Source of the DNA: Novosphingobium sp.
Lineage (GTDB): Bacteria > Pseudomonadota > Alphaproteobacteria > Sphingomonadales > Sphingomonadaceae
Assembly (NCBI GenBank): GCA_004211435.1
Contig: SECS01000012.1
Coordinates: forward strand, 1 to 64,000
DNA: 64,000 bases
Reading direction: 5' to 3'
Below the pieces are notes generated by a model. It saw only the letters and a program-made list of their open reading frames with translations, searched no databases and was not told the origin of the DNA. Every line of letters starts with the position of its first letter. Positions within the stretch are counted from its first letter, which is position 1. Of the stretch, positions 1 through 64,000 are shown one piece after another. A program made the translations under genes and the position numbers.

Positions 1-1002
1 CTTCAGGAAGCGCACGGCAACGAGAAGCGCTACCAGGCGAGCGACGAGGAGCTGCTCGCGTTCTACGAACAGATGCTGCTGATCCGCCGCTTCGAGGAGC
101 GTGCCGGCCAGCTCTACGGCCTCGGCCTGATCGGCGGCTTCTGCCATCTCTACATCGGCCAGGAAGCCGTTGCGGTCGGGCTCCAGTCGGCACTCGACAG
201 TAGCAAGGACTCGGTGATCACCGGCTACCGCGATCACGGGCACATGCTCGCCTATGGCATCGATCCCAAGGTCATCATGGCCGAGCTCACAGGGCGCCAT
301 TCGGGCATCTCGCGCGGCAAGGGCGGCTCGATGCACATGTTCAGCGTCGAGCATCGCTTCTACGGCGGCCACGGCATCGTCGGCGCGCAGGTCTCGCTCG
401 GTGCGGGTCTCGCCTTCGCGCACAAGTACCGCGAGGACGGCGGCGTCTGCCTCGCCTATTTCGGTGACGGCGCGGCCAACCAGGGCCAGGTCTACGAGAG
501 CTTCAACATGGCTTCGCTGTGGAAGCTGCCGATCATCTTCGTGATCGAGAACAACGGCTATGCCATGGGCACTGCGGTCAAGCGCGGCTCGGCCGAAACC
601 GAGTTCTACCGTCGCGGGACGGCCTTCCGCATCCCCGGCATGGACGTCAACGGCATGGACGTGCTCGAAGTGCGCCAGGCAGCGGAGATCGCGCTCGACT
701 ATGTCCGCCAGGGCAACGGTCCGGTGCTGATGGAGCTCAACACCTATCGCTATCGCGGCCACTCGATGTCGGATCCGGCCAAGTACCGCACGCGCGAGGA
801 AGTGAACGAGGTCCGCGAGAAGTCCGACCCGATCGAGGGCGCCAAGAAGGAGCTGATCGCGCGCGGGATCTCCGAGGACAAGCTCAAGGACATCGACAAG
901 CGCATCCGCGCGGCCGTCTCCGAAAGCGCCGACTTCGCCGAGAATTCGCCCGAGCCCGAGGCGTCCGAACTCTACACCGACGTTCTGGTGGAGCGCTACT
1001 GA
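1..1002 (+). CDS. pdhA: Pyruvate dehydrogenase E1 component, alpha subunit (5' end outside window)
   Basis: Thiamine-diphosphate-dependent E1-alpha, which with PdhB decarboxylates pyruvate and passes the acetyl group to lipoyl-E2. The frame is open from base 1 and the upstream residues ([12 protein letters not shown]) look like the usual N-terminal segment, so the true start lies outside the window; 333 residues are visible. The ThDP/Mg motif is clear: [15 protein letters not shown] followed by the closing ENN near base 550. [11 protein letters not shown] and [15 protein letters not shown] are the E1-alpha loops. The stop TGA shares one base with the pdhB ATG, so the two are translationally coupled. 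Identification is firm; only the 5' end is missing. Confidence 0.96.
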
Positions 1003-2420
1003 TGGCGATCGAACTGAAGATGCCCGCGCTCTCGCCGACGATGGAAGAGGGCAAGCTGGCCAAGTGGCTCGTCAAGGAAGGCGACGAGGTCAAATCGGGC
1101 GATATCCTCGCCGAGATCGAGACCGACAAGGCGACGATGGAATTCGAGGCGGTCGACGAAGGCACGGTCGGTAAGATCGTCGTCGCCGAGGGCACCGATG
1201 GGGTGAAGGTCGGCACGGTCATCGCGCTGATCCAGGGCGAGGGCGAGGAAACGCCGGCGCCCGCCGCGAGCAAGTCCGAGGAAAAGCCTGCGGCTGCGGC
1301 CGAGCCCAAGGCCGAAGAGCCCGAGGCTGAGGCCAAGGCCGCCGAGGCCGAAGCGCCGAAAAAGGCCGAGACGGGCACCGCGCAGCTCGCCAGCGATGCC
1401 AAGCCCGCGCAGGATCCCGCGATCCGTTCGGGCACCAACATGAAGAGCGCCACCGTCCGCGAGGCCCTGCGCGACGCCATGGCCGAGGAAATGCGCCGCG
1501 ACGACCGCGTCTTCGTGATCGGCGAGGAAGTGGCCGAGTACCAGGGCGCCTACAAGGTGACCCAGGGGCTGCTCGAGGAATTCGGCCCCAAGCGCGTCAT
1601 CGACACGCCGATCACCGAATACGGCTTCGCCGGTATCGGTACGGGCGCGGCGATGGGCGGCCTGCGCCCGATCGTCGAGTTCATGACCTTCAACTTCGCG
1701 ATGCAGGCGATCGACCACATCATCAACTCGGCGGCCAAGACCAACTACATGTCGGGTGGCCAGATGCGCTGCCCGGTCGTGTTCCGCGGTCCCAACGGCG
1801 CGGCGGCCCGCGTCGGCGCGCAGCACAGCCAGAACTATGGCCCATGGTATGCCTCGGTTCCGGGCCTCGTCGTGATCGCGCCTTATGACGCTTCGGATGC
1901 CAAGGGCCTGCTGAAGGCGGCGATCCGTTCGGAAGACCCCGTGGTCTTCCTCGAGAACGAGCTTGTCTACGGCCGTTCGTTCGAACTGCCCGAACTCGAC
2001 GATCACGTCCTGCCGATCGGCAAGGCGCGGATCGTGCGCGAGGGCAAGGACGTGACGATCGTGTCCTACTCGATCGGCATCGGCCTCGCGCTCGAAGCCG
2101 CCGAGCAGCTTGCCGGTGAGGGCGTCGACGTCGAAGTGATCGATCTGCGCACCCTACGCCCGCTCGACACAGACGCGATCCTGACCAGCCTCAAGAAGAC
2201 CAACCGCTTGGTCGTCGCCGAGGAAGGCTTCCCCGTATGCTCGATCGCGTCGGAAGTGATCGCGGTCTGCATGGAGAAGGGCTTCGACGATCTCGACGCG
2301 CCGGTGCTGCGCGTCTGCAACGAGGACGTGCCGCTGCCTTATGCCGCCAACCTCGAGAAGGCCGCGCTGATCAATACCGACAAGATCGTCGCCGCGGTCA
2401 AGCAGGTCACCTATCGCTGA
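1002..2420 (+). CDS. pdhB: Pyruvate dehydrogenase E1 component, beta subunit with N-terminal lipoyl domain
   Basis: E1-beta of pyruvate dehydrogenase, 472 residues. Residues 1-79 form a biotinyl-lipoyl domain with the lipoylation lysine in ETDKATME (Lys43). An Ala/Glu/Pro/Lys-rich linker follows to about residue 146, then the transketolase pyrimidine-binding domain and the C-terminal transketolase domain. A lipoyl domain on E1-beta is known from alphaproteobacteria such as Zymomonas and Sinorhizobium and explains a length well above the usual 330 residues. This lipoyl domain is about 85% identical to that of the E2 gene at 41984-43098. The start at 1002 overlaps the pdhA stop and gives the canonical [14 protein letters not shown]. 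Confidence 0.96.
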
Positions 2421-2424
2421 GGCC

Positions 2425-3063
2425 GTGAGCGGCGCGGAAAGTCTGGTCGGGGCGCTGCCGCCGTTGCAGCGCCTGGCACTGGCCTATGCGCCGGCGGCTG
2501 CGCGCGAGCCGACCCTGGCGCTGCTGGTGCTCGACCAGCGGTTGGCCGGTATCGTCCGCAATTCGCACGAGCCCTCGCTAGCGCAACTGCGCCTGGCATG
2601 GTGGCGCGAGCAGTTGCAGATCGATGCCGCGCAATGGCCGCGCGGCGAACCGTTGCTGGCCTTGCTCAAGTCCTGGAATGGCGGGCATCATGCCGCGGTC
2701 GAACTTGTCGACGGCTGGGAATACCTGACCGGACCTGCGCCTTTGCCGGCGGCCGACCTGCTGGCCTTCGCGAACGGTCGCGGCGCGGCCTTCGCCGGGC
2801 TCGCGCGGGTGCTCGGCGCCGATCCCGCGCCCGCGCTCCAACTCGGTCGGCAGTGGGCGCTCGCCGATCTCGCCGCGCATGTCGCGCATCCCGAGGAGCA
2901 GGAAAAGGCGCGGTCGCTGCTGGCCATGGAAGGCAAGCCTCCGCGCGTTGCGCGCGCTTTGCGTCCGCTGACCGTGTTGCACGGACTGGCGGCCAAGGGG
3001 CGCGACGGGCAGACGCCGGCCGCGCTGCTTACCGCGCTGCGGCTCGGTCTGCTCGGGCGCTGA
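2425..3063 (+). CDS. Squalene/phytoene synthase-like protein
   Basis: A 212-residue protein starting at GTG, four bases after pdhB, so probably the third gene of the operon. The stretch LRLAWWREQL, followed by an Ala/Leu-rich all-helical body, resembles the trans-isoprenyl diphosphate synthase (head-to-head) superfamily, including the mitochondrial complex I assembly factor NDUFAF6. The Asp-rich catalytic motifs (DxxxD) of true phytoene synthases are not evident, and the protein is shorter than the usual 280 or more residues. I infer a non-carotenogenic homologue, possibly degenerate in its active site. Function unknown. Confidence 0.7.
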   Translation: MSGAESLVGALPPLQRLALAYAPAAAREPTLALLVLDQRLAGIVRNSHEPSLAQLRLAWWREQLQIDAAQWPRGEPLLALLKSWNGGHHAAVELVDGWEYLTGPAPLPAADLLAFANGRGAAFAGLARVLGADPAPALQLGRQWALADLAAHVAHPEEQEKARSLLAMEGKPPRVARALRPLTVLHGLAAKGRDGQTPAALLTALRLGLLGR

Positions 3064-3142
3064 TTGCGCGGTTTCGGAAGCACCCGCTGATTACTCCGCC
3101 GTGAAATGGTTCTAATGTCGGCGTCCGAAGGGGGACTTCGCC

Positions 3143-3676
3143 ATGAACCGCATCCTTGTCGGGGCTCTCGCCGCCTTGCTGCTGACTGCGGCTGGCGTGT
3201 TCTGGTGGCAGGGCAGGGCCGCCACCGAACGCGGCGCGCCGCCGCCCGGCGCCGCACTCGCCAGCAGCACCTCGGCCGAGGCGCTGCCCACTGTCGACGG
3301 CAAGGGCCTGCGCGGCGCCCCGCCGCCCGAGGCTGACGATTTCACCCGCGAGGAACGCCGCTTCAACCGCATCGACCGCGATCGCAACGCCGTAGTCACA
3401 CGCATCGAGATGCTGATCCCGCGCGCCGCCATGTTCCGCGCGCTCGACAAGGATGGCAACAATCTGCTGAGCTTCGAGGAGTGGGCGGTGAAGACCTCGG
3501 ATCGCTTCCATGCCGCCGATCGCAACCGCGACCAGAAGCTCGACCGCGGCGAGTTCGTCGCGACCCGGCCAAAGCCCGCGGCCGAGCCGAAATGCCAGTG
3601 CCGGCCCGCCGCTCGCCCGGCCCGGCACGCGCTCCCGCCGCCCGAGGACGGCGAAGATACCGATTCCGAAGTTTAG
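3143..3676 (+). CDS. Membrane-anchored or exported EF-hand protein
   Basis: A 177-residue protein. Residues 1-24 form a hydrophobic signal/anchor segment ([18 protein letters not shown]). Then come a Pro/Ala-rich spacer and EF-hand-type calcium loops: [26 protein letters not shown] and [13 protein letters not shown]. The middle loop is the most canonical; the others have Arg at some ligand positions. The C-terminus is rich in Pro/Ala/Arg. A purine-rich ribosome site (gaaggggga) precedes the ATG. Its TAG stop overlaps the convergent trmFO stop by four bases. Probably a periplasmic calcium-binding protein; specific role unknown. Confidence 0.8.
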
Positions 3677-5010
3677 GCCGAGGTCAGATAGGCCTGCATG
3701 TCGGCCTTGGCCCGCGCCGTATAGGCTTCCTTGCGGCCCTTCTTCTTCACCTCGGGGCCGACCGGCGGGAACAGCCCGAAGTTGACGTTCATCGGTTGGT
3801 AGGAGTCCGCCTCGGCATCGCCGGTGATATGCGCAAGCAGCGCGCCCATCGCCGTCGTGCGCGGCGGGGCCTGCCAGTCCTTGCCGGCGATCTCCGCCGC
3901 GGTCATCAGCCCGGCGAGCAGGCCGACCGCCGAACTCTCGACATAGCCCTCGCAGCCGGTGATCTGTCCGGCGAAGCGCACGTGCGGCGCAGTCTTCAGG
4001 CGCAGCTGGCGGTCGAGCAGTTCGGGCGAATTGAGGAAGGTGTTGCGGTGCAGCCCGCCGAGCCGCGCGAACTCGGCGTTCTCGAGCCCGGGGATCGTGC
4101 GGAACAGGCGGACCTGCTCGGCATGCTTGAGCTTGGTCTGGAAGCCTACCATGTTCCAGATCGTGCCGAGCTTGTTGTCCTGGCGGAGCTGGACCACGGC
4201 ATAGGGCCAGCGCCCGTTCGGAAACTCCGGCGTGGCGCTATGCGGGTTGTCCAGGCCGACGGGCTTCATCGGACCGAAGCGCAGGGTTTCGATCCCGCGC
4301 GAGGCCATGACCTCGATCGGCATGCAGCCGTCGAAGTAGGGGGTGTTCGCCTCCCATTCCTTGAACTCGGTCTTCTCGCCTGCGATCAAGCCGGCATGGA
4401 AGGCCAGGTACTGCTCCTTGGTCATCGGGCAGTTGATGTAGTCCTTGCCGCCCTTGTCCCAGCGCGCGGCCATCCAGCAGACGTCCATGTCGATCGAATC
4501 GCGATAGACGATCGGCGCGATGGCATCGAAGAAGGCGAGGCTGTCGGCGCCGGTGGCCTGGCCGATCGAGCCGGCGAGCGCCTCTGCGGTCAGCGGTCCG
4601 GTGGCGACGAGGGTGAGGCCGGATTCGGGCAGGCGATCGATCCGCTCACGCACGATCTCAAGGGTCGGTTGCGCGGCGAGGGCGGCCTCGACCTCGGCAG
4701 AGAACACGTCGCGATCGACCGCGAGTGCGGAGCCCGCGGGTACTTGCGCCTTCGCCGCCGCGGCCATGATCAGCGAATCGCACTGGCGCATCTCGTGATG
4801 GAGCAGGCCGACCGCGTTCTTGTCGGAATCGTCCGAGCGGAACGAGTTCGAGCAGACGAGTTCGGCGAGAGCATCGGTCTGGTGCGCGGGGCTCCGTTCG
4901 CCGGTCCCGCGCATTTCCGAAAGCCGTACGCGCAGCCCGCGCTTGGCGAGCTGCCACGCAGCCTCGCTGCCGGCGAGCCCGCCGCCGATGATATGAACGT
5001 CATGAGTCAT
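3673..5010 (-). CDS. trmFO: Methylenetetrahydrofolate-tRNA-(uracil-5-)-methyltransferase TrmFO
   Basis: Folate- and FAD-dependent enzyme that makes 5-methyluridine at position 54 of the tRNA T-loop. The 445 residues match the family length. The N-terminal FAD dinucleotide fold is [14 protein letters not shown] (residues 7-20). Both cysteines used by the family are present: Cys53 in [10 protein letters not shown] and Cys229 in YFDGCMPIE. It is the last gene of a gyrA-DUF952-trmFO run, 25 bases after the DUF952 gene, and converges on the EF-hand gene with overlapping stops. Identification is firm. Confidence 0.96.
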
Positions 5011-5035
5011 GGATGGGCCCTTAGCGCCGGAGCGC

Positions 5036-5389
5036 CTAGCCCGCCACCGGCAGCTTCACCTTGCCGGCCTCGTCGCGCTCGAGCGGGGCATAGGCGATCA
5101 CCGCCGAGAGCGGCAGTGCGGCGTAGATGTGCGGGAAGAGCGCGCCGCCGCGCGAGGGTTCCCAGACCACGGCCTCGCCGAGCACCGGCAGGTCGACGGC
5201 AGCAACCTGTAATTCGCTCTGGCCGGCGAAGTGCTTGGCCACGGTTTCGTCGAGCTGGTCGGCGGTCGAGAGGTGGATATAGCCGTCGGCCACATCCACC
5301 GGTGCGCCCGAGAAACTGCCGTCGCCTTCCAGGGCCGCCATCTGATCGGCGGTCAGAACCTTATAGGCGACGGCGGGCTTCGTGCTCAT
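5036..5389 (-). CDS. DUF952 family protein
   Basis: A 117-residue protein matching the small DUF952 family (residues [12 protein letters not shown] and the [16 protein letters not shown] block are typical). Its biochemical function is not established. The ATG overlaps the gyrA stop as ATGA, so translation is coupled to gyrase subunit A; trmFO follows 25 bases later. No signal peptide or membrane segment is visible, so it is probably cytoplasmic. Confidence 0.85.
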
Positions 5390-8175
5390 TGCTCCGGCTC
5401 GTCACCGATGTCCTGGTCGCGGACCGGTTGATCCTCGACCGGTGTGGTCTCGGTCAGGCCGGCGATCTCGTCGGCGACCATTTCCTCGGCGACGTTCTCG
5501 GGCTCTTCCTGCTCGTCGAGGCGCACGGCGCTGACCACATGTTCCTGATCGGCGACGTTGAACAGCCTCACGCCGGCAGAGCCGCGGCCGATGACGCGCA
5601 GGCTGTCGAGGCCGAGACGGATCAGCTTGGCCTGGTCGGTCACCAGCATCAACTGGTCGGCCCGGCTCGCCGGGAAGCTCGCGACGACCGGACCGTTGCG
5701 GCCGATGTTGTCGATGTTGGTAATGCCCTGGCCGCCGCGACCGGTCCGGCGATACTCGTAGGCCGAGGACAGCTTGCCGTAACCGTTGGCGCAGACCGTG
5801 AGGACGAACTGCTCGCGTTCGGCGAGTTCGGCATGACGTTCGGCGCTCATCGTCGGTTCGCCGTCCTTCTCGCCCTTCCACGGCGCGAAGCGCAGATAGT
5901 CCTCGCGCTCTTCCTGGTCGGTCACACCGACACGATGGAGGATCGACAGCGAGATGACCTCGTCGTCGCCCTTGAGCGCCATGCCACGCACGCCGGTCGA
6001 GGTGCGGCTCTGGAATTCGCGGACGTCCTCGCCCGAGAAGCGGATCGCCTTGCCCTGGCGGCTCGCCAGCAGCACGTCGTCACCGGGCTCGAGCAGCGCG
6101 ACGCCGATCAGGCGATCGGCCGAATCGTCTTCGAAGCGCATGGCGAACTTGCCGTTCGACGGGATGTTGGCGAAGGCGTCCATCGAGTTGCGGCGGACGT
6201 TACCCTTGGCCGTCGCGAAGACGACGTTGAGCTTGCCCCATTCGCTTTCATCTTCGGGCAGCGGCAGCACCGTTGCGATCGTCTCGTCCTTGTCGAGCGC
6301 GGGCAGCAGGTTGACGATCGGGCGGCCGCGCGTGGTCGGCCCGCCTTCGGGAAGGCGCCAGACCTTGAGGCGATAGACCTTGCCCGCGGTCGAGAAGAAC
6401 AGCACCGGCGTGTGCGTCGAGGTGACGAACATCGTCCCCACGGCGTCCTCGTCCTTGGTCGCCATGCCGGCGCGGCCCTTGCCGCCACGGTTCTGCGCGC
6501 GGAAGGTCGAGAGCGTGGTGCGCTTGATATAGCCGTCGAGCGTGATGGTCACGACCATCTCCTCGCGCTCGATCAGGTCCTCGTCGTCGATGCCGTCGGC
6601 GGCGGGGACGATTTCGGACAGGCGTGGCGTGGCGAAGGCCGCGCGCACCGCGACGAGCTCTTCGCGCATCACGGCATAGAGCTTCACGCGATCGGCCAGG
6701 ATCTCCAGATAACCACGGATCGCGATGGCCAGCTCTTCGAGCTCGCCGCCGATCTCGTCGCGGCCGAGCGCGGTCAGGCGGTGGAGGCGCAGGTCGAGGA
6801 TCGACTTCACCTGGACTTCGGAGAGGCGATAAGTACCGCCCTCCTGCTCGGCGTCGGGTTCGATCGCCTCGACCAGGCGGATATACTGGGCGATCTCGCC
6901 GATCGGCCATTCGCGTGAAAGCAGCGCGGCGCGCGCCGCGGCCGGGTTCGACGAACCGCGGATGATCTTCACCACCTCATCGAGGTTGGTCACCGCAACG
7001 ACGAGACCGAGCAAGATGTGCGCACGGTCGCGCGCCTTGTTCAGCTCGAACTTGGTGCGGCGGGTGATCACCTCCTCGCGGAAGGTGATGAACGCCTGGA
7101 TGATGTCGCGCAGCGCCAGCGTCTCGGGACGACCGCCGCGGATCGCCAGCATGTTCGCCGGGAACGACGACTGCGCCGGCGTGTGCCGCCAGAGCTGGTT
7201 GAGCACCACTTCGGGCGTGGCGTCGCGCTTCAGTTCGACGACCACGCGCACGCCGAGGCGGCTCGATTCGTCGCGGATGTCGGAAACGCCCTCGATCCGC
7301 TTGTCCTTGGCGGCTTCGGCGATCTTCTCGACCAGGCCCGACTTGCCGACCTGATAAGGGATCGAGGTCAACACGATCGAACGGCGATCGCCGCGGCCTT
7401 CCTCGATCTCGTGGCGGCAGCGCTGGATGATCGAGCCTCGGCCGGTGTTGTAGGCCGAGCGTGCGCCGGCGGTGCCGAGGATCAGCGGCGCGGTCGGGAA
7501 GTCCGGGCCCGGGATGATCTCGATCAGTTCGTCGGTGGTGATCGCCGGGTTGTCCAGCATGGCGAAGCAGCCGTCGATCACCTCGCCGAGGTTGTGCGGC
7601 GGAATGTTGGTCGCCATGCCGACGGCGATGCCGCCGGCCCCGTTGACCAGCAGGTTCGGGAACCGTGCGGGCAGGACGGTCGGCTCCTGGCGCGAACCGT
7701 CGTAGTTGTCGATGAAGTCGACCGTATCCTTGTCGAGATCGTCGAGCAGCATGTTGGCGACGCGCGCCAGGCGCGCCTCGGTGTAACGCATCGAGGCCGG
7801 CGGATCGGGATCCATCGAGCCGAAGTTGCCCTGGCCGTCGATCAGCGGCACGCGCAGCGACCAGTCCTGGGTCATGCGCGCCAAGGCGTCGTAGATCGCG
7901 CTGTCGCCGTGCGGGTGATAGTTGCCCATCACGTCGCCGACGATCTTCGCCGACTTGCGATAGGGCCGGCCGGCGACCATGCCGCCTTCCTGGCTGGCGA
8001 ACAGGATGCGGCGGTGGACCGGCTTGAGACCGTCGCGCACGTCGGGCAGCGCGCGGCTGACGATCACGCTCATCGCGTAGTCGAGATAGCTGGTCTTCAT
8101 TTCGTCGACGATGTCGACGCGCTGGAACTCACCCAGGGGGTGTGGGTTCTCCGGAATCTGGCTGTCTTCGCTCAC
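5386..8175 (-). CDS. gyrA: DNA gyrase subunit A
   Basis: Subunit A of the type II topoisomerase that supercoils DNA; 929 residues. The breakage-reunion domain has the catalytic Tyr131 in SMRYTEARL. The quinolone-determining region reads [12 protein letters not shown], with Ser92 and Asp96 at the positions of E. coli Ser83 and Asp87, so the common resistance substitutions are absent. The C-terminal beta-pinwheel carries a GyrA box ([10 protein letters not shown]). The last 40 residues are very acidic (Glu/Asp-rich), as in many GyrA tails. The start [20 protein letters not shown] fits the family. It heads the operon with the DUF952 gene and trmFO. Confidence 0.98.
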
Positions 8176-8470
8176 GCCGGGTTAGCTTGCTTTGTTGCCG
8201 GGAAATGTCATCGCACGGCCCTAGGCGAAGGGGTGGGGGAATGCCAGCCGAAGCGTACGTCGAGGTCCCGTGAATGCGGGGTTTTCCACACCTCCCGCGC
8301 TGAATATGAACGGATGAGACAAATGGGATTAAATCGCCGTTCAGCGGTATCCCGCTAGCGGCAGACCGGTTGCCAAGCCGACGTTTCGACGTCATCAGCG
8401 CAGGCGGAAGTTTCACACAGGTGCGGCGGACCTCCTCCCCCCGCTGCTGCTTTCAAGGAGAGACGTGAAG
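8176..8470. other. Intergenic region between divergent gyrA and the TPR gene, with three small hairpins
   Basis: About 295 bases with no convincing gene. It must hold the gyrA promoter (minus strand) and that of the TPR gene (plus strand), but I cannot assign -35/-10 boxes with confidence. Three inverted repeats lie close together: TGAACGG at 8307-8313 with CCGTTCA at 8337-8343; AGCGG/CCGCT with a 4-base loop at 8343-8356; and GACGT-TTCG-ACGTC at 8380-8393. An AAGGAG ribosome site at 8455-8460 serves the TPR gene. Confidence 0.5.
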
Positions 8471-9865
8471 ATGATCCGGAACACCACCGCGAAACGTGGC
8501 ACTCTGTTCTCGCGCACTGCACTCGGCCTCGCGCTGACGCTGGGCGTTTCGGCCGGCGCCTTCGTCGCGCAGCCGGCTCTGGCCGCCAAGAAGACCGAGC
8601 CATCGGGGCCGAAGATCGAATTCTCCAAGCCCTTCGCCGCCGCGGCTGCCGCGCTCGACAAGACGCTGGCCGACGCTGCGAAGACGCCGCCGGCTGGCGC
8701 GCAGGCAGTCAAGGCCGCGGGCGCCAACGCCCAGGCCAAGGCCGCTGCGGTCGCGCAGCTCGATACCGAGCTCGGCGGGGCCAAGGCCAAGCTCGATACC
8801 GCTGCGGCTGCTGCCTCGACCCCCGGTGACAAGCTCAAGCTCGGTGAGATGACGCGCACCTATGGCGTGCTCACCGAAGACATCGCACTTCAGCATCAGG
8901 GCCTGGTCCTGATGATCGACAGCGGTGTGCTCCAGCCGGCGATGGCCGGACAGGTCCAGTTTCTCGCCGGCGTCACCGCCTACCAGAAGCAGGACTATGC
9001 CGGCGCGGTTAAGTATCTCGAGCCAGCCAAGGCCTCGGGCTATCAGGACCAGCAGGGCCTGCTCGATCGCGTGCTGGCCGATGCCTACAAGCGCACGGGC
9101 AACACCGCGGCACCGCTGCAGATGGCGCAGCGCGACATCGCTGCGGCCAAGGCCGCCGGCACCAAGCCGAGCGAAACCTCGATCCGTACCGCGCTGCAAG
9201 CCGCCTATGACACGAAGCAGGCCGCCCCGGCGACCGAGCTCGCGATCGAGCTCGTGCGCTACTATCCCTCGGCGGGTGCCTGGAGCAATTCGATCAACGT
9301 GGTGCGCCAGCTCTCGAGCTACCAGAAGCAGGAGAACCTCGACCTGATGCGCCTGATGTCGCGCTCCGGGGCGATGACGACGCGCAACGACTATCTCGAA
9401 TACATCGAGAACGCCGATGCGCGTGCGCTTCCGGGCGAAGTGCTCAAGGTGATCGAGGCCGGTATCGCATCGGGTAAGATCGGCGCGGGCGACGTTGCCG
9501 AATACCGGCAGATCGCCAACGGCGCGGCTTCGGCCGACCGGGCCAGGCTACCGCAGTACGAACGCGAGGCCCGTGCGGCAAACGCATCGGCGGTGAGTGT
9601 CAACGCCACGGCGGACACGTTCCTCAGCTATGCCGACGCTGCCAAGGCCGAGGCCTTCTATACCATCGCGCTGGCCAAGTCGCCGGCCGATCCGAACCGC
9701 GTGCTCACGCGTCTGGGTATCGCTCAGACCGATCTGGGCAAGACGGCCGAAGCCCAGGCGACCTTCGCCAAGGTGCAGGGACCGCGCAAGCCGATCGCGC
9801 AGCTGTGGTCGGCCTATGCCGCTTCGAAGGGCGGGGCCGCCGCGCCGGTCGCCACCGCACAGTAA
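8471..9865 (+). CDS. Exported TPR-like repeat protein
   Basis: A 464-residue Ala-rich protein with a signal peptide (twin Arg/Lys n-region, hydrophobic [14 protein letters not shown], cleavage near PALAAKK). The mature part is helical with TPR-type pairs, for example [13 protein letters not shown] and [42 protein letters not shown] place the start at ATG 8471, ten bases after AAGGAG; an in-frame GTG at 8465 is possible but only four bases from it. The gene is alone and ends at a strong terminator. Such sphingomonad proteins are of unknown function, presumably periplasmic scaffolds. Confidence 0.8.
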
Positions 9866-9888
9866 GCTCTGCGCCAGACCGCAAAAAG

Positions 9889-9918
9889 AAAGGGCGACGG
9901 GAAACCGTCGCCCTTTTT
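9889..9918 (+). terminator. Rho-independent terminator of the TPR gene
   Basis: A perfect 10-bp stem, AGGGCGACGG at 9891-9900 paired with CCGTCGCCCT at 9905-9914, closed by a GAAA tetraloop and followed by a T-run. It lies 26 bases after the TPR-gene stop. On the other strand the stem is followed by an A-to-T run, so it may also end transcripts of the converging carbonic anhydrase gene. Confidence 0.9.
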
Positions 9919-9956
9919 CGTTGTCGCCTTGCCGCTATCGGGCGTCGGCGAGGGGC

Positions 9957-10610
9957 CTATTCGACCGGTGCGAAGGTCCCAGCCGCCTCGTCGAGCACGT
10001 GGAGCTGGCCGTCCGAGATCGCGAAGAAGGCGCCGCGCAGCTTGAGCGTGCCTTCGCGCTCGCCCTTGCGCACGCAGGGGAAGCTGCGCAGGTTGGCCAG
10101 GCTGACCTTGACGCCCGCCTGTTCCATCGCGCGTTCGGCGTCGCGGCCCTCGGTGCCGTATTGCGCGGCGACTTCATCGCGCGCTTCGTCGAACAGGCCG
10201 ATCCAGTCGGCGATGAAGCCGCCTTCGCCGCGCGGGGCGCCGCGCAGGCTCTGGTTCAGCGCGGCCTTGCAGCCGCCGCACATGCCGTGGCCCATGACCA
10301 CGATCTCTTTGATCTTGAGCACCTGCACCGCGAATTCGAGCGCGGCCGAGACGCCGTGGATGCCGGGGCTGGTTTCGAACGGCGGCACCAGCGCGGCGAC
10401 ATTGCGCACGACGAAGATCTCGCCAGGGTCGACGTCGAAGATCTGCGCGGGATCGACGCGGCTGTCCGAACAGGCGATGACCATCACCTGCGGTTCCTGC
10501 GACTGGCTGAGCTGATCCCAGCGTTCGCGTCGCCGCGCCCAGCCGGTCTGGCGGAAGCGCCGATAGCCGTCGATCAGGTGGGCGAGCTCGGGTGTGGTGT
10601 GCTGGGTCAT
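9957..10610 (-). CDS. Beta-class carbonic anhydrase
   Basis: Zinc enzyme interconverting carbon dioxide and bicarbonate; 217 residues, normal for the class. Zinc ligands are visible: Cys47 in ACSDSR, His108 and Cys111 in GHGMCGGC. The Asp49/Arg51 dyad of the active site is also present. The start [20 protein letters not shown] is typical. It is divergent from lipA, with 66 bases between the two starts, and converges on the TPR-gene terminator. Probably supplies bicarbonate to carboxylases. Confidence 0.94.
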
Positions 10611-10676
10611 GTTTCGCCTATTGGTACTGAACTTTGCCACTGGCAAGGGGGCGCACAAGGCCCTATCTGGGGCGCG

Positions 10677-11624
10677 ATGAACGACCTCTCCAGCGTCCCC
10701 CCGCAGCGACCCGATGGGCAGCCCGAACGCCAGCGCAAGCCCGACTGGATCCGCGTCAAGGCCCCGACCTCCAAAGGCTATGGCGAAACGCGCCAGCTCA
10801 TGCGTGATCTGGGCCTCAACACGGTCTGCGAGGAAGCCGCCTGTCCGAACATCGGCGAGTGCTGGACCAAGAAGCACGCCACGGTGATGATCCTGGGCGA
10901 CGTCTGCACGCGCGCCTGCGCCTTCTGCAACGTCAAGACCGGCATGCCGCGCAAGGTCGATGCCAGCGAGCCCGAACACGTCGCCGAGGCGGCGGCCAAG
11001 ATGGGGCTCGAGCATATCGTCATCACCTCGGTCGATCGCGACGATCTGCCCGACGGTGGCGCCAGCCAGTTCGTCAAGGTGATCGAGGCGCTGCGTCGCA
11101 TGACGCCGAGCACCACGATCGAGATTCTGACGCCAGACTTCCGCAACAAGATGCAGGCTGCGGTCGAGGCGATCGTCACCGCGCGCCCCGACGTCTACAA
11201 CCACAACCTCGAGACCGTGCCGCGGCTCTATCCGACGATCCGCCCGGGCGCGCGCTACTATGCCTCGCTGCGGTTGCTCGAGCAGGTCAAGCGCCACGAT
11301 CCGTCGATCTTCACCAAGTCCGGCGTCATGCTCGGGCTCGGCGAGGAGCGGCTCGAGGTCCACCAGGTCATGGACGACATGCGCTGCGCCGACATCGACT
11401 TCCTGACGATGGGCCAGTACCTGCAGCCGACCCAGCGTCACGCCAAGGTCATGGAATTCGTCACGCCGCAGGCCTTCGGCGCCTATGGCGCGATCGCCCG
11501 CTCGAAGGGCTTCCTCCAGGTCGCGGCCAGCCCGCTCACCCGATCGAGCTATCACGCGGGCGACGATTTCCGCCAGATGCGCGCCGCGCGCGAAGCGCAA
11601 CTGGCCAAGACGCGTATCGTCTGA
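10677..11624 (+). CDS. lipA: Lipoyl synthase
   Basis: Radical-SAM enzyme that inserts two sulfurs into protein-bound octanoyl groups to make lipoyl cofactor, as needed by the PdhB and E2 lipoyl domains in this window. 315 residues. The auxiliary 4Fe-4S cluster cysteines are Cys51, Cys56 and Cys62 ([12 protein letters not shown]). The radical-SAM CxxxCxxC is Cys77, Cys81 and Cys84 (CTRACAFC). RSSYHA near the C-terminus carries the conserved RSSY serine. The stop TGA overlaps the next ATG by one base. Confidence 0.97.
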
Positions 11625-12079
11625 TGCCCGGCATCCACGAAGTCCGGCAGCTCCCCTACAGCGCGGAGCAGATGTTCGATCTCGTCGCCGACGTCGGGCG
11701 CTATCCCGAATTCCTGCCGTGGATCATGGCGACGCGGGTGCGCTCGGACGACGGCACCGAGATGGTCGCCGACATGCTGATCGGCTTCTCGGCGATCCGC
11801 GAGAAGTTCACCTCGCGCGTCGAGAAGAACCGTCCTGGCGAACTGCGCGTGCATTATATAGACGGGCCTTTGCGCGATCTCGACAACCGCTGGCAGTTCC
11901 GCGCGCTGGGGCCGAGCGGGTGCGAGGTCGATTTCTCGGTGCAGTTCACCTTCCGCAACGCGCTGTTCGAGAAGCTGGCCGGCCAGTACCTCGACCGTGC
12001 CTTCCGCAAGATGGTCGCCGCCTTCGAGACGCGAGCGGCCGTGCTCTACGGCGACGCCGGCACGACCAGCGCCGCCTGA
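11624..12079 (+). CDS. COQ10/RatA-type START-domain protein
   Basis: A 151-residue polyketide cyclase/START-domain protein (SRPBCC fold). The segment LVADVGRYPEFLPW and the ending FETRAAVLYG match the family of mitochondrial Coq10 and bacterial RatA. Coq10 binds and delivers ubiquinone; RatA is described as a ribosome-associated toxin in E. coli. In alphaproteobacteria the ubiquinone-binding role is the better guess, but the sequence alone does not decide. Start overlaps the lipA stop (TGATG), so the two are coupled. Confidence 0.88.
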   Translation: MPGIHEVRQLPYSAEQMFDLVADVGRYPEFLPWIMATRVRSDDGTEMVADMLIGFSAIREKFTSRVEKNRPGELRVHYIDGPLRDLDNRWQFRALGPSGCEVDFSVQFTFRNALFEKLAGQYLDRAFRKMVAAFETRAAVLYGDAGTTSAA

Positions 12080-12095
12080 CCCTTACGTAAATTCA

Positions 12096-12614
12096 CTACT
12101 TTTCGGTCGGCGGCTCGGGCAACAGCAGTTCGAGCGCGACGATTGTCGCCTGGCGGCGCACCGCGGCACGGCTCGATCCGTCGAGCTGGCGTTCCTCGGC
12201 GTTGACCTCCTCGCTGCCGCGCACCGCGCGCGCGAAGACCACGGTACCTACCGGCTTCATCTCGCTGCCGCCGTCGGGGCCGGCGATGCCGCTGATCGCC
12301 ACGGCGACGTCGGCGCCAGAGTGCTTGAGCGCACCCTGGGCCATGGCCCAGGCGGTCGCGACCGAGACTGCGCCGAAGGTGTCGAGAATGTCGCCGGCGA
12401 CGCCCAGCGTCTCGCGCTTGGACTCGTTCGAATAGGTTACGAAGCCGCGGTCGAGCACGGCAGACGAGCCGGCGATCTCGGTGATCGCGGCGCTGACCAG
12501 TCCACCGGTGCAGCTCTCGGCCAACGCGACCGTGCGGCCGGCGGCCACGTTTTCGGCCACCACCCGGCGTGCGAGTTCGACGATGTCGTCGGGAAGCAGG
12601 CTGTCGCTCATCAT
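12096..12614 (-). CDS. pncC: Nicotinamide-nucleotide amidase (CinA C-terminal domain protein)
   Basis: Stand-alone CinA C-terminal domain, 172 residues, which deamidates nicotinamide mononucleotide to nicotinate mononucleotide in NAD recycling. The nucleophile loop ALAESCTGGLVSAAIT and the GIAGPDGGSEMKPVGTV motif are clear. There is no N-terminal MoaB-like domain. The first ATG overlaps the upstream stop as ATGA, with a second in-frame ATG just after it. Last gene of the ispDF run; it converges on the COQ10-type gene. Confidence 0.92.
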   Translation of the reverse strand: MMSDSLLPDDIVELARRVVAENVAAGRTVALAESCTGGLVSAAITEIAGSSAVLDRGFVTYSNESKRETLGVAGDILDTFGAVSVATAWAMAQGALKHSGADVAVAISGIAGPDGGSEMKPVGTVVFARAVRGSEEVNAEERQLDGSSRAAVRRQATIVALELLLPEPPTEK

Positions 12615-13138
12615 AGTGTCTCCCGCGGGCAGCTGCGCATCTTGCTATCCTTGCGTGCGACGGCGCTCAGGATCGTCGCGAGCAGGTTGACCGTCTGCTC
12701 CGCATTGAGCGGAGCGAGTGCCTCGGTGATGTCGTTGACCTCGCCGCAGGACGCGGGGCTGATCGAAATCTTCATCTTCTCGCTCATTGCCGCGTCGACG
12801 ATAGGCCGCAGGGCCTTGTCCGAAAGGCTGGCGAACCGCTTCTCGTCGGCGCTGCCGCGGCTCATCTTGAGAAAGGCGGCCTTGGCGATGGGCCAGTTGC
12901 GCGTCTTCGCATCGGAAAGCTGGCTGGCGAGGCGCGGCAGTCCCGCGCGCAGATAGGCATCGGTCGGCAGGTGTGCTGCGCAGTTGCTGGTCACTTCCGT
13001 GATCACCTCAGGCAGAAAATAGCCGATCATCCCGCGCATCTCCGCCGGCGCTATGCAGGCGGGGGCCGGCGCGGCCTGGGCCGAAGCCGTCGAAATCAGC
13101 GCAAGGGCCGCGATGAGCGGACGAGCATGGCGATACAT
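12611..13138 (-). CDS. Secreted four-cysteine protein, paralogue of its upstream neighbour
   Basis: I do not recognise a named family. 175 residues with a signal peptide (LIAALALISTASAQAAPAPA). The mature protein is mostly helical with four cysteines (28, 53, 131, 170). The upstream gene at 13156-13695 has cysteines at matching spacing (29, 54, 134, 177) and shares the W-P-x-AKAAFLK block and a CGxxxxxxxxLAPL stretch, so the pair arose by tandem duplication. Probably two disulfides in the periplasm. Its stop overlaps the pncC start, and 17 bases separate the two paralogues. Confidence 0.75.
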   Translation of the reverse strand: MYRHARPLIAALALISTASAQAAPAPACIAPAEMRGMIGYFLPEVITEVTSNCAAHLPTDAYLRAGLPRLASQLSDAKTRNWPIAKAAFLKMSRGSADEKRFASLSDKALRPIVDAAMSEKMKISISPASCGEVNDITEALAPLNAEQTVNLLATILSAVARKDSKMRSCPRETL

Positions 13139-13155
13139 GACGTGCGTTCCGGCGA

Positions 13156-13695
13156 TCAGGCGGCGCAGATGTTGATCGCGCCGAGCTTGGCACGTCCGCT
13201 CTTCGCGCCGAGCCCGACCGCGAGTGCGATCAGTTCGGCAGTGTTTTGCGCGGGCAGCGGCGCAAGCAGGCCGATCAGCCGGTCGATCGATCCGCAGCGG
13301 TCGAGCGGGACCTGCTGGCTGACCATGCCGGCAAGCAGCGGATCGAGCATCTGCTGCAGTGAGGCGTCGGGCATCGTGCGGATCAGTTCGTCGGCCTGCG
13401 GGTTGATCGTCGGGCTCAGCTTGAGGAAGGCCGCCTTGGCACGGGGCCAGGCTGCGGGCCGGCGCTCGGCATAGCGCTGTGCGAGCTGCGCGCCCTGTCG
13501 TGGCAGATAGGCATTGGCGCCGAGCGTCGAGGTGCAACGCTGGGTCGTGCCGTTGATCATGCTCGGCAGGGCATATTCGGCGAGGGCGGTGAACTCGCCC
13601 GGCGAGAGGCAGGGCGGCTCTGCCGCCTGCGCGAGCGCGGGCGTCAGTGTCAGCGCGGCTGCGGCGATGGCTGTGAAACGACGCATCGGGATCAT
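13156..13695 (-). CDS. Secreted four-cysteine protein, second paralogue
   Basis: 179 residues, function unknown. The signal peptide is [19 protein letters not shown] with cleavage near AQAAE. Cysteines 29, 54, 134 and 177 align with those of the downstream paralogue, as does the block WPRAKAAFLKLS. I take the first ATG (13695) because it overlaps the ispDF stop as ATGA; a second start at 13686 (MRRF) would give an equally good signal peptide. Both paralogues are probably expressed with ispDF. Confidence 0.75.
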   Translation of the reverse strand: MIPMRRFTAIAAAALTLTPALAQAAEPPCLSPGEFTALAEYALPSMINGTTQRCTSTLGANAYLPRQGAQLAQRYAERRPAAWPRAKAAFLKLSPTINPQADELIRTMPDASLQQMLDPLLAGMVSQQVPLDRCGSIDRLIGLLAPLPAQNTAELIALAVGLGAKSGRAKLGAINICAA

Positions 13696-14843
13696 CCTTC
13701 CATTCGCACGAGGCAGGCGACCGCCTGCGCGGCAATCCCTTCGCCGCGGCCGGTGAAGCCGAGCTTCTCAGTCGTCGTGGCCTTGACGCTTACCGCGCCG
13801 ATGTCAACGCCGAGCAATTCGGCCAGCCGCGCGCGCATCGGCTCGCGATGGGGCCCGATCTTCGGCGCTTCGCATATGATGGTAACGTCGACATTGCCCA
13901 CCGCGTAGCCCGCTTCGCCGACGAGCGAGACGGCATGGGCCAGGAATCGGTCGGACGAGACCCCGCGCCATTGCGGATCGCTTGGCGGGAAGTGCTGGCC
14001 GATATCCCCAGCGCCGATCGCGCCGAGCAGAGCATCGACGAGCGCGTGGATCGCGACGTCGGCGTCGCTGTGGCCGGCGAGCCCCTGATGGTGATCGATA
14101 CGAATGCCGTTGAGCCACAGCGCCTCGCCGTCTTCCAGGCGGTGGACGTCGTAACCCGTGCCGATCCGTACCGGTGGGAGGCTGGTCGGGAAGTCCGAGG
14201 CAAAGGTCAGCTTGTGCAGGGCTTCGTCTCCTTCGACCAGCGTGATGGCAATACCCGCAGCCTGGGCGACCTGCGCATCGTCGCCGGCATCGGGCGCGCC
14301 GGTCCACGATCGGTGCGCGGCGAGGATGTCGGGATAGCGGAAGGCCTGCGGAGTCTGCACCCGCCGCACGGCGGCGCGATCGGCGGGCTGTCCCATCATG
14401 ACACCAGAGACATGGGTGAGACTGTCCACCACGGACAAGACGGGAATGGCGCCTGCATGATCGGCCAGGGCTTCCCGCAAACGCCCGATGACCGGGGCTT
14501 TTAGCTGTGGCCGCGCGGCGTCATGGATGAGGACAAGCGCGGGATCGGCGGCTTCGAGCGCCTCGAGCCCGAGCCGCACCGATTCCTGTCGCGTCTGTCC
14601 CCCGGTTACCAGTAGGACGTCGAGCCCGGACAGCGCGGTTTCAGCCTGTTCTTCGGCGTTCTGAGGAATCACGACCACGACGGGCGAGACATCGGCCGCC
14701 AGAAGGGCCTCGGCCGAGTGGCGAACCACCGGCTTGCCGCGCCAGGGCGCGAACTGCTTGGGGAGTGGCTGACCCGCACGCAGCCCGGCGCCGGCGGCGA
14801 CGATCACGGCAGCAGTGGGGCGGAATTCCTCGCTTGCGGACAT
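13692..14843 (-). CDS. ispDF: Bifunctional IspD/IspF of the MEP isoprenoid pathway
   Basis: Fusion of 2-C-methyl-D-erythritol 4-phosphate cytidylyltransferase and 2-C-methyl-D-erythritol 2,4-cyclodiphosphate synthase, 383 residues. The IspD half (about residues 10-225) has the CTP loop [17 protein letters not shown] and the LIHDAARP motif. The IspF half (about 226-383) begins [11 protein letters not shown], with the zinc ligands Asp and His in GYDVH, then LAGHSDADV and [15 protein letters not shown]. The fusion is common in alphaproteobacteria. Divergent from dusB. Confidence 0.97.
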
Positions 14844-14917
14844 GGCCGGCGGGTAGAGGCTTGCCGCGGCGAGAGCAATTCCCTATGTGCTGCCTGTTTT
14901 TTAGGCAGGTACACGCT

Positions 14918-15943
14918 TTGCTCCCGACACCGCCCGTTCTGAAGCCGATTTCGGTCGGTCCCGTCACCGTCGATTGCCCGGTGATCCTGGCGCCGATGAC
15001 CGGCGTCACCGATCTGCCGTTCCGCAAGCTCGTGCGGCGCTTCGGCTCGGGGCTCAACGTGACCGAGATGATCGCCTCGCCCGCGGCGATCCGCGAGACG
15101 CGCCAGTCGATCCAGAAGGCCGCCTGGGACGCGATCGAAGAGCCCGTGTCGATGCAGCTCGTCGGCTGCACCCCGCACGAGATGGCCGAGGCCGCCAAGC
15201 TTTCCGAGCAGAAGGGCGCCGCGATCATCGACATCAACATGGGATGCCCCGTGCGCAAGGTGACCAGCGGCGATGCCGGCTCGGCGCTGATGCGCGATCT
15301 GCCGCTGGCGACGCGACTGATCGAAGCGACGGTCAAGGCCGTGTCGGTGCCGGTCACGGTCAAGATGCGCATGGGCTGGTGCCACGACAGCCTCAACGCC
15401 CCCGAACTCGCGCATATCGCGCAGGATCTGGGCGCCAAGCTGATCACGGTCCACGGTCGCACGCGCAACCAGATGTACAAGGGCGAGGCCGACTGGGCCT
15501 TCGTGCGCAAGGTCAAGGATGCGGTCTCGCTGCCGGTGATCGTCAACGGCGACATCTGCACGATCGAGGACGCCGCCAGGGCGCTCGACCAGTCGGGCGC
15601 CGACGGGCTGATGATCGGGCGGGGCGCCTACGGCAAACCCTGGCTGCTCGGCCAGGTCATGCATTGGCTGCGCACGGGCGCTGCGGTGGCCGACCCGACG
15701 CTGGCGGAACAGTACGCACTGATCCTCGAGCACTACGAGGGAATGCTGGCGCACTATGGCGCCGACACGGGCGTCAAGATGGCGCGCAAGCACCTCGGCT
15801 GGTACACGAAGGGCCTGCCGGGTTCGGCCGAATTCCGCAACAAGGTCAACTTCGTCGACGACGCGGCCGAGGTCGTGCGCATGCTCGGAGAATTCTACGG
15901 CCCGCTGCTCGATCGCCCCCTCGTCCAGCAACAGGCGGCATGA
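14918..15943 (+). CDS. dusB: tRNA-dihydrouridine synthase, NifR3/DusB type
   Basis: FMN-dependent enzyme that reduces uridine in tRNA D-loops. Family blocks are [30 protein letters not shown] (catalytic Cys), [21 protein letters not shown] and [11 protein letters not shown]. The start is uncertain. I favour TTG 14918 ([13 protein letters not shown]), preceded by a purine-rich ggcagg; the nearest in-frame ATG is 14885, which would add [11 protein letters not shown], not a family feature. In alphaproteobacteria this nifR3 gene classically heads the ntrBC operon; here the stop overlaps the ntrB start as ATGA. Confidence 0.93.
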
Positions 15944-17073
15944 GCCCTAACGAGGCGCTCGTCGGAGGGGCGCCGGACGCCTATCGCCAGCTCGCGAGCC
16001 TGCCGCTGGCGATCGTCATGCTGGCGCCGGGGCTCGAGATCGCCGCAGCGAATCCCGCAGCCGAGCAATTCTTCGGCCAGAGCCTGCGCCGTCTGGTCGG
16101 CCGCTGCCTGACCGACCTGCTCGATTTCGAGCCGCACCTCGTAACCCGCATAAACGACAGCGAGACACCGGTTTCTGCGCGCGAGGTCAACGTCGTTGTC
16201 CCGGGACATGGCTCGCGACAGTTGGACGTCACGGTCACCCCGATCGTCGATGAGCCGGGCTGGCAGATGGTGACCTTGCACGACACCAATGCCGAAGCTC
16301 TGGGCGAGGCGGCAGGCGGCGCCGACAATACCGTTCTGCGCGCGCCCGAGATCCTCGCCCACGAAATCAAGAATCCGCTCGCGGGAATCCGCGGTGCGGC
16401 GCAGTTGCTGGGCCGCAAGGTCGGCGACAAGGAGCGCGCCCTGACCACGCTGATCGCCGATGAGGTCGATCGGATCGCCAAGCTTATCGATGAAATGCAG
16501 ACGCTTAGTCGCCAAACTTTGGCACCGGTCGAGCCCTGCAATCTCCACGAGGCAGCGCGGCGCGCCGTGGCCGTCATGGATGCTGCCGGAGGGAAGGGCG
16601 CGCGGATCGAGGAGGAATTCGACCCCTCGCTGCCGCCCGTGCTCGGCTCGCCCGACGGCCTGGTCCAGGTGCTGATCAACCTGATCGCGAACGCGCGGGA
16701 AGCCTCGAGTGGCGCGGCCAAGCCGCGGGTCATCGTCCGGACACGCTTCGCCAGCGGTCTCCAGCTCCATTCGAGCCATTCGGGCAAGCCCGTGCGGCTG
16801 CCGATCGAGCTGCGTGTCAGCGACAACGGCCCGGGCGTCGATCCGGCAATGCGCGAACACATCTTCGATCCCTTTGTGACCACGAAAAAGACGGGGCAGG
16901 GGTTGGGCCTGGCGCTGGTGCGCAAGCTCGTGCGCGACATGAACGGCCGGATCAGCCACGAACGCGACGACGCCAAGGGCTGGACGCACTTCCGCCTGCA
17001 TCTGCCGCTGGCCAGCGAGCCGCGTGGTAGGCGTCGAGAGAGCATGAACCGCGAGGGAGGTGAGGGCAAATGA
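15940..17073 (+). CDS. ntrB: Nitrogen regulation sensor histidine kinase NtrB
   Basis: Cytoplasmic sensor kinase that phosphorylates or dephosphorylates NtrC according to nitrogen status via PII; 377 residues. There is a PAS domain at about 20-110, then the phospho-acceptor His in [20 protein letters not shown], the N box ([12 protein letters not shown]), G1 (DNGPGVD), the F box ([18 protein letters not shown]) and G2. No transmembrane segments. Overlaps dusB and ntrC by ATGA junctions at both ends, so all three are co-translated. Confidence 0.95.
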
Positions 17074-18485
17074 CCGTTCTGCTCGTCGAGGACGATGCCT
17101 CGATCGCGATCGTCATCACCGCCGCGCTCGAGGCCGAGGGTTTCGAGGTTGTGCACTGCGAGACGATTGGCGCACGCGACAATTTGCTTGCCGAGCACCG
17201 GTTTTCGGCGCTTGTCACCGATGTCATGCTGCCGGACGGCGACGGGATCGAAACGCTGGGTGCGGTCCACGAGCGCTTCCCCGCCATGCCGATCATCATT
17301 CTGTCGGCGCAGAACACGCTCGATACGGCGGTGCGTGCCAGCGACACGGGCGCTTTCGAATATTTCCCCAAGCCTTTCGACATCGACGAACTCGCGCGGA
17401 CCGTCCGTCAGGCGGTCGGTGCAGGGGCGGCTTCACCCGAAAGCGTCGAGGATGCTGCGATCGGCGAGGGGCTGCCTCTGGTGGGCCGCAGTGCGGCGAT
17501 GCAGACCGTTTATCGCATGATCACGCGGGTCCTGCGCAACGACCTGACCGTATTGATCCTCGGCGAATCCGGCACGGGCAAGGAATTGGTGGCCGAGGCG
17601 ATCCACCAACTGGGCGGTCGGCGCGACGGGCCTTTCGTCGCGGTCAACACCGCCGCGATCCCCGCCGAACTCATCGAATCCGAGCTTTTCGGCCACGAAA
17701 AGGGCGCTTTCACCGGCGCCGTGGCGCGTCACCTCGGCAAGTTCGAACAAGCTGAGGGCGGCACGCTGTTTCTCGACGAGATCGGCGATATGCCGATGCA
17801 GGCGCAGACGCGGCTGCTGCGCGCGCTGCAGTCAGGCTCGATCCGCCGCGTCGGCGGCCGCGAGGAGGTCAAGGTCGACGCCCGCATCGTCGCGGCCACC
17901 AACAAGGATCTCGAACCGCTGATCGCCGCAGGCCAGTTTCGCGAGGATCTCTACTATCGGCTCAACGTCGTCCCGATCACCTTACCCGCGCTGCGCGAAC
18001 GGACCGACGACATTCCGGCCCTGGCGCGGCATTTCCTCAAGGCCGCTGCTACCGAGGGGCTTCCCCGCCGCCAGCTGTCGGGCGACGCCGCCGATCTGCT
18101 CAGCCGTCAGTCGTGGCGCGGAAACGTCCGGGAACTGCGCAATTTCGTATATCGCCTGGCGCTGTTGGCGCGCGAGGACACGATCGACGCCGCCAATCTC
18201 AAGCCGCTGCTCGATCAGATGCGTCCCGCGCCAGCCGAGCCGGGCGAGGGCGGTGCGATTGACACCGCGGTCAGTCGTTGGCTCGCCGAAGTACGCCCGG
18301 CGTCAGGAACCGTCTACGACGCCGCGCTGGCCGCTTTCGAACGCCCGCTTTTCGCGGAAATTCTGCGGGAAACCGGTGGCAATCAGGTCCGCGCAGCGCA
18401 GCAACTCGGCATCAATCGCAACACCTTGCGCAAGCGGCTCGGCGAACTGGCCCTCGATCCCGAAGAATTCGCCCGGCGCGGCTGA
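17070..18485 (+). CDS. ntrC: Nitrogen regulation response regulator NtrC (sigma-54 activator)
   Basis: Activates sigma-54 promoters under nitrogen limitation; 471 residues. Receiver domain (phospho-acceptor Asp in ALVTDVMLPDGDG), AAA+ domain with Walker A GESGTGKE, the sigma-54 contact loop GAFTGA intact near residues 212-217, Walker B GGTLFLDEIGDMP, and a C-terminal Fis-type helix-turn-helix (NQVRAAQQLGINRNTLRKRL). Coupled to ntrB by ATGA. The 76-base gap to ntrY contains a short hairpin (TTGCC/GGCAA, 18522-18535). Confidence 0.96.
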   Translation: MTVLLVEDDASIAIVITAALEAEGFEVVHCETIGARDNLLAEHRFSALVTDVMLPDGDGIETLGAVHERFPAMPIIILSAQNTLDTAVRASDTGAFEYFPKPFDIDELARTVRQAVGAGAASPESVEDAAIGEGLPLVGRSAAMQTVYRMITRVLRNDLTVLILGESGTGKELVAEAIHQLGGRRDGPFVAVNTAAIPAELIESELFGHEKGAFTGAVARHLGKFEQAEGGTLFLDEIGDMPMQAQTRLLRALQSGSIRRVGGREEVKVDARIVAATNKDLEPLIAAGQFREDLYYRLNVVPITLPALRERTDDIPALARHFLKAAATEGLPRRQLSGDAADLLSRQSWRGNVRELRNFVYRLALLAREDTIDAANLKPLLDQMRPAPAEPGEGGAIDTAVSRWLAEVRPASGTVYDAALAAFERPLFAEILRETGGNQVRAAQQLGINRNTLRKRLGELALDPEEFARRG

Positions 18486-18561
18486 TCCGGTCGGCGTTTG
18501 CGCCCCATCGGTGGAAAACACTCTTGCCGCGGGGCAACAGTAGTGTTGTAAGGTTGCAACG

Positions 18562-20790
18562 ATGACCGCCGAACCATCCTCGCGCAATCGGCCTTGGCAG
18601 CGTCTGTGGCGGCGTGCCCAGGTCGCAGCGCGCCGCGCGAACTTCTTCGCGGTGATGGAAGTCGTTTCGGTCGTCGCATTCCTCATCATGACCGTGACGA
18701 CCTGGATCGCGTTGGAATCCCAGGCGAAAAAGGGGCAATTGCTGCCGTCGGATCTGACGGCGACGCTCTTGATCGGCACTCTGGTGCCCGCCATGGCCAT
18801 TCTGGTGCTGATCGGCCGCCGTATGGCCCTCAGACGGGCCGCAGAGACGATCGGCGGTACCGGGCGCATGCACGTGCGTCTGGTCTTCATTTTTTCGCTC
18901 ATAGCCGCCGTGCCGACGCTTCTCGTCGTCGTCTTTGCCTCCTGGCTGTTCCAATCGGGCGTCGAATTCTGGTTTTCTGACAATTCGCGCGGATTGCTCG
19001 AAAACGCCAACAAGCTCGCACGCGGCTATTACGAGCAGACGCAGCGCGATGTCGGCTACGAATCGGTGGCCATGGCCGAGGATATGCGCGTCTTCCTCAG
19101 CGCCGAATCCACCGCCAGCCGCACGTTTGCGGAATTTTATTCGTATCAGGTGGTCAACCGGAAGCTCAACGAGTCCGCCATCGTCCAGAAAGGTGCTGAC
19201 GGCGAACTGCGCACCGCCGCGATCGTCGATCCCGAAGGCAACAACCAGCGTCCGCGCATCAGCCCCGACGTCCTGCGTCGGATCGATGGCGGCGAAGCGA
19301 TGGTGATCAACGCCAACGCCAACAAGATCGAGGCTGTGACACCGATAGACAGGCGCGCCGGGATCTATCTCTACACGGCCAGAAGCTCGGATTTGTTGGC
19401 TTTTACCCAGGGACAACGCGCGCAGAACATCGTGCGCGCCTACGAGGTGCTGACGAGCCGGGCGAGGGTGCTCCAGTTGCGCTTCAACGTCGCGCTGTTC
19501 GGGGCGTCGCTGGCGCTCGTGGGGCTTTCGATCTGGTTCGGGCTGCGTTTCGCCGATCGCCAGGTGAAGCCGCTCTACGAACTCGTGGACGCGGCCAGAC
19601 GCGTGGGTGCGGGCAATTATGCGCTGCGCGTCGAGGGGCGCACCGGTCCCGACGAGATCGGCCTGCTCAACCGCGCGTTCAACCGCATGAGCGCGCAGAT
19701 CGAGCGGCAGACGCAGGATCTGGTGTCGGCCAACGAGCAGCTCCAGGAACGTCGCGCCTTCATGGAGGCCGTGCTGGAATCGGTCACGGCGGGTATCGTC
19801 GCGCTCGACGAGGCCGGGAACGTGCTGCTGATGAACAGCACGGCGCAGAAGCTGCTGTTCGAAAGTGCCGCGCCCGGCCCGCTGGGGCTTTCGCTGGCCG
19901 AAATCGCCCCGCAGCTCGCAAGCGTCGTGGAATCGGAACTGTCCAGCGGTATCATCCAGTATGCCAAGGGCGGCGACCTGCTGACTCTCGCGGTCAAGGT
20001 CAGCCGCGACGCGCGCGGCCCCGTGGTCACTTTCGAGGACATCACCCGCCAGTTGCTCGATCAGCGCCAGGCCGCTTGGTCCGACGTCGCTCGGCGCATC
20101 GCCCACGAGATCAAGAACCCGTTGACGCCGATCCAGCTCGCCACCGAGCGGCTCAATCGCCGCTATGGCAAGCAGATCGAGACCGATCGGCCGCTGTTCG
20201 AGGAACTCACCGCCACGATCATCCGACAAGTCGGCGATCTGCGGAAGATGGTCGACGAGTTTTCGTCCTTCGCGCGGCTGCCCAAGCCGGTTTTCCGCTC
20301 CGAGGATCCGGTCGCCCTCGCGCGGCAGGCGCTGTTCCTCCAGGAAGTGTCGCGGCCGGACATCGATTTCCGCTTTTCGGCGGAAGACGCGATCACCACC
20401 ATCGCCTGCGATCGCCACCAGTTCGGTCAGGCGATGACCAATGTCCTCAAGAACGCCGTCGAGGCGATCGAAGCCAAGGCCAAGGCCGAAAGCGCCGATT
20501 TCCGGGGCATGATCGCGGTTACCATGGCGAATGTCCGCGAGACAGTCGTCGTGGCGATCGAGGACAACGGCATCGGCTTGCCGCAGGATCGCGAGCGGAT
20601 CATCGAGCCCTATGTGACCACGCGCGAGAAGGGGACTGGTCTCGGCCTCGCGATCGTCAACAAGATCGTCGAAGAGCATGGCGGCGACATGAGCTTCACC
20701 GCGATCGAAGGGGGTGGGGGCACTCGCGTGACGATGAGATTTGCTTGCGATCCGCTGGCCCAGCGGCGCGGATCGGAGGCGGCAGAATGA
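18562..20790 (+). CDS. ntrY: Nitrogen regulation membrane sensor histidine kinase NtrY
   Basis: Membrane histidine kinase paired with NtrX; 742 residues. Three hydrophobic segments lie in the first 126 residues, followed by an extracytoplasmic region of about 180 residues and a fourth transmembrane segment near 305-327. Then come HAMP (DRQVKPLYELVDAARRVGAGNY), PAS (about 400-500), the phospho-acceptor His in [22 protein letters not shown], and a HATPase domain (NVLKNAVEAIE, EDNGIGLP, GTGLGLAIV). The four-segment layout is standard for NtrY. Its own promoter in the 76-base gap is possible. Confidence 0.95.
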   Translation: MTAEPSSRNRPWQRLWRRAQVAARRANFFAVMEVVSVVAFLIMTVTTWIALESQAKKGQLLPSDLTATLLIGTLVPAMAILVLIGRRMALRRAAETIGGTGRMHVRLVFIFSLIAAVPTLLVVVFASWLFQSGVEFWFSDNSRGLLENANKLARGYYEQTQRDVGYESVAMAEDMRVFLSAESTASRTFAEFYSYQVVNRKLNESAIVQKGADGELRTAAIVDPEGNNQRPRISPDVLRRIDGGEAMVINANANKIEAVTPIDRRAGIYLYTARSSDLLAFTQGQRAQNIVRAYEVLTSRARVLQLRFNVALFGASLALVGLSIWFGLRFADRQVKPLYELVDAARRVGAGNYALRVEGRTGPDEIGLLNRAFNRMSAQIERQTQDLVSANEQLQERRAFMEAVLESVTAGIVALDEAGNVLLMNSTAQKLLFESAAPGPLGLSLAEIAPQLASVVESELSSGIIQYAKGGDLLTLAVKVSRDARGPVVTFEDITRQLLDQRQAAWSDVARRIAHEIKNPLTPIQLATERLNRRYGKQIETDRPLFEELTATIIRQVGDLRKMVDEFSSFARLPKPVFRSEDPVALARQALFLQEVSRPDIDFRFSAEDAITTIACDRHQFGQAMTNVLKNAVEAIEAKAKAESADFRGMIAVTMANVRETVVVAIEDNGIGLPQDRERIIEPYVTTREKGTGLGLAIVNKIVEEHGGDMSFTAIEGGGGTRVTMRFACDPLAQRRGSEAAE

Positions 20791-20815
20791 ATATTTACAA
20801 GCACTTGGAGGAATC

Positions 20816-22216
20816 ATGGCGCTCGATATCCTGATCGTCGACGACGAACGCGACATTCGCGAGCTCGTCGCCGGCGTGCTCAGCGATGAAGGCTACGATT
20901 GCCGCACCGCCGGCGACAGCCAGTCCGCGCTCGACGCGGTCGACGAGCGGCGTCCGTCGCTGGTGCTGCTCGACGTCTGGCTGCATGGCAGCGCCATGGA
21001 CGGGCTCGAAGTGCTCGACGCGCTCAAGGTGCGCGAGCCTGATCTGCCCGTGATCATCTTCTCGGGCCACGGCAACATCGATACCGCCGTGGCCGCGATC
21101 AGCCGCGGCGCGGTCGATTTCATCGAAAAGCCCTTCGAGGCCGAGCGCCTGCTGCATCTCGTTGGAAAGGCTACGGAAACTGAGCGGCTTCGGCGCGAAA
21201 ACGCGCGGTTGCGCCAGGATTTCTCGAACGTCGAGGAGTTCACCGGCAACTCGTCGGCGATCAATCAGGTGCGCGCCACGCTCAAGCGCGTCGCCAACAC
21301 CGGCAGCCGTCTGCTGATCACCGGGCCGGCCGGCGTCGGCAAGGAGGTGGCAGCCCGCATGCTCCACGCCTGGAGCCCGCGCGCTGGCAATGCCTTCGTC
21401 AGCGTCAATTCGGCGCGGATCACGCCCGAACGCTTCGAGCAGGAGCTGTTCGGCGAGGAGACCGACGGCAGTCTGGTGCGCCCTGGATTGCTGGAAATGG
21501 CCGATGGCGGAACACTCTATCTCGACGAGGTAGCCGACATGCCGCTCTCGACACAGGCCCGGATTCTGCGGGTTTTGACCGAGCAGGCCTTCGTTCGGGT
21601 GGGCGGCCACCGGCAGCTTCGCGTCGACGTGCGGGTGGTGTCCTCGACCTCGCGCAATCTCGAGCGCGAGATCGCCGAGAGGCGCTTCCGGGAAGACCTG
21701 TTCTACCGGCTCAACGTCGTTCCCGTCACGGTTCCGGCGCTATCCGAGCGGCGCGACGACATCCCGGGCCTCGTGAACCACTTTTTTGCGCGCTACGCCA
21801 ACGAGCAGGGTGTGATGCCGCCTGAGATCACCGCAGAGGCCATGACCGCCCTCCAGGCCTACGAATGGCCCGGAAACGTGCGGCAATTGCGCAATGTGGT
21901 CGAGCGCACGATCATCCTGACGCCTCGCGACAAGCTCGACCGGATCGAGTCCAACATGTTGCCGCCGGAAATCCTCAGCGGGCGGCTGCAGAGCGACTCG
22001 CTGATGTCGGCGATGATGGGCGTGCCCTTGCGCGAGGCGCGCGAGACCTTCGAGCGCGAATATCTCAAGGTTCAGATCCGGCGTTTTTCGGGCAACATCT
22101 CGAAGACCGCCGCGTTCATCGGCATGGAGCGTTCTGCGCTGCATCGCAAACTGAAGCTGCTCGGCATGGCCGAACGGCGGGAAGGCGCGTTCGAGGACGA
22201 GGATATGACCGCGTGA
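20816..22216 (+). CDS. ntrX: Response regulator NtrX lacking the GAFTGA motif
   Basis: Partner of NtrY, 466 residues. Receiver domain with Asp in LVLLDVWLHG; AAA+ domain with Walker A GPAGVGKE and Walker B GGTLYLDEVADMP; Fis-type helix-turn-helix at the C-terminus (NISKTAAFIGMERSALHRKL). Where NtrC has GAFTGA, NtrX reads ELFGEETDGSLVRPGLLE, so the sigma-54 contact loop is gone. This fits reports that alphaproteobacterial NtrX proteins do not act through sigma-54. The start at 20816 has a GGAGG-like site just upstream (cttggaggaatc). Confidence 0.94.
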   Translation: MALDILIVDDERDIRELVAGVLSDEGYDCRTAGDSQSALDAVDERRPSLVLLDVWLHGSAMDGLEVLDALKVREPDLPVIIFSGHGNIDTAVAAISRGAVDFIEKPFEAERLLHLVGKATETERLRRENARLRQDFSNVEEFTGNSSAINQVRATLKRVANTGSRLLITGPAGVGKEVAARMLHAWSPRAGNAFVSVNSARITPERFEQELFGEETDGSLVRPGLLEMADGGTLYLDEVADMPLSTQARILRVLTEQAFVRVGGHRQLRVDVRVVSSTSRNLEREIAERRFREDLFYRLNVVPVTVPALSERRDDIPGLVNHFFARYANEQGVMPPEITAEAMTALQAYEWPGNVRQLRNVVERTIILTPRDKLDRIESNMLPPEILSGRLQSDSLMSAMMGVPLREARETFEREYLKVQIRRFSGNISKTAAFIGMERSALHRKLKLLGMAERREGAFEDEDMTA

Positions 22217-22293
22217 TCTGAGGGCGTAGCGCGGCTGCAATCTTTGGCGTTTACGCAGTCGCAGCAAAAGTCTACGAATTCCGTCTCAGTAAC

Positions 22294-22314
22294 GGTCCGG
22301 CAGCAAGCCGGACC
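22294..22314 (+). promoter_or_regulatory. Perfect hairpin in the ntrX-hfq gap
   Basis: GGTCCGGC (22294-22301) and GCCGGACC (22307-22314) form a perfect 8-bp stem with a 5-base AGCAA loop. No T-run follows, so a simple intrinsic terminator is unlikely. It lies 44 bases before the hfq start and just after the ntrX operon end, so it may be an mRNA-processing or regulatory element in the hfq leader. Confidence 0.5.
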
Positions 22315-22358
22315 AGATTGCGGACCGCATAAGCGGCCGCCAAGAAAAGGAGAAAGTG

Positions 22359-22922
22359 ATGACAGGACGTACGCTTTCCGCGCGCCCTAAGCCGACGCCG
22401 CCCGCGTCGGAACAGCCGGTTGTTCCCGCCAGCGGGAACGGTAAGGGGCAGAACCTGCAGGACCAGTTCTTGAACCTGCTGCGCAAGAACAAGACCCCGG
22501 TCACCATGTTCCTGGTCAAGGGCGTCAAGCTCCAGGGCATCGTCACCTGGTTTGACAATTTCTCGATCCTGCTTCGCCGCGACGGTCAGTCGCAGCTCGT
22601 TTACAAGCACGCGATCTCGACGATCATGCCGTCGACGCCGATCGACGCGCGTCAGTTCGGCGCGGGCGCCGATGGCAGCAAGAAGCAGCGGCTGCTTCAG
22701 GACGTATTCCTGTCGAGCATCCGCAATGCGGGCGTGCAGGTGACCATGTTCCTGGTCAACGGCGTCATGCTCCAGGGCCGCGTCGCCGCCTATGACCTGT
22801 TCTGCATGCTGCTTGAGCGCGAGGGCTACGTCCAGCTCGCTTACAAGCACGCGGTCTCGACGATCCAGCCGGTCACGCCGGTCGATCTGACCGGTGAAAA
22901 CGACGAGGACGACGAGGGCTGA
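22359..22922 (+). CDS. hfq: Double-Sm RNA chaperone Hfq
   Basis: Hfq with two complete Sm domains in one 187-residue chain, twice the usual size. Domain 1 (about residues 30-95) has [23 protein letters not shown] and the Sm2 motif YKHAIST. Domain 2 (about 109-176) has [23 protein letters not shown] and YKHAVST. A 30-residue Pro/Ala-rich N-terminus and an acidic tail (ENDEDDEG) flank them. Three chains would make a pseudo-hexamer. AAAAGGAG precedes the start; an adjacent in-frame GTG (22356) is an alternative. hflX follows 14 bases later, the classic hfq-hflX order. Confidence 0.96.
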
Positions 22923-22936
22923 CCTCGCAGAAACCC

Positions 22937-24277
22937 ATGGGACAAGAGGACCTGAAAGGCGAGGTTACCCGCGGCGCGCGGGCGGTCGTCGTCTGCCCGC
23001 AATTCCGCGGGCGCACCGGTGTTTCGGGCCCGGCGCAGGATGCCGAGGCCCGGCTCGAAGAGGGCAAGGGCCTTGCCGCCGCGATCGGTATCGAAGTGGT
23101 CGATGCCTTCATCATCCCGATCCGCGAAGCGCGTGCCGCCACGCTGTTCGGCGAAGGCCAGGTCGGCAACATCGCGATCGCCTGTACGCAGTCCGAGGCT
23201 GAACTGGTCATCGTCGACGGCGCGCTGACCGCGATCCAGCAGCGCAACCTCGAGGAAAAGCTGAAGCGCAAGGTCATCGACCGCACGGGGCTGATCCTTG
23301 AGATCTTCGGCGAGCGCGCAGCGACCGCCGAAGGCCGGCTCCAGGTCGAACTCGCGCATCTCGACTACCAGGCCGGTCGGCTCGTGCGCTCGTGGACCCA
23401 CCTCGAGCGCCAGCGCGGCGGTTTCGGCTTCCTTGGCGGGCCGGGCGAGACGCAGATCGAGGCCGATCGCCGCATGATCCGCGACCGCATGGGCAAGTTG
23501 CGCCGCGAGTTGGACCAGGTCCGTCGCACGCGCGGCCTTCACCGCGACCGTCGCGAAAAGGCGCCCTGGCCCGTGGTCGCGCTGGTCGGCTATACCAACG
23601 CCGGTAAATCCACCTTGTTCAACCGCCTGACGGGCGCCTCGGTGATGGCCGAAAACCTGCTGTTCGCCACGCTCGACCCGACGATGCGCGCGGTGCGGCT
23701 GCCCGGTCTCGACAAGGCCATTCTGTCGGACACCGTGGGTTTCATCTCGGATCTCCCGACCCAGCTCGTCGCGGCGTTCCGCGCGACGCTCGAGGAAGTG
23801 ACCGGCGCCGACGTGATCCTGCACGTCCGCGACATCGCCAACCCCGACACCGAGGCGCAGAAGCACCAGGTGCTCGCCGTTCTGACCGATCTTGGCCTGA
23901 TAGAGCAGGAAGATCCCGAGGCGCTGCGCGTGCCGATCGTCGAGGTCTGGAACAAGTGGGACCTGCTCGCCCCAGATCGCGCCGAGGAGCTCCGGGAGAT
24001 CATGGCTCACGAGTCCGAAGAAGCGATCGTTCCGGTCTCGGCGCTGACCGGGGAGGGCTGCGACGACCTGCTCGAGACCGTCAGTCGCTTGTTGACGTCC
24101 GACGCCCAGACTTACAGCTTCGTGCTTCCCGCCGGGGAAGGGCAGAGGCTCGCCTGGCTGCATGCTCATGGCGAGGTTTTGGCCGAAGATCCCGCCGGTG
24201 AGGCGGAGGAGGGGCCCTCGATCCGGGTCAAGGTGCGACTTTCGCCACGCGAGATGGGGCGGTACTCTCGCCTGTAG
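22937..24277 (+). CDS. hflX: GTPase HflX
   Basis: Ribosome-associated GTPase that splits or rescues stalled 70S ribosomes, notably under heat stress; 446 residues. The N-terminal HflX domain includes GEGQVGNIA and the glycine-rich GGFGFLGGPGETQIEADRR. The G domain has P-loop GYTNAGKST, switch I FATLDPT, DTVGFI, NKWD and the SALTG motif. Co-directional with hfq. Converges on mazG with 134 bases between the stops, in which I see no gene. Confidence 0.95.
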   Translation: MGQEDLKGEVTRGARAVVVCPQFRGRTGVSGPAQDAEARLEEGKGLAAAIGIEVVDAFIIPIREARAATLFGEGQVGNIAIACTQSEAELVIVDGALTAIQQRNLEEKLKRKVIDRTGLILEIFGERAATAEGRLQVELAHLDYQAGRLVRSWTHLERQRGGFGFLGGPGETQIEADRRMIRDRMGKLRRELDQVRRTRGLHRDRREKAPWPVVALVGYTNAGKSTLFNRLTGASVMAENLLFATLDPTMRAVRLPGLDKAILSDTVGFISDLPTQLVAAFRATLEEVTGADVILHVRDIANPDTEAQKHQVLAVLTDLGLIEQEDPEALRVPIVEVWNKWDLLAPDRAEELREIMAHESEEAIVPVSALTGEGCDDLLETVSRLLTSDAQTYSFVLPAGEGQRLAWLHAHGEVLAEDPAGEAEEGPSIRVKVRLSPREMGRYSRL

Positions 24278-24411
24278 GAGCCCTGTGAGGTGCCGTGATG
24301 AGCGCTTGGCTGGGCGAGTGCGGTTTAAGGTCTGTTGGCGCTGCAGGGCGCCTCTGGGGCGATTTTAGAACCTATTGGGCGTGACGATTTGCTGTTCGAG
24401 TCGTCCGATTT

Positions 24412-25197
24412 CTATTTTTGCCGTTCTTGCGCCTTCACGATGGTCCATAGATCTTCCTGCCGATCGAGTTTCATCTCGGCGAAATCCTCGCCGCGCGCCT
24501 TGGCAATCATTTCCATCGCGCGAAACCGACGCTCGAATTTGGCATTGGCGTCGCGCAGCGCATCCTCCGGCGGGATGCCATAGGCGCGTACGAGATTGAC
24601 CGCGGCAAACAGAAGGTCGCCAGCTTCCTGCTGGCGGGAACTTTCATCGGCTTCGGCGAGTTCGGACATCTCCTCGACGACCTTGGCTGCCGGACCGGCG
24701 GGATCGGGCCAGTCGAAGCCGACCCTTGCAGCTCGTTTCTGAAGCTTCTCCGCTCGCATAAGCGCCGGCAGTGCCATGGCAACACCATCGAGCGCGCTCG
24801 TCGCACCTTGGGCTGCGCGTTCCGCGGCCTTCAATTCCTCCCAGCGGCGCGTCTGCGTCTGGCCGTCGTCGGCGGCATCGCCGAAGATGTGTGGATGGCG
24901 CGCTTCGAGCTTGCCGGCAATCGCCGCAGCCACGTCCTGAAAGGCAAAGTGTCCGGCTTCCTCGGCCATGCGCGCGTGGAATACGACCTGGAGCAGCAGA
25001 TCGCCGAGTTCGTCGCGCAACGCGCGCAGGTCCTGGCGTTGGATTGCGTCCGCGACCTCGTAGGCTTCCTCGATCGTATAGGGCGCGATCGAGGCGAAGT
25101 CCTGGGCGCGATCCCACTCGCAGCCCGTCACCGGATCGCGCAGCCGCGCCATGATGCCGAGCAGGCGGTCGAGGGGAGTTTGCGGGTTTTGGGTCAT
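24412..25197 (-). CDS. mazG: Nucleoside triphosphate pyrophosphohydrolase MazG
   Basis: House-cleaning enzyme that hydrolyses NTPs and dNTPs to monophosphates; 261 residues with two MazG repeats as in E. coli. The first repeat has the metal-binding PYTIEEAYEVADAI and LRDELGDLLLQV helices. The second has KVVEEMSELAEA and QEAGDLLFAAVNL. Start MTQNPQTPLDRLLGIMARLRDP is typical. Lies at the end of the long minus-strand gene run, with a candidate promoter of its own just upstream. Confidence 0.94.
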   Translation of the reverse strand: MTQNPQTPLDRLLGIMARLRDPVTGCEWDRAQDFASIAPYTIEEAYEVADAIQRQDLRALRDELGDLLLQVVFHARMAEEAGHFAFQDVAAAIAGKLEARHPHIFGDAADDGQTQTRRWEELKAAERAAQGATSALDGVAMALPALMRAEKLQKRAARVGFDWPDPAGPAAKVVEEMSELAEADESSRQQEAGDLLFAAVNLVRAYGIPPEDALRDANAKFERRFRAMEMIAKARGEDFAEMKLDRQEDLWTIVKAQERQK

Positions 25198-25206
25198 GTT
25201 GGAATG

Positions 25207-25241
25207 ATAATATATATTATGTTAAATTGAGGCTGGGTAAA
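25207..25241 (-). promoter_or_regulatory. Candidate mazG promoter with a 14-bp AT palindrome
   Basis: On the minus strand TTTACC (25236-25241) and TAATAT (25214-25219) are separated by 16 bases, a fair sigma-70 match, with transcription expected to start about ten bases before the mazG ATG. The -10 lies inside a perfect 14-bp palindrome of only A and T (25207-25220), conspicuous in DNA of this GC content. A repressor site or melting element is possible. Confidence 0.45.
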
Positions 25242-25258
25242 TGGCGCCCTGGCAGGGG

Positions 25259-25429
25259 TCATGCCGCGAAACGCCCGAGGATGAAAGCCAGCACGGTGAT
25301 GATCGCGATCCAGACTACGGCCATCACGGCTTTGTTCTCGAAGCTAAGCCCACGCGATTGCAAGCCGCGCACGGCCAGGAACAAGGCGGCCGTGGCGCTG
25401 AGCAGCATCACGACCAGGCCCGCGGTCAT
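25259..25429 (-). CDS. Small two-helix membrane protein
   Basis: A 56-residue protein with two hydrophobic segments (LVVMLLSATAALFLAV at about 5-20 and VMAVVWIAIITVLAFIL at about 35-51) joined by a short charged loop (RGLQSRGLSFENK). The ATG overlaps the upstream hydrolase stop as ATGA, which supports it as a real coupled gene. No family recognised; similar short inner-membrane proteins are frequent in sphingomonads. Confidence 0.65.
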   Translation of the reverse strand: MTAGLVVMLLSATAALFLAVRGLQSRGLSFENKAVMAVVWIAIITVLAFILGRFAA

Positions 25430-26205
25430 GCCGAGAGCTCCAGCCCGTCGTAGCCGACCTCCACATACGGCGGCACTTCGCGGCTCAGCTCGGCATAGTC
25501 CATCGACTTGTCGAGATGCGTCAGAACCGCGCGGCGCACGCGCGCGGCCTCGGCCAGTTCGAGCGCCATGCCCAGGTGCGCGTGCGTCGGATGCGGTTCG
25601 CGGCGCAGGCAGTCGATCACCAGGATGTCGCAGCGATCGAACAGCGCGACCATCTCGGCGGTGACAGCGCTGAAATCGGTGGCATAGCCGATCGAGGCGC
25701 CGTCGGCCTCGAAGCGATAGGCGGTCGACTGCGCCGGCCCGTGCGGCATCTGGCAGAACGAGACGCCAAAGCCGACGCACATGCGCAGGCGGCTGAGGTT
25801 GTCGAGCTCGACGATCGTCGGATAGCCGTGCTCGCCGGCGAAGACGTAGGAGAAGCGCTGGCGCAGCCGCCGTACGGTTTCGTCGGCGGCATAGCCGAGC
25901 AGCGGCCCACCGCGGCCATAGCGCATCGGCCGCAGGTCATCGATGCCGTGGACGTGATCGGCATGGTCGTGCGTCCAGAACACCGCGTCGAGCTTCTCGA
26001 TGCCGTTGGCGAGAAGTTGCGCCCGCAGATCGGGTGACGTGTCGATGAGAATCCGGCGGCCGTCGTTGCTCTCGACGACGATCGAAACACGTGTGCGGCG
26101 GTTCTTGGGCTCGTTCGGGTCGCAGAGCCCCCAATCGCCACCGGGCACGTCGCCGACCCTCGGCACGCCGGTCGAAGTCCCGCAGCCGAGCATGCGCAAC
26201 TTCAC
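25426..26205 (-). CDS. MBL-fold metal hydrolase, PhnP-like
   Basis: Metallo-beta-lactamase-fold hydrolase of 259 residues. It begins KLRMLGCGTSTGVPRVG, as in PhnP and tRNase Z relatives, and has the metal site THDHADHVHGIDDLR plus later His and Asp ligands (MPHGPAQ, ATDFSAV, THLD). PhnP is a cyclic phosphodiesterase in phosphonate use, but no phn genes are near, so the substrate is open. Starts at GTG, which overlaps the tatD stop. In many proteobacteria this gene follows tatD, as here. Confidence 0.87.
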   Translation of the reverse strand: MKLRMLGCGTSTGVPRVGDVPGGDWGLCDPNEPKNRRTRVSIVVESNDGRRILIDTSPDLRAQLLANGIEKLDAVFWTHDHADHVHGIDDLRPMRYGRGGPLLGYAADETVRRLRQRFSYVFAGEHGYPTIVELDNLSRLRMCVGFGVSFCQMPHGPAQSTAYRFEADGASIGYATDFSAVTAEMVALFDRCDILVIDCLRREPHPTHAHLGMALELAEAARVRRAVLTHLDKSMDYAELSREVPPYVEVGYDGLELSA

Positions 26206-26993
26206 GGCGCAACCTCGCTCAACTTCGCCTTGGAGAACAGTTCGAAGAAGTTGCGCGTCGTGTTTTCGGCCAGTTCCGCGGGGTCGTCGCCGCGCAACTT
26301 GGCGACGAAGCGCGCGGTGTCGGCCGTGAAAGCCGGTTCGCAGGTCTGGCCGCGATGCGGGATCGGCGCGAGGAACGGCGCGTCGGTTTCGACGAGCATC
26401 CTGCCGGCGGGAAGTTTCGCGGCGACCTCCTGGAGGTCCTTGGCGTTCTTGAAGGTGACGATGCCCGAAAGCGAGATGTAGAGCCCGAGGTCGAGCACAA
26501 GTTGCGCGAAATGGGCCGAGGCCGTGAAGCAGTGGATGAGCGCGGGAAAGGCCCCCTGCTCCATCTCTTCAGCCAGGATCCGCGCGGTGTCGTCTTCGGC
26601 GTCGCGCGTGTGCACGATCAGCGGCAGCCCGGTTTCGCGCGCGACGCCGATGTGCGTGCGGAACAGTCCTTGCTGGGTTTCACGGTCCGAATGGTCGTAA
26701 TAGTAGTCGAGCCCGGTCTCGCCAATGGCGACGACCTTGGGATGCGCCGCGGCCTCGAGCAGCGCCGCAGCGCCGAGATCGGCGTGGGCGTCGGCTTCGT
26801 GCGGATGGATGCCGACGCTGGCCCAGACATTGGTCTCGCGCGCGGCCGTGGCGATCACCTGGTCCCATTCGCGCTGGCGCGTCGAGATGTTGAGGAAACC
26901 GCCGATTCCGGCCTCGCGCGCGCGCGCGATGACGCCCGCCTGGTCCTCGACGAGGCCCTTGTATTCGAGATGGCAGTGCGAATCGATCAGCAT
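26202..26993 (-). CDS. TatD family metal-dependent deoxyribonuclease
   Basis: Amidohydrolase-fold DNase, 263 residues. Metal ligands are DSHCHLEY at the N-terminus, Glu in AIGETGLDYYYD, His in IVHTRDAE, His in IHCFTAS and Asp in VETDAPFLAP. The start ATG overlaps the metG stop by one base (TGATG). The holB-metG-tatD order is widely conserved and supports the call. It could be called ycfH/tatD; which paralogue cannot be decided here. Confidence 0.93.
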   Translation of the reverse strand: MLIDSHCHLEYKGLVEDQAGVIARAREAGIGGFLNISTRQREWDQVIATAARETNVWASVGIHPHEADAHADLGAAALLEAAAHPKVVAIGETGLDYYYDHSDRETQQGLFRTHIGVARETGLPLIVHTRDAEDDTARILAEEMEQGAFPALIHCFTASAHFAQLVLDLGLYISLSGIVTFKNAKDLQEVAAKLPAGRMLVETDAPFLAPIPHRGQTCEPAFTADTARFVAKLRGDDPAELAENTTRNFFELFSKAKLSEVAP

Positions 26994-28552
26994 CAGGCGT
27001 CTTCGGCTGGCAGTTCGAGCCGCGGGAACACGCCGACCGGTTGCGAGACCACGAAGCCGCTCGCGACGAGATCGGCAAACCAGGCGGAATTGGCCAGCGC
27101 CGCGAAGTCGCGCCGGTCCGCAGCGACGCCCATCTGGTCGAGCAACTTGTCCGCCGAGGCCGGCACGACGGGCCGCACGGCGATCGCCAGGTCGCGCACG
27201 CAGCGGAACAGCGTCATCAGCACGGCGGCCATGCGCGCGGGATCGGTCTTGCGCAAAGTCCACGGCGCCTGCTCGTCAACATACTGATTACAGGCAAAAA
27301 CGGCCTTCATCCAGGCCTCCAGGCCATCGCTGAACGCAAGCGCATCGAAATGGGTCTGCAACGCGGTGATTCCGCCCTGCACCGCCTCTGCAAGGGCCTG
27401 ATCGGCAGGCGCAACTTCGCAATCGGCGCGCAACTGGCCGTCGAGGTTCTTGAAGATCATCGACAGCGAGCGCTGCGCCAGGTTGCCGAAGGAGTTGGCC
27501 AGCTCGGCATTGGCGCGCGTGACGATCGCCTCGGGCGAATAGGAGCCGTCCTGGCCGAAGGCGACCTCGCGCAGGAGGAAGTAGCGCAGGGTGTCGACGC
27601 CGTAGCGTTCGGCCAGTTCGACCGGGTCGGTGACGTTGCCGAGCGACTTCGATTCCTTCTGCCCGCGATTGAGCAGGAAGCCGTGGCCGAAGACCTGCCT
27701 GGGCAGCTCGAGCCCGGCGCTCCACAGGAAGGCCGGCCAGTAGACCGCGTGGAAGCGGACGATGTCCTTGCCGATCAGGTGCAGGTCGGCCGGCCACCAT
27801 TTGGCCATGTCCGCGGTGTCATCGGGAAAACCGAGGCCTGTCAGATAGTTGGTCAGCGCGTCGACCCAGACGTACATGACGTGGCCGTCGCTGCCGGGCA
27901 CCTTGACGCCCCAGTCGAAGCTCGTGCGCGAGACCGAAAGATCGCGCAGTCCGCCTTCGACGAAGCGCGCGACCTCGTTGCGGCGACTGTCGGGCAGCAG
28001 GAACGCAGGATTGTCGTTGTAGAGCGCGAGCAGCCGGTCGGCGTACTTCGAGAGACGGAAGAACCAGGATTCCTCGACGGTCCATTCGACCGGAGTGCCT
28101 TGGGGAGACAACTTCTCGCCCCCTTCCCCTGCGGTCAGTTCGCTCTCGTCGTAATAGGCCTCGTCGCGGACCGAGTACCAGCCCTCGTAGCGGTCGAGAT
28201 AGAGGTCGCCGCTGGCTTCCATGCGCTGCCACAGTGCCTGGCTGGCCTTGTGGTGACGGTCTTCGCTGGTGCGCAGGAAAACGTCGTATGACACCGCGAG
28301 GCAATCGCACATGTCGATGAAATGCTGGGACATTTCATCAGCCAGCGCTTTGGGGGTAATGCCCAGGTCGCGCGCCTTCTGCGCCATCTTGAGGCCGTGC
28401 TCATCGGTGCCGGTCTGGAAGCGGACATCGAAGCCCTGCGCACGCTTGAACCGGGCCATGACGTCGGCCGCGATCGCCTCGTAGGCATGGCCGATGTGCG
28501 GCTTGCCGTTGGGATAGCTGATGGCGGTCGTCAGGTAATAGGGTTCGGCCAT
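26993..28552 (-). CDS. metG: Methionyl-tRNA synthetase
   Basis: Charges tRNA-Met; 519 residues. The class I HIGH motif is PNGKPHIGHAYE (residues 19-22) and the KMSKS-equivalent is KESKSLGN. It has no zinc-knuckle Cys quartet and no C-terminal EMAP-type domain, so it is the short form common in alphaproteobacteria. I chose the start MAEPYYLTTAISYPNGKPH, which matches the family; the open frame extends further upstream without support. Sits 25 bases after holB and overlaps tatD. Confidence 0.95.
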   Translation of the reverse strand: MAEPYYLTTAISYPNGKPHIGHAYEAIAADVMARFKRAQGFDVRFQTGTDEHGLKMAQKARDLGITPKALADEMSQHFIDMCDCLAVSYDVFLRTSEDRHHKASQALWQRMEASGDLYLDRYEGWYSVRDEAYYDESELTAGEGGEKLSPQGTPVEWTVEESWFFRLSKYADRLLALYNDNPAFLLPDSRRNEVARFVEGGLRDLSVSRTSFDWGVKVPGSDGHVMYVWVDALTNYLTGLGFPDDTADMAKWWPADLHLIGKDIVRFHAVYWPAFLWSAGLELPRQVFGHGFLLNRGQKESKSLGNVTDPVELAERYGVDTLRYFLLREVAFGQDGSYSPEAIVTRANAELANSFGNLAQRSLSMIFKNLDGQLRADCEVAPADQALAEAVQGGITALQTHFDALAFSDGLEAWMKAVFACNQYVDEQAPWTLRKTDPARMAAVLMTLFRCVRDLAIAVRPVVPASADKLLDQMGVAADRRDFAALANSAWFADLVASGFVVSQPVGVFPRLELPAEDA

Positions 28553-28577
28553 GGGGCGCGTGCGATCTCTCAAGTTT

Positions 28578-29552
28578 TCAGGTTGCCGCCTCTCTAGGCA
28601 CGGCGGCCGAGGCCAGCAACCCGCCAATCTCCATGATAAGCAGGCCGGGGTCGAAATTGTAGGTCGGCGCCTGACCCGCGAGCCGGGTGACCGCCTCGTG
28701 CGCGGCGATCAGCTTGAGCTGGCGCGGGCGCGGCGCCGAGGCGAGGTCTTCGGCCAGGGTCGCGCGCGCCAGATCGAGCGTCGCGAGCACGCGATCGCGG
28801 TCCGGCCGCGCGCCGATCGCTTCCGAAAGCGCGCCGCGCAAGGTGAAACCGGGATCGCCCTCGCGCATGATCCGCTGCATCAGCCCGTGCAACGGGCCGA
28901 GATCGCGCCCGACGAAGGCCAGCGCCGCACCTGGCGAGCCGGCGGCGGCGGCGACCGCGGCGGCGCGCGTGGCGCTGTCGGCTGCAGGCTCCTCGCGGCG
29001 CAGCACGGCGTCGACCTGGGCGGCGTCGAGTGCGGGAAACCGCAGAATCCGGCAGCGCGAGCGCACCGTCGGCAGCAATCGGCCCGGCTGATGCGTCACC
29101 AGCAGGAAATAGGTGCCGGCCGGCGGCTCCTCGAGGCTCTTGAGCAGCGCGTTGACCGAGGCCTTCTCGAGCCCGTCGGCCGGATCGATGATCACCGCGC
29201 GGCGGCTGCCCAGGGTCGGGCGCGTGACGAGCCGACCCTGCATGCGGCGGATCTGGTCGACCGAGATGTTGCGCTTGGTCTGGTAGGGCTTGCCCTCGTC
29301 GCGCTTCTTCTCCTCGTCGTCGTTCGCGGGCAGCGGATCGAGCAGCAGGATGTCGGGATGCGCGCCCTCGGGCTGGTGCACTCCGGGCTCGGCAACCAGC
29401 GCGCGCGCCGCCGCGCGAGCGAACATGCCCTTCCCCAGACCTTTGGGTCCGGCGAGGATCCAGCCGTGGTGCATGCGCGTGGATTCGAGCGCGGCTGTCC
29501 ATTCGCGCCAGGCGCCGTCATGGCCCAAAAGCGCGTTGTCCCGTGGTGTCAT
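28578..29552 (-). CDS. holB: DNA polymerase III subunit delta'
   Basis: Clamp-loader delta' subunit, 324 residues. Walker A-like AGPKGLGKG (35-42), LEKASVNALLKSLEEPPAGTYFLLVTH and the sensor SRCRILRF are typical. An Asp/Glu/Lys insert (NDDEEKKRDEGK) follows the DILLLDPLP segment, and the zinc-finger cysteines of some homologues are missing, as usual in alphaproteobacteria. The start overlaps the tmk stop as ATGA. Confidence 0.93.
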   Translation of the reverse strand: MTPRDNALLGHDGAWREWTAALESTRMHHGWILAGPKGLGKGMFARAAARALVAEPGVHQPEGAHPDILLLDPLPANDDEEKKRDEGKPYQTKRNISVDQIRRMQGRLVTRPTLGSRRAVIIDPADGLEKASVNALLKSLEEPPAGTYFLLVTHQPGRLLPTVRSRCRILRFPALDAAQVDAVLRREEPAADSATRAAAVAAAAGSPGAALAFVGRDLGPLHGLMQRIMREGDPGFTLRGALSEAIGARPDRDRVLATLDLARATLAEDLASAPRPRQLKLIAAHEAVTRLAGQAPTYNFDPGLLIMEIGGLLASAAVPREAAT

Positions 29553-30184
29553 AAGGCGGACAACAGAGGAGACAGTGCGGACAGGACCGCGGCATGGGCC
29601 TGATCGGCGCTGCCCGCGGCGTCGATCCGGGCGAAGCGCGCGGGCTGGCTCTCGGCGAATTGGGCGAAGGCCTGTGCGACGCGCGCGTGATAGGCGGGCT
29701 CGCGCCCGCCGATCCGGTCGCTGCCGCCGGTGTCGCGCGCGGACAGGCGGGCTTCGACGACCGCGGGCGGTGCTTCGAGCAGCAGGGTCAGGTCGGGCAA
29801 CAGTCCCTGACTGCCGATCCGGTGCAATTCGCCGATGTCTTCATCGGACAGACCGCTGCCGCCGCCCTGATAGGCGCGGCTCGAATCCAGGAAACGATCG
29901 CAGATGACCCATTGTCCGCGGGACAAGGCCGGGCGGATCAGGCGTTCGACATGATCCGAGCGAGCGGCAGCGAAAAGCAACGCCTCGGCGCGCGGGTTCC
30001 AGCCCTCGCCGTCGAGCCCGAGCAGGAGGCCGCGGATGATCTCGGCGCCCGGCGTGCCACCGGGCTCGCGTGTGACGACGACTTCGATGCCGCGTGCACG
30101 CAAGGCATCAGCGAGCAGCCGGGTCTGGGTCGACTTGCCCACCCCTTCCCCGCCTTCGAGCGCGATGAATTTGCCTGCGATCAT
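29549..30184 (-). CDS. tmk: Thymidylate kinase
   Basis: Phosphorylates dTMP to dTDP; 211 residues, normal length. P-loop ALEGGEGVGKSTQTRLL, the DRFLDSSRAYQGGGSGL nucleotide/lid region and TREPGGTPGAE are diagnostic. Overlaps the carboxypeptidase gene upstream (start at 30184, stop of that gene at 30181) and holB downstream, both by four bases, so it is tightly coupled on both sides. Confidence 0.96.
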   Translation of the reverse strand: MIAGKFIALEGGEGVGKSTQTRLLADALRARGIEVVVTREPGGTPGAEIIRGLLLGLDGEGWNPRAEALLFAAARSDHVERLIRPALSRGQWVICDRFLDSSRAYQGGGSGLSDEDIGELHRIGSQGLLPDLTLLLEAPPAVVEARLSARDTGGSDRIGGREPAYHARVAQAFAQFAESQPARFARIDAAGSADQAHAAVLSALSPLLSAL

Positions 30185-31332
30185 GAGAACAGTCCCATGA
30201 CACCGTTCACCAGCCGGTCAAGCGGCCCAGCCTTGTCCACCGAGACAGCGGCGTAGAGCGGCAGACGGCTTGGCGGCGCGTTACCGGCGCGGATTTCGAG
30301 CTCGGCGACCTGCGCACCCTTGGCAATCGGCGCGACGAGCGGACCGCGGTAGTGGACGGTCAGCGAAATGGGCCCGCTCTCACCCTTCTGCAGGGTGGCT
30401 GCGAGCGCACGCGAGGTGACCAGCGGGACATCGCGCGCGTCGCCGGCCTGGACCACGGCCTTGCCGACGGATGCGCCCTTGGCGAACAGCGGGCGATCGT
30501 GCCATTCGGAAAAACCCCATTCGAGCAGCGCGCGCGAGGCCTTCGCCCGCTCGGCTTCGCTCTTCGCGCCGGCGACCACCATGAGCAGGCGGCGGCCATC
30601 GCGCTCGGCCGACCCGAGGAAATTGTAGCCGGCTTCGTTGGTGTGCCCGGTCTTGATGCCGTCGGCGCCGCGGACCACCCCGACGGTAGGATCGTGGCTT
30701 GTGAGTTCGACTCCGTTCCAGGTCATCCGCTTCTGGCCGAAGTAGCGGCGGTATAGATCGGGATGTCGCGTGATCGTCGCTTCGCCGAGCGTGACGAGAT
30801 CGCGTGCGGTGACATGGGTCGCGCCCTTGTCGGGCCAACCGTTTGGCGTGGCGAAATGGCTACCGCTCATGCCAAGCGTCCGCGCAGCGCGATTCATCAG
30901 CGCGCACCATCGCGGCACGTCGCCCGCGTGGCTTTCGGCAAGAACCACCGAAGCATCGTTGGCCGAAGCCGTGGCGACGCCATGGAGCAAGACATCGACG
31001 GTGATCTTATCTCCGCCTTTCAGATACATCGATGTGCCGCGGCCGTTCCACTGGCGCGCGGTGGCATCGCTCACGGCGAATTGGCGGTCAGATGGGAGCC
31101 GACTGGCGGCCATTTCCTCGAAGGCGACATAGGCGGTCATCACCTTGGCCATCGAGGCGGGCACGAAGCGCAGGTCTGGCTGGCGTGCGTAGAGCGTGCG
31201 ACCCGAATTCATGTCGACCAGCAGGGCGACCGGAATATTGGCAAGTTCTTCGGGCGGCGTCGGTATCCTGGCAACCGCCGGCACCGCGATCAGCGCCGGA
31301 ACGAGCAACATGGCCAGGGATCTTCGCAACAA
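30181..31332 (-). CDS. D-alanyl-D-alanine carboxypeptidase (DacC/PBP5-6 type)
   Basis: Penicillin-binding protein that trims pentapeptide stems of peptidoglycan; 383 residues. Signal peptide LRRSLAMLLVPALIAVPAVA. Active-site motifs are SMAK (Ser60-Lys63), SAN (Ser123-Asn125) and KTG (227-229). The PBP5-type C-terminal domain and the amphipathic anchor (LDRLVNGVMGLF) are present. Start is TTG at 31332 with GGAG five bases upstream; the next TTG or an ATG at residue 8 are alternatives, but the Arg-Arg before the hydrophobic core favours the TTG. Confidence 0.93.
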   Translation of the reverse strand: MLRRSLAMLLVPALIAVPAVARIPTPPEELANIPVALLVDMNSGRTLYARQPDLRFVPASMAKVMTAYVAFEEMAASRLPSDRQFAVSDATARQWNGRGTSMYLKGGDKITVDVLLHGVATASANDASVVLAESHAGDVPRWCALMNRAARTLGMSGSHFATPNGWPDKGATHVTARDLVTLGEATITRHPDLYRRYFGQKRMTWNGVELTSHDPTVGVVRGADGIKTGHTNEAGYNFLGSAERDGRRLLMVVAGAKSEAERAKASRALLEWGFSEWHDRPLFAKGASVGKAVVQAGDARDVPLVTSRALAATLQKGESGPISLTVHYRGPLVAPIAKGAQVAELEIRAGNAPPSRLPLYAAVSVDKAGPLDRLVNGVMGLFS

Positions 31333-31377
31333 TCACGCTCCGGTGCACGATCTCCCGCGCGGCGCGATTGCAGTCAA

Positions 31378-32355
31378 TCAGTCGGCGCGCTGGATTCGAG
31401 CATCGCTATACCCCGCGCCCTTGGCCTTCGCCAGCGCGGCATCGGCTTGTGCCCGCGTTGCGAAGGGGCCGAGGCGGACACGCCAGACGCGGCCGGCCGG
31501 GCTGACCTGGCCGCCGAGCTTGGCAGCGGCGGCATTGGCGCGGTCCTGCGTGGAGAAGGCCGCGACCTGGACGATCTGCGAACCCGTGACGGATGGGCGC
31601 GGCGCGGCGGCTGTCGTCGGCGCGGGAGCCGGAGCCGCCGGCGCGGGCGTCGCGGTGGGTTTGGGGGTTGGGCTTGGTTTCGGCGTCGGGCTCGGCTTGG
31701 GGGCTGCGCTCGAGGTCGGGCGCGGTGCAGGCGTGGCGCTGGGAGCCGGGCGCGGCGTCGGTGTCGCGGCAGGAGCCGGCGCCACCGCCGGCTTGGGCGA
31801 AAGCGCGTTCGTGCCCGCGGCGAGCTTGCGGTTCAGTGCGTCGAGCAGGCCCTTGGGAGTCTCCATCCGCTCCGGTGCGCGGCCGCCCGCACGCAGCATC
31901 GCGCGTTCCTGTTCGGGCGGATTGACGCGGCGCACGCGCACGGCGGGGCGCGCGCTGCCGGCGAGGCCGAGCTGCGCGGCGGCGCCGGGCGAGAGCTCAA
32001 TCAGCCGGTCGTTCATCGGTCCGCGACGTTCGGCGCGCACGAGAATGGTCTTGCCGCTCTCGAGCGAGGTGACTTCTATATAGCTGGGCAGCGGCAGCGT
32101 CTTGTGCGCGGCCGAGATGCCCGTGCCGCCCGCGGTGCCCACGTCGGCATAGCCGACCGCATCGTAGTTCAGGCGGTCTTCGGGGGTAAAGGTCGCGCCG
32201 CCGACCTGGAACGGATCGCCGACGACGACGGGATAGTCTGCCGCGGGGCCGCTGACCGGAACCGGCGCGGGGCTCTGCTTGGCGTAGGCGGCCACGCCAC
32301 CGGCGAGCGCCGCGACGAGGGCCAGCGGAAGCGCATGGTTAACGGGCGATCTCAT
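31378..32355 (-). CDS. RlpA-like septal-ring protein with SPOR domain, catalytic Asp replaced
   Basis: 325 residues with a signal segment at the N-terminus. A double-psi beta-barrel domain (about 63-135) has AAHKTLPLPSYIEVTSL as in RlpA. A long Pro/Ala/Thr/Ser linker follows (about 185-245), then a C-terminal SPOR domain (QIVQVAAFSTQDRANAAAAKL) that would bind glycan strands without stem peptides at the division site. In active RlpA the barrel has an NDRGP motif; here it is ERRGP (109-113), with Arg110 where the catalytic Asp should be, while His84 is kept. Overlaps the upstream transglycosylase gene by 17 bases. Confidence 0.85.
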   Translation of the reverse strand: MRSPVNHALPLALVAALAGGVAAYAKQSPAPVPVSGPAADYPVVVGDPFQVGGATFTPEDRLNYDAVGYADVGTAGGTGISAAHKTLPLPSYIEVTSLESGKTILVRAERRGPMNDRLIELSPGAAAQLGLAGSARPAVRVRRVNPPEQERAMLRAGGRAPERMETPKGLLDALNRKLAAGTNALSPKPAVAPAPAATPTPRPAPSATPAPRPTSSAAPKPSPTPKPSPTPKPTATPAPAAPAPAPTTAAAPRPSVTGSQIVQVAAFSTQDRANAAAAKLGGQVSPAGRVWRVRLGPFATRAQADAALAKAKGAGYSDARIQRAD

Positions 32356-33370
32356 CTGCTAGCAACCCCACCGACAAAGCGTAGTAATTCGAGCAGTTGT
32401 ACTGGAGGATGACCCTATAATTCCCGGTTAACAGCCACGAGGGCGTGCCGGGGCCGTCGGGCTGGAACAGCGCGGCGAGCGTCTGGTCGCCGATCGCGCC
32501 GACCGGTGTCACCCCCAGCCGACGCCACTCGGCGACGGTCTTCCAGGCCGAATGGCGCGCATAGACTGCGGGGCAGGTCGGCGAGACGAGGCGATTGCTG
32601 ACCTGCGTCCAGTCGAAGCTCGCGGGGATCGCGGCGCTGACGCCCCAGGGCTCGCCCGTGCGCCAGCCGGCCTTGCGGAAATAGTTGGCGATCGAGGCCA
32701 GGGTATCGGCGCGGCTCGACCAGATGTCGGGACGGCCGTCGCCATCGCCGTCGACCGCGGTGGTCAGATAGACGCTGGGCAGGAACTGCGGGTTCCCGAA
32801 GGCGCCGGCCCAGGAGCCCTTGAGCCGATCACGCGGAACGCCGCGGTCGGCCATCTTGAGTACGGCGATGAATTCGCCGGCGAAGAGATCGCGGCGGCGA
32901 CCTTCGTAGGCGAGCGTCGCCAGCGAACGCGCCAGATCGAAGTCGCCGGTATAGGAGCCGTAATGCGTCTCGTGGCCCCAGATCGACAGCAGCATCTTGC
33001 CGGGTACGCCATAGGTCCCCTCGATCCGCGGCAGGAGGCCCGAGACCTGCTGCAACATTGCGCGTCCCGCGCCGATCCGGCCCGCATCGACATGGGTGCG
33101 ACGATAGGGTGCGAAAGGCGAAGGCCGGGCCGATGGTGGTCCACCCGGCTGCGCGCGGTCGAGTTGGACGACGCGCGGGTTGACGGTCAGGCCCGCGGTC
33201 ATCCGCGCGATCGTCGGTTCGCTCACGCCCTCGGCGCGGGCACGCGCCGCCAGGAGTTGCAGATAGGCCTGAAAGCCAGCATCGCCGGCGTTCTGCGCGA
33301 CGGCCGGCGAGCCGGCGGACAGGGCGAGCGCGAGCGAGGCGGCGATAGAATACAAACGGCGCAGGGTCAT
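32339..33370 (-). CDS. Lytic murein transglycosylase (MltB/SltB family 3)
   Basis: Periplasmic enzyme that cleaves peptidoglycan to 1,6-anhydromuropeptides; 343 residues from the chosen start. Signal peptide MTLRRLYSIAASLALALSAGSPAVAQ. Catalytic Glu134 lies in SIWGHETHYGSY, and GAFGNPQFLPSVYL is a family block. The C-terminus has a short peptidoglycan-binding-like stretch (RLGVTPVGAIGDQTLAALFQPDG). The open frame continues upstream of the chosen ATG, but only this start gives a signal peptide. First gene of the long minus-strand run down to mazG. Confidence 0.92.
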   Translation of the reverse strand: MTLRRLYSIAASLALALSAGSPAVAQNAGDAGFQAYLQLLAARARAEGVSEPTIARMTAGLTVNPRVVQLDRAQPGGPPSARPSPFAPYRRTHVDAGRIGAGRAMLQQVSGLLPRIEGTYGVPGKMLLSIWGHETHYGSYTGDFDLARSLATLAYEGRRRDLFAGEFIAVLKMADRGVPRDRLKGSWAGAFGNPQFLPSVYLTTAVDGDGDGRPDIWSSRADTLASIANYFRKAGWRTGEPWGVSAAIPASFDWTQVSNRLVSPTCPAVYARHSAWKTVAEWRRLGVTPVGAIGDQTLAALFQPDGPGTPSWLLTGNYRVILQYNCSNYYALSVGLLADEIAR

Positions 33371-33518
33371 CGCCGCCGACTGTTGCACAGGCCCCGGGGC
33401 TTGTGAATGCCGGGCAGGCCGATCAGCTGTCGAAAGCCGATCCGATGCGACGGTCGGTCGCGCCATCGCGCCGGGTGGCTTGCGCTTTGCCGCATTCCGG
33501 CTATGCGCCGAAATGCAA

Positions 33519-33608
33519 GGACAGGTGGCCGAGTGGTTTAAGGCAGCGGTCTTGAAAACCGCCGTGGGTGGAAGCTCACCGTGGGTTCGAATCCCACCCT
33601 GTCCGCCA
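33519..33608 (+). tRNA. tRNA-Ser (anticodon UGA)
   Basis: A 90-base class II tRNA with encoded CCA. The acceptor stem GGACAGG (33519-33525) pairs with CCTGTCC (33598-33604), followed by discriminator G and CCA. The anticodon loop is CTTGAAA with anticodon TGA at 33553-33555, reading UCA and UCG. A long variable arm (GTGGGTGGAAGCTCAC region) marks it as a serine tRNA. The T-loop GGTTCGAATC is canonical. It lies between two minus-strand genes. Confidence 0.97.
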
Positions 33609-33619
33609 GACCCGCCCGA

Positions 33620-34933
33620 TCAGCGGGGCGGCGAGAATTCCGCGTCCTCGTCGGTCTTCGCGGTCTCTCCGAGATCGAGCACCGGTTCGGGCCGGTCCTG
33701 CGTCATGCCGCCGAGATCGAGTACGCCGTCGCCCGCGTCGAGTCCCGCCAGGTCGAGCACGGGCTCGGGCGCATGATCGGGCAGCGGCACGCCAAGCGCT
33801 TCGAGATCGAGCACGGCTTCCGAAACCCCCGCGAGCGGTGCGGTCTCGACCGCCGCCGGTGATGCGAAGGCGTCGTAGCCGTCGTGCGGCGCTTCGGCCG
33901 TGCCTTCGAGCACGAGCACGGCCTCGGATGCGCCGGCCGATGCGGTTTCTTCCTCGAGGACCAGGTCGCGCGGCGCTTCGGGGTCGGCGGCGAGTTCGTC
34001 GAGATCGAGGACCGAACCGCTGTCTGCGAAATCGAGGGGGGGCGTTGCCGCCGGGGCTTCGCCGGAAGGACCGGCCGGGGACACGAACGCGTCGGGGGCA
34101 TCCCAGTCATCGGCGGCCGGCGGGATGGAATCGGTTTCGGCCAGCGGCGTCTCGATCATGTCGGCCGCATCGAGCGACAGGTCGAGCACGTCTTCGTCCG
34201 GCGCTTGCGCATCTTCCGACGGTTCCTCGGGCTCGGTGCGTGCGGCGATGGCATCGTGATCCAGGATCACGTCTGCCGCCGCCGGTGGCTCGAACTCGGG
34301 CGCCGGTTCGGCTGCGGTCTCGAACGCCGCATCGACCATCGGCTCGGGCTCCGGCTCGGCTCTCGCATGGCCCGTATCGGGATCGATCTCGTCGCCGCTC
34401 TCGGCGAAAGCGGCGAAGGCGCGCGCGGCCTCCATGCGCAGTTCGGGCGAGAGGCGGTTGTAGGCGCGGTAGAGACCGGCGAGCTCGGCCGATGCCGATC
34501 GTGCCGCCGAGCCGCCGCGGATCGTCGTGACCGCGGCGCGGACCTGCGCCTTCGACATCTTGTCGCGCTCGGCCAGGTCGAGCAGCATGTCGGCGGCGTT
34601 GGGCGAAAGTGCCGCCGCCTCGGCATGGTGCGACCAGCTGAGTTGCTCGCGCCGGCGATCGGGCTCGAAAGCGCGGCAGACGCTGGCGATGTTGGCGAGC
34701 GTCTTGAACTCCTTGCCGAACAGCCCGCGCGCCGCGAGCCGCGCACGGTCGCCGTAGCGATGATGCCCGGCGGCCCACCAGTCGCCGATCCACCAGTTGA
34801 GCTTCTTGGCGCGGTTGGCGAGTTCGGCGCCGACCGCTTCCCACTCCTCGAAGGACATGGTCTCGGGCAGGCTCAGGCTGATGCTGGTCGCTTCGGGCAA
34901 GGCCTCGGGTGTCATGGTTACCACCAGGTTCAT
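33620..34933 (-). CDS. Uncharacterised protein with LmbE/phage-like N-domain and acidic VLDL-repeat tail
   Basis: 437 residues, no signal peptide, no recognised named family. Residues 27-140 (FEEWEAVGAEL, WWIGDWWAAGHHRYGD, LANIASVCRAFEP, SWSHHAEAAALSP) resemble a helical domain I associate with phage- and plasmid-type DNA-binding or replication proteins, though weakly. Residues 190-437 are highly acidic and low in complexity, with seven VLDL-type motifs (249-252, 308-311, 339-342 as VLVL, 374-377, 392-395, 404-407, 418-421). The ATG at 34933 is my choice; MTPEAL seven codons later is possible. It ends 12 bases from tRNA-Ser, converging on it. Confidence 0.7.
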   Translation of the reverse strand: MNLVVTMTPEALPEATSISLSLPETMSFEEWEAVGAELANRAKKLNWWIGDWWAAGHHRYGDRARLAARGLFGKEFKTLANIASVCRAFEPDRRREQLSWSHHAEAAALSPNAADMLLDLAERDKMSKAQVRAAVTTIRGGSAARSASAELAGLYRAYNRLSPELRMEAARAFAAFAESGDEIDPDTGHARAEPEPEPMVDAAFETAAEPAPEFEPPAAADVILDHDAIAARTEPEEPSEDAQAPDEDVLDLSLDAADMIETPLAETDSIPPAADDWDAPDAFVSPAGPSGEAPAATPPLDFADSGSVLDLDELAADPEAPRDLVLEEETASAGASEAVLVLEGTAEAPHDGYDAFASPAAVETAPLAGVSEAVLDLEALGVPLPDHAPEPVLDLAGLDAGDGVLDLGGMTQDRPEPVLDLGETAKTDEDAEFSPPR

Positions 34934-35000
34934 GAATCGGTTTGTGCCACAATCGAGCGGGCTTGCCAATTTCCCGCCGGCAGGACGGGGTGACCGAAAA

Positions 35001-37493
35001 TCAGACGGCCTTGTCGATGGCTTCGCGGATCTTTTCGGCCAGATCTCGCCGCGAATAAGGCTTGGGCAGAAGCGTGGTGCGGTCGATCGCATGGCCGGAT
35101 TCGCTGAGCACTTCGTCCGAATAGCCCGAGGAAAACAGCACGCTCAGCTGCGGCAGAAGAATCCGCGCACTGTCGGCCAGTTCGATCCCGCTGATCCCCC
35201 CCGGCATCATGACGTCCGTGAACAGCAGCGAGATCGCCGGCTGGCGCTCGAGCACCGCGAGCGCGTCGGCGCCGTCCTCGGCCTCGATGACATCGTAGCC
35301 GAGCCCGCGAAGCTGGTTGCACACGTGGCGACGGACGATGCCGTCGTCCTCGACCACGAGCACCGTCTCGGTGCCGCCGCGGATCGCATCGGGCGCGGCC
35401 GCATCCTCGGCGGACGCCCGGGTATGCGCGACCGGAAGGTAGAGCGAGAAGGTGGTACCCTCGCCTTCGCGTGTCTCCACGTCGATATAGCCGTGCGACT
35501 GCTGGACGAAGCCATAGACCATACTCAGCCCCAGGCCGGTGCCGCGGCCCGCTTCCTTGGTGGTGAAGAACGGCTCGAAGATGCGATCGAGCACCTCGGG
35601 CGGGATCCCCGTACCGGTGTCCTTCACGCAGATGATGACGAAATCGCCGGTCGGCGCTCCCGAATGGGTGCGGACGAATTCGTCGTCGAGCACGGTCCGG
35701 CCGGTCGTCACGGTCAGGCGTCCGCCGTCGGGCATGGCATCGCGGGCATTGAGGCAGAGGTTGAGGACCGCGGCTTCGGTCTGGGCGCGATCGGCGAAGA
35801 TCGTGCCGGCGCCCGGAGCCGCGTCGATCGAGAACGCGAGATTGGCGCCGAGCGTCCGGCGGATCAGCGGTTCGCAGTTCTCGAGCAGACGGTTGACGTC
35901 GAAAGCGCCCGGCGAGAGCGGCTGGCGGCGGGCGAAGGCGAGGAGACCGCGGGTCAGTTCGCCGGCGCGCTCGGCCGTGTCGAGGATGAGTCGTGCCAGT
36001 TCGCGTTGTTCGGGATCTTCGAGCTCGTCCGCCAGCGCCTCGCTGCTGCCGATCATCACGGTCAGCAGGTTGTTGAAATCGTGCGCGATGCCCCCGGTGA
36101 GCTGGCCCACGGCTTCCAGTCGTTGCACGGCATGGATCTGCTGTTGCAGCGCCTTGCGTTCGTTGATGTCCTCGATCATTACGAGGAAGCGGCCTGTGTC
36201 GCTGCCCGGCATGGTGATGTGGGTGACCGCGAGATTGATCCACACGGCTTCGCCGTCCGCGCGGGTGTAGCACTTCTCGATCTGAAAGCTCGGCCCCCCG
36301 CCATTGGCGATGCGCGCAGCCTTCTCGGCCTCTTCGCGCAGGAGCGTGGGGTCGGTGATGTCGGGCCAGGATTGATCGAGCACGGCCTCGCGCGTCCAGC
36401 CCGCGATGGCCTCGAACTTGGGGTTGATGTCGAGGATGCGGTTGGTTTCGGGATCGACCAGCGCGATCCCCAACGGCGCCCGCTCGAAGATGGTGCGGAA
36501 GCGCTGTTCCGACTGCTGGAGGGTTGCCTGGCTCCGGCGGATCGCGGCCTCGCTGTCGGCCAGTTGCGCGGCGCGGCGCTCGGCGGCGGTCAGCGCCGCT
36601 GCCAGCGCCGCCTCGGTCGACTTCTGCTGGGCGCGGGCGACTGCGACCGGCAGGCTGATGAGGATCGCGGCGTTATAGAACAATCCGAGATAAATGCCGA
36701 CGCCACTGGCATCGTAGCCGGCCGCCATCAGCCGCGTGGCGATGCCGCTGGTGCTGACCACCAGCACACATCCGAGCACGTTGTTCACCAGCGCGCCGAT
36801 CCCCGCGCCAAGCAATCCATAGCGCCAGGCGAGAAGCATGAGCGGTGGCATCAGCAGATAGAGCGCCGGGAAAGCCGGCGGGCCGTAGATCGCGAAGCCG
36901 AGTCCGACCACGCCCACGAGCACGATCACGCCGAGGACATCGAACCGCGCCTGACGGGTCGCCGGCGCACTCGCGATTGCCAGCAGCGGCAGCGAGAGCA
37001 CGAAGAGACCGAGCATGCAGGACAGGAACCAGACGACTGGTATTTCGAGCACGGCCGAAGGACGAGCGATGAGCACGCCGCCCAGGACCTGGATCGCGCC
37101 CTTCACCACCGTCGCGGGAATGCTGAGGATGAGCAGCCAGCGGACCTGACGCGCGTGGAGCAGATCGAAGTAGGAGCCGAAACGCGCGCGCAGTACCGCG
37201 GCGATCAGCAGGTACTGTCCGACGTTGCTGATGCAGGAGAACAGGTTCAGCCCCAGGCCGTGAGGCCGGAAGAGTAAGCCCGCCAGGAAATCACCGGCCA
37301 CGGCCGCGGCGATCAGCAACGGCCAGCGCGCGCGCGCGGTCCGCAGGAGCGCGGCGAGCGGAATGCCGTTCGCCACCCAGAAGCCGACAGGAAACGAATG
37401 GGAACCGATGTTGGCAATAGAAGCGGTAACGGCGGCGAATGTGGCCAGGCCCAGCAACAGTGCCATTGCGATCTGGCGCAAGGCTCTAGTCAT
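35001..37493 (-). CDS. Membrane hybrid sensor kinase: MASE1, PAS, HisKA, HATPase, receiver
   Basis: 830-residue hybrid histidine kinase. Residues 1-290 are a multi-helix MASE1-type membrane sensor domain. A coiled-coil ([27 protein letters not shown]) leads into PAS/PAC at about 325-450. The phospho-acceptor His lies in [20 protein letters not shown]. The HATPase domain has [18 protein letters not shown] and [13 protein letters not shown]. The C-terminal receiver has Asp in [11 protein letters not shown]. The HDFNN type usually hands phosphate to its own receiver. No output regulator is adjacent, so its signal and target are unknown. Confidence 0.93.
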
Positions 37494-37706
37494 GAGGGGA
37501 TGCGGTCAGTGGCATCGGCCCGGCTCTGCCTCACCTCCCCCGTCGTGAGGTGCCGGCCGGCGGGCTGGAACTGCGCCCTCGGCGGATCCGATCGATCACA
37601 AGCCATGGCCTGTCAGCCATATCGCCCCTCCCCAGTTGCAGGGAGATTGAACGGGAAGCTGAGGAGATGGTCAACAGAATTTGCTGAGGCGATGCGACGA
37701 AACGAA

Positions 37707-37735
37707 AAGGCCGGCACCGCGAGGATGCCGGCCTT
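37707..37735 (-). terminator. Rho-independent terminator of the glycine-zipper gene
   Basis: AAGGCCGGCA at 37707-37716 pairs perfectly with TGCCGGCCTT at 37726-37735 (10 bp, 9-base loop). On the minus strand the stem runs into TTTTCGTTTCG, so it ends the transcript of the gene that stops at 37756, 20 bases upstream in the reading direction. The rest of 37494-37755 shows no gene. Confidence 0.85.
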
Positions 37736-37755
37736 CGAATAGCACGGAAGAAAGT

Positions 37756-38469
37756 TCAGCGGCAGCGAACGTCGCTGTTGGCGCTGTTCTGGTCGACGGT
37801 GCGGCCCAGCAAGGCACCCAGCGCACCGCCGATCAGCGTACCACCGACGCGGTTGCGACCGCCATCGATGACGTTGCCGAGCACGCCGCCGCCGATCGCG
37901 CCGACGATCAGGCCGGTCGTGCCGTCGCTGCGCTTGCAGTAATAGCGTCCGTCCGAACCGCGATAGACCTCGTCGTTGTTGCCCAGACGACGTTCCTGAT
38001 AGCGCGCGTCGTCGCGATAGTAGCGCGAGGCATCATAATCGGTGCGGAAGCGATCGTCATTGTAGCCGTCGCGGTTGCCGTAGCGATCGTCGCCGTCGCG
38101 GCGCTGCCAACGAATCTGGCGGCTGATGTCGTCCATTCGCGCCTGCAGCGCGTCGCGCCGCGAGCCGTTCAGGTTGCTGCGACGGGCGTCACGGCGGATG
38201 GAATCGAGCCGGCGGTTGAGGTCGCGCGCCTCGCTGCGGGTCAACGAGCCGTCACGCGCGCCCGTATCGATGCGCTGCTGGAGGAATTCCACGCGCTGGC
38301 GCAGGTCGCTGGGGGCATCGCGCCAGAAAGCGTCGCGATCCCAGCCTCCGCCGCGGTTCTGCCAGCTCGATTGGTTGTTCTGCCAGCTGGCCTGCGCGAG
38401 AACCGGCGTGGTGCCGAGCAGTGCGAGCGCGAGAAAGCTTGCGACCGTCTTTGTTGTCCGAGGCATCAT
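37756..38469 (-). CDS. Exported protein with glycine-zipper 2TM C-terminus
   Basis: 237 residues. Signal peptide FLALALLGTTPVLAQA. A central region rich in Arg, Asp, Asn and Gln (coiled helix LRQRVEFLQQRIDTGARDGSLTRSEARDL, then an RxDDRYGNRDG-type stretch) leads to the conserved segment DGRYYCKRSDGTTGLIVGAIGGGVLGN, a glycine-zipper that can insert in membranes (about 185-225). Such proteins sit in the outer membrane or periplasm; function unknown. A good AAGGAG site precedes the start, and an in-frame second ATG is the next codon. Single-gene unit with its own terminator. Confidence 0.85.
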   Translation of the reverse strand: MMPRTTKTVASFLALALLGTTPVLAQASWQNNQSSWQNRGGGWDRDAFWRDAPSDLRQRVEFLQQRIDTGARDGSLTRSEARDLNRRLDSIRRDARRSNLNGSRRDALQARMDDISRQIRWQRRDGDDRYGNRDGYNDDRFRTDYDASRYYRDDARYQERRLGNNDEVYRGSDGRYYCKRSDGTTGLIVGAIGGGVLGNVIDGGRNRVGGTLIGGALGALLGRTVDQNSANSDVRCR

Positions 38470-38657
38470 TCATCTCCTTCGGTCATTAGTGATCGGAGCA
38501 ACGTCCTGCGCTTCCTAATGTTTCGTCGGCCTGAATCGCTTCGACAGGTTGGGGACACCCAAGCAAGAACGCGCAAGCCGCTCGTTCCAAGGATCGTCTT
38601 GGCGCTCGGGCGCGCCAATCCATAGGATCGTCCGCGACAAGGAACCGAGGAGAGGCT

Positions 38658-39740
38658 ATGTCCGTCGCCAGCTACTTCCCCCTGCCCGTCACGGTCGAGG
38701 GGGTTACCGCCGCATGGTTGACCCGGGCGCTACGCCAGCGCACGCCGGGAGTTACGATCACCGGCGCCGAGGTGGTCGACACTATTTTCACTACTTGCTC
38801 GAAGATCCGTCTGCGGCTCACCCGCGACGAGGCTGCGATCGCCGCCGGCATTCCCGAGCTGATCATCGTCAAGGGCGGGTTCGAGGAGCACGCGCGCAAG
38901 CTCGATCACATGCATCTGCGCGAGGTGCGCGGCTACCGCGACATCTATCCCGAAGTTCCCCTGCCCCACCCGCGCTGCTTCTTCGCCGACTTCGATCCCG
39001 AAGCGCGCCAGGGCATCATCATCATGGAGGACCTCGTCGCCAAGGGTGTCGAATGGTGCCACGCGACCCGGCCGCAGAGCCACGAGCAGGTCGCGCAGCG
39101 GCTGGCCCTGCTGGCGGCCTTTCATGCCAAGACCTGGGAGAGCGCGGCGATCAAGCCCGGCGGCAAGTGGGCCGATCTCGTCGATTTCTTCGAGGTCATG
39201 GCGGGCTTCTTCGACGACAAGGCCTCGCCGGCGAACTGGGCGCGGTTCCTTGGCCTGCCGCGCGGCGTCGCCGTGGCCGAGCGCTTCAAGGACCATGGCT
39301 GGATGCTCGAGGCCTGGCGCAAGGTCGTCGCCTTCAGCAAGACCCTGCCGCACTGCGTGCTGCACGGCGACATCCACCTGGGCAACCTCTACATCGATAC
39401 CGACGGGACGCCTGGCTTCCTCGATACGCTCGCCAGCACCGGGCCGGCGATGCTCGAGGTGTCGTATCATATCTCCGCCTCGATCGACCTTGCCGATCGG
39501 CGCAACTGGGAGGGGGCGCTGGTGCGGCACTATCTCGACGCGCTCGCCGCCAATGGCGTGACCCCGCCGAGCTTCGACGAGGCGATGCACCAGTACGGCG
39601 TGTTCCTCGTCTATGGCCACTTCATCTGGATGACGACCGAATCGAAATATCAGCCCGAGACGGTCAACACCGCCAATACCGCTCGGATGAGCCAGGCGAT
39701 GCTCGATCACGATACGATCGGCCTCGTCGCGGCGCTCTAG
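38658..39740 (+). CDS. Aminoglycoside-phosphotransferase-fold kinase (APH/EcKinase-like)
   Basis: 360-residue protein-kinase-fold small-molecule phosphotransferase. The catalytic loop LHGDIHLGNLYID (Asp near residue 238) and the metal-binding Asp in GFLDTLASTGPA are visible. An ATP-anchor segment is LIIVKGGF. Close relatives occur as a large family in sphingomonads and mycobacteria and are of unknown substrate; there is no evidence that this one confers drug resistance. A GAGGAGAGG site precedes the ATG. Monocistronic, upstream of the PilZ gene by 54 bases. Confidence 0.82.
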   Translation: MSVASYFPLPVTVEGVTAAWLTRALRQRTPGVTITGAEVVDTIFTTCSKIRLRLTRDEAAIAAGIPELIIVKGGFEEHARKLDHMHLREVRGYRDIYPEVPLPHPRCFFADFDPEARQGIIIMEDLVAKGVEWCHATRPQSHEQVAQRLALLAAFHAKTWESAAIKPGGKWADLVDFFEVMAGFFDDKASPANWARFLGLPRGVAVAERFKDHGWMLEAWRKVVAFSKTLPHCVLHGDIHLGNLYIDTDGTPGFLDTLASTGPAMLEVSYHISASIDLADRRNWEGALVRHYLDALAANGVTPPSFDEAMHQYGVFLVYGHFIWMTTESKYQPETVNTANTARMSQAMLDHDTIGLVAAL

Positions 39741-39794
39741 TCGCTAACCGCTTCGAAACCTCCGGCGGCTATCGGGGACGGAGGGAGTCCAGCG

Positions 39795-40118
39795 GTGAAA
39801 CACGAGTCCATATCGTCCGATCTCGGCTGCACGCGCGCTTTTGCGGAGCGGGCCGAAGTGAGTCTGTCCTGCGAGGTACGCCAGGGCGCGCGACCGTGGA
39901 CCCGCGCCCAGCTCGACGACATTTCCCAGGCCGGCTTCCGGATTGCCTGCATGCCCGGCGCCAAGCGCGGCACGCCGTTGCGCATCCGCATCCCCGGGCT
40001 GGAGATACTGAACGCCGAAATCCGCTGGCTGCAGGACGAGGCCGTCGGCTGCGAATTCACCAGCCCGCTCCACGTCGCCGTGTTCGAGCATATCGTGCGG
40101 CAGTGCCGGATCGGCTGA
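39795..40118 (+). CDS. PilZ-domain protein
   Basis: A 107-residue single PilZ domain. The DxSxxG part of the cyclic-di-GMP motif is DDISQAGFRI (near residues 41-50). The N-terminal RxxxR half is not clearly conserved (RAEVSLSCEVR), so c-di-GMP binding is likely but unproven. No other domain, so it would act as a receptor or adaptor. Followed by a terminator hairpin. Confidence 0.82.
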   Translation: MKHESISSDLGCTRAFAERAEVSLSCEVRQGARPWTRAQLDDISQAGFRIACMPGAKRGTPLRIRIPGLEILNAEIRWLQDEAVGCEFTSPLHVAVFEHIVRQCRIG

Positions 40119-40127
40119 ACGACGGAC

Positions 40128-40153
40128 GCCCTCCCCCCGCTACGAGGGAGGGC
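40128..40153. terminator. Hairpin between convergent PilZ and lpdA genes
   Basis: GCCCTCCC (40128-40135) pairs with GGGAGGGC (40146-40153), a perfect 8-bp stem around a 10-base loop. There is no clear T-run on either strand. It lies in the 43-base gap between the two converging stops and probably serves both as a transcription end. Confidence 0.55.
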
Positions 40154-40161
40154 ACCATGTC

Positions 40162-41583
40162 TCACATGTGGATGACGCGGCCGTAGGCGGCGAGCACCGA
40201 CTCGTGCATCATTTCGCTGAGCGTCGGATGCGGGAACACCGTCTGGATCAGCTCGGCCTCGGTGGTCTCGAGCGTCTTGCCGACGACATAGCCCTGGATC
40301 AGCTCGGTGACTTCGTGGCCGATCATGTGCGCGCCGAGCAGTTCGCCGGTCTTGGCGTCGAACACCGTCTTGACGAAACCCTCCTGCTCGCCGAGCGCGA
40401 TCGCCTTGCCGTTGCCGATGAACGGGAAAGTGCCGACCTTGAGCTCGTAGCCGGCTTCCTTGGCCTTGGCCTCGGTCAGGCCGACGCTGGCGATCTGCGG
40501 GTGGCAGTAGGTGCAGCCCGGAATGTTGCGGCGGTCGAGCGCGTGCGGGTGGACGTCCTTGTTGCCCAGCTCCTGCGCGATCGCCTCGGCGGCGGTGACG
40601 CCCTCGTGGCTGGCCTTGTGCGCCAGCCACGGGCCGGCGGTGACGTCGCCGATCGCCCAGATGCCCTTGACGTTGGTGCGGCCGTAGGGATCGACCTTGA
40701 CGTTGAAGCGCTCGTCGGGTTCGACGCCCACGTCCTCGAGGCCGATGTTCTCGATGTTGGGCACGATGCCGATTGCGGCGATGACGTGGCTGAAGGTCTC
40801 GTCGGTGACCTTGCCGTCCTTGTCCTTGATCTTGACCGCGACGGAGTCGGCGCCCGGCTGGATGTCTTCCAACTTGGCCGAGGTCAGGATCTTGATGCCC
40901 TGCTTCTTGAGCGCCTTGTCGAGGAAGGCCGAAACGTCGGCGTCTTCGACCGGCACCACGCGGTCCATCATCTCGATCACGGTCACGTCGACGCCGATGT
41001 CGTTATAGAACGAAGCGAACTCGATGCCGATCGCCCCCGAGCCGACAACGAGCAGCTTGGTCGGCTTCTCGGGCGGGGTCATCGCATGGCGATAGGTCCA
41101 GATGCGCTTGCCGTCGGCCTTGCCCGTCTTCTTGGGCAGCTCGCGCGCGCGCGCGCCGGTGGCGACGATGATGTGCTTGGCGGACAGCTCGGTGGTCTTG
41201 CCGTCGGCTTCGACCGCGAGCTTGCCCGCTCCGGTGATCTTGCCCGTGCCCATGTGCACGTCGATCTTGTTCTTCTTCATCAGCCCGGTCACGCCCTTGT
41301 TGAGCTGGGCCGCGACCCCGCGCGAGCGCTTGACGATCGCTTCGAGGTCGGCGCTGATGTTCTCGGCGGCCAGGCCATAGTCCTTGGCGTGCTTCATCTG
41401 GTGGAACACCTCGGCCGAGCGCAGCAGCGCCTTGGTCGGGATGCAGCCCCAGTTGAGGCAGATGCCGCCGAGCAGCTCGCGCTCGACGATCGCGGTCTTG
41501 AGCCCGAGCTGCGCCGCGCGGATCGCGGCGACATAGCCGCCGGGGCCGGAACCGAGGACGATGACGTCGTATTGATCGGACAC
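40162..41583 (-). CDS. lpdA: Dihydrolipoamide dehydrogenase (E3)
   Basis: FAD flavoprotein that reoxidises dihydrolipoyl groups with NAD in 2-oxoacid dehydrogenase complexes; 473 residues. FAD fold VLGSGPGGYVAAIRAA, redox-active disulfide Cys42-Cys47 in GGICLNWGCIPTK, NAD fold VVGSGAIGIEFASFY, and the C-terminal His-Glu dyad in FPHPTLSEMMHE. Lies directly after the thioesterase and pdhC genes on the same strand, which argues for use in the pyruvate dehydrogenase complex. Confidence 0.97.
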   Translation of the reverse strand: MSDQYDVIVLGSGPGGYVAAIRAAQLGLKTAIVERELLGGICLNWGCIPTKALLRSAEVFHQMKHAKDYGLAAENISADLEAIVKRSRGVAAQLNKGVTGLMKKNKIDVHMGTGKITGAGKLAVEADGKTTELSAKHIIVATGARARELPKKTGKADGKRIWTYRHAMTPPEKPTKLLVVGSGAIGIEFASFYNDIGVDVTVIEMMDRVVPVEDADVSAFLDKALKKQGIKILTSAKLEDIQPGADSVAVKIKDKDGKVTDETFSHVIAAIGIVPNIENIGLEDVGVEPDERFNVKVDPYGRTNVKGIWAIGDVTAGPWLAHKASHEGVTAAEAIAQELGNKDVHPHALDRRNIPGCTYCHPQIASVGLTEAKAKEAGYELKVGTFPFIGNGKAIALGEQEGFVKTVFDAKTGELLGAHMIGHEVTELIQGYVVGKTLETTEAELIQTVFPHPTLSEMMHESVLAAYGRVIHM

Positions 41584-41587
41584 GTTG

Positions 41588-41983
41588 CTACTTCTCCTGT
41601 TTGACCTGCCGGGGTTTCCCCGCTTCGTCGATCGCGACGAAGGTGAAGACCGCCTCGGTCACCTTGATGCTCTCTTCCTGGTGACGGTCACGCCGCCAGG
41701 CCTCGATCTGGATGGCCATCGACGTGCGGCCGACCTTGGCCAGCTTGCCGTAGACCGAAACTTCGTCGCCCACTTTGACCGGGGCGTGGAACTGCATGCC
41801 GTCCATCGCCACGGTCACTGCGCGCCCGTGCGAATATCGCGCGGCGATGAGCCCGGCGCCACTGTCCATAAGGCTCATCAGCCAGCCGCCGAAGATGTCG
41901 CCATAGGCATTGGCGTCGGCCGGCATGGCCGAGACGCGGATGACGGGATCTGCCGTCGGGGGCGACTGGGGAGCAGCGGCCAC
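41588..41983 (-). CDS. Acyl-CoA thioesterase, hot-dog fold (YciA-like)
   Basis: 131-residue hot-dog-fold acyl-CoA thioesterase. The segment MPADANAYGDIFGGWLMSLMD contains the catalytic Asp region, and MDGMQFHAPVKVGDEVSVYGKL is typical of YciA. Starts at GTG immediately after the pdhC stop TAA (no gap); lpdA follows four bases after its stop. Its place between E2 and E3 genes suggests co-expression with the complex; it might limit acyl-CoA build-up, but that is a guess. Confidence 0.88.
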   Translation of the reverse strand: MAAAPQSPPTADPVIRVSAMPADANAYGDIFGGWLMSLMDSGAGLIAARYSHGRAVTVAMDGMQFHAPVKVGDEVSVYGKLAKVGRTSMAIQIEAWRRDRHQEESIKVTEAVFTFVAIDEAGKPRQVKQEK

Positions 41984-43098
41984 TTAGGCCAGCATCCCCA
42001 GCGGCTTCTCGACGAATTCCTTGAAGGCGGCCATCAGGCGCGCGCCGTCGGCGCCGTCGACCGCGCGGTGGTCGAACGAGCCCGTGGCGGACATGACCGT
42101 CGCCACGCCGAGCGCGCCGTCGATCACATAGGGGCGCTGCTCGCCCGCGCCGATCGCCAGGATGGTCGACTGCGGCGGGTTGATCACCGCGGTGAACTGC
42201 TTGATCCCCATCATGCCCGCGCCTTGATCAGCATGTCGTTGACCGAGAGCTTGACGTTCTGGCTCTTGAGCGCGTCGTTGAGTTCGGCGCGCAGCGCGAG
42301 CAGCTTGTCGAGCTGGATGTCGACGGTGAGGTAGATGTGCGGCGCCTGCTGCATCGATTCGGTCAGGCGCTTGGCGATCGTCTTGCGCATGCCCGAGAGC
42401 TTCTCGACCGTGTGCGGGATGCGGTCGTCGAGCAGCTTGCGCGTTTCGGGCGCCATGTCGACCGAGGCGGGCTTGGCGGCAGCGGCCGGAGCCTGCGCTG
42501 CGGCAGGCGCCGCGCTCGAGGCGGGTGCAGCGGCCTGATCGTTCGCGGGCTTGCCAGCTGAAACCTGGACGGTGCCGGCCTTGGCGCCTTCGATGTCGGC
42601 CTTGACGATGCGGCCGTGCGGTCCGCTGCCGGTCAGGCCGGAAAGGTCTACGCCCTTTTCGGCGGCGAGGCGCTTGGCGAGTGGCGATGCGAGGATACGT
42701 CCCTCCTGGGTCTGCGATGCGGTGGATGCGGGCTTGGCTTCGGCCTTGGGCGCTTCGGGCGCTTTTTCCGGCTCGGCCGTAGCCTTGGGTTCTTCGGTAG
42801 CGGCCTTGGGCTGTGCCGCTTCTGACTTCTTTTCGGCGGCGGGCGCAGCGCCCTCGTCCTCGCCCGTCAGGGTGGCGATGACCGTGCCGACCTTCACCCC
42901 GTCGGTGCCTTCGGCCACGGCGATCGAGGCGATCGTGCCTTCGTCGACGGCTTCGAATTCCATCGTCGCCTTGTCGGTTTCGATTTCGGCGAGGATGTCG
43001 CCCGACTGGACCGTGTCGCCCTCCTTGACCAGCCACTTGGCCAGCTTGCCGACTTCCATCGTCGGCGACAACGCGGGCATCTTGATCTCGATCGGCAT
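41984..43098 (-). pseudogene. pdhC: Pyruvate dehydrogenase E2 (dihydrolipoyl acetyltransferase), internally deleted and frameshifted
   Basis: Upstream part, 295 codons from ATG 43098, is intact: lipoyl domain (Lys43 in ETDKATME), Ala/Pro linker, peripheral subunit-binding domain ([27 protein letters not shown], 138-163) and the start of the catalytic domain up to NDMLIKA. It then shifts frame to RA-stop at 42211. The remaining 77 codons, GMMGIKQF to the end with the DHRAVDG active-site motif, continue in another frame to the TAA at 41984. By comparison with remembered E2 sequences about 85 residues between LIKA and GMMG are missing. Start [14 protein letters not shown] is canonical. It is a real lesion or an assembly error; no other pdhC is in the window. 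Confidence 0.85.
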
Positions 43099-43215
43099 GT
43101 GGGGAGGTCCTCGGCGATGCTTCGTCCTGTCCTTGGCCAAAATGCCAGGACAGGGCAAGGTCCTTGCACAGATCGTCGCTATGGCGGATATCGAGAACCC
43201 GCGGGGGCTATTAGA

Positions 43216-43668
43216 ATGCGCGTCTATCTGGTGGTGATCGATGAGAGCGAGGAAGCGCTAAGCGCGCTGCGCTTTGCGTCGCGCCGCGCGGCGAAGACCG
43301 ACGGTACCGTGCATCTGGTCGCCGTGGTCGCACCGCAACCGTTCAACGCCTTCGCCGGCGTCCAGGCGACGATCGAGGAAGAAGCGCGATCGCGCGCCGA
43401 GGCACTGGCCACGTCGGCCGCCGGAAGCCTGCTGTCGGAAAGCGGACGCATGCCGGTGATCGCCGTGATCCAGGGTGAAGCCGAGAAGGTCGTCCGCGAC
43501 TATCTGGCCGAGCATCCCGAGGTTTCGGCGCTGGTGCTCGGCGCCGCCAAGGACGGTGGTCCGGGGCCGCTGGTCCAGCACTTTACCAGCCACCTCTCGC
43601 ACCTGCCCTGCCCGATGTTCGTCATCCCGGGCTCGCTGAGCGCCGAGGACATCGATCGGGTGAGCTGA
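43216..43668 (+). CDS. UspA-family universal stress protein
   Basis: A single Usp domain of 150 residues. It begins [21 protein letters not shown] and has the core VHLVAVVAP and [37 protein letters not shown], where the family nucleotide loop (G-x2-G-x9-G-S/T) is only partly kept. Function is probably nucleotide-linked stress adaptation. Divergent from pdhC, with 117 bases between them, and convergent with rnr. Confidence 0.82.
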
Positions 43669-43688
43669 GGCTTTCGGCTACCCCACCG

Positions 43689-45983
43689 CTATTTCCGCTT
43701 GCGTCCCTGGTGCCGGATGTTCCCCGGGCGTCCGCGCGGGCCGACGATGAAGCCGCCCTTGCGCTTGGGCGCTGGCGCCGAACGCCGGCCACGCGGCTCG
43801 ATCGGGGCCGAGCCGCCTTCCTCGAGTTCGAACTTGAGCGCGCCGGTCAGCGGATTGGCTTCGGCCAGCCGCAGTCGCAGGCGCAGGCCCATGGCATAGG
43901 TCGTGCGGCTCTGCTCGCCGACGAGCACCTGCGCCTTCTCGTCGTAGAAGAAACGCTCGTCGCCCAGGGTCGAGACTGGGACGAGCCCGTCGCCGCCGAG
44001 GCCGAGGATCGTGGCGAAGAAGCCGAACTTCTGTACGCCGGTGATGCGCGTCTCGAAGACCTCTCCGACGCGCGCCGAGAGCCACGCCGCGACATAGCGG
44101 TCGATCGTCTCGCGCTCGGCCTCCATCGCGCGGCGCTCGGCGGCGCTGATCGCTTCGGAGACGCGGACGAGGTCCGAGCGGTCACGGTCGGACAGGCCCG
44201 AGGTGTCGGGAATGGAGCCCCCTGAAGAACTCTTGGGGGGCGCCGGCTGCTCGAGCGCGAAGGCGTCGACCAGCGCGCGGTGGACCAGAAGGTCGGCATA
44301 GCGGCGGATCGGCGAAGTGAAGTGTGCGTAGGACCCCAGCGACAGGCCGAAGTGGCCGAGGTTCTTGGGACCGTAATAGGCCTGGGTCTGGCTGCGCAGC
44401 ACGGCTTCCATGATCAGCGCCTTCTCGGCCTCGTCGGCGACGTCCTTGAGCAGGCGGTTGAACAGGCTCGGCGTGATGACCTGGCCCAGCGCGAGCTTCT
44501 TGTCGAAAGTCGACAGATAGTCCTTGAGCGCGACCAGCTTCTCGCGCGTCGGCGGCTCGTGCAGGCGATAGACGACCGGCGCGACCTTGCTCTCGAGCGC
44601 CTTGGCCGCGGCGACGTTGGCGGCGATCATGAAGTCCTCGACCACACGGTGCGCGTCGAGCGCCTCGCGCAGGCGGATCTCGGCGATGCGCCCGTTCTCG
44701 TCGAGCATGACGCGGCGTTCGGGCATGTCGAGCGCCAGCGGATCGCGCTCCTTGCGCGCCTTGGTCAGCGCACCCCAGGCGGCCCATAGATTCTTGAGGT
44801 TCTCGCCGGCCTCGTTCTCGTCGATGCGGCGCTGGGCCTCCTCGTAGGCGATGACCTCGGCGATGCGCACGATCGCGCGGGTGAAGCGCCAGTCCTTGAT
44901 CTTGCCCTCGGCGTCGATCGACAGGTGGCAGGCCATGGCGGCGCGATCCTCGCCCGCGCGCAAGGAGCAGACGTCGGCCGAGAGCACTTCGGGCAGCATC
45001 GGCACGACGCGGTCGGGGAAGTAGCACGAGTTGCCGCGCTTGCGCGCCTCGGCGTCGAGCTTGCCGCCGGGGCGGACGTAGAACGAGACGTCGGCGATCG
45101 CGACGAGCGCGTTGAACCCGCCCTTGCCGTCGGGTTCGGCCCAGATCGCGTCGTCGTGGTCGCGCGCGTCGCTAGGGTCGATCGCGACGATCGGCAGATG
45201 GCGCAGATCCTCGCGCCGCTCTTGCGACAGCGGCAGCTTCGACGCCTCCTGGGCTTCGGCGAGAACCTCGTCGGTGAAGACGTTGGGAATGCCGTGCTTG
45301 TGGATGGCAATAAGGCTGAACGAGCGAGGCGCCAGCGGATCGCCGAGCACTTCCGTGACCTTTACCCCGGCGCGCGGAGAGCGGCCGGCGGGCTCGGCGA
45401 GCACCAGTTGCCCCGCCTCGGCGCCACCGATGTCGGATATCTGCACGGCGTTGCGCACGCGCTTGTCCACCGGCGCCAGCCAGGGCTTGCCCGCGCCGTC
45501 GAACTCGACGACGCCGAGCACCTGTTCCTCGGACGCGGGCAGCTTCTTCATCGGATGGGCGAGCCAGCCGTTGCCGACCTCTTCGGTGCGCGCGAGCACG
45601 CGATCGCCCTTGCGCAGCGCCGGGCCGTGAGCGCGCAGCTTGCCCTTGGGTTCGATCACGCGCAGCCGCGGCGGCGGGGTGGCATCGTCGGGCTGCCAGC
45701 TATCGGGGATCGCGATCGGCTGGCCGTCCTCGGTATCGACCACGCGCAGCACGGTGACGCGCGGCAGCCCGCCGAGACGGTGGAAGGCGGTGCGCTTGCC
45801 GTCGATCAGGCCCTCTTCGGCCATGTCCTTGAGCAGCGCCTTGAGCTGAATCTTCTCCTGCCCCTTGAGTCCGAAATAGCGCCCGATCTCGCGCTTGCCC
45901 GCCGGTTCTTCGGACTGGGCGATGAAATCGAGGATCTGCTGGCGGCTGGGAAGGCCAGGCTGTTGCTTGGGTTTTGCGGGCAT
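43689..45983 (-). CDS. rnr: Ribonuclease R
   Basis: 3'-5' exoribonuclease of the RNase II superfamily that degrades structured RNA and rRNA fragments; 764 residues. N-terminal winged-helix/cold-shock region, then the RNB catalytic domain with metal-binding DPSDARDHDDAIW and FTSPIRRYADLLVHRAL, then an S1 domain near 640-710 (RVGEVFETRITGVQKFGFFATI), and a basic tail (KRKGGFIVGPRGRPG, RKRK). I chose ATG 45983 (MPAKPKQQPGLPSRQQILDF). The open frame extends upstream only through a 16-bp tandem-repeat region, so earlier starts are unlikely. Confidence 0.95.
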   Translation of the reverse strand: MPAKPKQQPGLPSRQQILDFIAQSEEPAGKREIGRYFGLKGQEKIQLKALLKDMAEEGLIDGKRTAFHRLGGLPRVTVLRVVDTEDGQPIAIPDSWQPDDATPPPRLRVIEPKGKLRAHGPALRKGDRVLARTEEVGNGWLAHPMKKLPASEEQVLGVVEFDGAGKPWLAPVDKRVRNAVQISDIGGAEAGQLVLAEPAGRSPRAGVKVTEVLGDPLAPRSFSLIAIHKHGIPNVFTDEVLAEAQEASKLPLSQERREDLRHLPIVAIDPSDARDHDDAIWAEPDGKGGFNALVAIADVSFYVRPGGKLDAEARKRGNSCYFPDRVVPMLPEVLSADVCSLRAGEDRAAMACHLSIDAEGKIKDWRFTRAIVRIAEVIAYEEAQRRIDENEAGENLKNLWAAWGALTKARKERDPLALDMPERRVMLDENGRIAEIRLREALDAHRVVEDFMIAANVAAAKALESKVAPVVYRLHEPPTREKLVALKDYLSTFDKKLALGQVITPSLFNRLLKDVADEAEKALIMEAVLRSQTQAYYGPKNLGHFGLSLGSYAHFTSPIRRYADLLVHRALVDAFALEQPAPPKSSSGGSIPDTSGLSDRDRSDLVRVSEAISAAERRAMEAERETIDRYVAAWLSARVGEVFETRITGVQKFGFFATILGLGGDGLVPVSTLGDERFFYDEKAQVLVGEQSRTTYAMGLRLRLRLAEANPLTGALKFELEEGGSAPIEPRGRRSAPAPKRKGGFIVGPRGRPGNIRHQGRKRK

Positions 45984-46014
45984 CGCGCGGATGTGGCGAT
46001 TTCGCGCGGCAATG

Positions 46015-46078
46015 ACAACGCAAGAATGGGACAACGCAAGAATGGAACAACGCCAGAATGGGGCAACGCAGGAATGGG
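46015..46078. repeat. Four tandem copies of a 16-bp unit
   Basis: Units at 46015-46030, 46031-46046, 46047-46062 and 46063-46078 follow the pattern ACAACGCAAGAATGGG. The first is taken as exact, the second ends in A, the third has one internal change, and the fourth has two. The array lies in the divergent gap between rnr (minus) and the M3 peptidase gene (plus), in the leader or promoter zone of rnr. Confidence 0.92.
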
Positions 46079-46186
46079 CAAGATGCGATCGACGAATGCT
46101 TGCTGGGATCGACGAGCGTCGATTGCACGCCTGCTGACATCTCCGTAAGCAGTTGCCAGAACAAAAGTCCCTGGAGGCAAGCCTTT

Positions 46187-48211
46187 ATGAAAACCCTCGT
46201 CACCGCCGGCCTGCTGGCGGCAACGGCCCTGGCCGGAACCGCGCAAGCCGCGGCATCGGCCGCGAACGTCGATGCCTTCCTCGGCGCCGACATCTTCGCC
46301 ACGCCAGCCGATGCTGCCGCGATCACCAAGCGCTGCGACGACACGATCGCCGAACTCCAGCGCCGCCAGGCCGAACTCGCTGCCGAAAAGGGCGCGGCGA
46401 CGGTCGACGGCACGCTGCGCCGCTTCGACGACATCGGCAACATTCTCGCCTCGGCCGGCGGCGAATTCACGCTCTACCGTGAAGTCATGGCCGATGACGC
46501 GCGCCGCGCCGCGGGCGGTGCCTGCGAAGTGCGGCTGGCTTCCGAAGCGAGCAAGCTGTCTCTGTCGCGGCCGATCTACGAACGGCTCAAGGCGATCCCC
46601 GCGGCCGGTGTCGATGCCGCCACGCAATATTACCTCAAGCGCACGCTCGGCGATTTCGAACGCGCCGGCGTCGGCCTGCCCGATGCCCAGCGCGCCAAGG
46701 CCCAGGCGCTGCAGGACCGGATCGCCACGCTCGGCACGCAGTTCGACAAGAACATCGCAGACGGCCGCAAGACCGTGACCGCCGATCCGGCGGAGCTTGA
46801 CGGCCTGCCCGCAGACTACATCGCGCGGCACAAGCCCGGCGCCGACGGCAAGGTCGTGATTTCGACCGATACGCCCGACTACACGCCGGTGATGACCTAT
46901 GCGAAGAGCGCCGCGTTGCGCGAACGCCTGGCGCGCGCCTATGGCACGCGGGCCTATCCGGCGAACGATGCCGTCCTCAGGGATCTGCTCAACACCCGCC
47001 AGGAACTCGCGACGCTGCTGGGCCGCAAGGACTATGCGACGCTCGCGGTCGAGAACAAGATGCTCGATACCCCGGCGAAGATCGAGACCCTGCTGACCGA
47101 GATGAACACCGCGGCGCGGCCCGCGGGCGAGCGCGACTATGCGCGCAAGCTGGCGTTCCATCAGGGCGAGCATCCGGGCGCGAAGACCTTCGCGTTCTGG
47201 GACAATTCGATCCTCGCCCAGCAGGTGCAGAAGCGAGACTATGCCTATGACCGACAGGAAGCGCGCCAGTATTTCGCCTATGACAACGTCCGCGATGGCA
47301 TCCTCAAGCTGACGCAGGACCTGTTCGGCGTTCAGATCCGGCCGTGGAAGACCGCGGTCTGGGATCCGCAGGTCGAACCCTACGAAATGCTCGATCAGGG
47401 CAAGGTCATCGGCCGCTTCTATTTCGACAGCCACCCGCGTCCGGGCAAGTACAACCACGCCAACGCCGTGCCGCTGCGCAATGGTCTGGCCGGGCGAACC
47501 GTACCCGTCGCGGCGCTGGTGATGAACATGCCTGCGGGCGATCACAGCACCGGCTTGATGGAGCACCGCGACGTCGAGACCTTTCTCCACGAGTTCGGCC
47601 ACCTGATCCATCACATCTTCGGCGGCCAGACCGCGCGCTGGGCGGGCCAGAGCGGCGTTGCGACAGAATGGGACTTCGTCGAGGCGCCCTCGCAGATGCT
47701 TGAGGAATGGGTCTACGACTACGACACGCTCAAGGGCTTCGCGGTCAATGCCAAGGGCGAGACGATCCCGCAGGCGCTGGTCGAGAAGATGAACAAGGCG
47801 CGGTATTTCGATCAGGGCATGGGCGATCTGCGCCAGCTCGGCCTGTCGAACATCTCGCTGCGGTTGCATCAGGGTGCGGCCCCGGCCGATGTCGGCGCGC
47901 GCACGCGCGAACTGGACGCGGCTTACGACCTCAATCCCTTCCCCGACTGGTACCAGATGCAGGACGCCTTCGGCCATCTCAACGGCTATTCGGCGTTCTA
48001 CTATACCTATCGCTGGTCCAAGGTGATCGCCGACGACATGTTCACGCGGTTCCATGCCAAGGGCCTGCGCGATGCGGCGACGGCACAGCGCTATCGCAAG
48101 ATGGTGCTCGAGCCCGGCGGCACCAGGCCGGCGGCGGACCTGGTCCAGGGCTTCCTGGAGCGGCCGATCAGCCTCGACGCCTATCGCGCGTCGATGGCGA
48201 AGAATAAGTAG
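46187..48211 (+). CDS. Exported M3-family zinc oligopeptidase
   Basis: 674-residue thimet oligopeptidase/Dcp-like metallopeptidase. Signal peptide MKTLVTAGLLAATALAGTAQAAA, so probably periplasmic. The zinc motif HEFGHLIHH (His, His and downstream Glu in EWDFVEAPSQMLEEW) is intact, as is the substrate-binding HLNGYSAFYYTYRW block near the C-terminus. GGAGG precedes the ATG at 46187; the frame is open upstream through the 16-bp repeats but without a signal peptide. Likely degrades short peptides in the periplasm. Confidence 0.92.
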   Translation: MKTLVTAGLLAATALAGTAQAAASAANVDAFLGADIFATPADAAAITKRCDDTIAELQRRQAELAAEKGAATVDGTLRRFDDIGNILASAGGEFTLYREVMADDARRAAGGACEVRLASEASKLSLSRPIYERLKAIPAAGVDAATQYYLKRTLGDFERAGVGLPDAQRAKAQALQDRIATLGTQFDKNIADGRKTVTADPAELDGLPADYIARHKPGADGKVVISTDTPDYTPVMTYAKSAALRERLARAYGTRAYPANDAVLRDLLNTRQELATLLGRKDYATLAVENKMLDTPAKIETLLTEMNTAARPAGERDYARKLAFHQGEHPGAKTFAFWDNSILAQQVQKRDYAYDRQEARQYFAYDNVRDGILKLTQDLFGVQIRPWKTAVWDPQVEPYEMLDQGKVIGRFYFDSHPRPGKYNHANAVPLRNGLAGRTVPVAALVMNMPAGDHSTGLMEHRDVETFLHEFGHLIHHIFGGQTARWAGQSGVATEWDFVEAPSQMLEEWVYDYDTLKGFAVNAKGETIPQALVEKMNKARYFDQGMGDLRQLGLSNISLRLHQGAAPADVGARTRELDAAYDLNPFPDWYQMQDAFGHLNGYSAFYYTYRWSKVIADDMFTRFHAKGLRDAATAQRYRKMVLEPGGTRPAADLVQGFLERPISLDAYRASMAKNK

Positions 48212-48227
48212 GGCTTGGTCGCGTCAT

Positions 48228-48358
48228 CCTCCCCGGTACGGGGAGGTGGCAGCGGCGAAGCCGCTGACGGAGGGGGCTATCGGCGCAGCGCTGGGCGCGC
48301 CTGAGGGCCCCCTCCACCTCCCGCTGCGCGGGCGGTCCCCCTCTCCGTGCCGGAGAGG
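48228..48358. repeat. Structured intergenic repeat element with multiple hairpins
   Basis: About 131 bases that fold as nested and side-by-side hairpins. Perfect stems: CCTCCCCG/CGGGGAGG (48228-48246, loop GTA), AGCGGC/GCCGCT (48251-48265), GGAGGGGGC with GCCCCCTCC (48269-48277 and 48307-48315), CCCGC/GCGGG (48320-48332) and CCTCTCCG/CGGAGAGG (48340-48358). It fills the gap between the converging M3 peptidase and proS genes. It resembles the dispersed palindromic repeats known from sphingomonad genomes and may end both transcripts. Confidence 0.8.
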
Positions 48359-48365
48359 ATTCCTT

Positions 48366-49916
48366 TCAATAAGCTCGCGCGACGTAGATCGTCTCAACCG
48401 CGGGCTCGCCGGTGAACGGGCATGTGCCGGTGGGCTTGGCCGCGTTCATCGGCGTGTTGCGGATCGTCAGCTTGAGCGCCTTGAGCTTGGCCACCACCGC
48501 GTCGAGCGCGGCGCCGGTCGGGCGCGACCAGCCGAGTTCGACCCAGCCGGGGAACTTCTGATCGTCGGCATAGACCTTGGCCAAGGCATCGAGACTGTCG
48601 ACCCCGCGCACGATCTGTGCGTCGCGCCGTACCGTGGCTTCGGCGTGGAGCGAGCGCTGGATGTCCTCGAGCTCGGCCGTAGCCTGGCCGAGGAATGCGT
48701 CCTTGTCCTCGCCGACGAAGTTGGGCTTGGCGTCCTCGCGCCACAGCCGGTCGCGGCGCAGCACCGAGACCTGGCCGCCGGCGGCGTCGCGCCCGCCGAT
48801 CTCGAGGATCAGCGGCACGCCCTTCTTGACCCAGGCCCAGCGCTTCTGCGTGGCCTTGCCCGGACGCTTGTCGAGCAGCACGCGGACGGGCTCGCCGAGC
48901 GCCGACTGCTTGACCAGCGCCTTGCGCAGCTCCTCGCAATAGGCGAGCAGCGCTTCGTCCTCGTCGGTGTCGCGCAGCATCGGCAGGATGACGATCTGCT
49001 GCGGTGCGATCTGCGGCGGCACGCGCAGGCCGTCGTCGTCGCCGTGGGTCATGATGACGCCGCCGATCATGCGCGTCGAGACGCCCCACGACGTCGTGTG
49101 GCACAGCGCCTGCTGGCCTTCCTTGTTCTGGTACTGGATGCCGGCGGCCGAAGCGAAGCCCGTGCCGAGGTAGTGCGAAGTGCCCGCCTGGAGCGCCTTG
49201 CCGTCCTGCATCATGGCTTCGATCGAATAGGTCGCGACGGCGCCGGGGAAGCGCTCGTTCTCGGGCTTCTCGCCGGCGATCACGGGCATGGCCAGCGGGC
49301 CTTCGGCGAAGGCGCGGTACATCTCGAGCGCGCGCAGCGTCTCTTCCATCGCGTCGTCGCGGTTCGCGTGGGCGGTGTGGCCCTCCTGCCAGAGGAATTC
49401 GCTCGTGCGCAGGAACATGCGCGTGCGCATTTCCCAGCGCACGACATTGGCCCACTGGTTGGTCAACAGCGGCAGGTCGCGCCACGACTGCACCCAGCGC
49501 GCCATGGCCGCGCCGATCACCGTCTCCGAGGTCGGGCGGACGATCAGCGGTTCTTCGAGCTTGGCTTCGGGATCGGGCACGAGCCCGCCCTTGCCGTCAC
49601 CGATCAGGCGGTGATGCGTGACGACCGCCATTTCCTTGGCGAAGCCCTCGACGTGCTCGGCCTCCTTGGCGAAGTAGCTCAGGGGAATGAACAGCGGGAA
49701 ATAGCAGTTCTCGACCCCGGCGGCCTTGATCTGCTCGTCCATCAGCTTCTGGATGCGTTCCCAGATGCCGTAGCCCCACGGCTTGATGACCATGCAACCG
49801 CGGACGCCGCTCTCCTCGGCCATTTCGGCCTCGGCGATGACTTCCTGGTACCACTGGGCGAAATCGCCCTCGCGGGTGGTGGTGAGCGCGTGCTTGATCT
49901 TGGCGGGCTGATTCAT
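48366..49916 (-). CDS. proS: Prolyl-tRNA synthetase, archaeal/eukaryotic type
   Basis: Class II synthetase charging tRNA-Pro; 516 residues. Motif 2 region RPTSETVIGAAMARWVQSWRDLP and LLTNQWANVVRWEMRTR are clear. It begins directly with DFAQWYQEVIAEAEMAE, has no editing (INS) insertion and ends in ARAY with the C-terminal Tyr. These are marks of the archaeal/eukaryotic ProRS form rather than the E. coli type. A remnant of the C-terminal zinc domain is GTCPFTGEPA. Flanked on both sides by structured repeats. Confidence 0.93.
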   Translation of the reverse strand: MNQPAKIKHALTTTREGDFAQWYQEVIAEAEMAEESGVRGCMVIKPWGYGIWERIQKLMDEQIKAAGVENCYFPLFIPLSYFAKEAEHVEGFAKEMAVVTHHRLIGDGKGGLVPDPEAKLEEPLIVRPTSETVIGAAMARWVQSWRDLPLLTNQWANVVRWEMRTRMFLRTSEFLWQEGHTAHANRDDAMEETLRALEMYRAFAEGPLAMPVIAGEKPENERFPGAVATYSIEAMMQDGKALQAGTSHYLGTGFASAAGIQYQNKEGQQALCHTTSWGVSTRMIGGVIMTHGDDDGLRVPPQIAPQQIVILPMLRDTDEDEALLAYCEELRKALVKQSALGEPVRVLLDKRPGKATQKRWAWVKKGVPLILEIGGRDAAGGQVSVLRRDRLWREDAKPNFVGEDKDAFLGQATAELEDIQRSLHAEATVRRDAQIVRGVDSLDALAKVYADDQKFPGWVELGWSRPTGAALDAVVAKLKALKLTIRNTPMNAAKPTGTCPFTGEPAVETIYVARAY

Positions 49917-49958
49917 GCGCGCCTGTTAGCGGGATCGGTGGCAAGGCACCATACCAGA

Positions 49959-50051
49959 CCGTCATCCCCGCGAAAGCGGGGACCGCTAGCCGTTCAGCAC
50001 TGCCATCTCCGAGTAAACCGCCAGCCGTCCCCGCTTTCGCGGGGATGACGG
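49959..50051. repeat. Long perfect inverted repeat (REP/BIME-like)
   Basis: Two 25-base arms, 49959-49983 and 50027-50051, are perfect reverse complements separated by 43 bases. Each arm also contains a smaller hairpin, CCCCGC-GAAA-GCGGGG. The element sits upstream of proS and downstream of phaR. Units with this CCCGCGAAAGCGGG core are dispersed through many alphaproteobacterial genomes. Confidence 0.88.
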
Positions 50052-50079
50052 GCATAGGCCGAGATTATGATGGAAGGGC

Positions 50080-50646
50080 TTACCGCCCCAGACCGTCAAG
50101 CTTCTTCTGGATCTCGGCCATCTGCTCGCGCAGCGCGGCGAGTTCGTCGTTGGTGGCGGGCGGCGCAGGCGGCGGTGCGGGTTGGTCGCCCTTTTCCGCG
50201 CCGGGCATGAAGGCGGCCGCAGCTGCCTTGAACATCGCCATGTTCTGCTCGGCGAGCCGCGCGAGCGGGTTGTTTCCGAGGCTGTCTTCGAAAGCCTTGT
50301 GGAGCTTCGTCTGGTTGGCGCGGAAGTTTTCCATCGAGGCTTCGAGATAGTGCGGAATCAGCGACTGCATCGAATTGCCGTACATCGAGATCAGCTGGCG
50401 CAGGAAGCTGACGGGCAGCATCTGTTCGCCCGAGCTTTCCTCTTCCATGATGATCTGGGTCAGGATCTGATGCGTGATGTCGGTGCCGGTCTTGGCGTCG
50501 AGCACCTTGTAGTCGACGTTTTCGCGGGTCATCTTGGCCAGATGGTCGAGCGTGATGTAGCTCGACGAACGGGTGTTGTAGAGACGCCGGTTCGCATATT
50601 TCTTGATGATTACGGTATCGCCGGACTTCTCTGCCGCTTCAGCCAT
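50080..50646 (-). CDS. phaR: Polyhydroxyalkanoate synthesis repressor PhaR
   Basis: Regulator of polyhydroxybutyrate metabolism that represses phasin and its own gene and is released by PHB; 188 residues. The PHB/PHA accumulation regulator N-terminal DNA-binding domain is IIKKYANRRLYNTRSSSYITLDHLAKM, and the polymer-sensing region is HQILTQIIMEEES, LLPVSFLRQLISMYG-type. A Pro/Ala-rich segment and a short helix end the chain. I place the start at MAEAAEKSG; the open frame continues upstream. Palindromes lie 40-80 bases upstream. No phaC or phaP in the window. Confidence 0.93.
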   Translation of the reverse strand: MAEAAEKSGDTVIIKKYANRRLYNTRSSSYITLDHLAKMTRENVDYKVLDAKTGTDITHQILTQIIMEEESSGEQMLPVSFLRQLISMYGNSMQSLIPHYLEASMENFRANQTKLHKAFEDSLGNNPLARLAEQNMAMFKAAAAAFMPGAEKGDQPAPPPAPPATNDELAALREQMAEIQKKLDGLGR

Positions 50647-50685
50647 TGCCTGATCCCGCTTATAGTTCGTTAGCCATGTTAGCAT

Positions 50686-50725
50686 TTGCAGCAACGGCAA
50701 TGCAACATGTCTTGCTGCGCAGCAA
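50686..50725 (-). promoter_or_regulatory. Paired palindromes upstream of phaR, possible autoregulatory operators
   Basis: TTGCTGCGCAGCAA (50712-50725) is a perfect 14-bp palindrome, 66 bases before the phaR ATG. Nearer the gene, TTGCA (50686-50690) and TGCAA (50701-50705) form a second inverted repeat. Both are TGC-rich, like the CTGC-N-GCAG and TTGC motifs reported for PhaR binding in Paracoccus and Rhodobacter. Autorepression is a plausible inference. Confidence 0.55.
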
Positions 50726-50745
50726 AGTTCAGAAACGAGAAAAGT

Positions 50746-51792
50746 TTAGCGGCCGAAACGCGCGCCCAGCAGGGTGAACAGCTCGTACTGCGAGAGCCCG
50801 CTCTGTGCCGCTGCGGCAACGGGCTCGTATTCGGCCTCGACCCAGTCGCCCTCGCGCAGATCCGGCGCGGCGGACAGGTCGATGATCGTCATGTCCATGG
50901 AGACTCGGCCGAGAACCGGCAGGCGCCGGCCCTGCGACAGCATGATGCCCTTGCCCGACCAGCAGCGCAGGTAACCGTCGGCGTAACCGAGCGCGATCGT
51001 GCCCACGCGCATCGGAGCCGGTGCGGTGAAGGTGGCGTTGTAGCCGAGCGTATCCCCGGCCGCGACCTCGCGCACCTGCAAGATCGCCGCCATCGGCCGC
51101 GCGACCTGCGCCAGCCGGTCCGACAACTCGGCGCGGGGAATGCCGCCGTAGAGCGCCAGGCCGGGGCGCGTCAGGTCTCCGTGATAGGCCGCGCCCAGGG
51201 CGATGCCGGCGCTGTTGGCAAGGCTGGCGCGGCGATGGGCCACGGCGCGCCGCGCTTCTTCCCAGCGACCGCGCTGCACTTCGTTGAGCGCAACGTCCTC
51301 GTCCGCCGAGGCCAAATGCGAGAGCAGCACGTCGATCTCGAGCCGGGCGATGGTATCGTCGCCGAGTTCGGCCATCGGCAGGCCCAGCCGGTTCATGCCG
51401 GTATCGACCATCAGGTGGCAGCGTCCGCCGCCGGCGTCGAGCCAAAGGCGTGCCTGTGGGACCGAATTGATCACCGGCTTGACGCCGAGCGCTTTGGCAT
51501 AGGCTGCGTCGGCGGCGGTCAGCGGGCCGTGCAGCACCGAGATCGCGCTGGCGGGGACATGTTCGGCCACTGCCGCCACCTCGCGCCAGTGCGCGACGAA
51601 GAAGCTGCGGCAGCCGGCATCGCGCAGCACGGGTACGACCACGGGCACGCCGAGGCCATAGGCGTTGGCCTTGACCGCAGCGCCCGCCGCGGCCTGGCCG
51701 GACAGCGCATCCAGCGTCCGCCAGTTGGCGGCGAGCGCATCACGATCGACGTCGAGGCGGAGCGCCGCCGGCGGCAGTTCAGGCAGGGACAT
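50746..51792 (-). CDS. alr: Alanine racemase
   Basis: PLP enzyme converting L- to D-alanine for peptidoglycan; 348 residues. The PLP lysine lies in AAVKANAYGLG, the fold-III barrel includes MVDTGMNRLGLP, and the second-subunit catalytic Tyr is in TLGYNATFTAP. VSMDMTIIDLS is a C-terminal family block. I chose ATG 51792 (MSLPELPPAALRLDVDRDAL), which overlaps the MFS gene stop by 14 bases. Last gene of the radA-cvpA-NifU-like-MFS-alr run. Confidence 0.94.
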   Translation of the reverse strand: MSLPELPPAALRLDVDRDALAANWRTLDALSGQAAAGAAVKANAYGLGVPVVVPVLRDAGCRSFFVAHWREVAAVAEHVPASAISVLHGPLTAADAAYAKALGVKPVINSVPQARLWLDAGGGRCHLMVDTGMNRLGLPMAELGDDTIARLEIDVLLSHLASADEDVALNEVQRGRWEEARRAVAHRRASLANSAGIALGAAYHGDLTRPGLALYGGIPRAELSDRLAQVARPMAAILQVREVAAGDTLGYNATFTAPAPMRVGTIALGYADGYLRCWSGKGIMLSQGRRLPVLGRVSMDMTIIDLSAAPDLREGDWVEAEYEPVAAAAQSGLSQYELFTLLGARFGR

Positions 51793-53425
51793 CGTCACCA
51801 AAATCACGCGGAGGACCGCTCGGCAGGCCCCAGAGCGCCACCACGAAAGCCACCGCGACCACACCCCAGGTGTACCAGAGCCCGGCATAGGCATTGCCGG
51901 CGAGCGCCGAGATCGAGGTGGCGATCAGGGGCAGGAAGCCGCCGAAGTAGCCGGTGCCGATGTGGTAGGGGATCGACATCGACGAATAGCGGATGCGCGG
52001 CGGGAACATTTCCGAGAGCAGCGCCGCGACCGGGCCATAGGTCGCGCCCGAAAGCGCCATCAGCAGCAGCAGCGCAGCAAGGATCGTCGCGATCTGGCTG
52101 GCCGAGGGCTGGACCTTTGTGAAGTCGTAGCCGGCCCCGCCAAGCCAAGCCTGGAGCTGCTTGCTGCGCGCGGTCTTGTCGGTCCAGGCGTAGCTGTCGA
52201 GCGCCAGCGGCGTGCCGCCGACCGTCGCCGAAAGCTGGGCGGCGTCGGCGCGCTCATAGCTGACGCCGAGGCCGGTCAGGTCCGACAGCAGCTTGCCGCA
52301 GTCGCTCTTCTGTTCGGCATCGAACAGCGCATAGTGGCAGTCGGGGCCCTGGATCACGACCGGGCTTCGCTCGGCCGCCGCGGCCAGGCTGGGGTTGGCG
52401 GCGTTGCCCATGATCCAATAGGCGGGGAAAAGCGCCAGCAGGGTCAGCAGATAGCCGATGACGATCGGTTTCTTGCGGCCGATCCGGTCGGACAGTTTGC
52501 CGAAGATCACGAAGAACACCATGCCGATCGCGGCGCCGGCGCCGATGATGATCTCGGCGGTCAGTTCCTCGACGCGCATCGGACCCTTGAGGAAGCTCAG
52601 TGCGGAGAACATCGCGGTGTACCAGATCACGGTCAGGCCCGCGGCGATGCCGAACAGCGCGATGAAGATGCGCTTCTTGTTGCCCGGATAGGTGAAGCTC
52701 TCGACGAAGGGATTGCCGGCGAGCTCGCCCTGCTCCTGCATCGCCTTGAACACCGGGCTTTCGGACAGCTTCATGCGCATCCACAGCGAAATCGCGAGCA
52801 GCGCGATCGACAGCAGGAACGGCAGGCGCCAGCCCCATTCCGCCCAGGTCTCGGCGCTCATCAGCGCCTTGCAGCCGAGCACGACGACCAGGCTGAGCAC
52901 GAAGCCGCCGACGACCGAGGCCTGGATATAGCTGGTGAAATAGCCGCGCCGCTCGGGCGGCGAATGCTCGGCGACGTAGATCGCGGCGCCGCCATATTCG
53001 CCGCCGAGCGCTAGGCCCTGGAGCACGCGTAGGAAGATGATGATGATCGGCGCGGCAATGCCGATGCTCGCCGCCGAGGGGATCAGACCGACGCCGGCGG
53101 TGGCCACGCCCATCAGGGTCACGGTGACGAGGAAGGTGTACTTGCGGCCGAGCCGGTCACCGAGGAAGCCGAACAGCACCGCGCCCAAGGGACGGAAGCC
53201 GAAACCGACGGCGAAGCCCGCCCAGACGAGCAGGGTCTCGAGCGTGGCGTTGCCCGAAGGGAAGAAGGTCTTGCCGATGATCGCGGCGAGCGTGCCGTAG
53301 ATGAAGAAGTCGTACCATTCGAACACCGTGCCTGCCGAGCTGGCGGCGATGACCAGGCGGATGTCGGAAGCGCTCGGCTCCGCAGGTGTCTGACTGGCGT
53401 TCACGGTTGCACTTCCCCCCGACAT
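51779..53425 (-). CDS. MFS transporter, metabolite:H+ symporter (ShiA/ProP-like)
   Basis: 548-residue major facilitator with 12 predicted helices. It begins with SSAGTVFEWYDFFIYGTLA, the hallmark of the metabolite:H+ symporter group. Motif A appears as GDRLGRKYTF and again as DRIGRKKPIVIGY. RVLQGLALGGEYGGA is a family signature. A non-membrane insert of about 95 residues in the second half contains two Cys (PDCHYALF, KSDCGKLL) and is probably periplasmic. The substrate cannot be told. GGGAG precedes ATG 53425. Confidence 0.9.
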   Translation of the reverse strand: MSGGSATVNASQTPAEPSASDIRLVIAASSAGTVFEWYDFFIYGTLAAIIGKTFFPSGNATLETLLVWAGFAVGFGFRPLGAVLFGFLGDRLGRKYTFLVTVTLMGVATAGVGLIPSAASIGIAAPIIIIFLRVLQGLALGGEYGGAAIYVAEHSPPERRGYFTSYIQASVVGGFVLSLVVVLGCKALMSAETWAEWGWRLPFLLSIALLAISLWMRMKLSESPVFKAMQEQGELAGNPFVESFTYPGNKKRIFIALFGIAAGLTVIWYTAMFSALSFLKGPMRVEELTAEIIIGAGAAIGMVFFVIFGKLSDRIGRKKPIVIGYLLTLLALFPAYWIMGNAANPSLAAAAERSPVVIQGPDCHYALFDAEQKSDCGKLLSDLTGLGVSYERADAAQLSATVGGTPLALDSYAWTDKTARSKQLQAWLGGAGYDFTKVQPSASQIATILAALLLLMALSGATYGPVAALLSEMFPPRIRYSSMSIPYHIGTGYFGGFLPLIATSISALAGNAYAGLWYTWGVVAVAFVVALWGLPSGPPRDFGDDVPA

Positions 53426-53468
53426 TCAAATCTCCCGCATTCCCTCGCGCGAACCTCTAGCGAGGCAA

Positions 53469-53888
53469 TCAGTCCGTGGGAAGCAGTTGCCGCGCGGCCT
53501 GCCAGGCGAGGCGGATCGCGCCGTGGCGGCCAGGATAGTCGCGCGCGGCGGCGATCGCGGCCAGGCCGGGCCAGTTGGGCAAGTCGCCCTCGCCCGCGAG
53601 CCAGGCGGCGATTGCGTCGTCGGCTGCGGCAATGGCGCGCGCGTCACGGCCCATCGCGGCTCCCGCGAATATCGCTGCGGCCGCCTGGCCGATGGCGCAG
53701 GCCTGCGAGCGCAGCGCGATCCTGTCGATCCGCCCTTGGCCATCGAGCCCGAGCGCCAGGGCGATCGTGCTGCCGCAGCTCTTCGAGCGGGCATCGGCCT
53801 TGAGTGGGAGGTCGTCGTCCCAGGCATAGGCGGCGAGGCCCGTCGCCAGGCCGAGCACTTCGGGGGTGTAGAGCGCGGCGGTGGCCAT
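53469..53888 (-). CDS. NifU/IscU-like iron-sulfur scaffold-family protein
   Basis: 139 residues resembling the IscU/NifU N-terminal domain: begins YTPEVLGLATGLAAY, with Cys in KSCGSTIALAL and Cys in RSQACAIGQAAAAIFA. The third cluster cysteine of true scaffolds is not seen, so cluster assembly is doubtful. Such shortened forms are common beside cvpA in sphingomonads. The start ATG shares one base with the cvpA stop (TGATG). Confidence 0.78.
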   Translation of the reverse strand: MATAALYTPEVLGLATGLAAYAWDDDLPLKADARSKSCGSTIALALGLDGQGRIDRIALRSQACAIGQAAAAIFAGAAMGRDARAIAAADDAIAAWLAGEGDLPNWPGLAAIAAARDYPGRHGAIRLAWQAARQLLPTD

Positions 53889-54421
53889 CAGCTCTTCTCG
53901 GCGTCTTCCTTGGTGGCAGCCTCGGCCGCGGCGTTGCGGCGTTCGGCGATCATCTTGACCAGCGCCTCGCTGCTCGCGTTGATGAAGCGATAGGAGCGCG
54001 CCTGGGTGATCCAGTCGGGCCGGCCGCCCACGCCCCAGACGGTGTCGTAGCCGAGCACCAGCACCGAGAAGCCGAGCACGACGATGATCAGCCCTTTCAG
54101 TCCGCCGAAGCCGAAACCGAGCACGCGGTCGATCGGCCCGAGCACCGAATTGCGGCTCTTGGCGCCGAGCCAGTTGGCGACGAGCTTGACCACGGCATAG
54201 GGCACCAGCAGCAGCAGCGCGAAGCCCAGCACGGTGGCGCCGGACTCTGTGCCGATCATCGGTGTCAGCGCGTGGCTTAGCGGCGTGTGCAGGAAGTGGA
54301 TCGCGAAGAGCGCAAAGATCCAGGCGAAGAGCGCGAGCATTTCCTGCACGAAACCGCGCAGAAAACCGGTCACCGCCCCTACGCCGACAAGCAAAAGTAC
54401 CGCTATATCGAAGCCCGTCAT
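53888..54421 (-). CDS. cvpA: CvpA family membrane protein
   Basis: 177 residues with four hydrophobic segments (about 5-25, 28-50, 60-85, 100-127) and a cytoplasmic basic/acidic tail. MTGFDIAVLLLVGVGAVTGFLRGFVQE is the family N-terminus. CvpA was first described in E. coli colicin V production and is now linked to envelope stress; its mechanism is unknown. Coupled to the NifU-like gene by one-base overlap and 12 bases after radA. Confidence 0.92.
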   Translation of the reverse strand: MTGFDIAVLLLVGVGAVTGFLRGFVQEMLALFAWIFALFAIHFLHTPLSHALTPMIGTESGATVLGFALLLLVPYAVVKLVANWLGAKSRNSVLGPIDRVLGFGFGGLKGLIIVVLGFSVLVLGYDTVWGVGGRPDWITQARSYRFINASSEALVKMIAERRNAAAEAATKEDAEKS

Positions 54422-54433
54422 GCGCGCCGGTAC

Positions 54434-55816
54434 CTAGGCCTCGGACAGAATCCGGTCAACGACATTCGGGAGCAGCGCGATCTCGGCATAGCGCGTGTCG
54501 ACCTCCGGCTGCGCGCCGCCCGGCGGTCCGAAGGCGCGATCGAAACCGAGCTTGGCCGCTTCGCGCTGACGGATGCCTGAATGGGCGACGGGACGGACTT
54601 CGCCCGCGAGCGAGACCTCGCCGAACCAGACCGCGCGGCTCGGCAAGGCGCGGTCGCCGAGCGCCGAGATCAGCGCCGCCGCCACCGCAAGGTCAGCGCC
54701 GGGATCGGACAAGCGATAGCCGCCCGCGACGTTGAGATAGACTTCGGCCGAGGAAAAATTGAGCCCGCAGCGTGCCTCGAGCACGGCGAGCAGCATCGCC
54801 AGACGCCCCGAATCCCAGCCGACAACCGCGCGCCGCGGCGTCGCGCCGCTCTGCAGTCGGACGATCAGCGCCTGGATCTCGACCAGCACCGGCCGCGTGC
54901 CCTCCATCGCCGGGAACACGGCCGAGCCCGGCACCGGGGTCTCGCGGCCCGAGAGGAACAGCATCGACGGGTTGCCGACCTCTTCGAGCCCCTGCCCCTG
55001 CATGGCGAAGACCCCGATCTCGTCGACCGGACCGAAGCGGTTCTTGAGGCTGCGCAGGATGCGGTACTGGTGGCTGCGCTCGCCCTCGAAGCTCATCACC
55101 ACGTCGACCATGTGCTCGAGCACGCGCGGCCCGGCGATGTTGCCGTCCTTGGTGACGTGGCCGACGAGGACCAGCGCGGTGCCGTTCTCCTTGGCATAGC
55201 GGATCAGCTCGAAGGCGCAGCCGCGGACCTGGCTGACCGTTCCCGGCGCGCCCTCGATCTGGTCCGAATGCATCGTCTGGATCGAATCGATTACGAGCAG
55301 TGCCGGCGGTTCCATGTTCCCGAGCGTCGTCAGGATATCGCGCACCGAGGTCGCCGCGGCGAGCTGGACCGGCGCTTTGGCCAGGCCCATGCGCTCGGCG
55401 CGCATGCGCACCTGGCCGGCGGCTTCCTCGCCGCTGATATAGACGACCGCGCCGCCCGGCCCCCCGTTGACTCCTTGCGCGACCTTGGCCGCGGCCTGCA
55501 TCAGCAGCGTCGACTTGCCGATGCCGGGATCGCCGCCCATCAGGATCGCCGACCCTGGAACGAGGCCGCCGCCGAGCGCGCGGTCGAACTCGGCCAAGCC
55601 GGTCGTCCGGCGTTGTAGTGCCTCGCCCGGCGCGTCGAGCGGCTCGAAGCGGATCGCGCGGCCGCCCGAGGACAGGTCGTGCTTGGCGGAGAACACGGTC
55701 GCCGGCGCGTCCTCGACGAGCGTGTTCCATTCGGAGCAGTCGGCGCACTGGCCCTGCCAGCGTTGCGCGACGCTTCCACAAGCCTGACAGACGTAACGGC
55801 GTTTCGGTTTGGCCAT
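54434..55816 (-). CDS. radA: DNA repair protein RadA
   Basis: RecA-like branch-migration factor (Sms), 460 residues. N-terminal zinc finger Cys-x2-Cys ... Cys-x2-Cys in VCQACGSVAQ and GQCADCSEW. Walker A MGGDPGIGKST, the signature KNRFG in LRSLKNRFGPVDEIG, and a C-terminal Lon-protease-like domain (AEVYLNVAGGYRLSDPGADLAVAAALISAL). Heads the run cvpA-NifU-like-MFS-alr. Divergent from the patatin-like gene. Confidence 0.96.
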   Translation of the reverse strand: MAKPKRRYVCQACGSVAQRWQGQCADCSEWNTLVEDAPATVFSAKHDLSSGGRAIRFEPLDAPGEALQRRTTGLAEFDRALGGGLVPGSAILMGGDPGIGKSTLLMQAAAKVAQGVNGGPGGAVVYISGEEAAGQVRMRAERMGLAKAPVQLAAATSVRDILTTLGNMEPPALLVIDSIQTMHSDQIEGAPGTVSQVRGCAFELIRYAKENGTALVLVGHVTKDGNIAGPRVLEHMVDVVMSFEGERSHQYRILRSLKNRFGPVDEIGVFAMQGQGLEEVGNPSMLFLSGRETPVPGSAVFPAMEGTRPVLVEIQALIVRLQSGATPRRAVVGWDSGRLAMLLAVLEARCGLNFSSAEVYLNVAGGYRLSDPGADLAVAAALISALGDRALPSRAVWFGEVSLAGEVRPVAHSGIRQREAAKLGFDRAFGPPGGAQPEVDTRYAEIALLPNVVDRILSEA

Positions 55817-55911
55817 GGGCGCGGCTTATCGGGAACGTATGGGGAACGCAAGGGGTGGGCTTGGCAGCCCCCCTTACCCATGCCATCCCTTGCACAAGAA
55901 CGGGGAGGCCC

Positions 55912-58230
55912 ATGCGCCAGAAGGAACTCCGCATCGCGCTGGTCTGCTACGGCGGCGTCAGCCTTGCGGTCTATATGCACGGCGTCACCAAGGAGCTGTG
56001 GAAGGTCACGCGCGCCAGCCAAGCGTTCTGCGAGGGCACGGGTCGGCTTGCAGGTGTCGAGCATGTCTATCGCCGTCTGCTCCAGCAGATGGAGACGCAG
56101 CACGGCGTGCGGCTGCGGGTGATGAACGACGTCATCGCTGGCGCCAGCGCGGGCGGGCTCAACGGCGTGTTCCTCGCTCAGGCGATCCATTCGGGCCAGT
56201 CGCTCGAGCCGCTGACGCGGCTCTGGCTCGATCGTGCCGACGTCGACGTGTTGCTCGATCCCGATGCGCGGCCCGGCTGGCGCTTCGCCAAGATGTGGGC
56301 GCTGCCCTTGGTCGGCTGGATGCTGCGGCGGCCGGGCAACGTCGTGTCCGAAAGCGTCGCGCCCGAGACGCGCGCCGAAGTGCGCGGCAAGCTATCGCGG
56401 CTGATCCGATCGCGCTGGTTCGAGCCGCCCTTCGGCGGGCTCGGTTTCGCGCGGCTGATCGCCGAGGCGCTCGAGGCGATGAAGGAAAGCGAGACCGGGG
56501 CGCCGCTGCTGCCCGCCGGCCATCCGCTCGACCTTTTCGTCACCGCCACCGACTTCAAGGGGCACATGGAAGTGCTTCGCCTCAACAGCCCGCCGCTGGT
56601 GCAGGAGAGCGAGCACCGCCTTTCGATCGGCTTCCGCGCGGCAACCCCTGTCCAGTCGGGCGGCCAACTCGCGCCGGTGCCCGAACTGGTCTTCGCCGCG
56701 CGCGCGACCGCAAGCTTCCCCGGAGCCTTCCCCGCGCTGCAGCTGTCCGAGATCGATACCCTGGCCAAGGAGCGGGACATCGCCTGGCCGACGCGCGATG
56801 CCTTCGTGGAGCGGATCATGCCCGAACACGCGCGGCGTGGCGTTGCCGATGGGGTATCGCTGATCGACGGATCGGTGCTGGTCAACGCGCCTTTCGCCGA
56901 TGCCATGGGCGTGCTGCGCGATCGCCCGGCGCAGCGCGAGGTCGACCGGCGCTTCGTCTACATAGATCCGCGGCCCGATCGCATCGGTGGGCTCGAACGC
57001 GGCGATCCCAAGCCGCCGGGTTGGTTCTCGGTGATCTTCGGCTCGCTGTCCTCGATTCCGCGCGAACAGCCGGTGCGCGACAACCTCGACGCCATCGCCG
57101 CGCAGTCGCACGAGCGTGCACATCTCGGCTCGATCGTCGCGGCGCTGCGGCCCGAGGTCGAGGCGACGGTCGAGAAGCTGTTCGGCCGCACCCTGTTTCT
57201 CGATCGGCCGACGGTGAAGCGGCTGTCCTCCTGGCGCGCCAAGGCGCAGCAGGCGGCGGCCGAACAGGCGGGCTTCGCCTACCACGGCTATGCCCAGGTC
57301 AAGTTCGCCGGCGTCGTCGACATGCTCGCCGAGATCATCTGCGAGGCAGCGCGGGGCCTGTCGCTGCCCTCGCGCGAGCCGATCGCCAACCATCTGTTCG
57401 GCTATTTCGCGGCGCATGGGCTCGACCACATTTCCGATCTCAAGGGTGGCGCGACCAAGGAGGCGATCGCCTTCTTCAGCGAGCACGATCTTCCCTTCCG
57501 CATCCGCCGTCTGCGCCTGCTCGCGCGAAGGCTGACGCAGGATTGGGATGGCGAAGGCGGCGATGTCGCCGAAGAGGCGCGCGAGAAGGCGCGCGAGGCG
57601 GTCTACAATGCGCTGTCGCTCTATTTCGACCGCGAGAGCTCGAGCTGCCTCGGCGCCGATTTTCCCAAGCTCGCCGAGCAGGTCTTCCACGATCCCGCGG
57701 CCGTGCTCGCCGGGATCGCCGAGCGCCGGCGTCTGGCCGAGACCGACCAACTCGTCGACGCCATGCTCGCTGCGGCCATGGCCGACATGCCCGCTGCACT
57801 GCGGCGGCGCATGCTGCTCGCCTATCTCGGCTATCCGTTCTACGACACGGTGACCCTGCCGCTGCTGCGGGGGGAAGGCCTGACCGAATTCGATCCGGTC
57901 AAGGTCGATCGCATCTCTCCCGACGATGCCCGCTCGATCCGCGCCGGCGGCACCCAGGCGACCCTGCGCGGGGTCGAGTTCTACAACTTCGGCGCGTTTT
58001 TCAGCCGCGCCTATCGTGAGAACGATTACCTCTGGGGGCGCCTCCACGGTGCGGAACGGATGATCGACCTGATGGTCTCTTCGCTACCCGACAACGCGAC
58101 GTTCTCGGCCGAGGAGATGCAGGCCTTCAAGCGTGAGGCCTTTCTCGCGATCCTTGACGAGGAGGAAGGCCGGCTCTGCGCCGATCCTGGATTGGTGCGC
58201 GGGATCAGAGCGGAAGTCGCGCCCCGGTGA
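55912..58230 (+). CDS. Large patatin-like protein with DUF3376-type C-terminal region
   Basis: 772 residues. The N-terminal patatin-like phospholipase domain starts ELRIALVCYGGVSLAVYMHG, with the nucleophile elbow GASAGG (catalytic Ser) and the dyad Asp in LIDGSVLVNAPFADA. The remaining 400 residues are mostly helical with no other known catalytic motif. The start and layout match the patatin-related proteins with DUF3376 known from actinobacteria and some proteobacteria, whose role is unknown. GGGGAGG lies immediately before the ATG. No signal peptide, so cytoplasmic or membrane-peripheral. Convergent with dnaJ. Confidence 0.85.
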   Translation: MRQKELRIALVCYGGVSLAVYMHGVTKELWKVTRASQAFCEGTGRLAGVEHVYRRLLQQMETQHGVRLRVMNDVIAGASAGGLNGVFLAQAIHSGQSLEPLTRLWLDRADVDVLLDPDARPGWRFAKMWALPLVGWMLRRPGNVVSESVAPETRAEVRGKLSRLIRSRWFEPPFGGLGFARLIAEALEAMKESETGAPLLPAGHPLDLFVTATDFKGHMEVLRLNSPPLVQESEHRLSIGFRAATPVQSGGQLAPVPELVFAARATASFPGAFPALQLSEIDTLAKERDIAWPTRDAFVERIMPEHARRGVADGVSLIDGSVLVNAPFADAMGVLRDRPAQREVDRRFVYIDPRPDRIGGLERGDPKPPGWFSVIFGSLSSIPREQPVRDNLDAIAAQSHERAHLGSIVAALRPEVEATVEKLFGRTLFLDRPTVKRLSSWRAKAQQAAAEQAGFAYHGYAQVKFAGVVDMLAEIICEAARGLSLPSREPIANHLFGYFAAHGLDHISDLKGGATKEAIAFFSEHDLPFRIRRLRLLARRLTQDWDGEGGDVAEEAREKAREAVYNALSLYFDRESSSCLGADFPKLAEQVFHDPAAVLAGIAERRRLAETDQLVDAMLAAAMADMPAALRRRMLLAYLGYPFYDTVTLPLLRGEGLTEFDPVKVDRISPDDARSIRAGGTQATLRGVEFYNFGAFFSRAYRENDYLWGRLHGAERMIDLMVSSLPDNATFSAEEMQAFKREAFLAILDEEEGRLCADPGLVRGIRAEVAPR

Positions 58231-58307
58231 GCGATCTCTGCGCCACGCTGCGCGTCAGACGTACCTGAAGGAACAGCTGACGCGGCGTGATGGGAAAGCG
58301 ACCCGAC

Positions 58308-59441
58308 CTAGTCGGTCAGGTCGTTCCAGGCTTCCTTGATCCGATCGAAGAAGCCTTTCGAGCCCGGGCATTCGTCACCGGTCTCGGTGGCCTGCAACTC
58401 GCGCAGCAGTTCCTTCTGGCGGACCGACAGTTTGGTCGGGGTTTCGACCGAAATTTCGACGACCAGGTCGCCGCGGCCGCGGCCCTGAAGCACGGGCATG
58501 CCGACTCCGCGCTTGCGCAACTGCTTGCCCGACTGGATGCCCGCGGGAATTTCGATCTTGTGACGTTCGCCGTCGAGACCGGGGATCTCTATGTCGCCAC
58601 CGAGCGCGGCGGTCGTGAAGGTGATCGGCACGCGCGTGATCAATGTCGTGCCTTCGCGCTCGAACACCGAATGGCGTTTGACGTGAAGGAAGATGTAGAG
58701 ATCGCCCGGAGGCGCACCGAATGGACCCGCTTCGCCCTTGCCGGCAACGCGGATGCGCGTGCCCGAATCGACGCCCGGCGGCACGTTGACCTCAAGCGTC
58801 TGCGGCTTGTCGACGCGGCCCTCGCCGCCGCACGAGCGGCAGGGCTTCTCGATCACCTCGCCGCGGCCGTGGCAGGTCGGGCAGGTGCGCTCGACCATGA
58901 AGAAGCCCTGCTGCGAGCGCACCTTGCCATGACCGCCACACAGCGTGCAACGACGCGTGCCGGTGCCCGGCTCGGCGCCTTGACCTTCGCAGGGTTCGCA
59001 GATCTGCGACACCTCGATGTCGATCTGCGCGGTCTTGCCGTGGAACGCCTCGTCGAGGCTGATTTCCATGTCATATCGCAGGTCGGCGCCGCGGCGCGCC
59101 TGCTGGCGACCGCCGCCGCCGCCGAAGGCGCTGCCGAAGATCGATTCGAAGATATCGCCGAAATCGCCGCCAAAGCCCTGCCCGCCGCCGGCACCACCGC
59201 CGCCGCCGTTCTGGAAGGCCTCGTGACCATAGCGATCGTAGGCCGCGCGTTTCTGCGGATCCTTCAGGCAGTCGTAGGCCTGACTGATCGCCTTGAAGCG
59301 GGCCTCGGAGTCCGAGCACCCCGGATTCTTGTCCGGATGCCAGCGCATCGCGAGCTTGCGATAGGACGACTTGATCGTCGCATCGTCCGCGGTCCGCTCG
59401 ACTTCGAGCAGTTCGTAATAATCAATTTCGGCTGACGCCAT
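58308..59441 (-). CDS. dnaJ: Chaperone protein DnaJ
   Basis: Hsp40 co-chaperone, 377 residues. J domain with HPD in LAMRWHPDKNPG; Gly-rich region GGGGGAGGGQGFGGDFGDIF; four CxxCxGxG zinc motifs (CEPCEGQG, CTLCGGHG, CPTCHGRG, CRSCGGEG); then the substrate-binding C-terminal domain (VNVPPGVDSGTRIRVAGKGEAG). Follows dnaK after 72 bases that contain a strong hairpin. Confidence 0.98.
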   Translation of the reverse strand: MASAEIDYYELLEVERTADDATIKSSYRKLAMRWHPDKNPGCSDSEARFKAISQAYDCLKDPQKRAAYDRYGHEAFQNGGGGGAGGGQGFGGDFGDIFESIFGSAFGGGGGRQQARRGADLRYDMEISLDEAFHGKTAQIDIEVSQICEPCEGQGAEPGTGTRRCTLCGGHGKVRSQQGFFMVERTCPTCHGRGEVIEKPCRSCGGEGRVDKPQTLEVNVPPGVDSGTRIRVAGKGEAGPFGAPPGDLYIFLHVKRHSVFEREGTTLITRVPITFTTAALGGDIEIPGLDGERHKIEIPAGIQSGKQLRKRGVGMPVLQGRGRGDLVVEISVETPTKLSVRQKELLRELQATETGDECPGSKGFFDRIKEAWNDLTD

Positions 59442-59465
59442 TACCCGACCCCGATCAAATCCCCA

Positions 59466-59489
59466 CCGCTCCCGTCGAAACGGAAGCGG
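59466..59489 (-). promoter_or_regulatory. dnaK-dnaJ intercistronic hairpin with UUCG tetraloop
   Basis: On the minus strand CCGCTTCCGT and ACGGGAGCGG pair over 10 bp (one G-U) around a TTCG tetraloop, a very stable RNA hairpin. It has no T-run after it, so read-through into dnaJ is expected. It may stabilise the dnaK 3' end or reduce dnaJ expression relative to dnaK. Confidence 0.65.
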
Positions 59490-59513
59490 CGGAAACTCGC
59501 TAGTTCGCTACCA

Positions 59514-61433
<1,920 letters not shown>

Positions 61434-61557
61434 TCTTACCCCATTCCTAGCATCGTGTGTGACACCGCACGGTGCGCCTCCCCGAAGGCGAGGCGGCTCG
61501 GCGGCTCTCGACTTGGGTTCCGCACCGGGACGCGGGAACCGCCATCGTTGCTGCGCG

Positions 61558-61585
61558 ATATAAGAGCGGTTTTTATTGGCACAAG
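61558..61585 (-). promoter_or_regulatory. Sigma-32 (RpoH) type promoter of dnaK
   Basis: On the minus strand CTTG (61582-61585) and CTTATAT (61558-61564) are separated by 17 bases, matching the alphaproteobacterial RpoH consensus CTTG-N17-CYTATNT exactly in the core. Transcription would start near 61550 and give a leader of about 115 bases to the dnaK ATG. Confidence 0.85.
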
Positions 61586-61645
61586 AGCGTTGCAGCATTA
61601 GCGAGGTGCCCGGTTCGCGCCGTCGCGCTCGAAAGGATTCCGCCG

Positions 61646-62146
61646 ATGAAATCGCTGCTTTTTCTCGCCCCCCTCGCCGTGCTCGCGCTGACCGCTTGCG
61701 GTGAGGCGAAGAAGCCGGCGGATGCGCAGCCGAGCGAGACCGCCGCAGCGCCCGATGCCAAGCCGGGCATAACGGTCGCCGACGGGGCGCTGTCGCTGCC
61801 CGTGGTGAAAGGGCGGCCGGGGGCGGCCTATTTCACCGTGACCAACGGATCTGCCGCCACGGCTTCGCTCGCCGCGGTTTCGATCGACGGTGCCGGCAAG
61901 GCCGAGATGCACGAAACCAAGGGCGGCGCCATGGCACCGCTCGACGCGCTCGAGGTGAAACCCGGCGAGACCGTGAAGTTCGAGCGCGGCGGCAAGCACG
62001 TCATGGTCTTCGATCTCGCCGAGACGGTGAAGGCCGGCGGCTCCGCCGAAATGACGCTGACCTTCGCGGGCGGCGACAAGGTCTCGGTGCCGCTCAAGGT
62101 CGAAAGCATCGCCGGTGCAATGGACATGGAAGGCCACGGCAACTGA
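61646..62146 (+). CDS. PCu(A)C-like copper-chaperone lipoprotein
   Basis: 166 residues. Signal peptide with lipobox LTAC (Cys18), so an outer- or inner-membrane lipoprotein. Copper ligands appear as MH (88-89), M96, H118 and M120 (KHVM), matching the PCu(A)C pattern, though the first spacing is shorter than usual. The tail MDMEGHG is also Met/His-rich. The family delivers Cu(I) to cytochrome c oxidase. Divergent from dnaK; the start at 61646 is preceded by GAAAGGA. Confidence 0.88.
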
Positions 62147-62202
62147 CCGCAGACACCTGCCCCGTCGGCGGCGAGCGCGGCCTGACCACGGGCGAACGCG
62201 CA

Positions 62203-62634
62203 TTGGTGCGCTCGGTGTTCGGGACGGCGATCGATTGCGGGCCGGTGCGGATCCGGCGTCGGCGCTGGCATCCGCTGCAGCCGCGCAACGTGACCATGGC
62301 GCCGTGCGGGCACATCCATTTTCCGCCGAACTCGCCATTCTATTGCGACGACTTCGCCCAGGCAGGACTCGAACGGCAGGGGCTGTTCATTCACGAGATG
62401 ACGCATGTCTGGCAGTCGCAGCGGCGCGGCGCGCTGTACCTGCCGCTGCATCGCCATCCGTTCTGTCGCTATGACTACAGCCTCAAGCCGGGCTGGCCGT
62501 TGACGCGCTATGGCATCGAGCAGCAGGCCGAGATCGTCCGCCATGCTTTCCTGCTGCGTCGGGGCATGAAAATGGCCGGGGTTTCGGACCCGGCCATCTA
62601 TGATCGACTTGTCGATTTTCCCGGAGCGGGCTGA
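62203..62634 (+). CDS. Small protein with HExxH zinc motif (vgr-related family)
   Basis: 143 residues from a TTG start. The motif FIHEMTHVWQSQRRG is a zinc-protease-like HExxH followed by YGIEQQAEIVRHAF, as in the sphingomonad proteins annotated vgr-related. Coding similarity seems to extend upstream of TTG 62203 to about 62146 (PVGGERGLTTGERA), but no ATG or GTG occurs there in frame, so the start may be CTG 62143 or the TTG. Function unknown; proteolytic activity not shown. Confidence 0.72.
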   Translation: MVRSVFGTAIDCGPVRIRRRRWHPLQPRNVTMAPCGHIHFPPNSPFYCDDFAQAGLERQGLFIHEMTHVWQSQRRGALYLPLHRHPFCRYDYSLKPGWPLTRYGIEQQAEIVRHAFLLRRGMKMAGVSDPAIYDRLVDFPGAG

Positions 62635-62661
62635 GCAAATCCAGCCCGCTCCAGCGAACGA

Positions 62662-62922
62662 TCAGCAGTCGCGGTCGTAGTAACGATCGCCGTTGCGGTC
62701 GCGGCGATAGCAGCCGTCGCGATCGCGCTTCGAGGCCGTAGAGCCGGCTACCGCGCCAGCAGCCGCGCCGATCGCGGCACCGGCACCGACGTCGCCCGCG
62801 AGCGCACCGACGCCCGCGCCGAGCGCGCCGCCCGCGAGGGCGCCTTCACCGGCGTAGTTGGAAGCACAGCCCCCGAGCGCGAGCGCGCCGGCGGCCATGA
62901 CGGGGAGGATGAGGGAACGCAT
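62662..62922 (-). CDS. Glycine-zipper lipoprotein
   Basis: 86 residues. Signal peptide MRSLILPVMAAGALALGGCAS with a lipobox Cys. The rest is a Gly/Ala repeat (LAGGALGAGVGALAGDVGAGAAIGAAAGAVAG) and a short charged tail with a Tyr/Asp/Arg-rich end (YRRDRNGDRYYDRDC). GGAG precedes the ATG. Likely outer-membrane associated; function unknown. An upstream in-frame ATG would spoil the signal peptide. Confidence 0.82.
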   Translation of the reverse strand: MRSLILPVMAAGALALGGCASNYAGEGALAGGALGAGVGALAGDVGAGAAIGAAAGAVAGSTASKRDRDGCYRRDRNGDRYYDRDC

Positions 62923-63011
62923 GATATGTCTCCGATTGCCTGTCGCTGTGAAAGGCAAACGGCTGATTCTCGCGCGAGTTCCGTAAGGTTTTGTACTTAA
63001 CCGCTGACCGT

Positions 63012-63046
63012 GCCCGGCCAGTCGACGTTTTGTCGACCGGCCGGGC
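63012..63046 (-). terminator. Strong hairpin downstream of grpE
   Basis: GCCCGGCC (63012-63019) pairs with GGCCGGGC (63039-63046), then one mismatch, then GTCGAC with GTCGAC, around a 5-base GTTTT loop: a 14-bp stem with one mismatch. It lies 13 bases after the grpE stop in the reading direction. No T-run, so a Rho-assisted or bidirectional end is likely. Confidence 0.65.
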
Positions 63047-63058
63047 GTGGCCGCTGGA

Positions 63059-63619
63059 TCAATCAGGCTTCTTGGCCACGGCGACCATAGCCGGGCGCAG
63101 CAGGCGATCCTTGATCATGTAGCCGGCCTGCAGTTCCTGCACGACGGTGCCCGGCTCGGCCTCGTTCGACGGAACCTCGAGCATGGCTTGGTGCTGGTTG
63201 GGATCGAGCGGCAGGCCCTTGGCGGCGATCCGGCTGATGCCGTGCAGGCCGAAGACCTTGTCGATCTCGCGCGCGGTGGCTTCGATGCCCGCGACCAGGC
63301 CCTTGAGCTTCTCGTCCTCGCGCAGGTCGGCCGGAACCGATTCGAGCGCCCGCGAAAGATTGTCGGCGACCGACAGGATATCGCGCGCGAAACCGGTGGC
63401 GGCATAGGCGCGGGTGTCGGCAATGTCCTTCTCGAGCCGGCGGCGCACGTTCTGCGTCTCGGCGCGGGCGTAGAGCATTTCCTGCTTCTGCGCCTCGAGC
63501 TGGTCCTGCAGGTCCTTGAGCTCGCCGCCCAGTGTGGCGCCACCGAGCAGTTCCTCGGGCACGCCGTTCAATTCTTCGGCCACCGCCGCGTCGTCGTGCT
63601 GCGTCTTGTCGTCGTTCAT
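63059..63619 (-). CDS. grpE: Nucleotide exchange factor GrpE
   Basis: Exchanges ADP on DnaK; 186 residues. Long N-terminal coiled coil (KDLQDQLEAQKQEMLYARAETQNVRRRLEKD), then the beta domain DPNQHQAMLEVPSNEAEPGTVVQELQAGYMIKDRLLRPAMVAVAKKP. Starts 15 bases after hrcA on the same strand, the usual alphaproteobacterial order. Confidence 0.96.
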   Translation of the reverse strand: MNDDKTQHDDAAVAEELNGVPEELLGGATLGGELKDLQDQLEAQKQEMLYARAETQNVRRRLEKDIADTRAYAATGFARDILSVADNLSRALESVPADLREDEKLKGLVAGIEATAREIDKVFGLHGISRIAAKGLPLDPNQHQAMLEVPSNEAEPGTVVQELQAGYMIKDRLLRPAMVAVAKKPD

Positions 63620-63634
63620 TATAATGTAGTTCCG

Positions 63635-64000
63635 CTATCCGATAAGCTTGCCCAGGCTCTGGGCGGTGAAGTCCACCATGGGGACGACGCGCGCATAGTT
63701 CAACCGCGTCGGCCCGATAACCCCCACCACGCCGATGACCCGGCCATCGCGGTCGCGATAGGGCGAAGCGATCACCGAAGAGCCCGAAAGCGCGAAGAGC
63801 CGGTTCTCCGAACCGATGAAGATCCGCGTCGAATCGGCCTCGCGCGCGAGGTCGAGCATCTCGGCGACCGACTGCTTGTTCTCGAGATCGTCGAGCAGCA
63901 TGCGCACGCGCTCGAGATCGCTGAGCATGGCCTCGTCGAGCAGGTTGGCCTGGCCGCGCACGATCAGCACGGGGCGGCGCGTGGCATCCTCGCTCCAGAC
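63635..64000 (-). CDS. hrcA: Heat-inducible transcription repressor HrcA (C-terminal part; start beyond window)
   Basis: The frame is open to the window edge, so the N-terminal DNA-binding domain is missing. The visible 121 residues are the HrcA C-terminal region: LIVRGQANLLDE, then IFIGSENRLFALSGSSVIASPYRDRDGRVIGVVGVIGPTRLNYARVVPMVDFTAQSLGKLIG. HrcA represses CIRCE-bearing operons such as groESL. No CIRCE element was seen in the window. Confidence 0.95.
   Translation of the reverse strand, partial: VWSEDATRRPVLIVRGQANLLDEAMLSDLERVRMLLDDLENKQSVAEMLDLAREADSTRIFIGSENRLFALSGSSVIASPYRDRDGRVIGVVGVIGPTRLNYARVVPMVDFTAQSLGKLIG

Follow-up and report, generated by a model that had tools for sequence, protein, structure and literature searches.

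A split pdhC gene for the pyruvate dehydrogenase E2 subunit in a Novosphingobium assembly, probably the result of a recent deletion

Is the gene for the E2 subunit of pyruvate dehydrogenase (PDH), pdhC, broken in the cells of this Novosphingobium sp., or was a piece of it lost in the assembly? The question was raised by the window, i.e., the whole stretch of 64,000 nucleotides that was analysed. The window is part of contig C19 of the assembly, hereafter G000 (4.49 Mb in 402 contigs, with completeness 100 and contamination 3.53). It is considered somewhat probable that the sequenced cells recently lost 253 bp of pdhC, out of frame, and with it the PDH E2. That the lesion is real, in any of the three readings discussed below, is likely.

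The pdhC lesion and its neighbouring genes

The following features were assigned.

1..1002, plus strand: pdhA (E1 alpha), lacking its 5' end at the contig start; E1_dh matched at positions 2-299 of 300
1002..2420, plus strand: pdhB (E1 beta), carrying a lipoyl domain of its own at the N terminus; frame open as far as the stop
40162..41583, minus strand: lpd (E3, dihydrolipoamide dehydrogenase), 473 aa, intact, named by eye and by alignment
41588..41983, minus strand: thioesterase-like gene with an open frame, its GTG following the pdhC stop directly, named by eye
41984..42217, minus strand: C part of pdhC, in the other frame, GMMGIKQF...DHRAVDG..., TAA at 41986-41984
42218..42219, minus strand: pdhC deletion junction, the 2 bases that separate the codon at which homology ends on the left from the one at which it resumes on the right
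42211..43098, minus strand: N part of pdhC, with lipoyl domain, linker, E3-binding domain and the first ~65 residues of the catalytic domain

The N part starts with ATG at 43098 and is open for 295 codons (43098-42214), ending at a premature TGA (42213-42211). Its end reads ...NDMLIKA-R-A, and the last E2-homologous residue is A293 (GCG, 42222-42220). E2 homology restarts at GGC (42217-42215) with GMMGIKQF..., and the premature TGA shares bases with an ATGATG at 42214-42209. Between the flanking motifs 85 residues are absent and 2 bases (42219-42218) are left, so that the net loss is 253 bp (84 codons plus 1 base), out of frame. A frameshift sequencing error alone was rejected, because 85 residues of spacing are gone as well.

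In profile search, the NCBIfam model TIGR01349 (PDH E2) was covered at positions 1-273 by the N part and 358-436 by the C part. Taken separately, the parts scored 251.9 and 98.9 bits, below the curated cut-off of 445 bits. The lipoyl domain (PF00364) and the E3-binding domain (PF02817) were both found above cut-off in the N part. The 2-oxoacid_dh domain (PF00198) was recognized at positions 4-68 and 156-231 in two frames, with 69-155 absent, and a complete domain in one frame was not present. The catalytic HxxxDG motif is confined to the C part, as DHRAVDG. In the protein of relative G022, the lost stretch corresponds to residues 281-365, i.e., 38% of residues 218-442. Ser363 of that protein, located 52 residues before His415, falls inside the missing stretch. 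These two residues would correspond to Ser558 and His610 of Azotobacter E2p, which have the same 52-residue spacing and are named together with Asn614 in the title of a work cited by PMC8421416; Ser363 would then be the active-site serine.

The initial annotation had read an E2 frame up to NDMLIKA and then a stop, a resumed frame from GMMGIKQF to DHRAVDG beginning at 42215-42220, and from these an internal deletion plus frameshift that removes about 85 residues of the catalytic domain. This observation proved correct, to within a few residues; the stop is the TGA given above, homology resumes from 42217, and the estimate of about 255 bp is refined to the net value. Its statement that the lipoyl domain, the subunit-binding domain, the active-site His and the neighbours lpdA and thioesterase are intact also agrees with our results, with the His in the C part only.

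The pdhAB and lpd genes are kept intact, and pdhA is cut by the contig start alone. The lpd gene was aligned over 470-473 codons with seven relatives and over 73-357 codons with three others.

The two lipoyl domains of the window were also compared. Their DNA, at 1011-1244 (plus strand) in pdhB and 42856-43089 (minus strand) in pdhC, differs by 15.4% within G000, and the nearest neighbour of the pdhC lipoyl DNA was pdhB of the same genome, tied with pdhB of relative G006. Over 17 genomes, the within-genome difference between pdhB and pdhC was 0.219, lower than the 0.233 of shuffled pairs (6 of 10,000 shuffles were as low; 183 of 10,000 with third positions only) and higher than the mean between orthologues (0.200 and 0.208). 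This similarity may come from either occasional gene conversion or common base composition.

pdhC in related genomes

By DNA search with pdhC and the next gene, 41 of 41 genomes were matched, G000 included, some of them by the lipoyl domain only. When both pieces were compared, five relatives (G022, G007, G005, G016, and G012) carried 253 bp more, net of unaligned query bases. Chance as the source of the break was excluded on this ground and because the DNA alignments to relatives break at the junction. All 96 distinct unbroken E2 ORFs that had been selected as matching both parts of pdhC have a spacing of exactly 85 residues between the flanking motifs. An insertion of the extra 253 bp in the relatives was rejected, since PDH E2 structure chains (8piu, 6ct0, and 9j1w) align through the same stretch. 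Judged from these comparisons of sequence, pdhC carries a disrupting lesion relative to an intact ancestral state. A relative with about 255 bp more had been expected to prove an assembly error. Such relatives exist, with 253 bp, but they show the ancestral state and are no proof of an error.

An E2 match (E<=1e-60) was detected in 141 of 149 genus genomes and in all 115 good ones; G000, though split, is counted in both. Among the matches listed, that of G000 is the only one to end at the missing stretch without lying at a contig end. Of the partial matches, those of G077, G156, G140, G019, and G002 lie at contig starts and that of G001 at a contig end. The matches of G013, G057, G149, G098, and G164 start in the variable linker, inside long open frames, and G108 and one of two G042 matches are N-terminally partial. 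One long ORF matching both parts was found in 76 of 80 loci from named genomes. Three of the remaining four loci are cut by contig ends, and one, from a MAG, has a single in-frame stop. In this last locus (L103:4001-5260, pdhC of Sphingomonas MAG RYN_525), the stop replaces the Lys of LIKA and is either a point error or the mark of a pseudogene.

Recent deletion or assembly artefact

The alternative to a real lesion is that pdhC is intact in the strain and that 253 bp were dropped in the assembly or consensus, whether through a chimeric read, through a chimera formed in amplification, or because the assembler chose a minority variant. This is possible, though the less favoured side of the question. 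The E2 match in all 115 good genus genomes, the intact E1 and E3 genes and the kept gene order are in its favour, and Zymomonas pdhC is conditionally essential for aerobic growth according to the part of PMC10746277 used here. The assembly is also fragmented into 402 contigs, and the E1 genes expected 5' of another E2, on contig C138, are missing from it.

Against an artefact, the edges of the lesion carry no repeat of a kind to cause a collapse. The longest direct repeats lying no more than 60 bp from the two deletion edges measured 6-7 bp in the sequences of four relatives, which stand in for the lost DNA of G000. There were 0 N bases in 440,066 bases sampled from seven G000 contigs, and the junction sits in the contig interior. 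Because the edges have no repeat longer than 7 bp, N bases are absent from the sample, and pdhC is the sole split conserved gene on C19, repeat collapse is unlikely. The initial suggestion that the assembly has collapsed at this point is thus unsupported as far as a repeat-driven collapse is meant; other assembly or consensus errors keep the lesser, still considerable, chance given to an artefact above. In relative G006, a microhomology, TGGGC (left CTGGGC, right ATGGGC), was considered and rejected as the joining point, because joining there gives an in-frame loss of 252 bp, unlike the observed one.

The missing stretch was also not found on other contigs. Searching G000 with the intact pdhC of G022 returned C19, the pdhB lipoyl domain and two weak pieces of a paralogue on C138, so that a missing piece placed on another contig was rejected.

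An assembly with many broken genes was rejected as well. Alignment of contig C19 at >=55% identity gave 56 non-overlapping segments with G005 and 57 with G007, which cover 59,587 and 60,999 of its 76,090 bases, respectively. In the best non-overlapping segments, no reference ORF other than pdhC was divided. Of 18 multi-piece reference ORFs on C19, two were pdhC and the other 16 were spurious, i.e., antisense shadow ORFs, pieces of two adjacent genes, or matches to neighbouring paralogues (17-22 kb). A wider survey of parts of C89, C297, C151, and C218 gave one extra split, on C297, which is antisense to two ribosomal protein genes, rpmC and rpsQ (named by eye). This survey covered one segment per reference on C218, 11 segments from one reference only on C151, and none on C24 and C138, and so carries little or no weight for these four contigs. 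Within that coverage, no second split conserved gene was found on C19 or on the aligned parts of C89, C297, C151, and C218, which also speaks against an artefact.

The flanks of the lesion show no clear decay. Protein divergence between G000 and 10 relatives was 0.231 in the catalytic N part, compared with 0.229 among the relatives, and 0.171 compared with 0.179 in the C part. The ratio of first plus second to third position differences was slightly higher for G000 than among relatives, i.e., 0.52 vs 0.43 in the N part and 0.29 vs 0.24 in the C part. However, lpd, which is intact, and the thioesterase-like gene showed a rise as well (0.37 vs 0.33 and 0.37 vs 0.32, respectively), and the ratio is therefore no mark of pdhC decay. 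The undecayed flanks fit a very recent lesion and an artefact equally.

Pyruvate metabolism and comparison with known systems

If the recent deletion is real, translation would give a 295-residue protein of lipoyl and binding domains. It would be unable to form the E2 core or to pass acetyl to CoA, because 85 of ~225 catalytic-domain residues are gone, including the conserved serine. The role of the E2 core in the PDH complex is described in the portion of PMC7494870 consulted. From known chemistry, E1 could still decarboxylate pyruvate and load the lipoyl domains, and the transfer of acetyl to CoA would be blocked without the E2 core. Ribosome restart at the ATGATG over the stop may keep the two downstream genes expressed. 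Acetyl-CoA would then be supplied by other routes, i.e., catabolism of aromatics, fatty acids or acetate, and perhaps by an accessory PDH-like complex or KorAB. Poor growth on substrates that enter as pyruvate would be expected.

A second reading of a real lesion is that the pieces still work: either the E2 acts in split or truncated form, its C part re-initiated at ATGATG, or the N part serves as a soluble lipoyl/E3-binding carrier. The overlap of ATGATG with the stop, the presence of lipoyl and binding domains, the lack of clear decay and the lipoyl domain that pdhB has of its own are consistent with this. However, the same loss of catalytic residues, conserved Ser among them, opposes it, the ATGATG is accounted for by the conserved MM of GMMG, and among the matches listed the arrangement is present in none but G000. 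Working pieces are extremely improbable.

The initial annotation had pointed to the rest of the genome for a second E2, and the PF00198 search of G000 yielded three further E2s and no second copy of pdhC. SucB was found on C297, above its own NCBIfam cut-off. A BkdB-like E2 on C24 was named by context, with no NCBIfam model above cut-off. The accessory PDH-like E2 on C138 had TIGR01349 as its best model, at 388 bits, i.e., below the cut-off of 445. The claim that the cell lacks this E2 and must use another is therefore only partly kept. Other E2s are encoded, but "must" is an over-reading, because SucB and the BkdB-like E2 serve other substrates and a Pseudomonas aeruginosa mutant with a frameshift in aceF survives in spite of its damaged PDH, as reported in the section of PMC11376529 used here.

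Contig C138 (G000:C138:1-1559, L038) opens with the final 43 codons of an E1 beta gene, and the accessory E2 lies just 3' of it. The E1 alpha and beta genes expected 5' of this E2 were absent from the E1_dh and Transketolase_C matches in G000, which were on C19, C24, C151, C297, C218, and C89. Since these accessory E1 genes were not found, coding DNA seems to be missing from the assembly at the C138 contig start. In genome G049, the accessory E1 alpha, E1 beta and E2 genes adjoin acyl-CoA dehydrogenase-like and thiolase-like genes (named by eye), which suggests another substrate for the accessory complex. AceE and pyruvate formate lyase were rejected as a backup, because neither family had a match in G000. 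A KorA-like ORF was found on C89, with homologues in four of four relatives searched.

Two side observations were made in these searches. The KorA homologue G006:C89:137933-139834 has one internal TGA. On G000:C151, locus L128:415-2517 is a fused E1 alpha-beta 2-oxoacid dehydrogenase ORF of 700 aa from the first ATG, and contig C151 was not among the matches of the E2 family search.

These genes bear on a third reading of a real lesion, in which the loss is older and tolerated, and the lineage lives without PDH E2, oxidising pyruvate by the accessory 2-oxoacid dehydrogenase (C138) or KorAB. It is in line with the accessory PDH-like E2, whose relatives were found in 22 of the 59 genus genomes covered (G000 among them), and with the KorA-like and KorB-like ORFs on C89. 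However, pdhC has no further stop or frameshift, its protein divergence is not raised, and pdhAB and lpd are kept. The gene context in G049 suggests another substrate, and the KorA homologues occur in relatives with unbroken pdhC. An older loss is very unlikely. A broader proposal is a free-living Novosphingobium without the PDH core at an early stage of pathway loss, taking acetyl-CoA from catabolism, with an accessory dehydrogenase or KorAB oxidising pyruvate. This is unlikely as a whole; it overlaps with the favoured recent deletion if that deletion is both real and lasting.

If the lesion is real, PDH E2 has been lost naturally in a strain of a genus whose good genomes, as far as examined, all have an E2 match, and this strain could serve to study how sphingomonads obtain acetyl-CoA when PDH is lacking. 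If it is an artefact, it warns that part of a core gene can drop out of its middle in an assembly even where there is neither a repeat nor a run of N. Either way, no new mechanism is implied. The case is ordinary in kind, most likely a recent loss-of-function allele of a housekeeping gene, with a considerable chance of an assembly error. In the literature searched on PDH loss or essentiality in Novosphingobium and Sphingomonas, no such loss was found for Novosphingobium.

Among the closest known systems is, as far as the excerpt of PMC10746277 goes, the Zymomonas cluster pdhC-ZMO0511-lpd-ZMO0513 with pdhAB separate. G000 has the same pdhC-x-lpd order, with pdhAB apart and a lipoyl domain also on E1 beta. 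The alphaproteobacterial PDH E2 (TIGR01349; Zymomonas type) has the same domain order and shares the sequence of both remaining parts, whereas pdhC of G000 lacks 85 residues of the catalytic domain and its frame is broken. The N part also resembles E3BP (protein X), a catalytically inactive E2 variant according to the available text of PMC7494870. Both have lipoyl and E3-binding domains; E3BP is without acetyltransferase activity, and the N part would be too. However, E3BP works beside an active E2, and no second E2 of the PDH complex was found in G000.

Loss-of-function mutations of PDH in natural isolates are already known. In the part of PMC11376529 cited here, aceE and aceF mutations, including an aceF frameshift, were present among P. 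aeruginosa isolates from cystic fibrosis lungs in a collection of 474. The rebuilt aceF frameshift mutant grew slowly and secreted pyruvate, and growth was partly restored by acetate. The lesion in G000 likewise lies in a PDH subunit gene and is a frameshift in E2. The P. aeruginosa mutants were rebuilt and phenotyped, whereas the G000 lesion is known from a single draft assembly. This aceE/aceF precedent was counted in favour of a real pdhC deletion.
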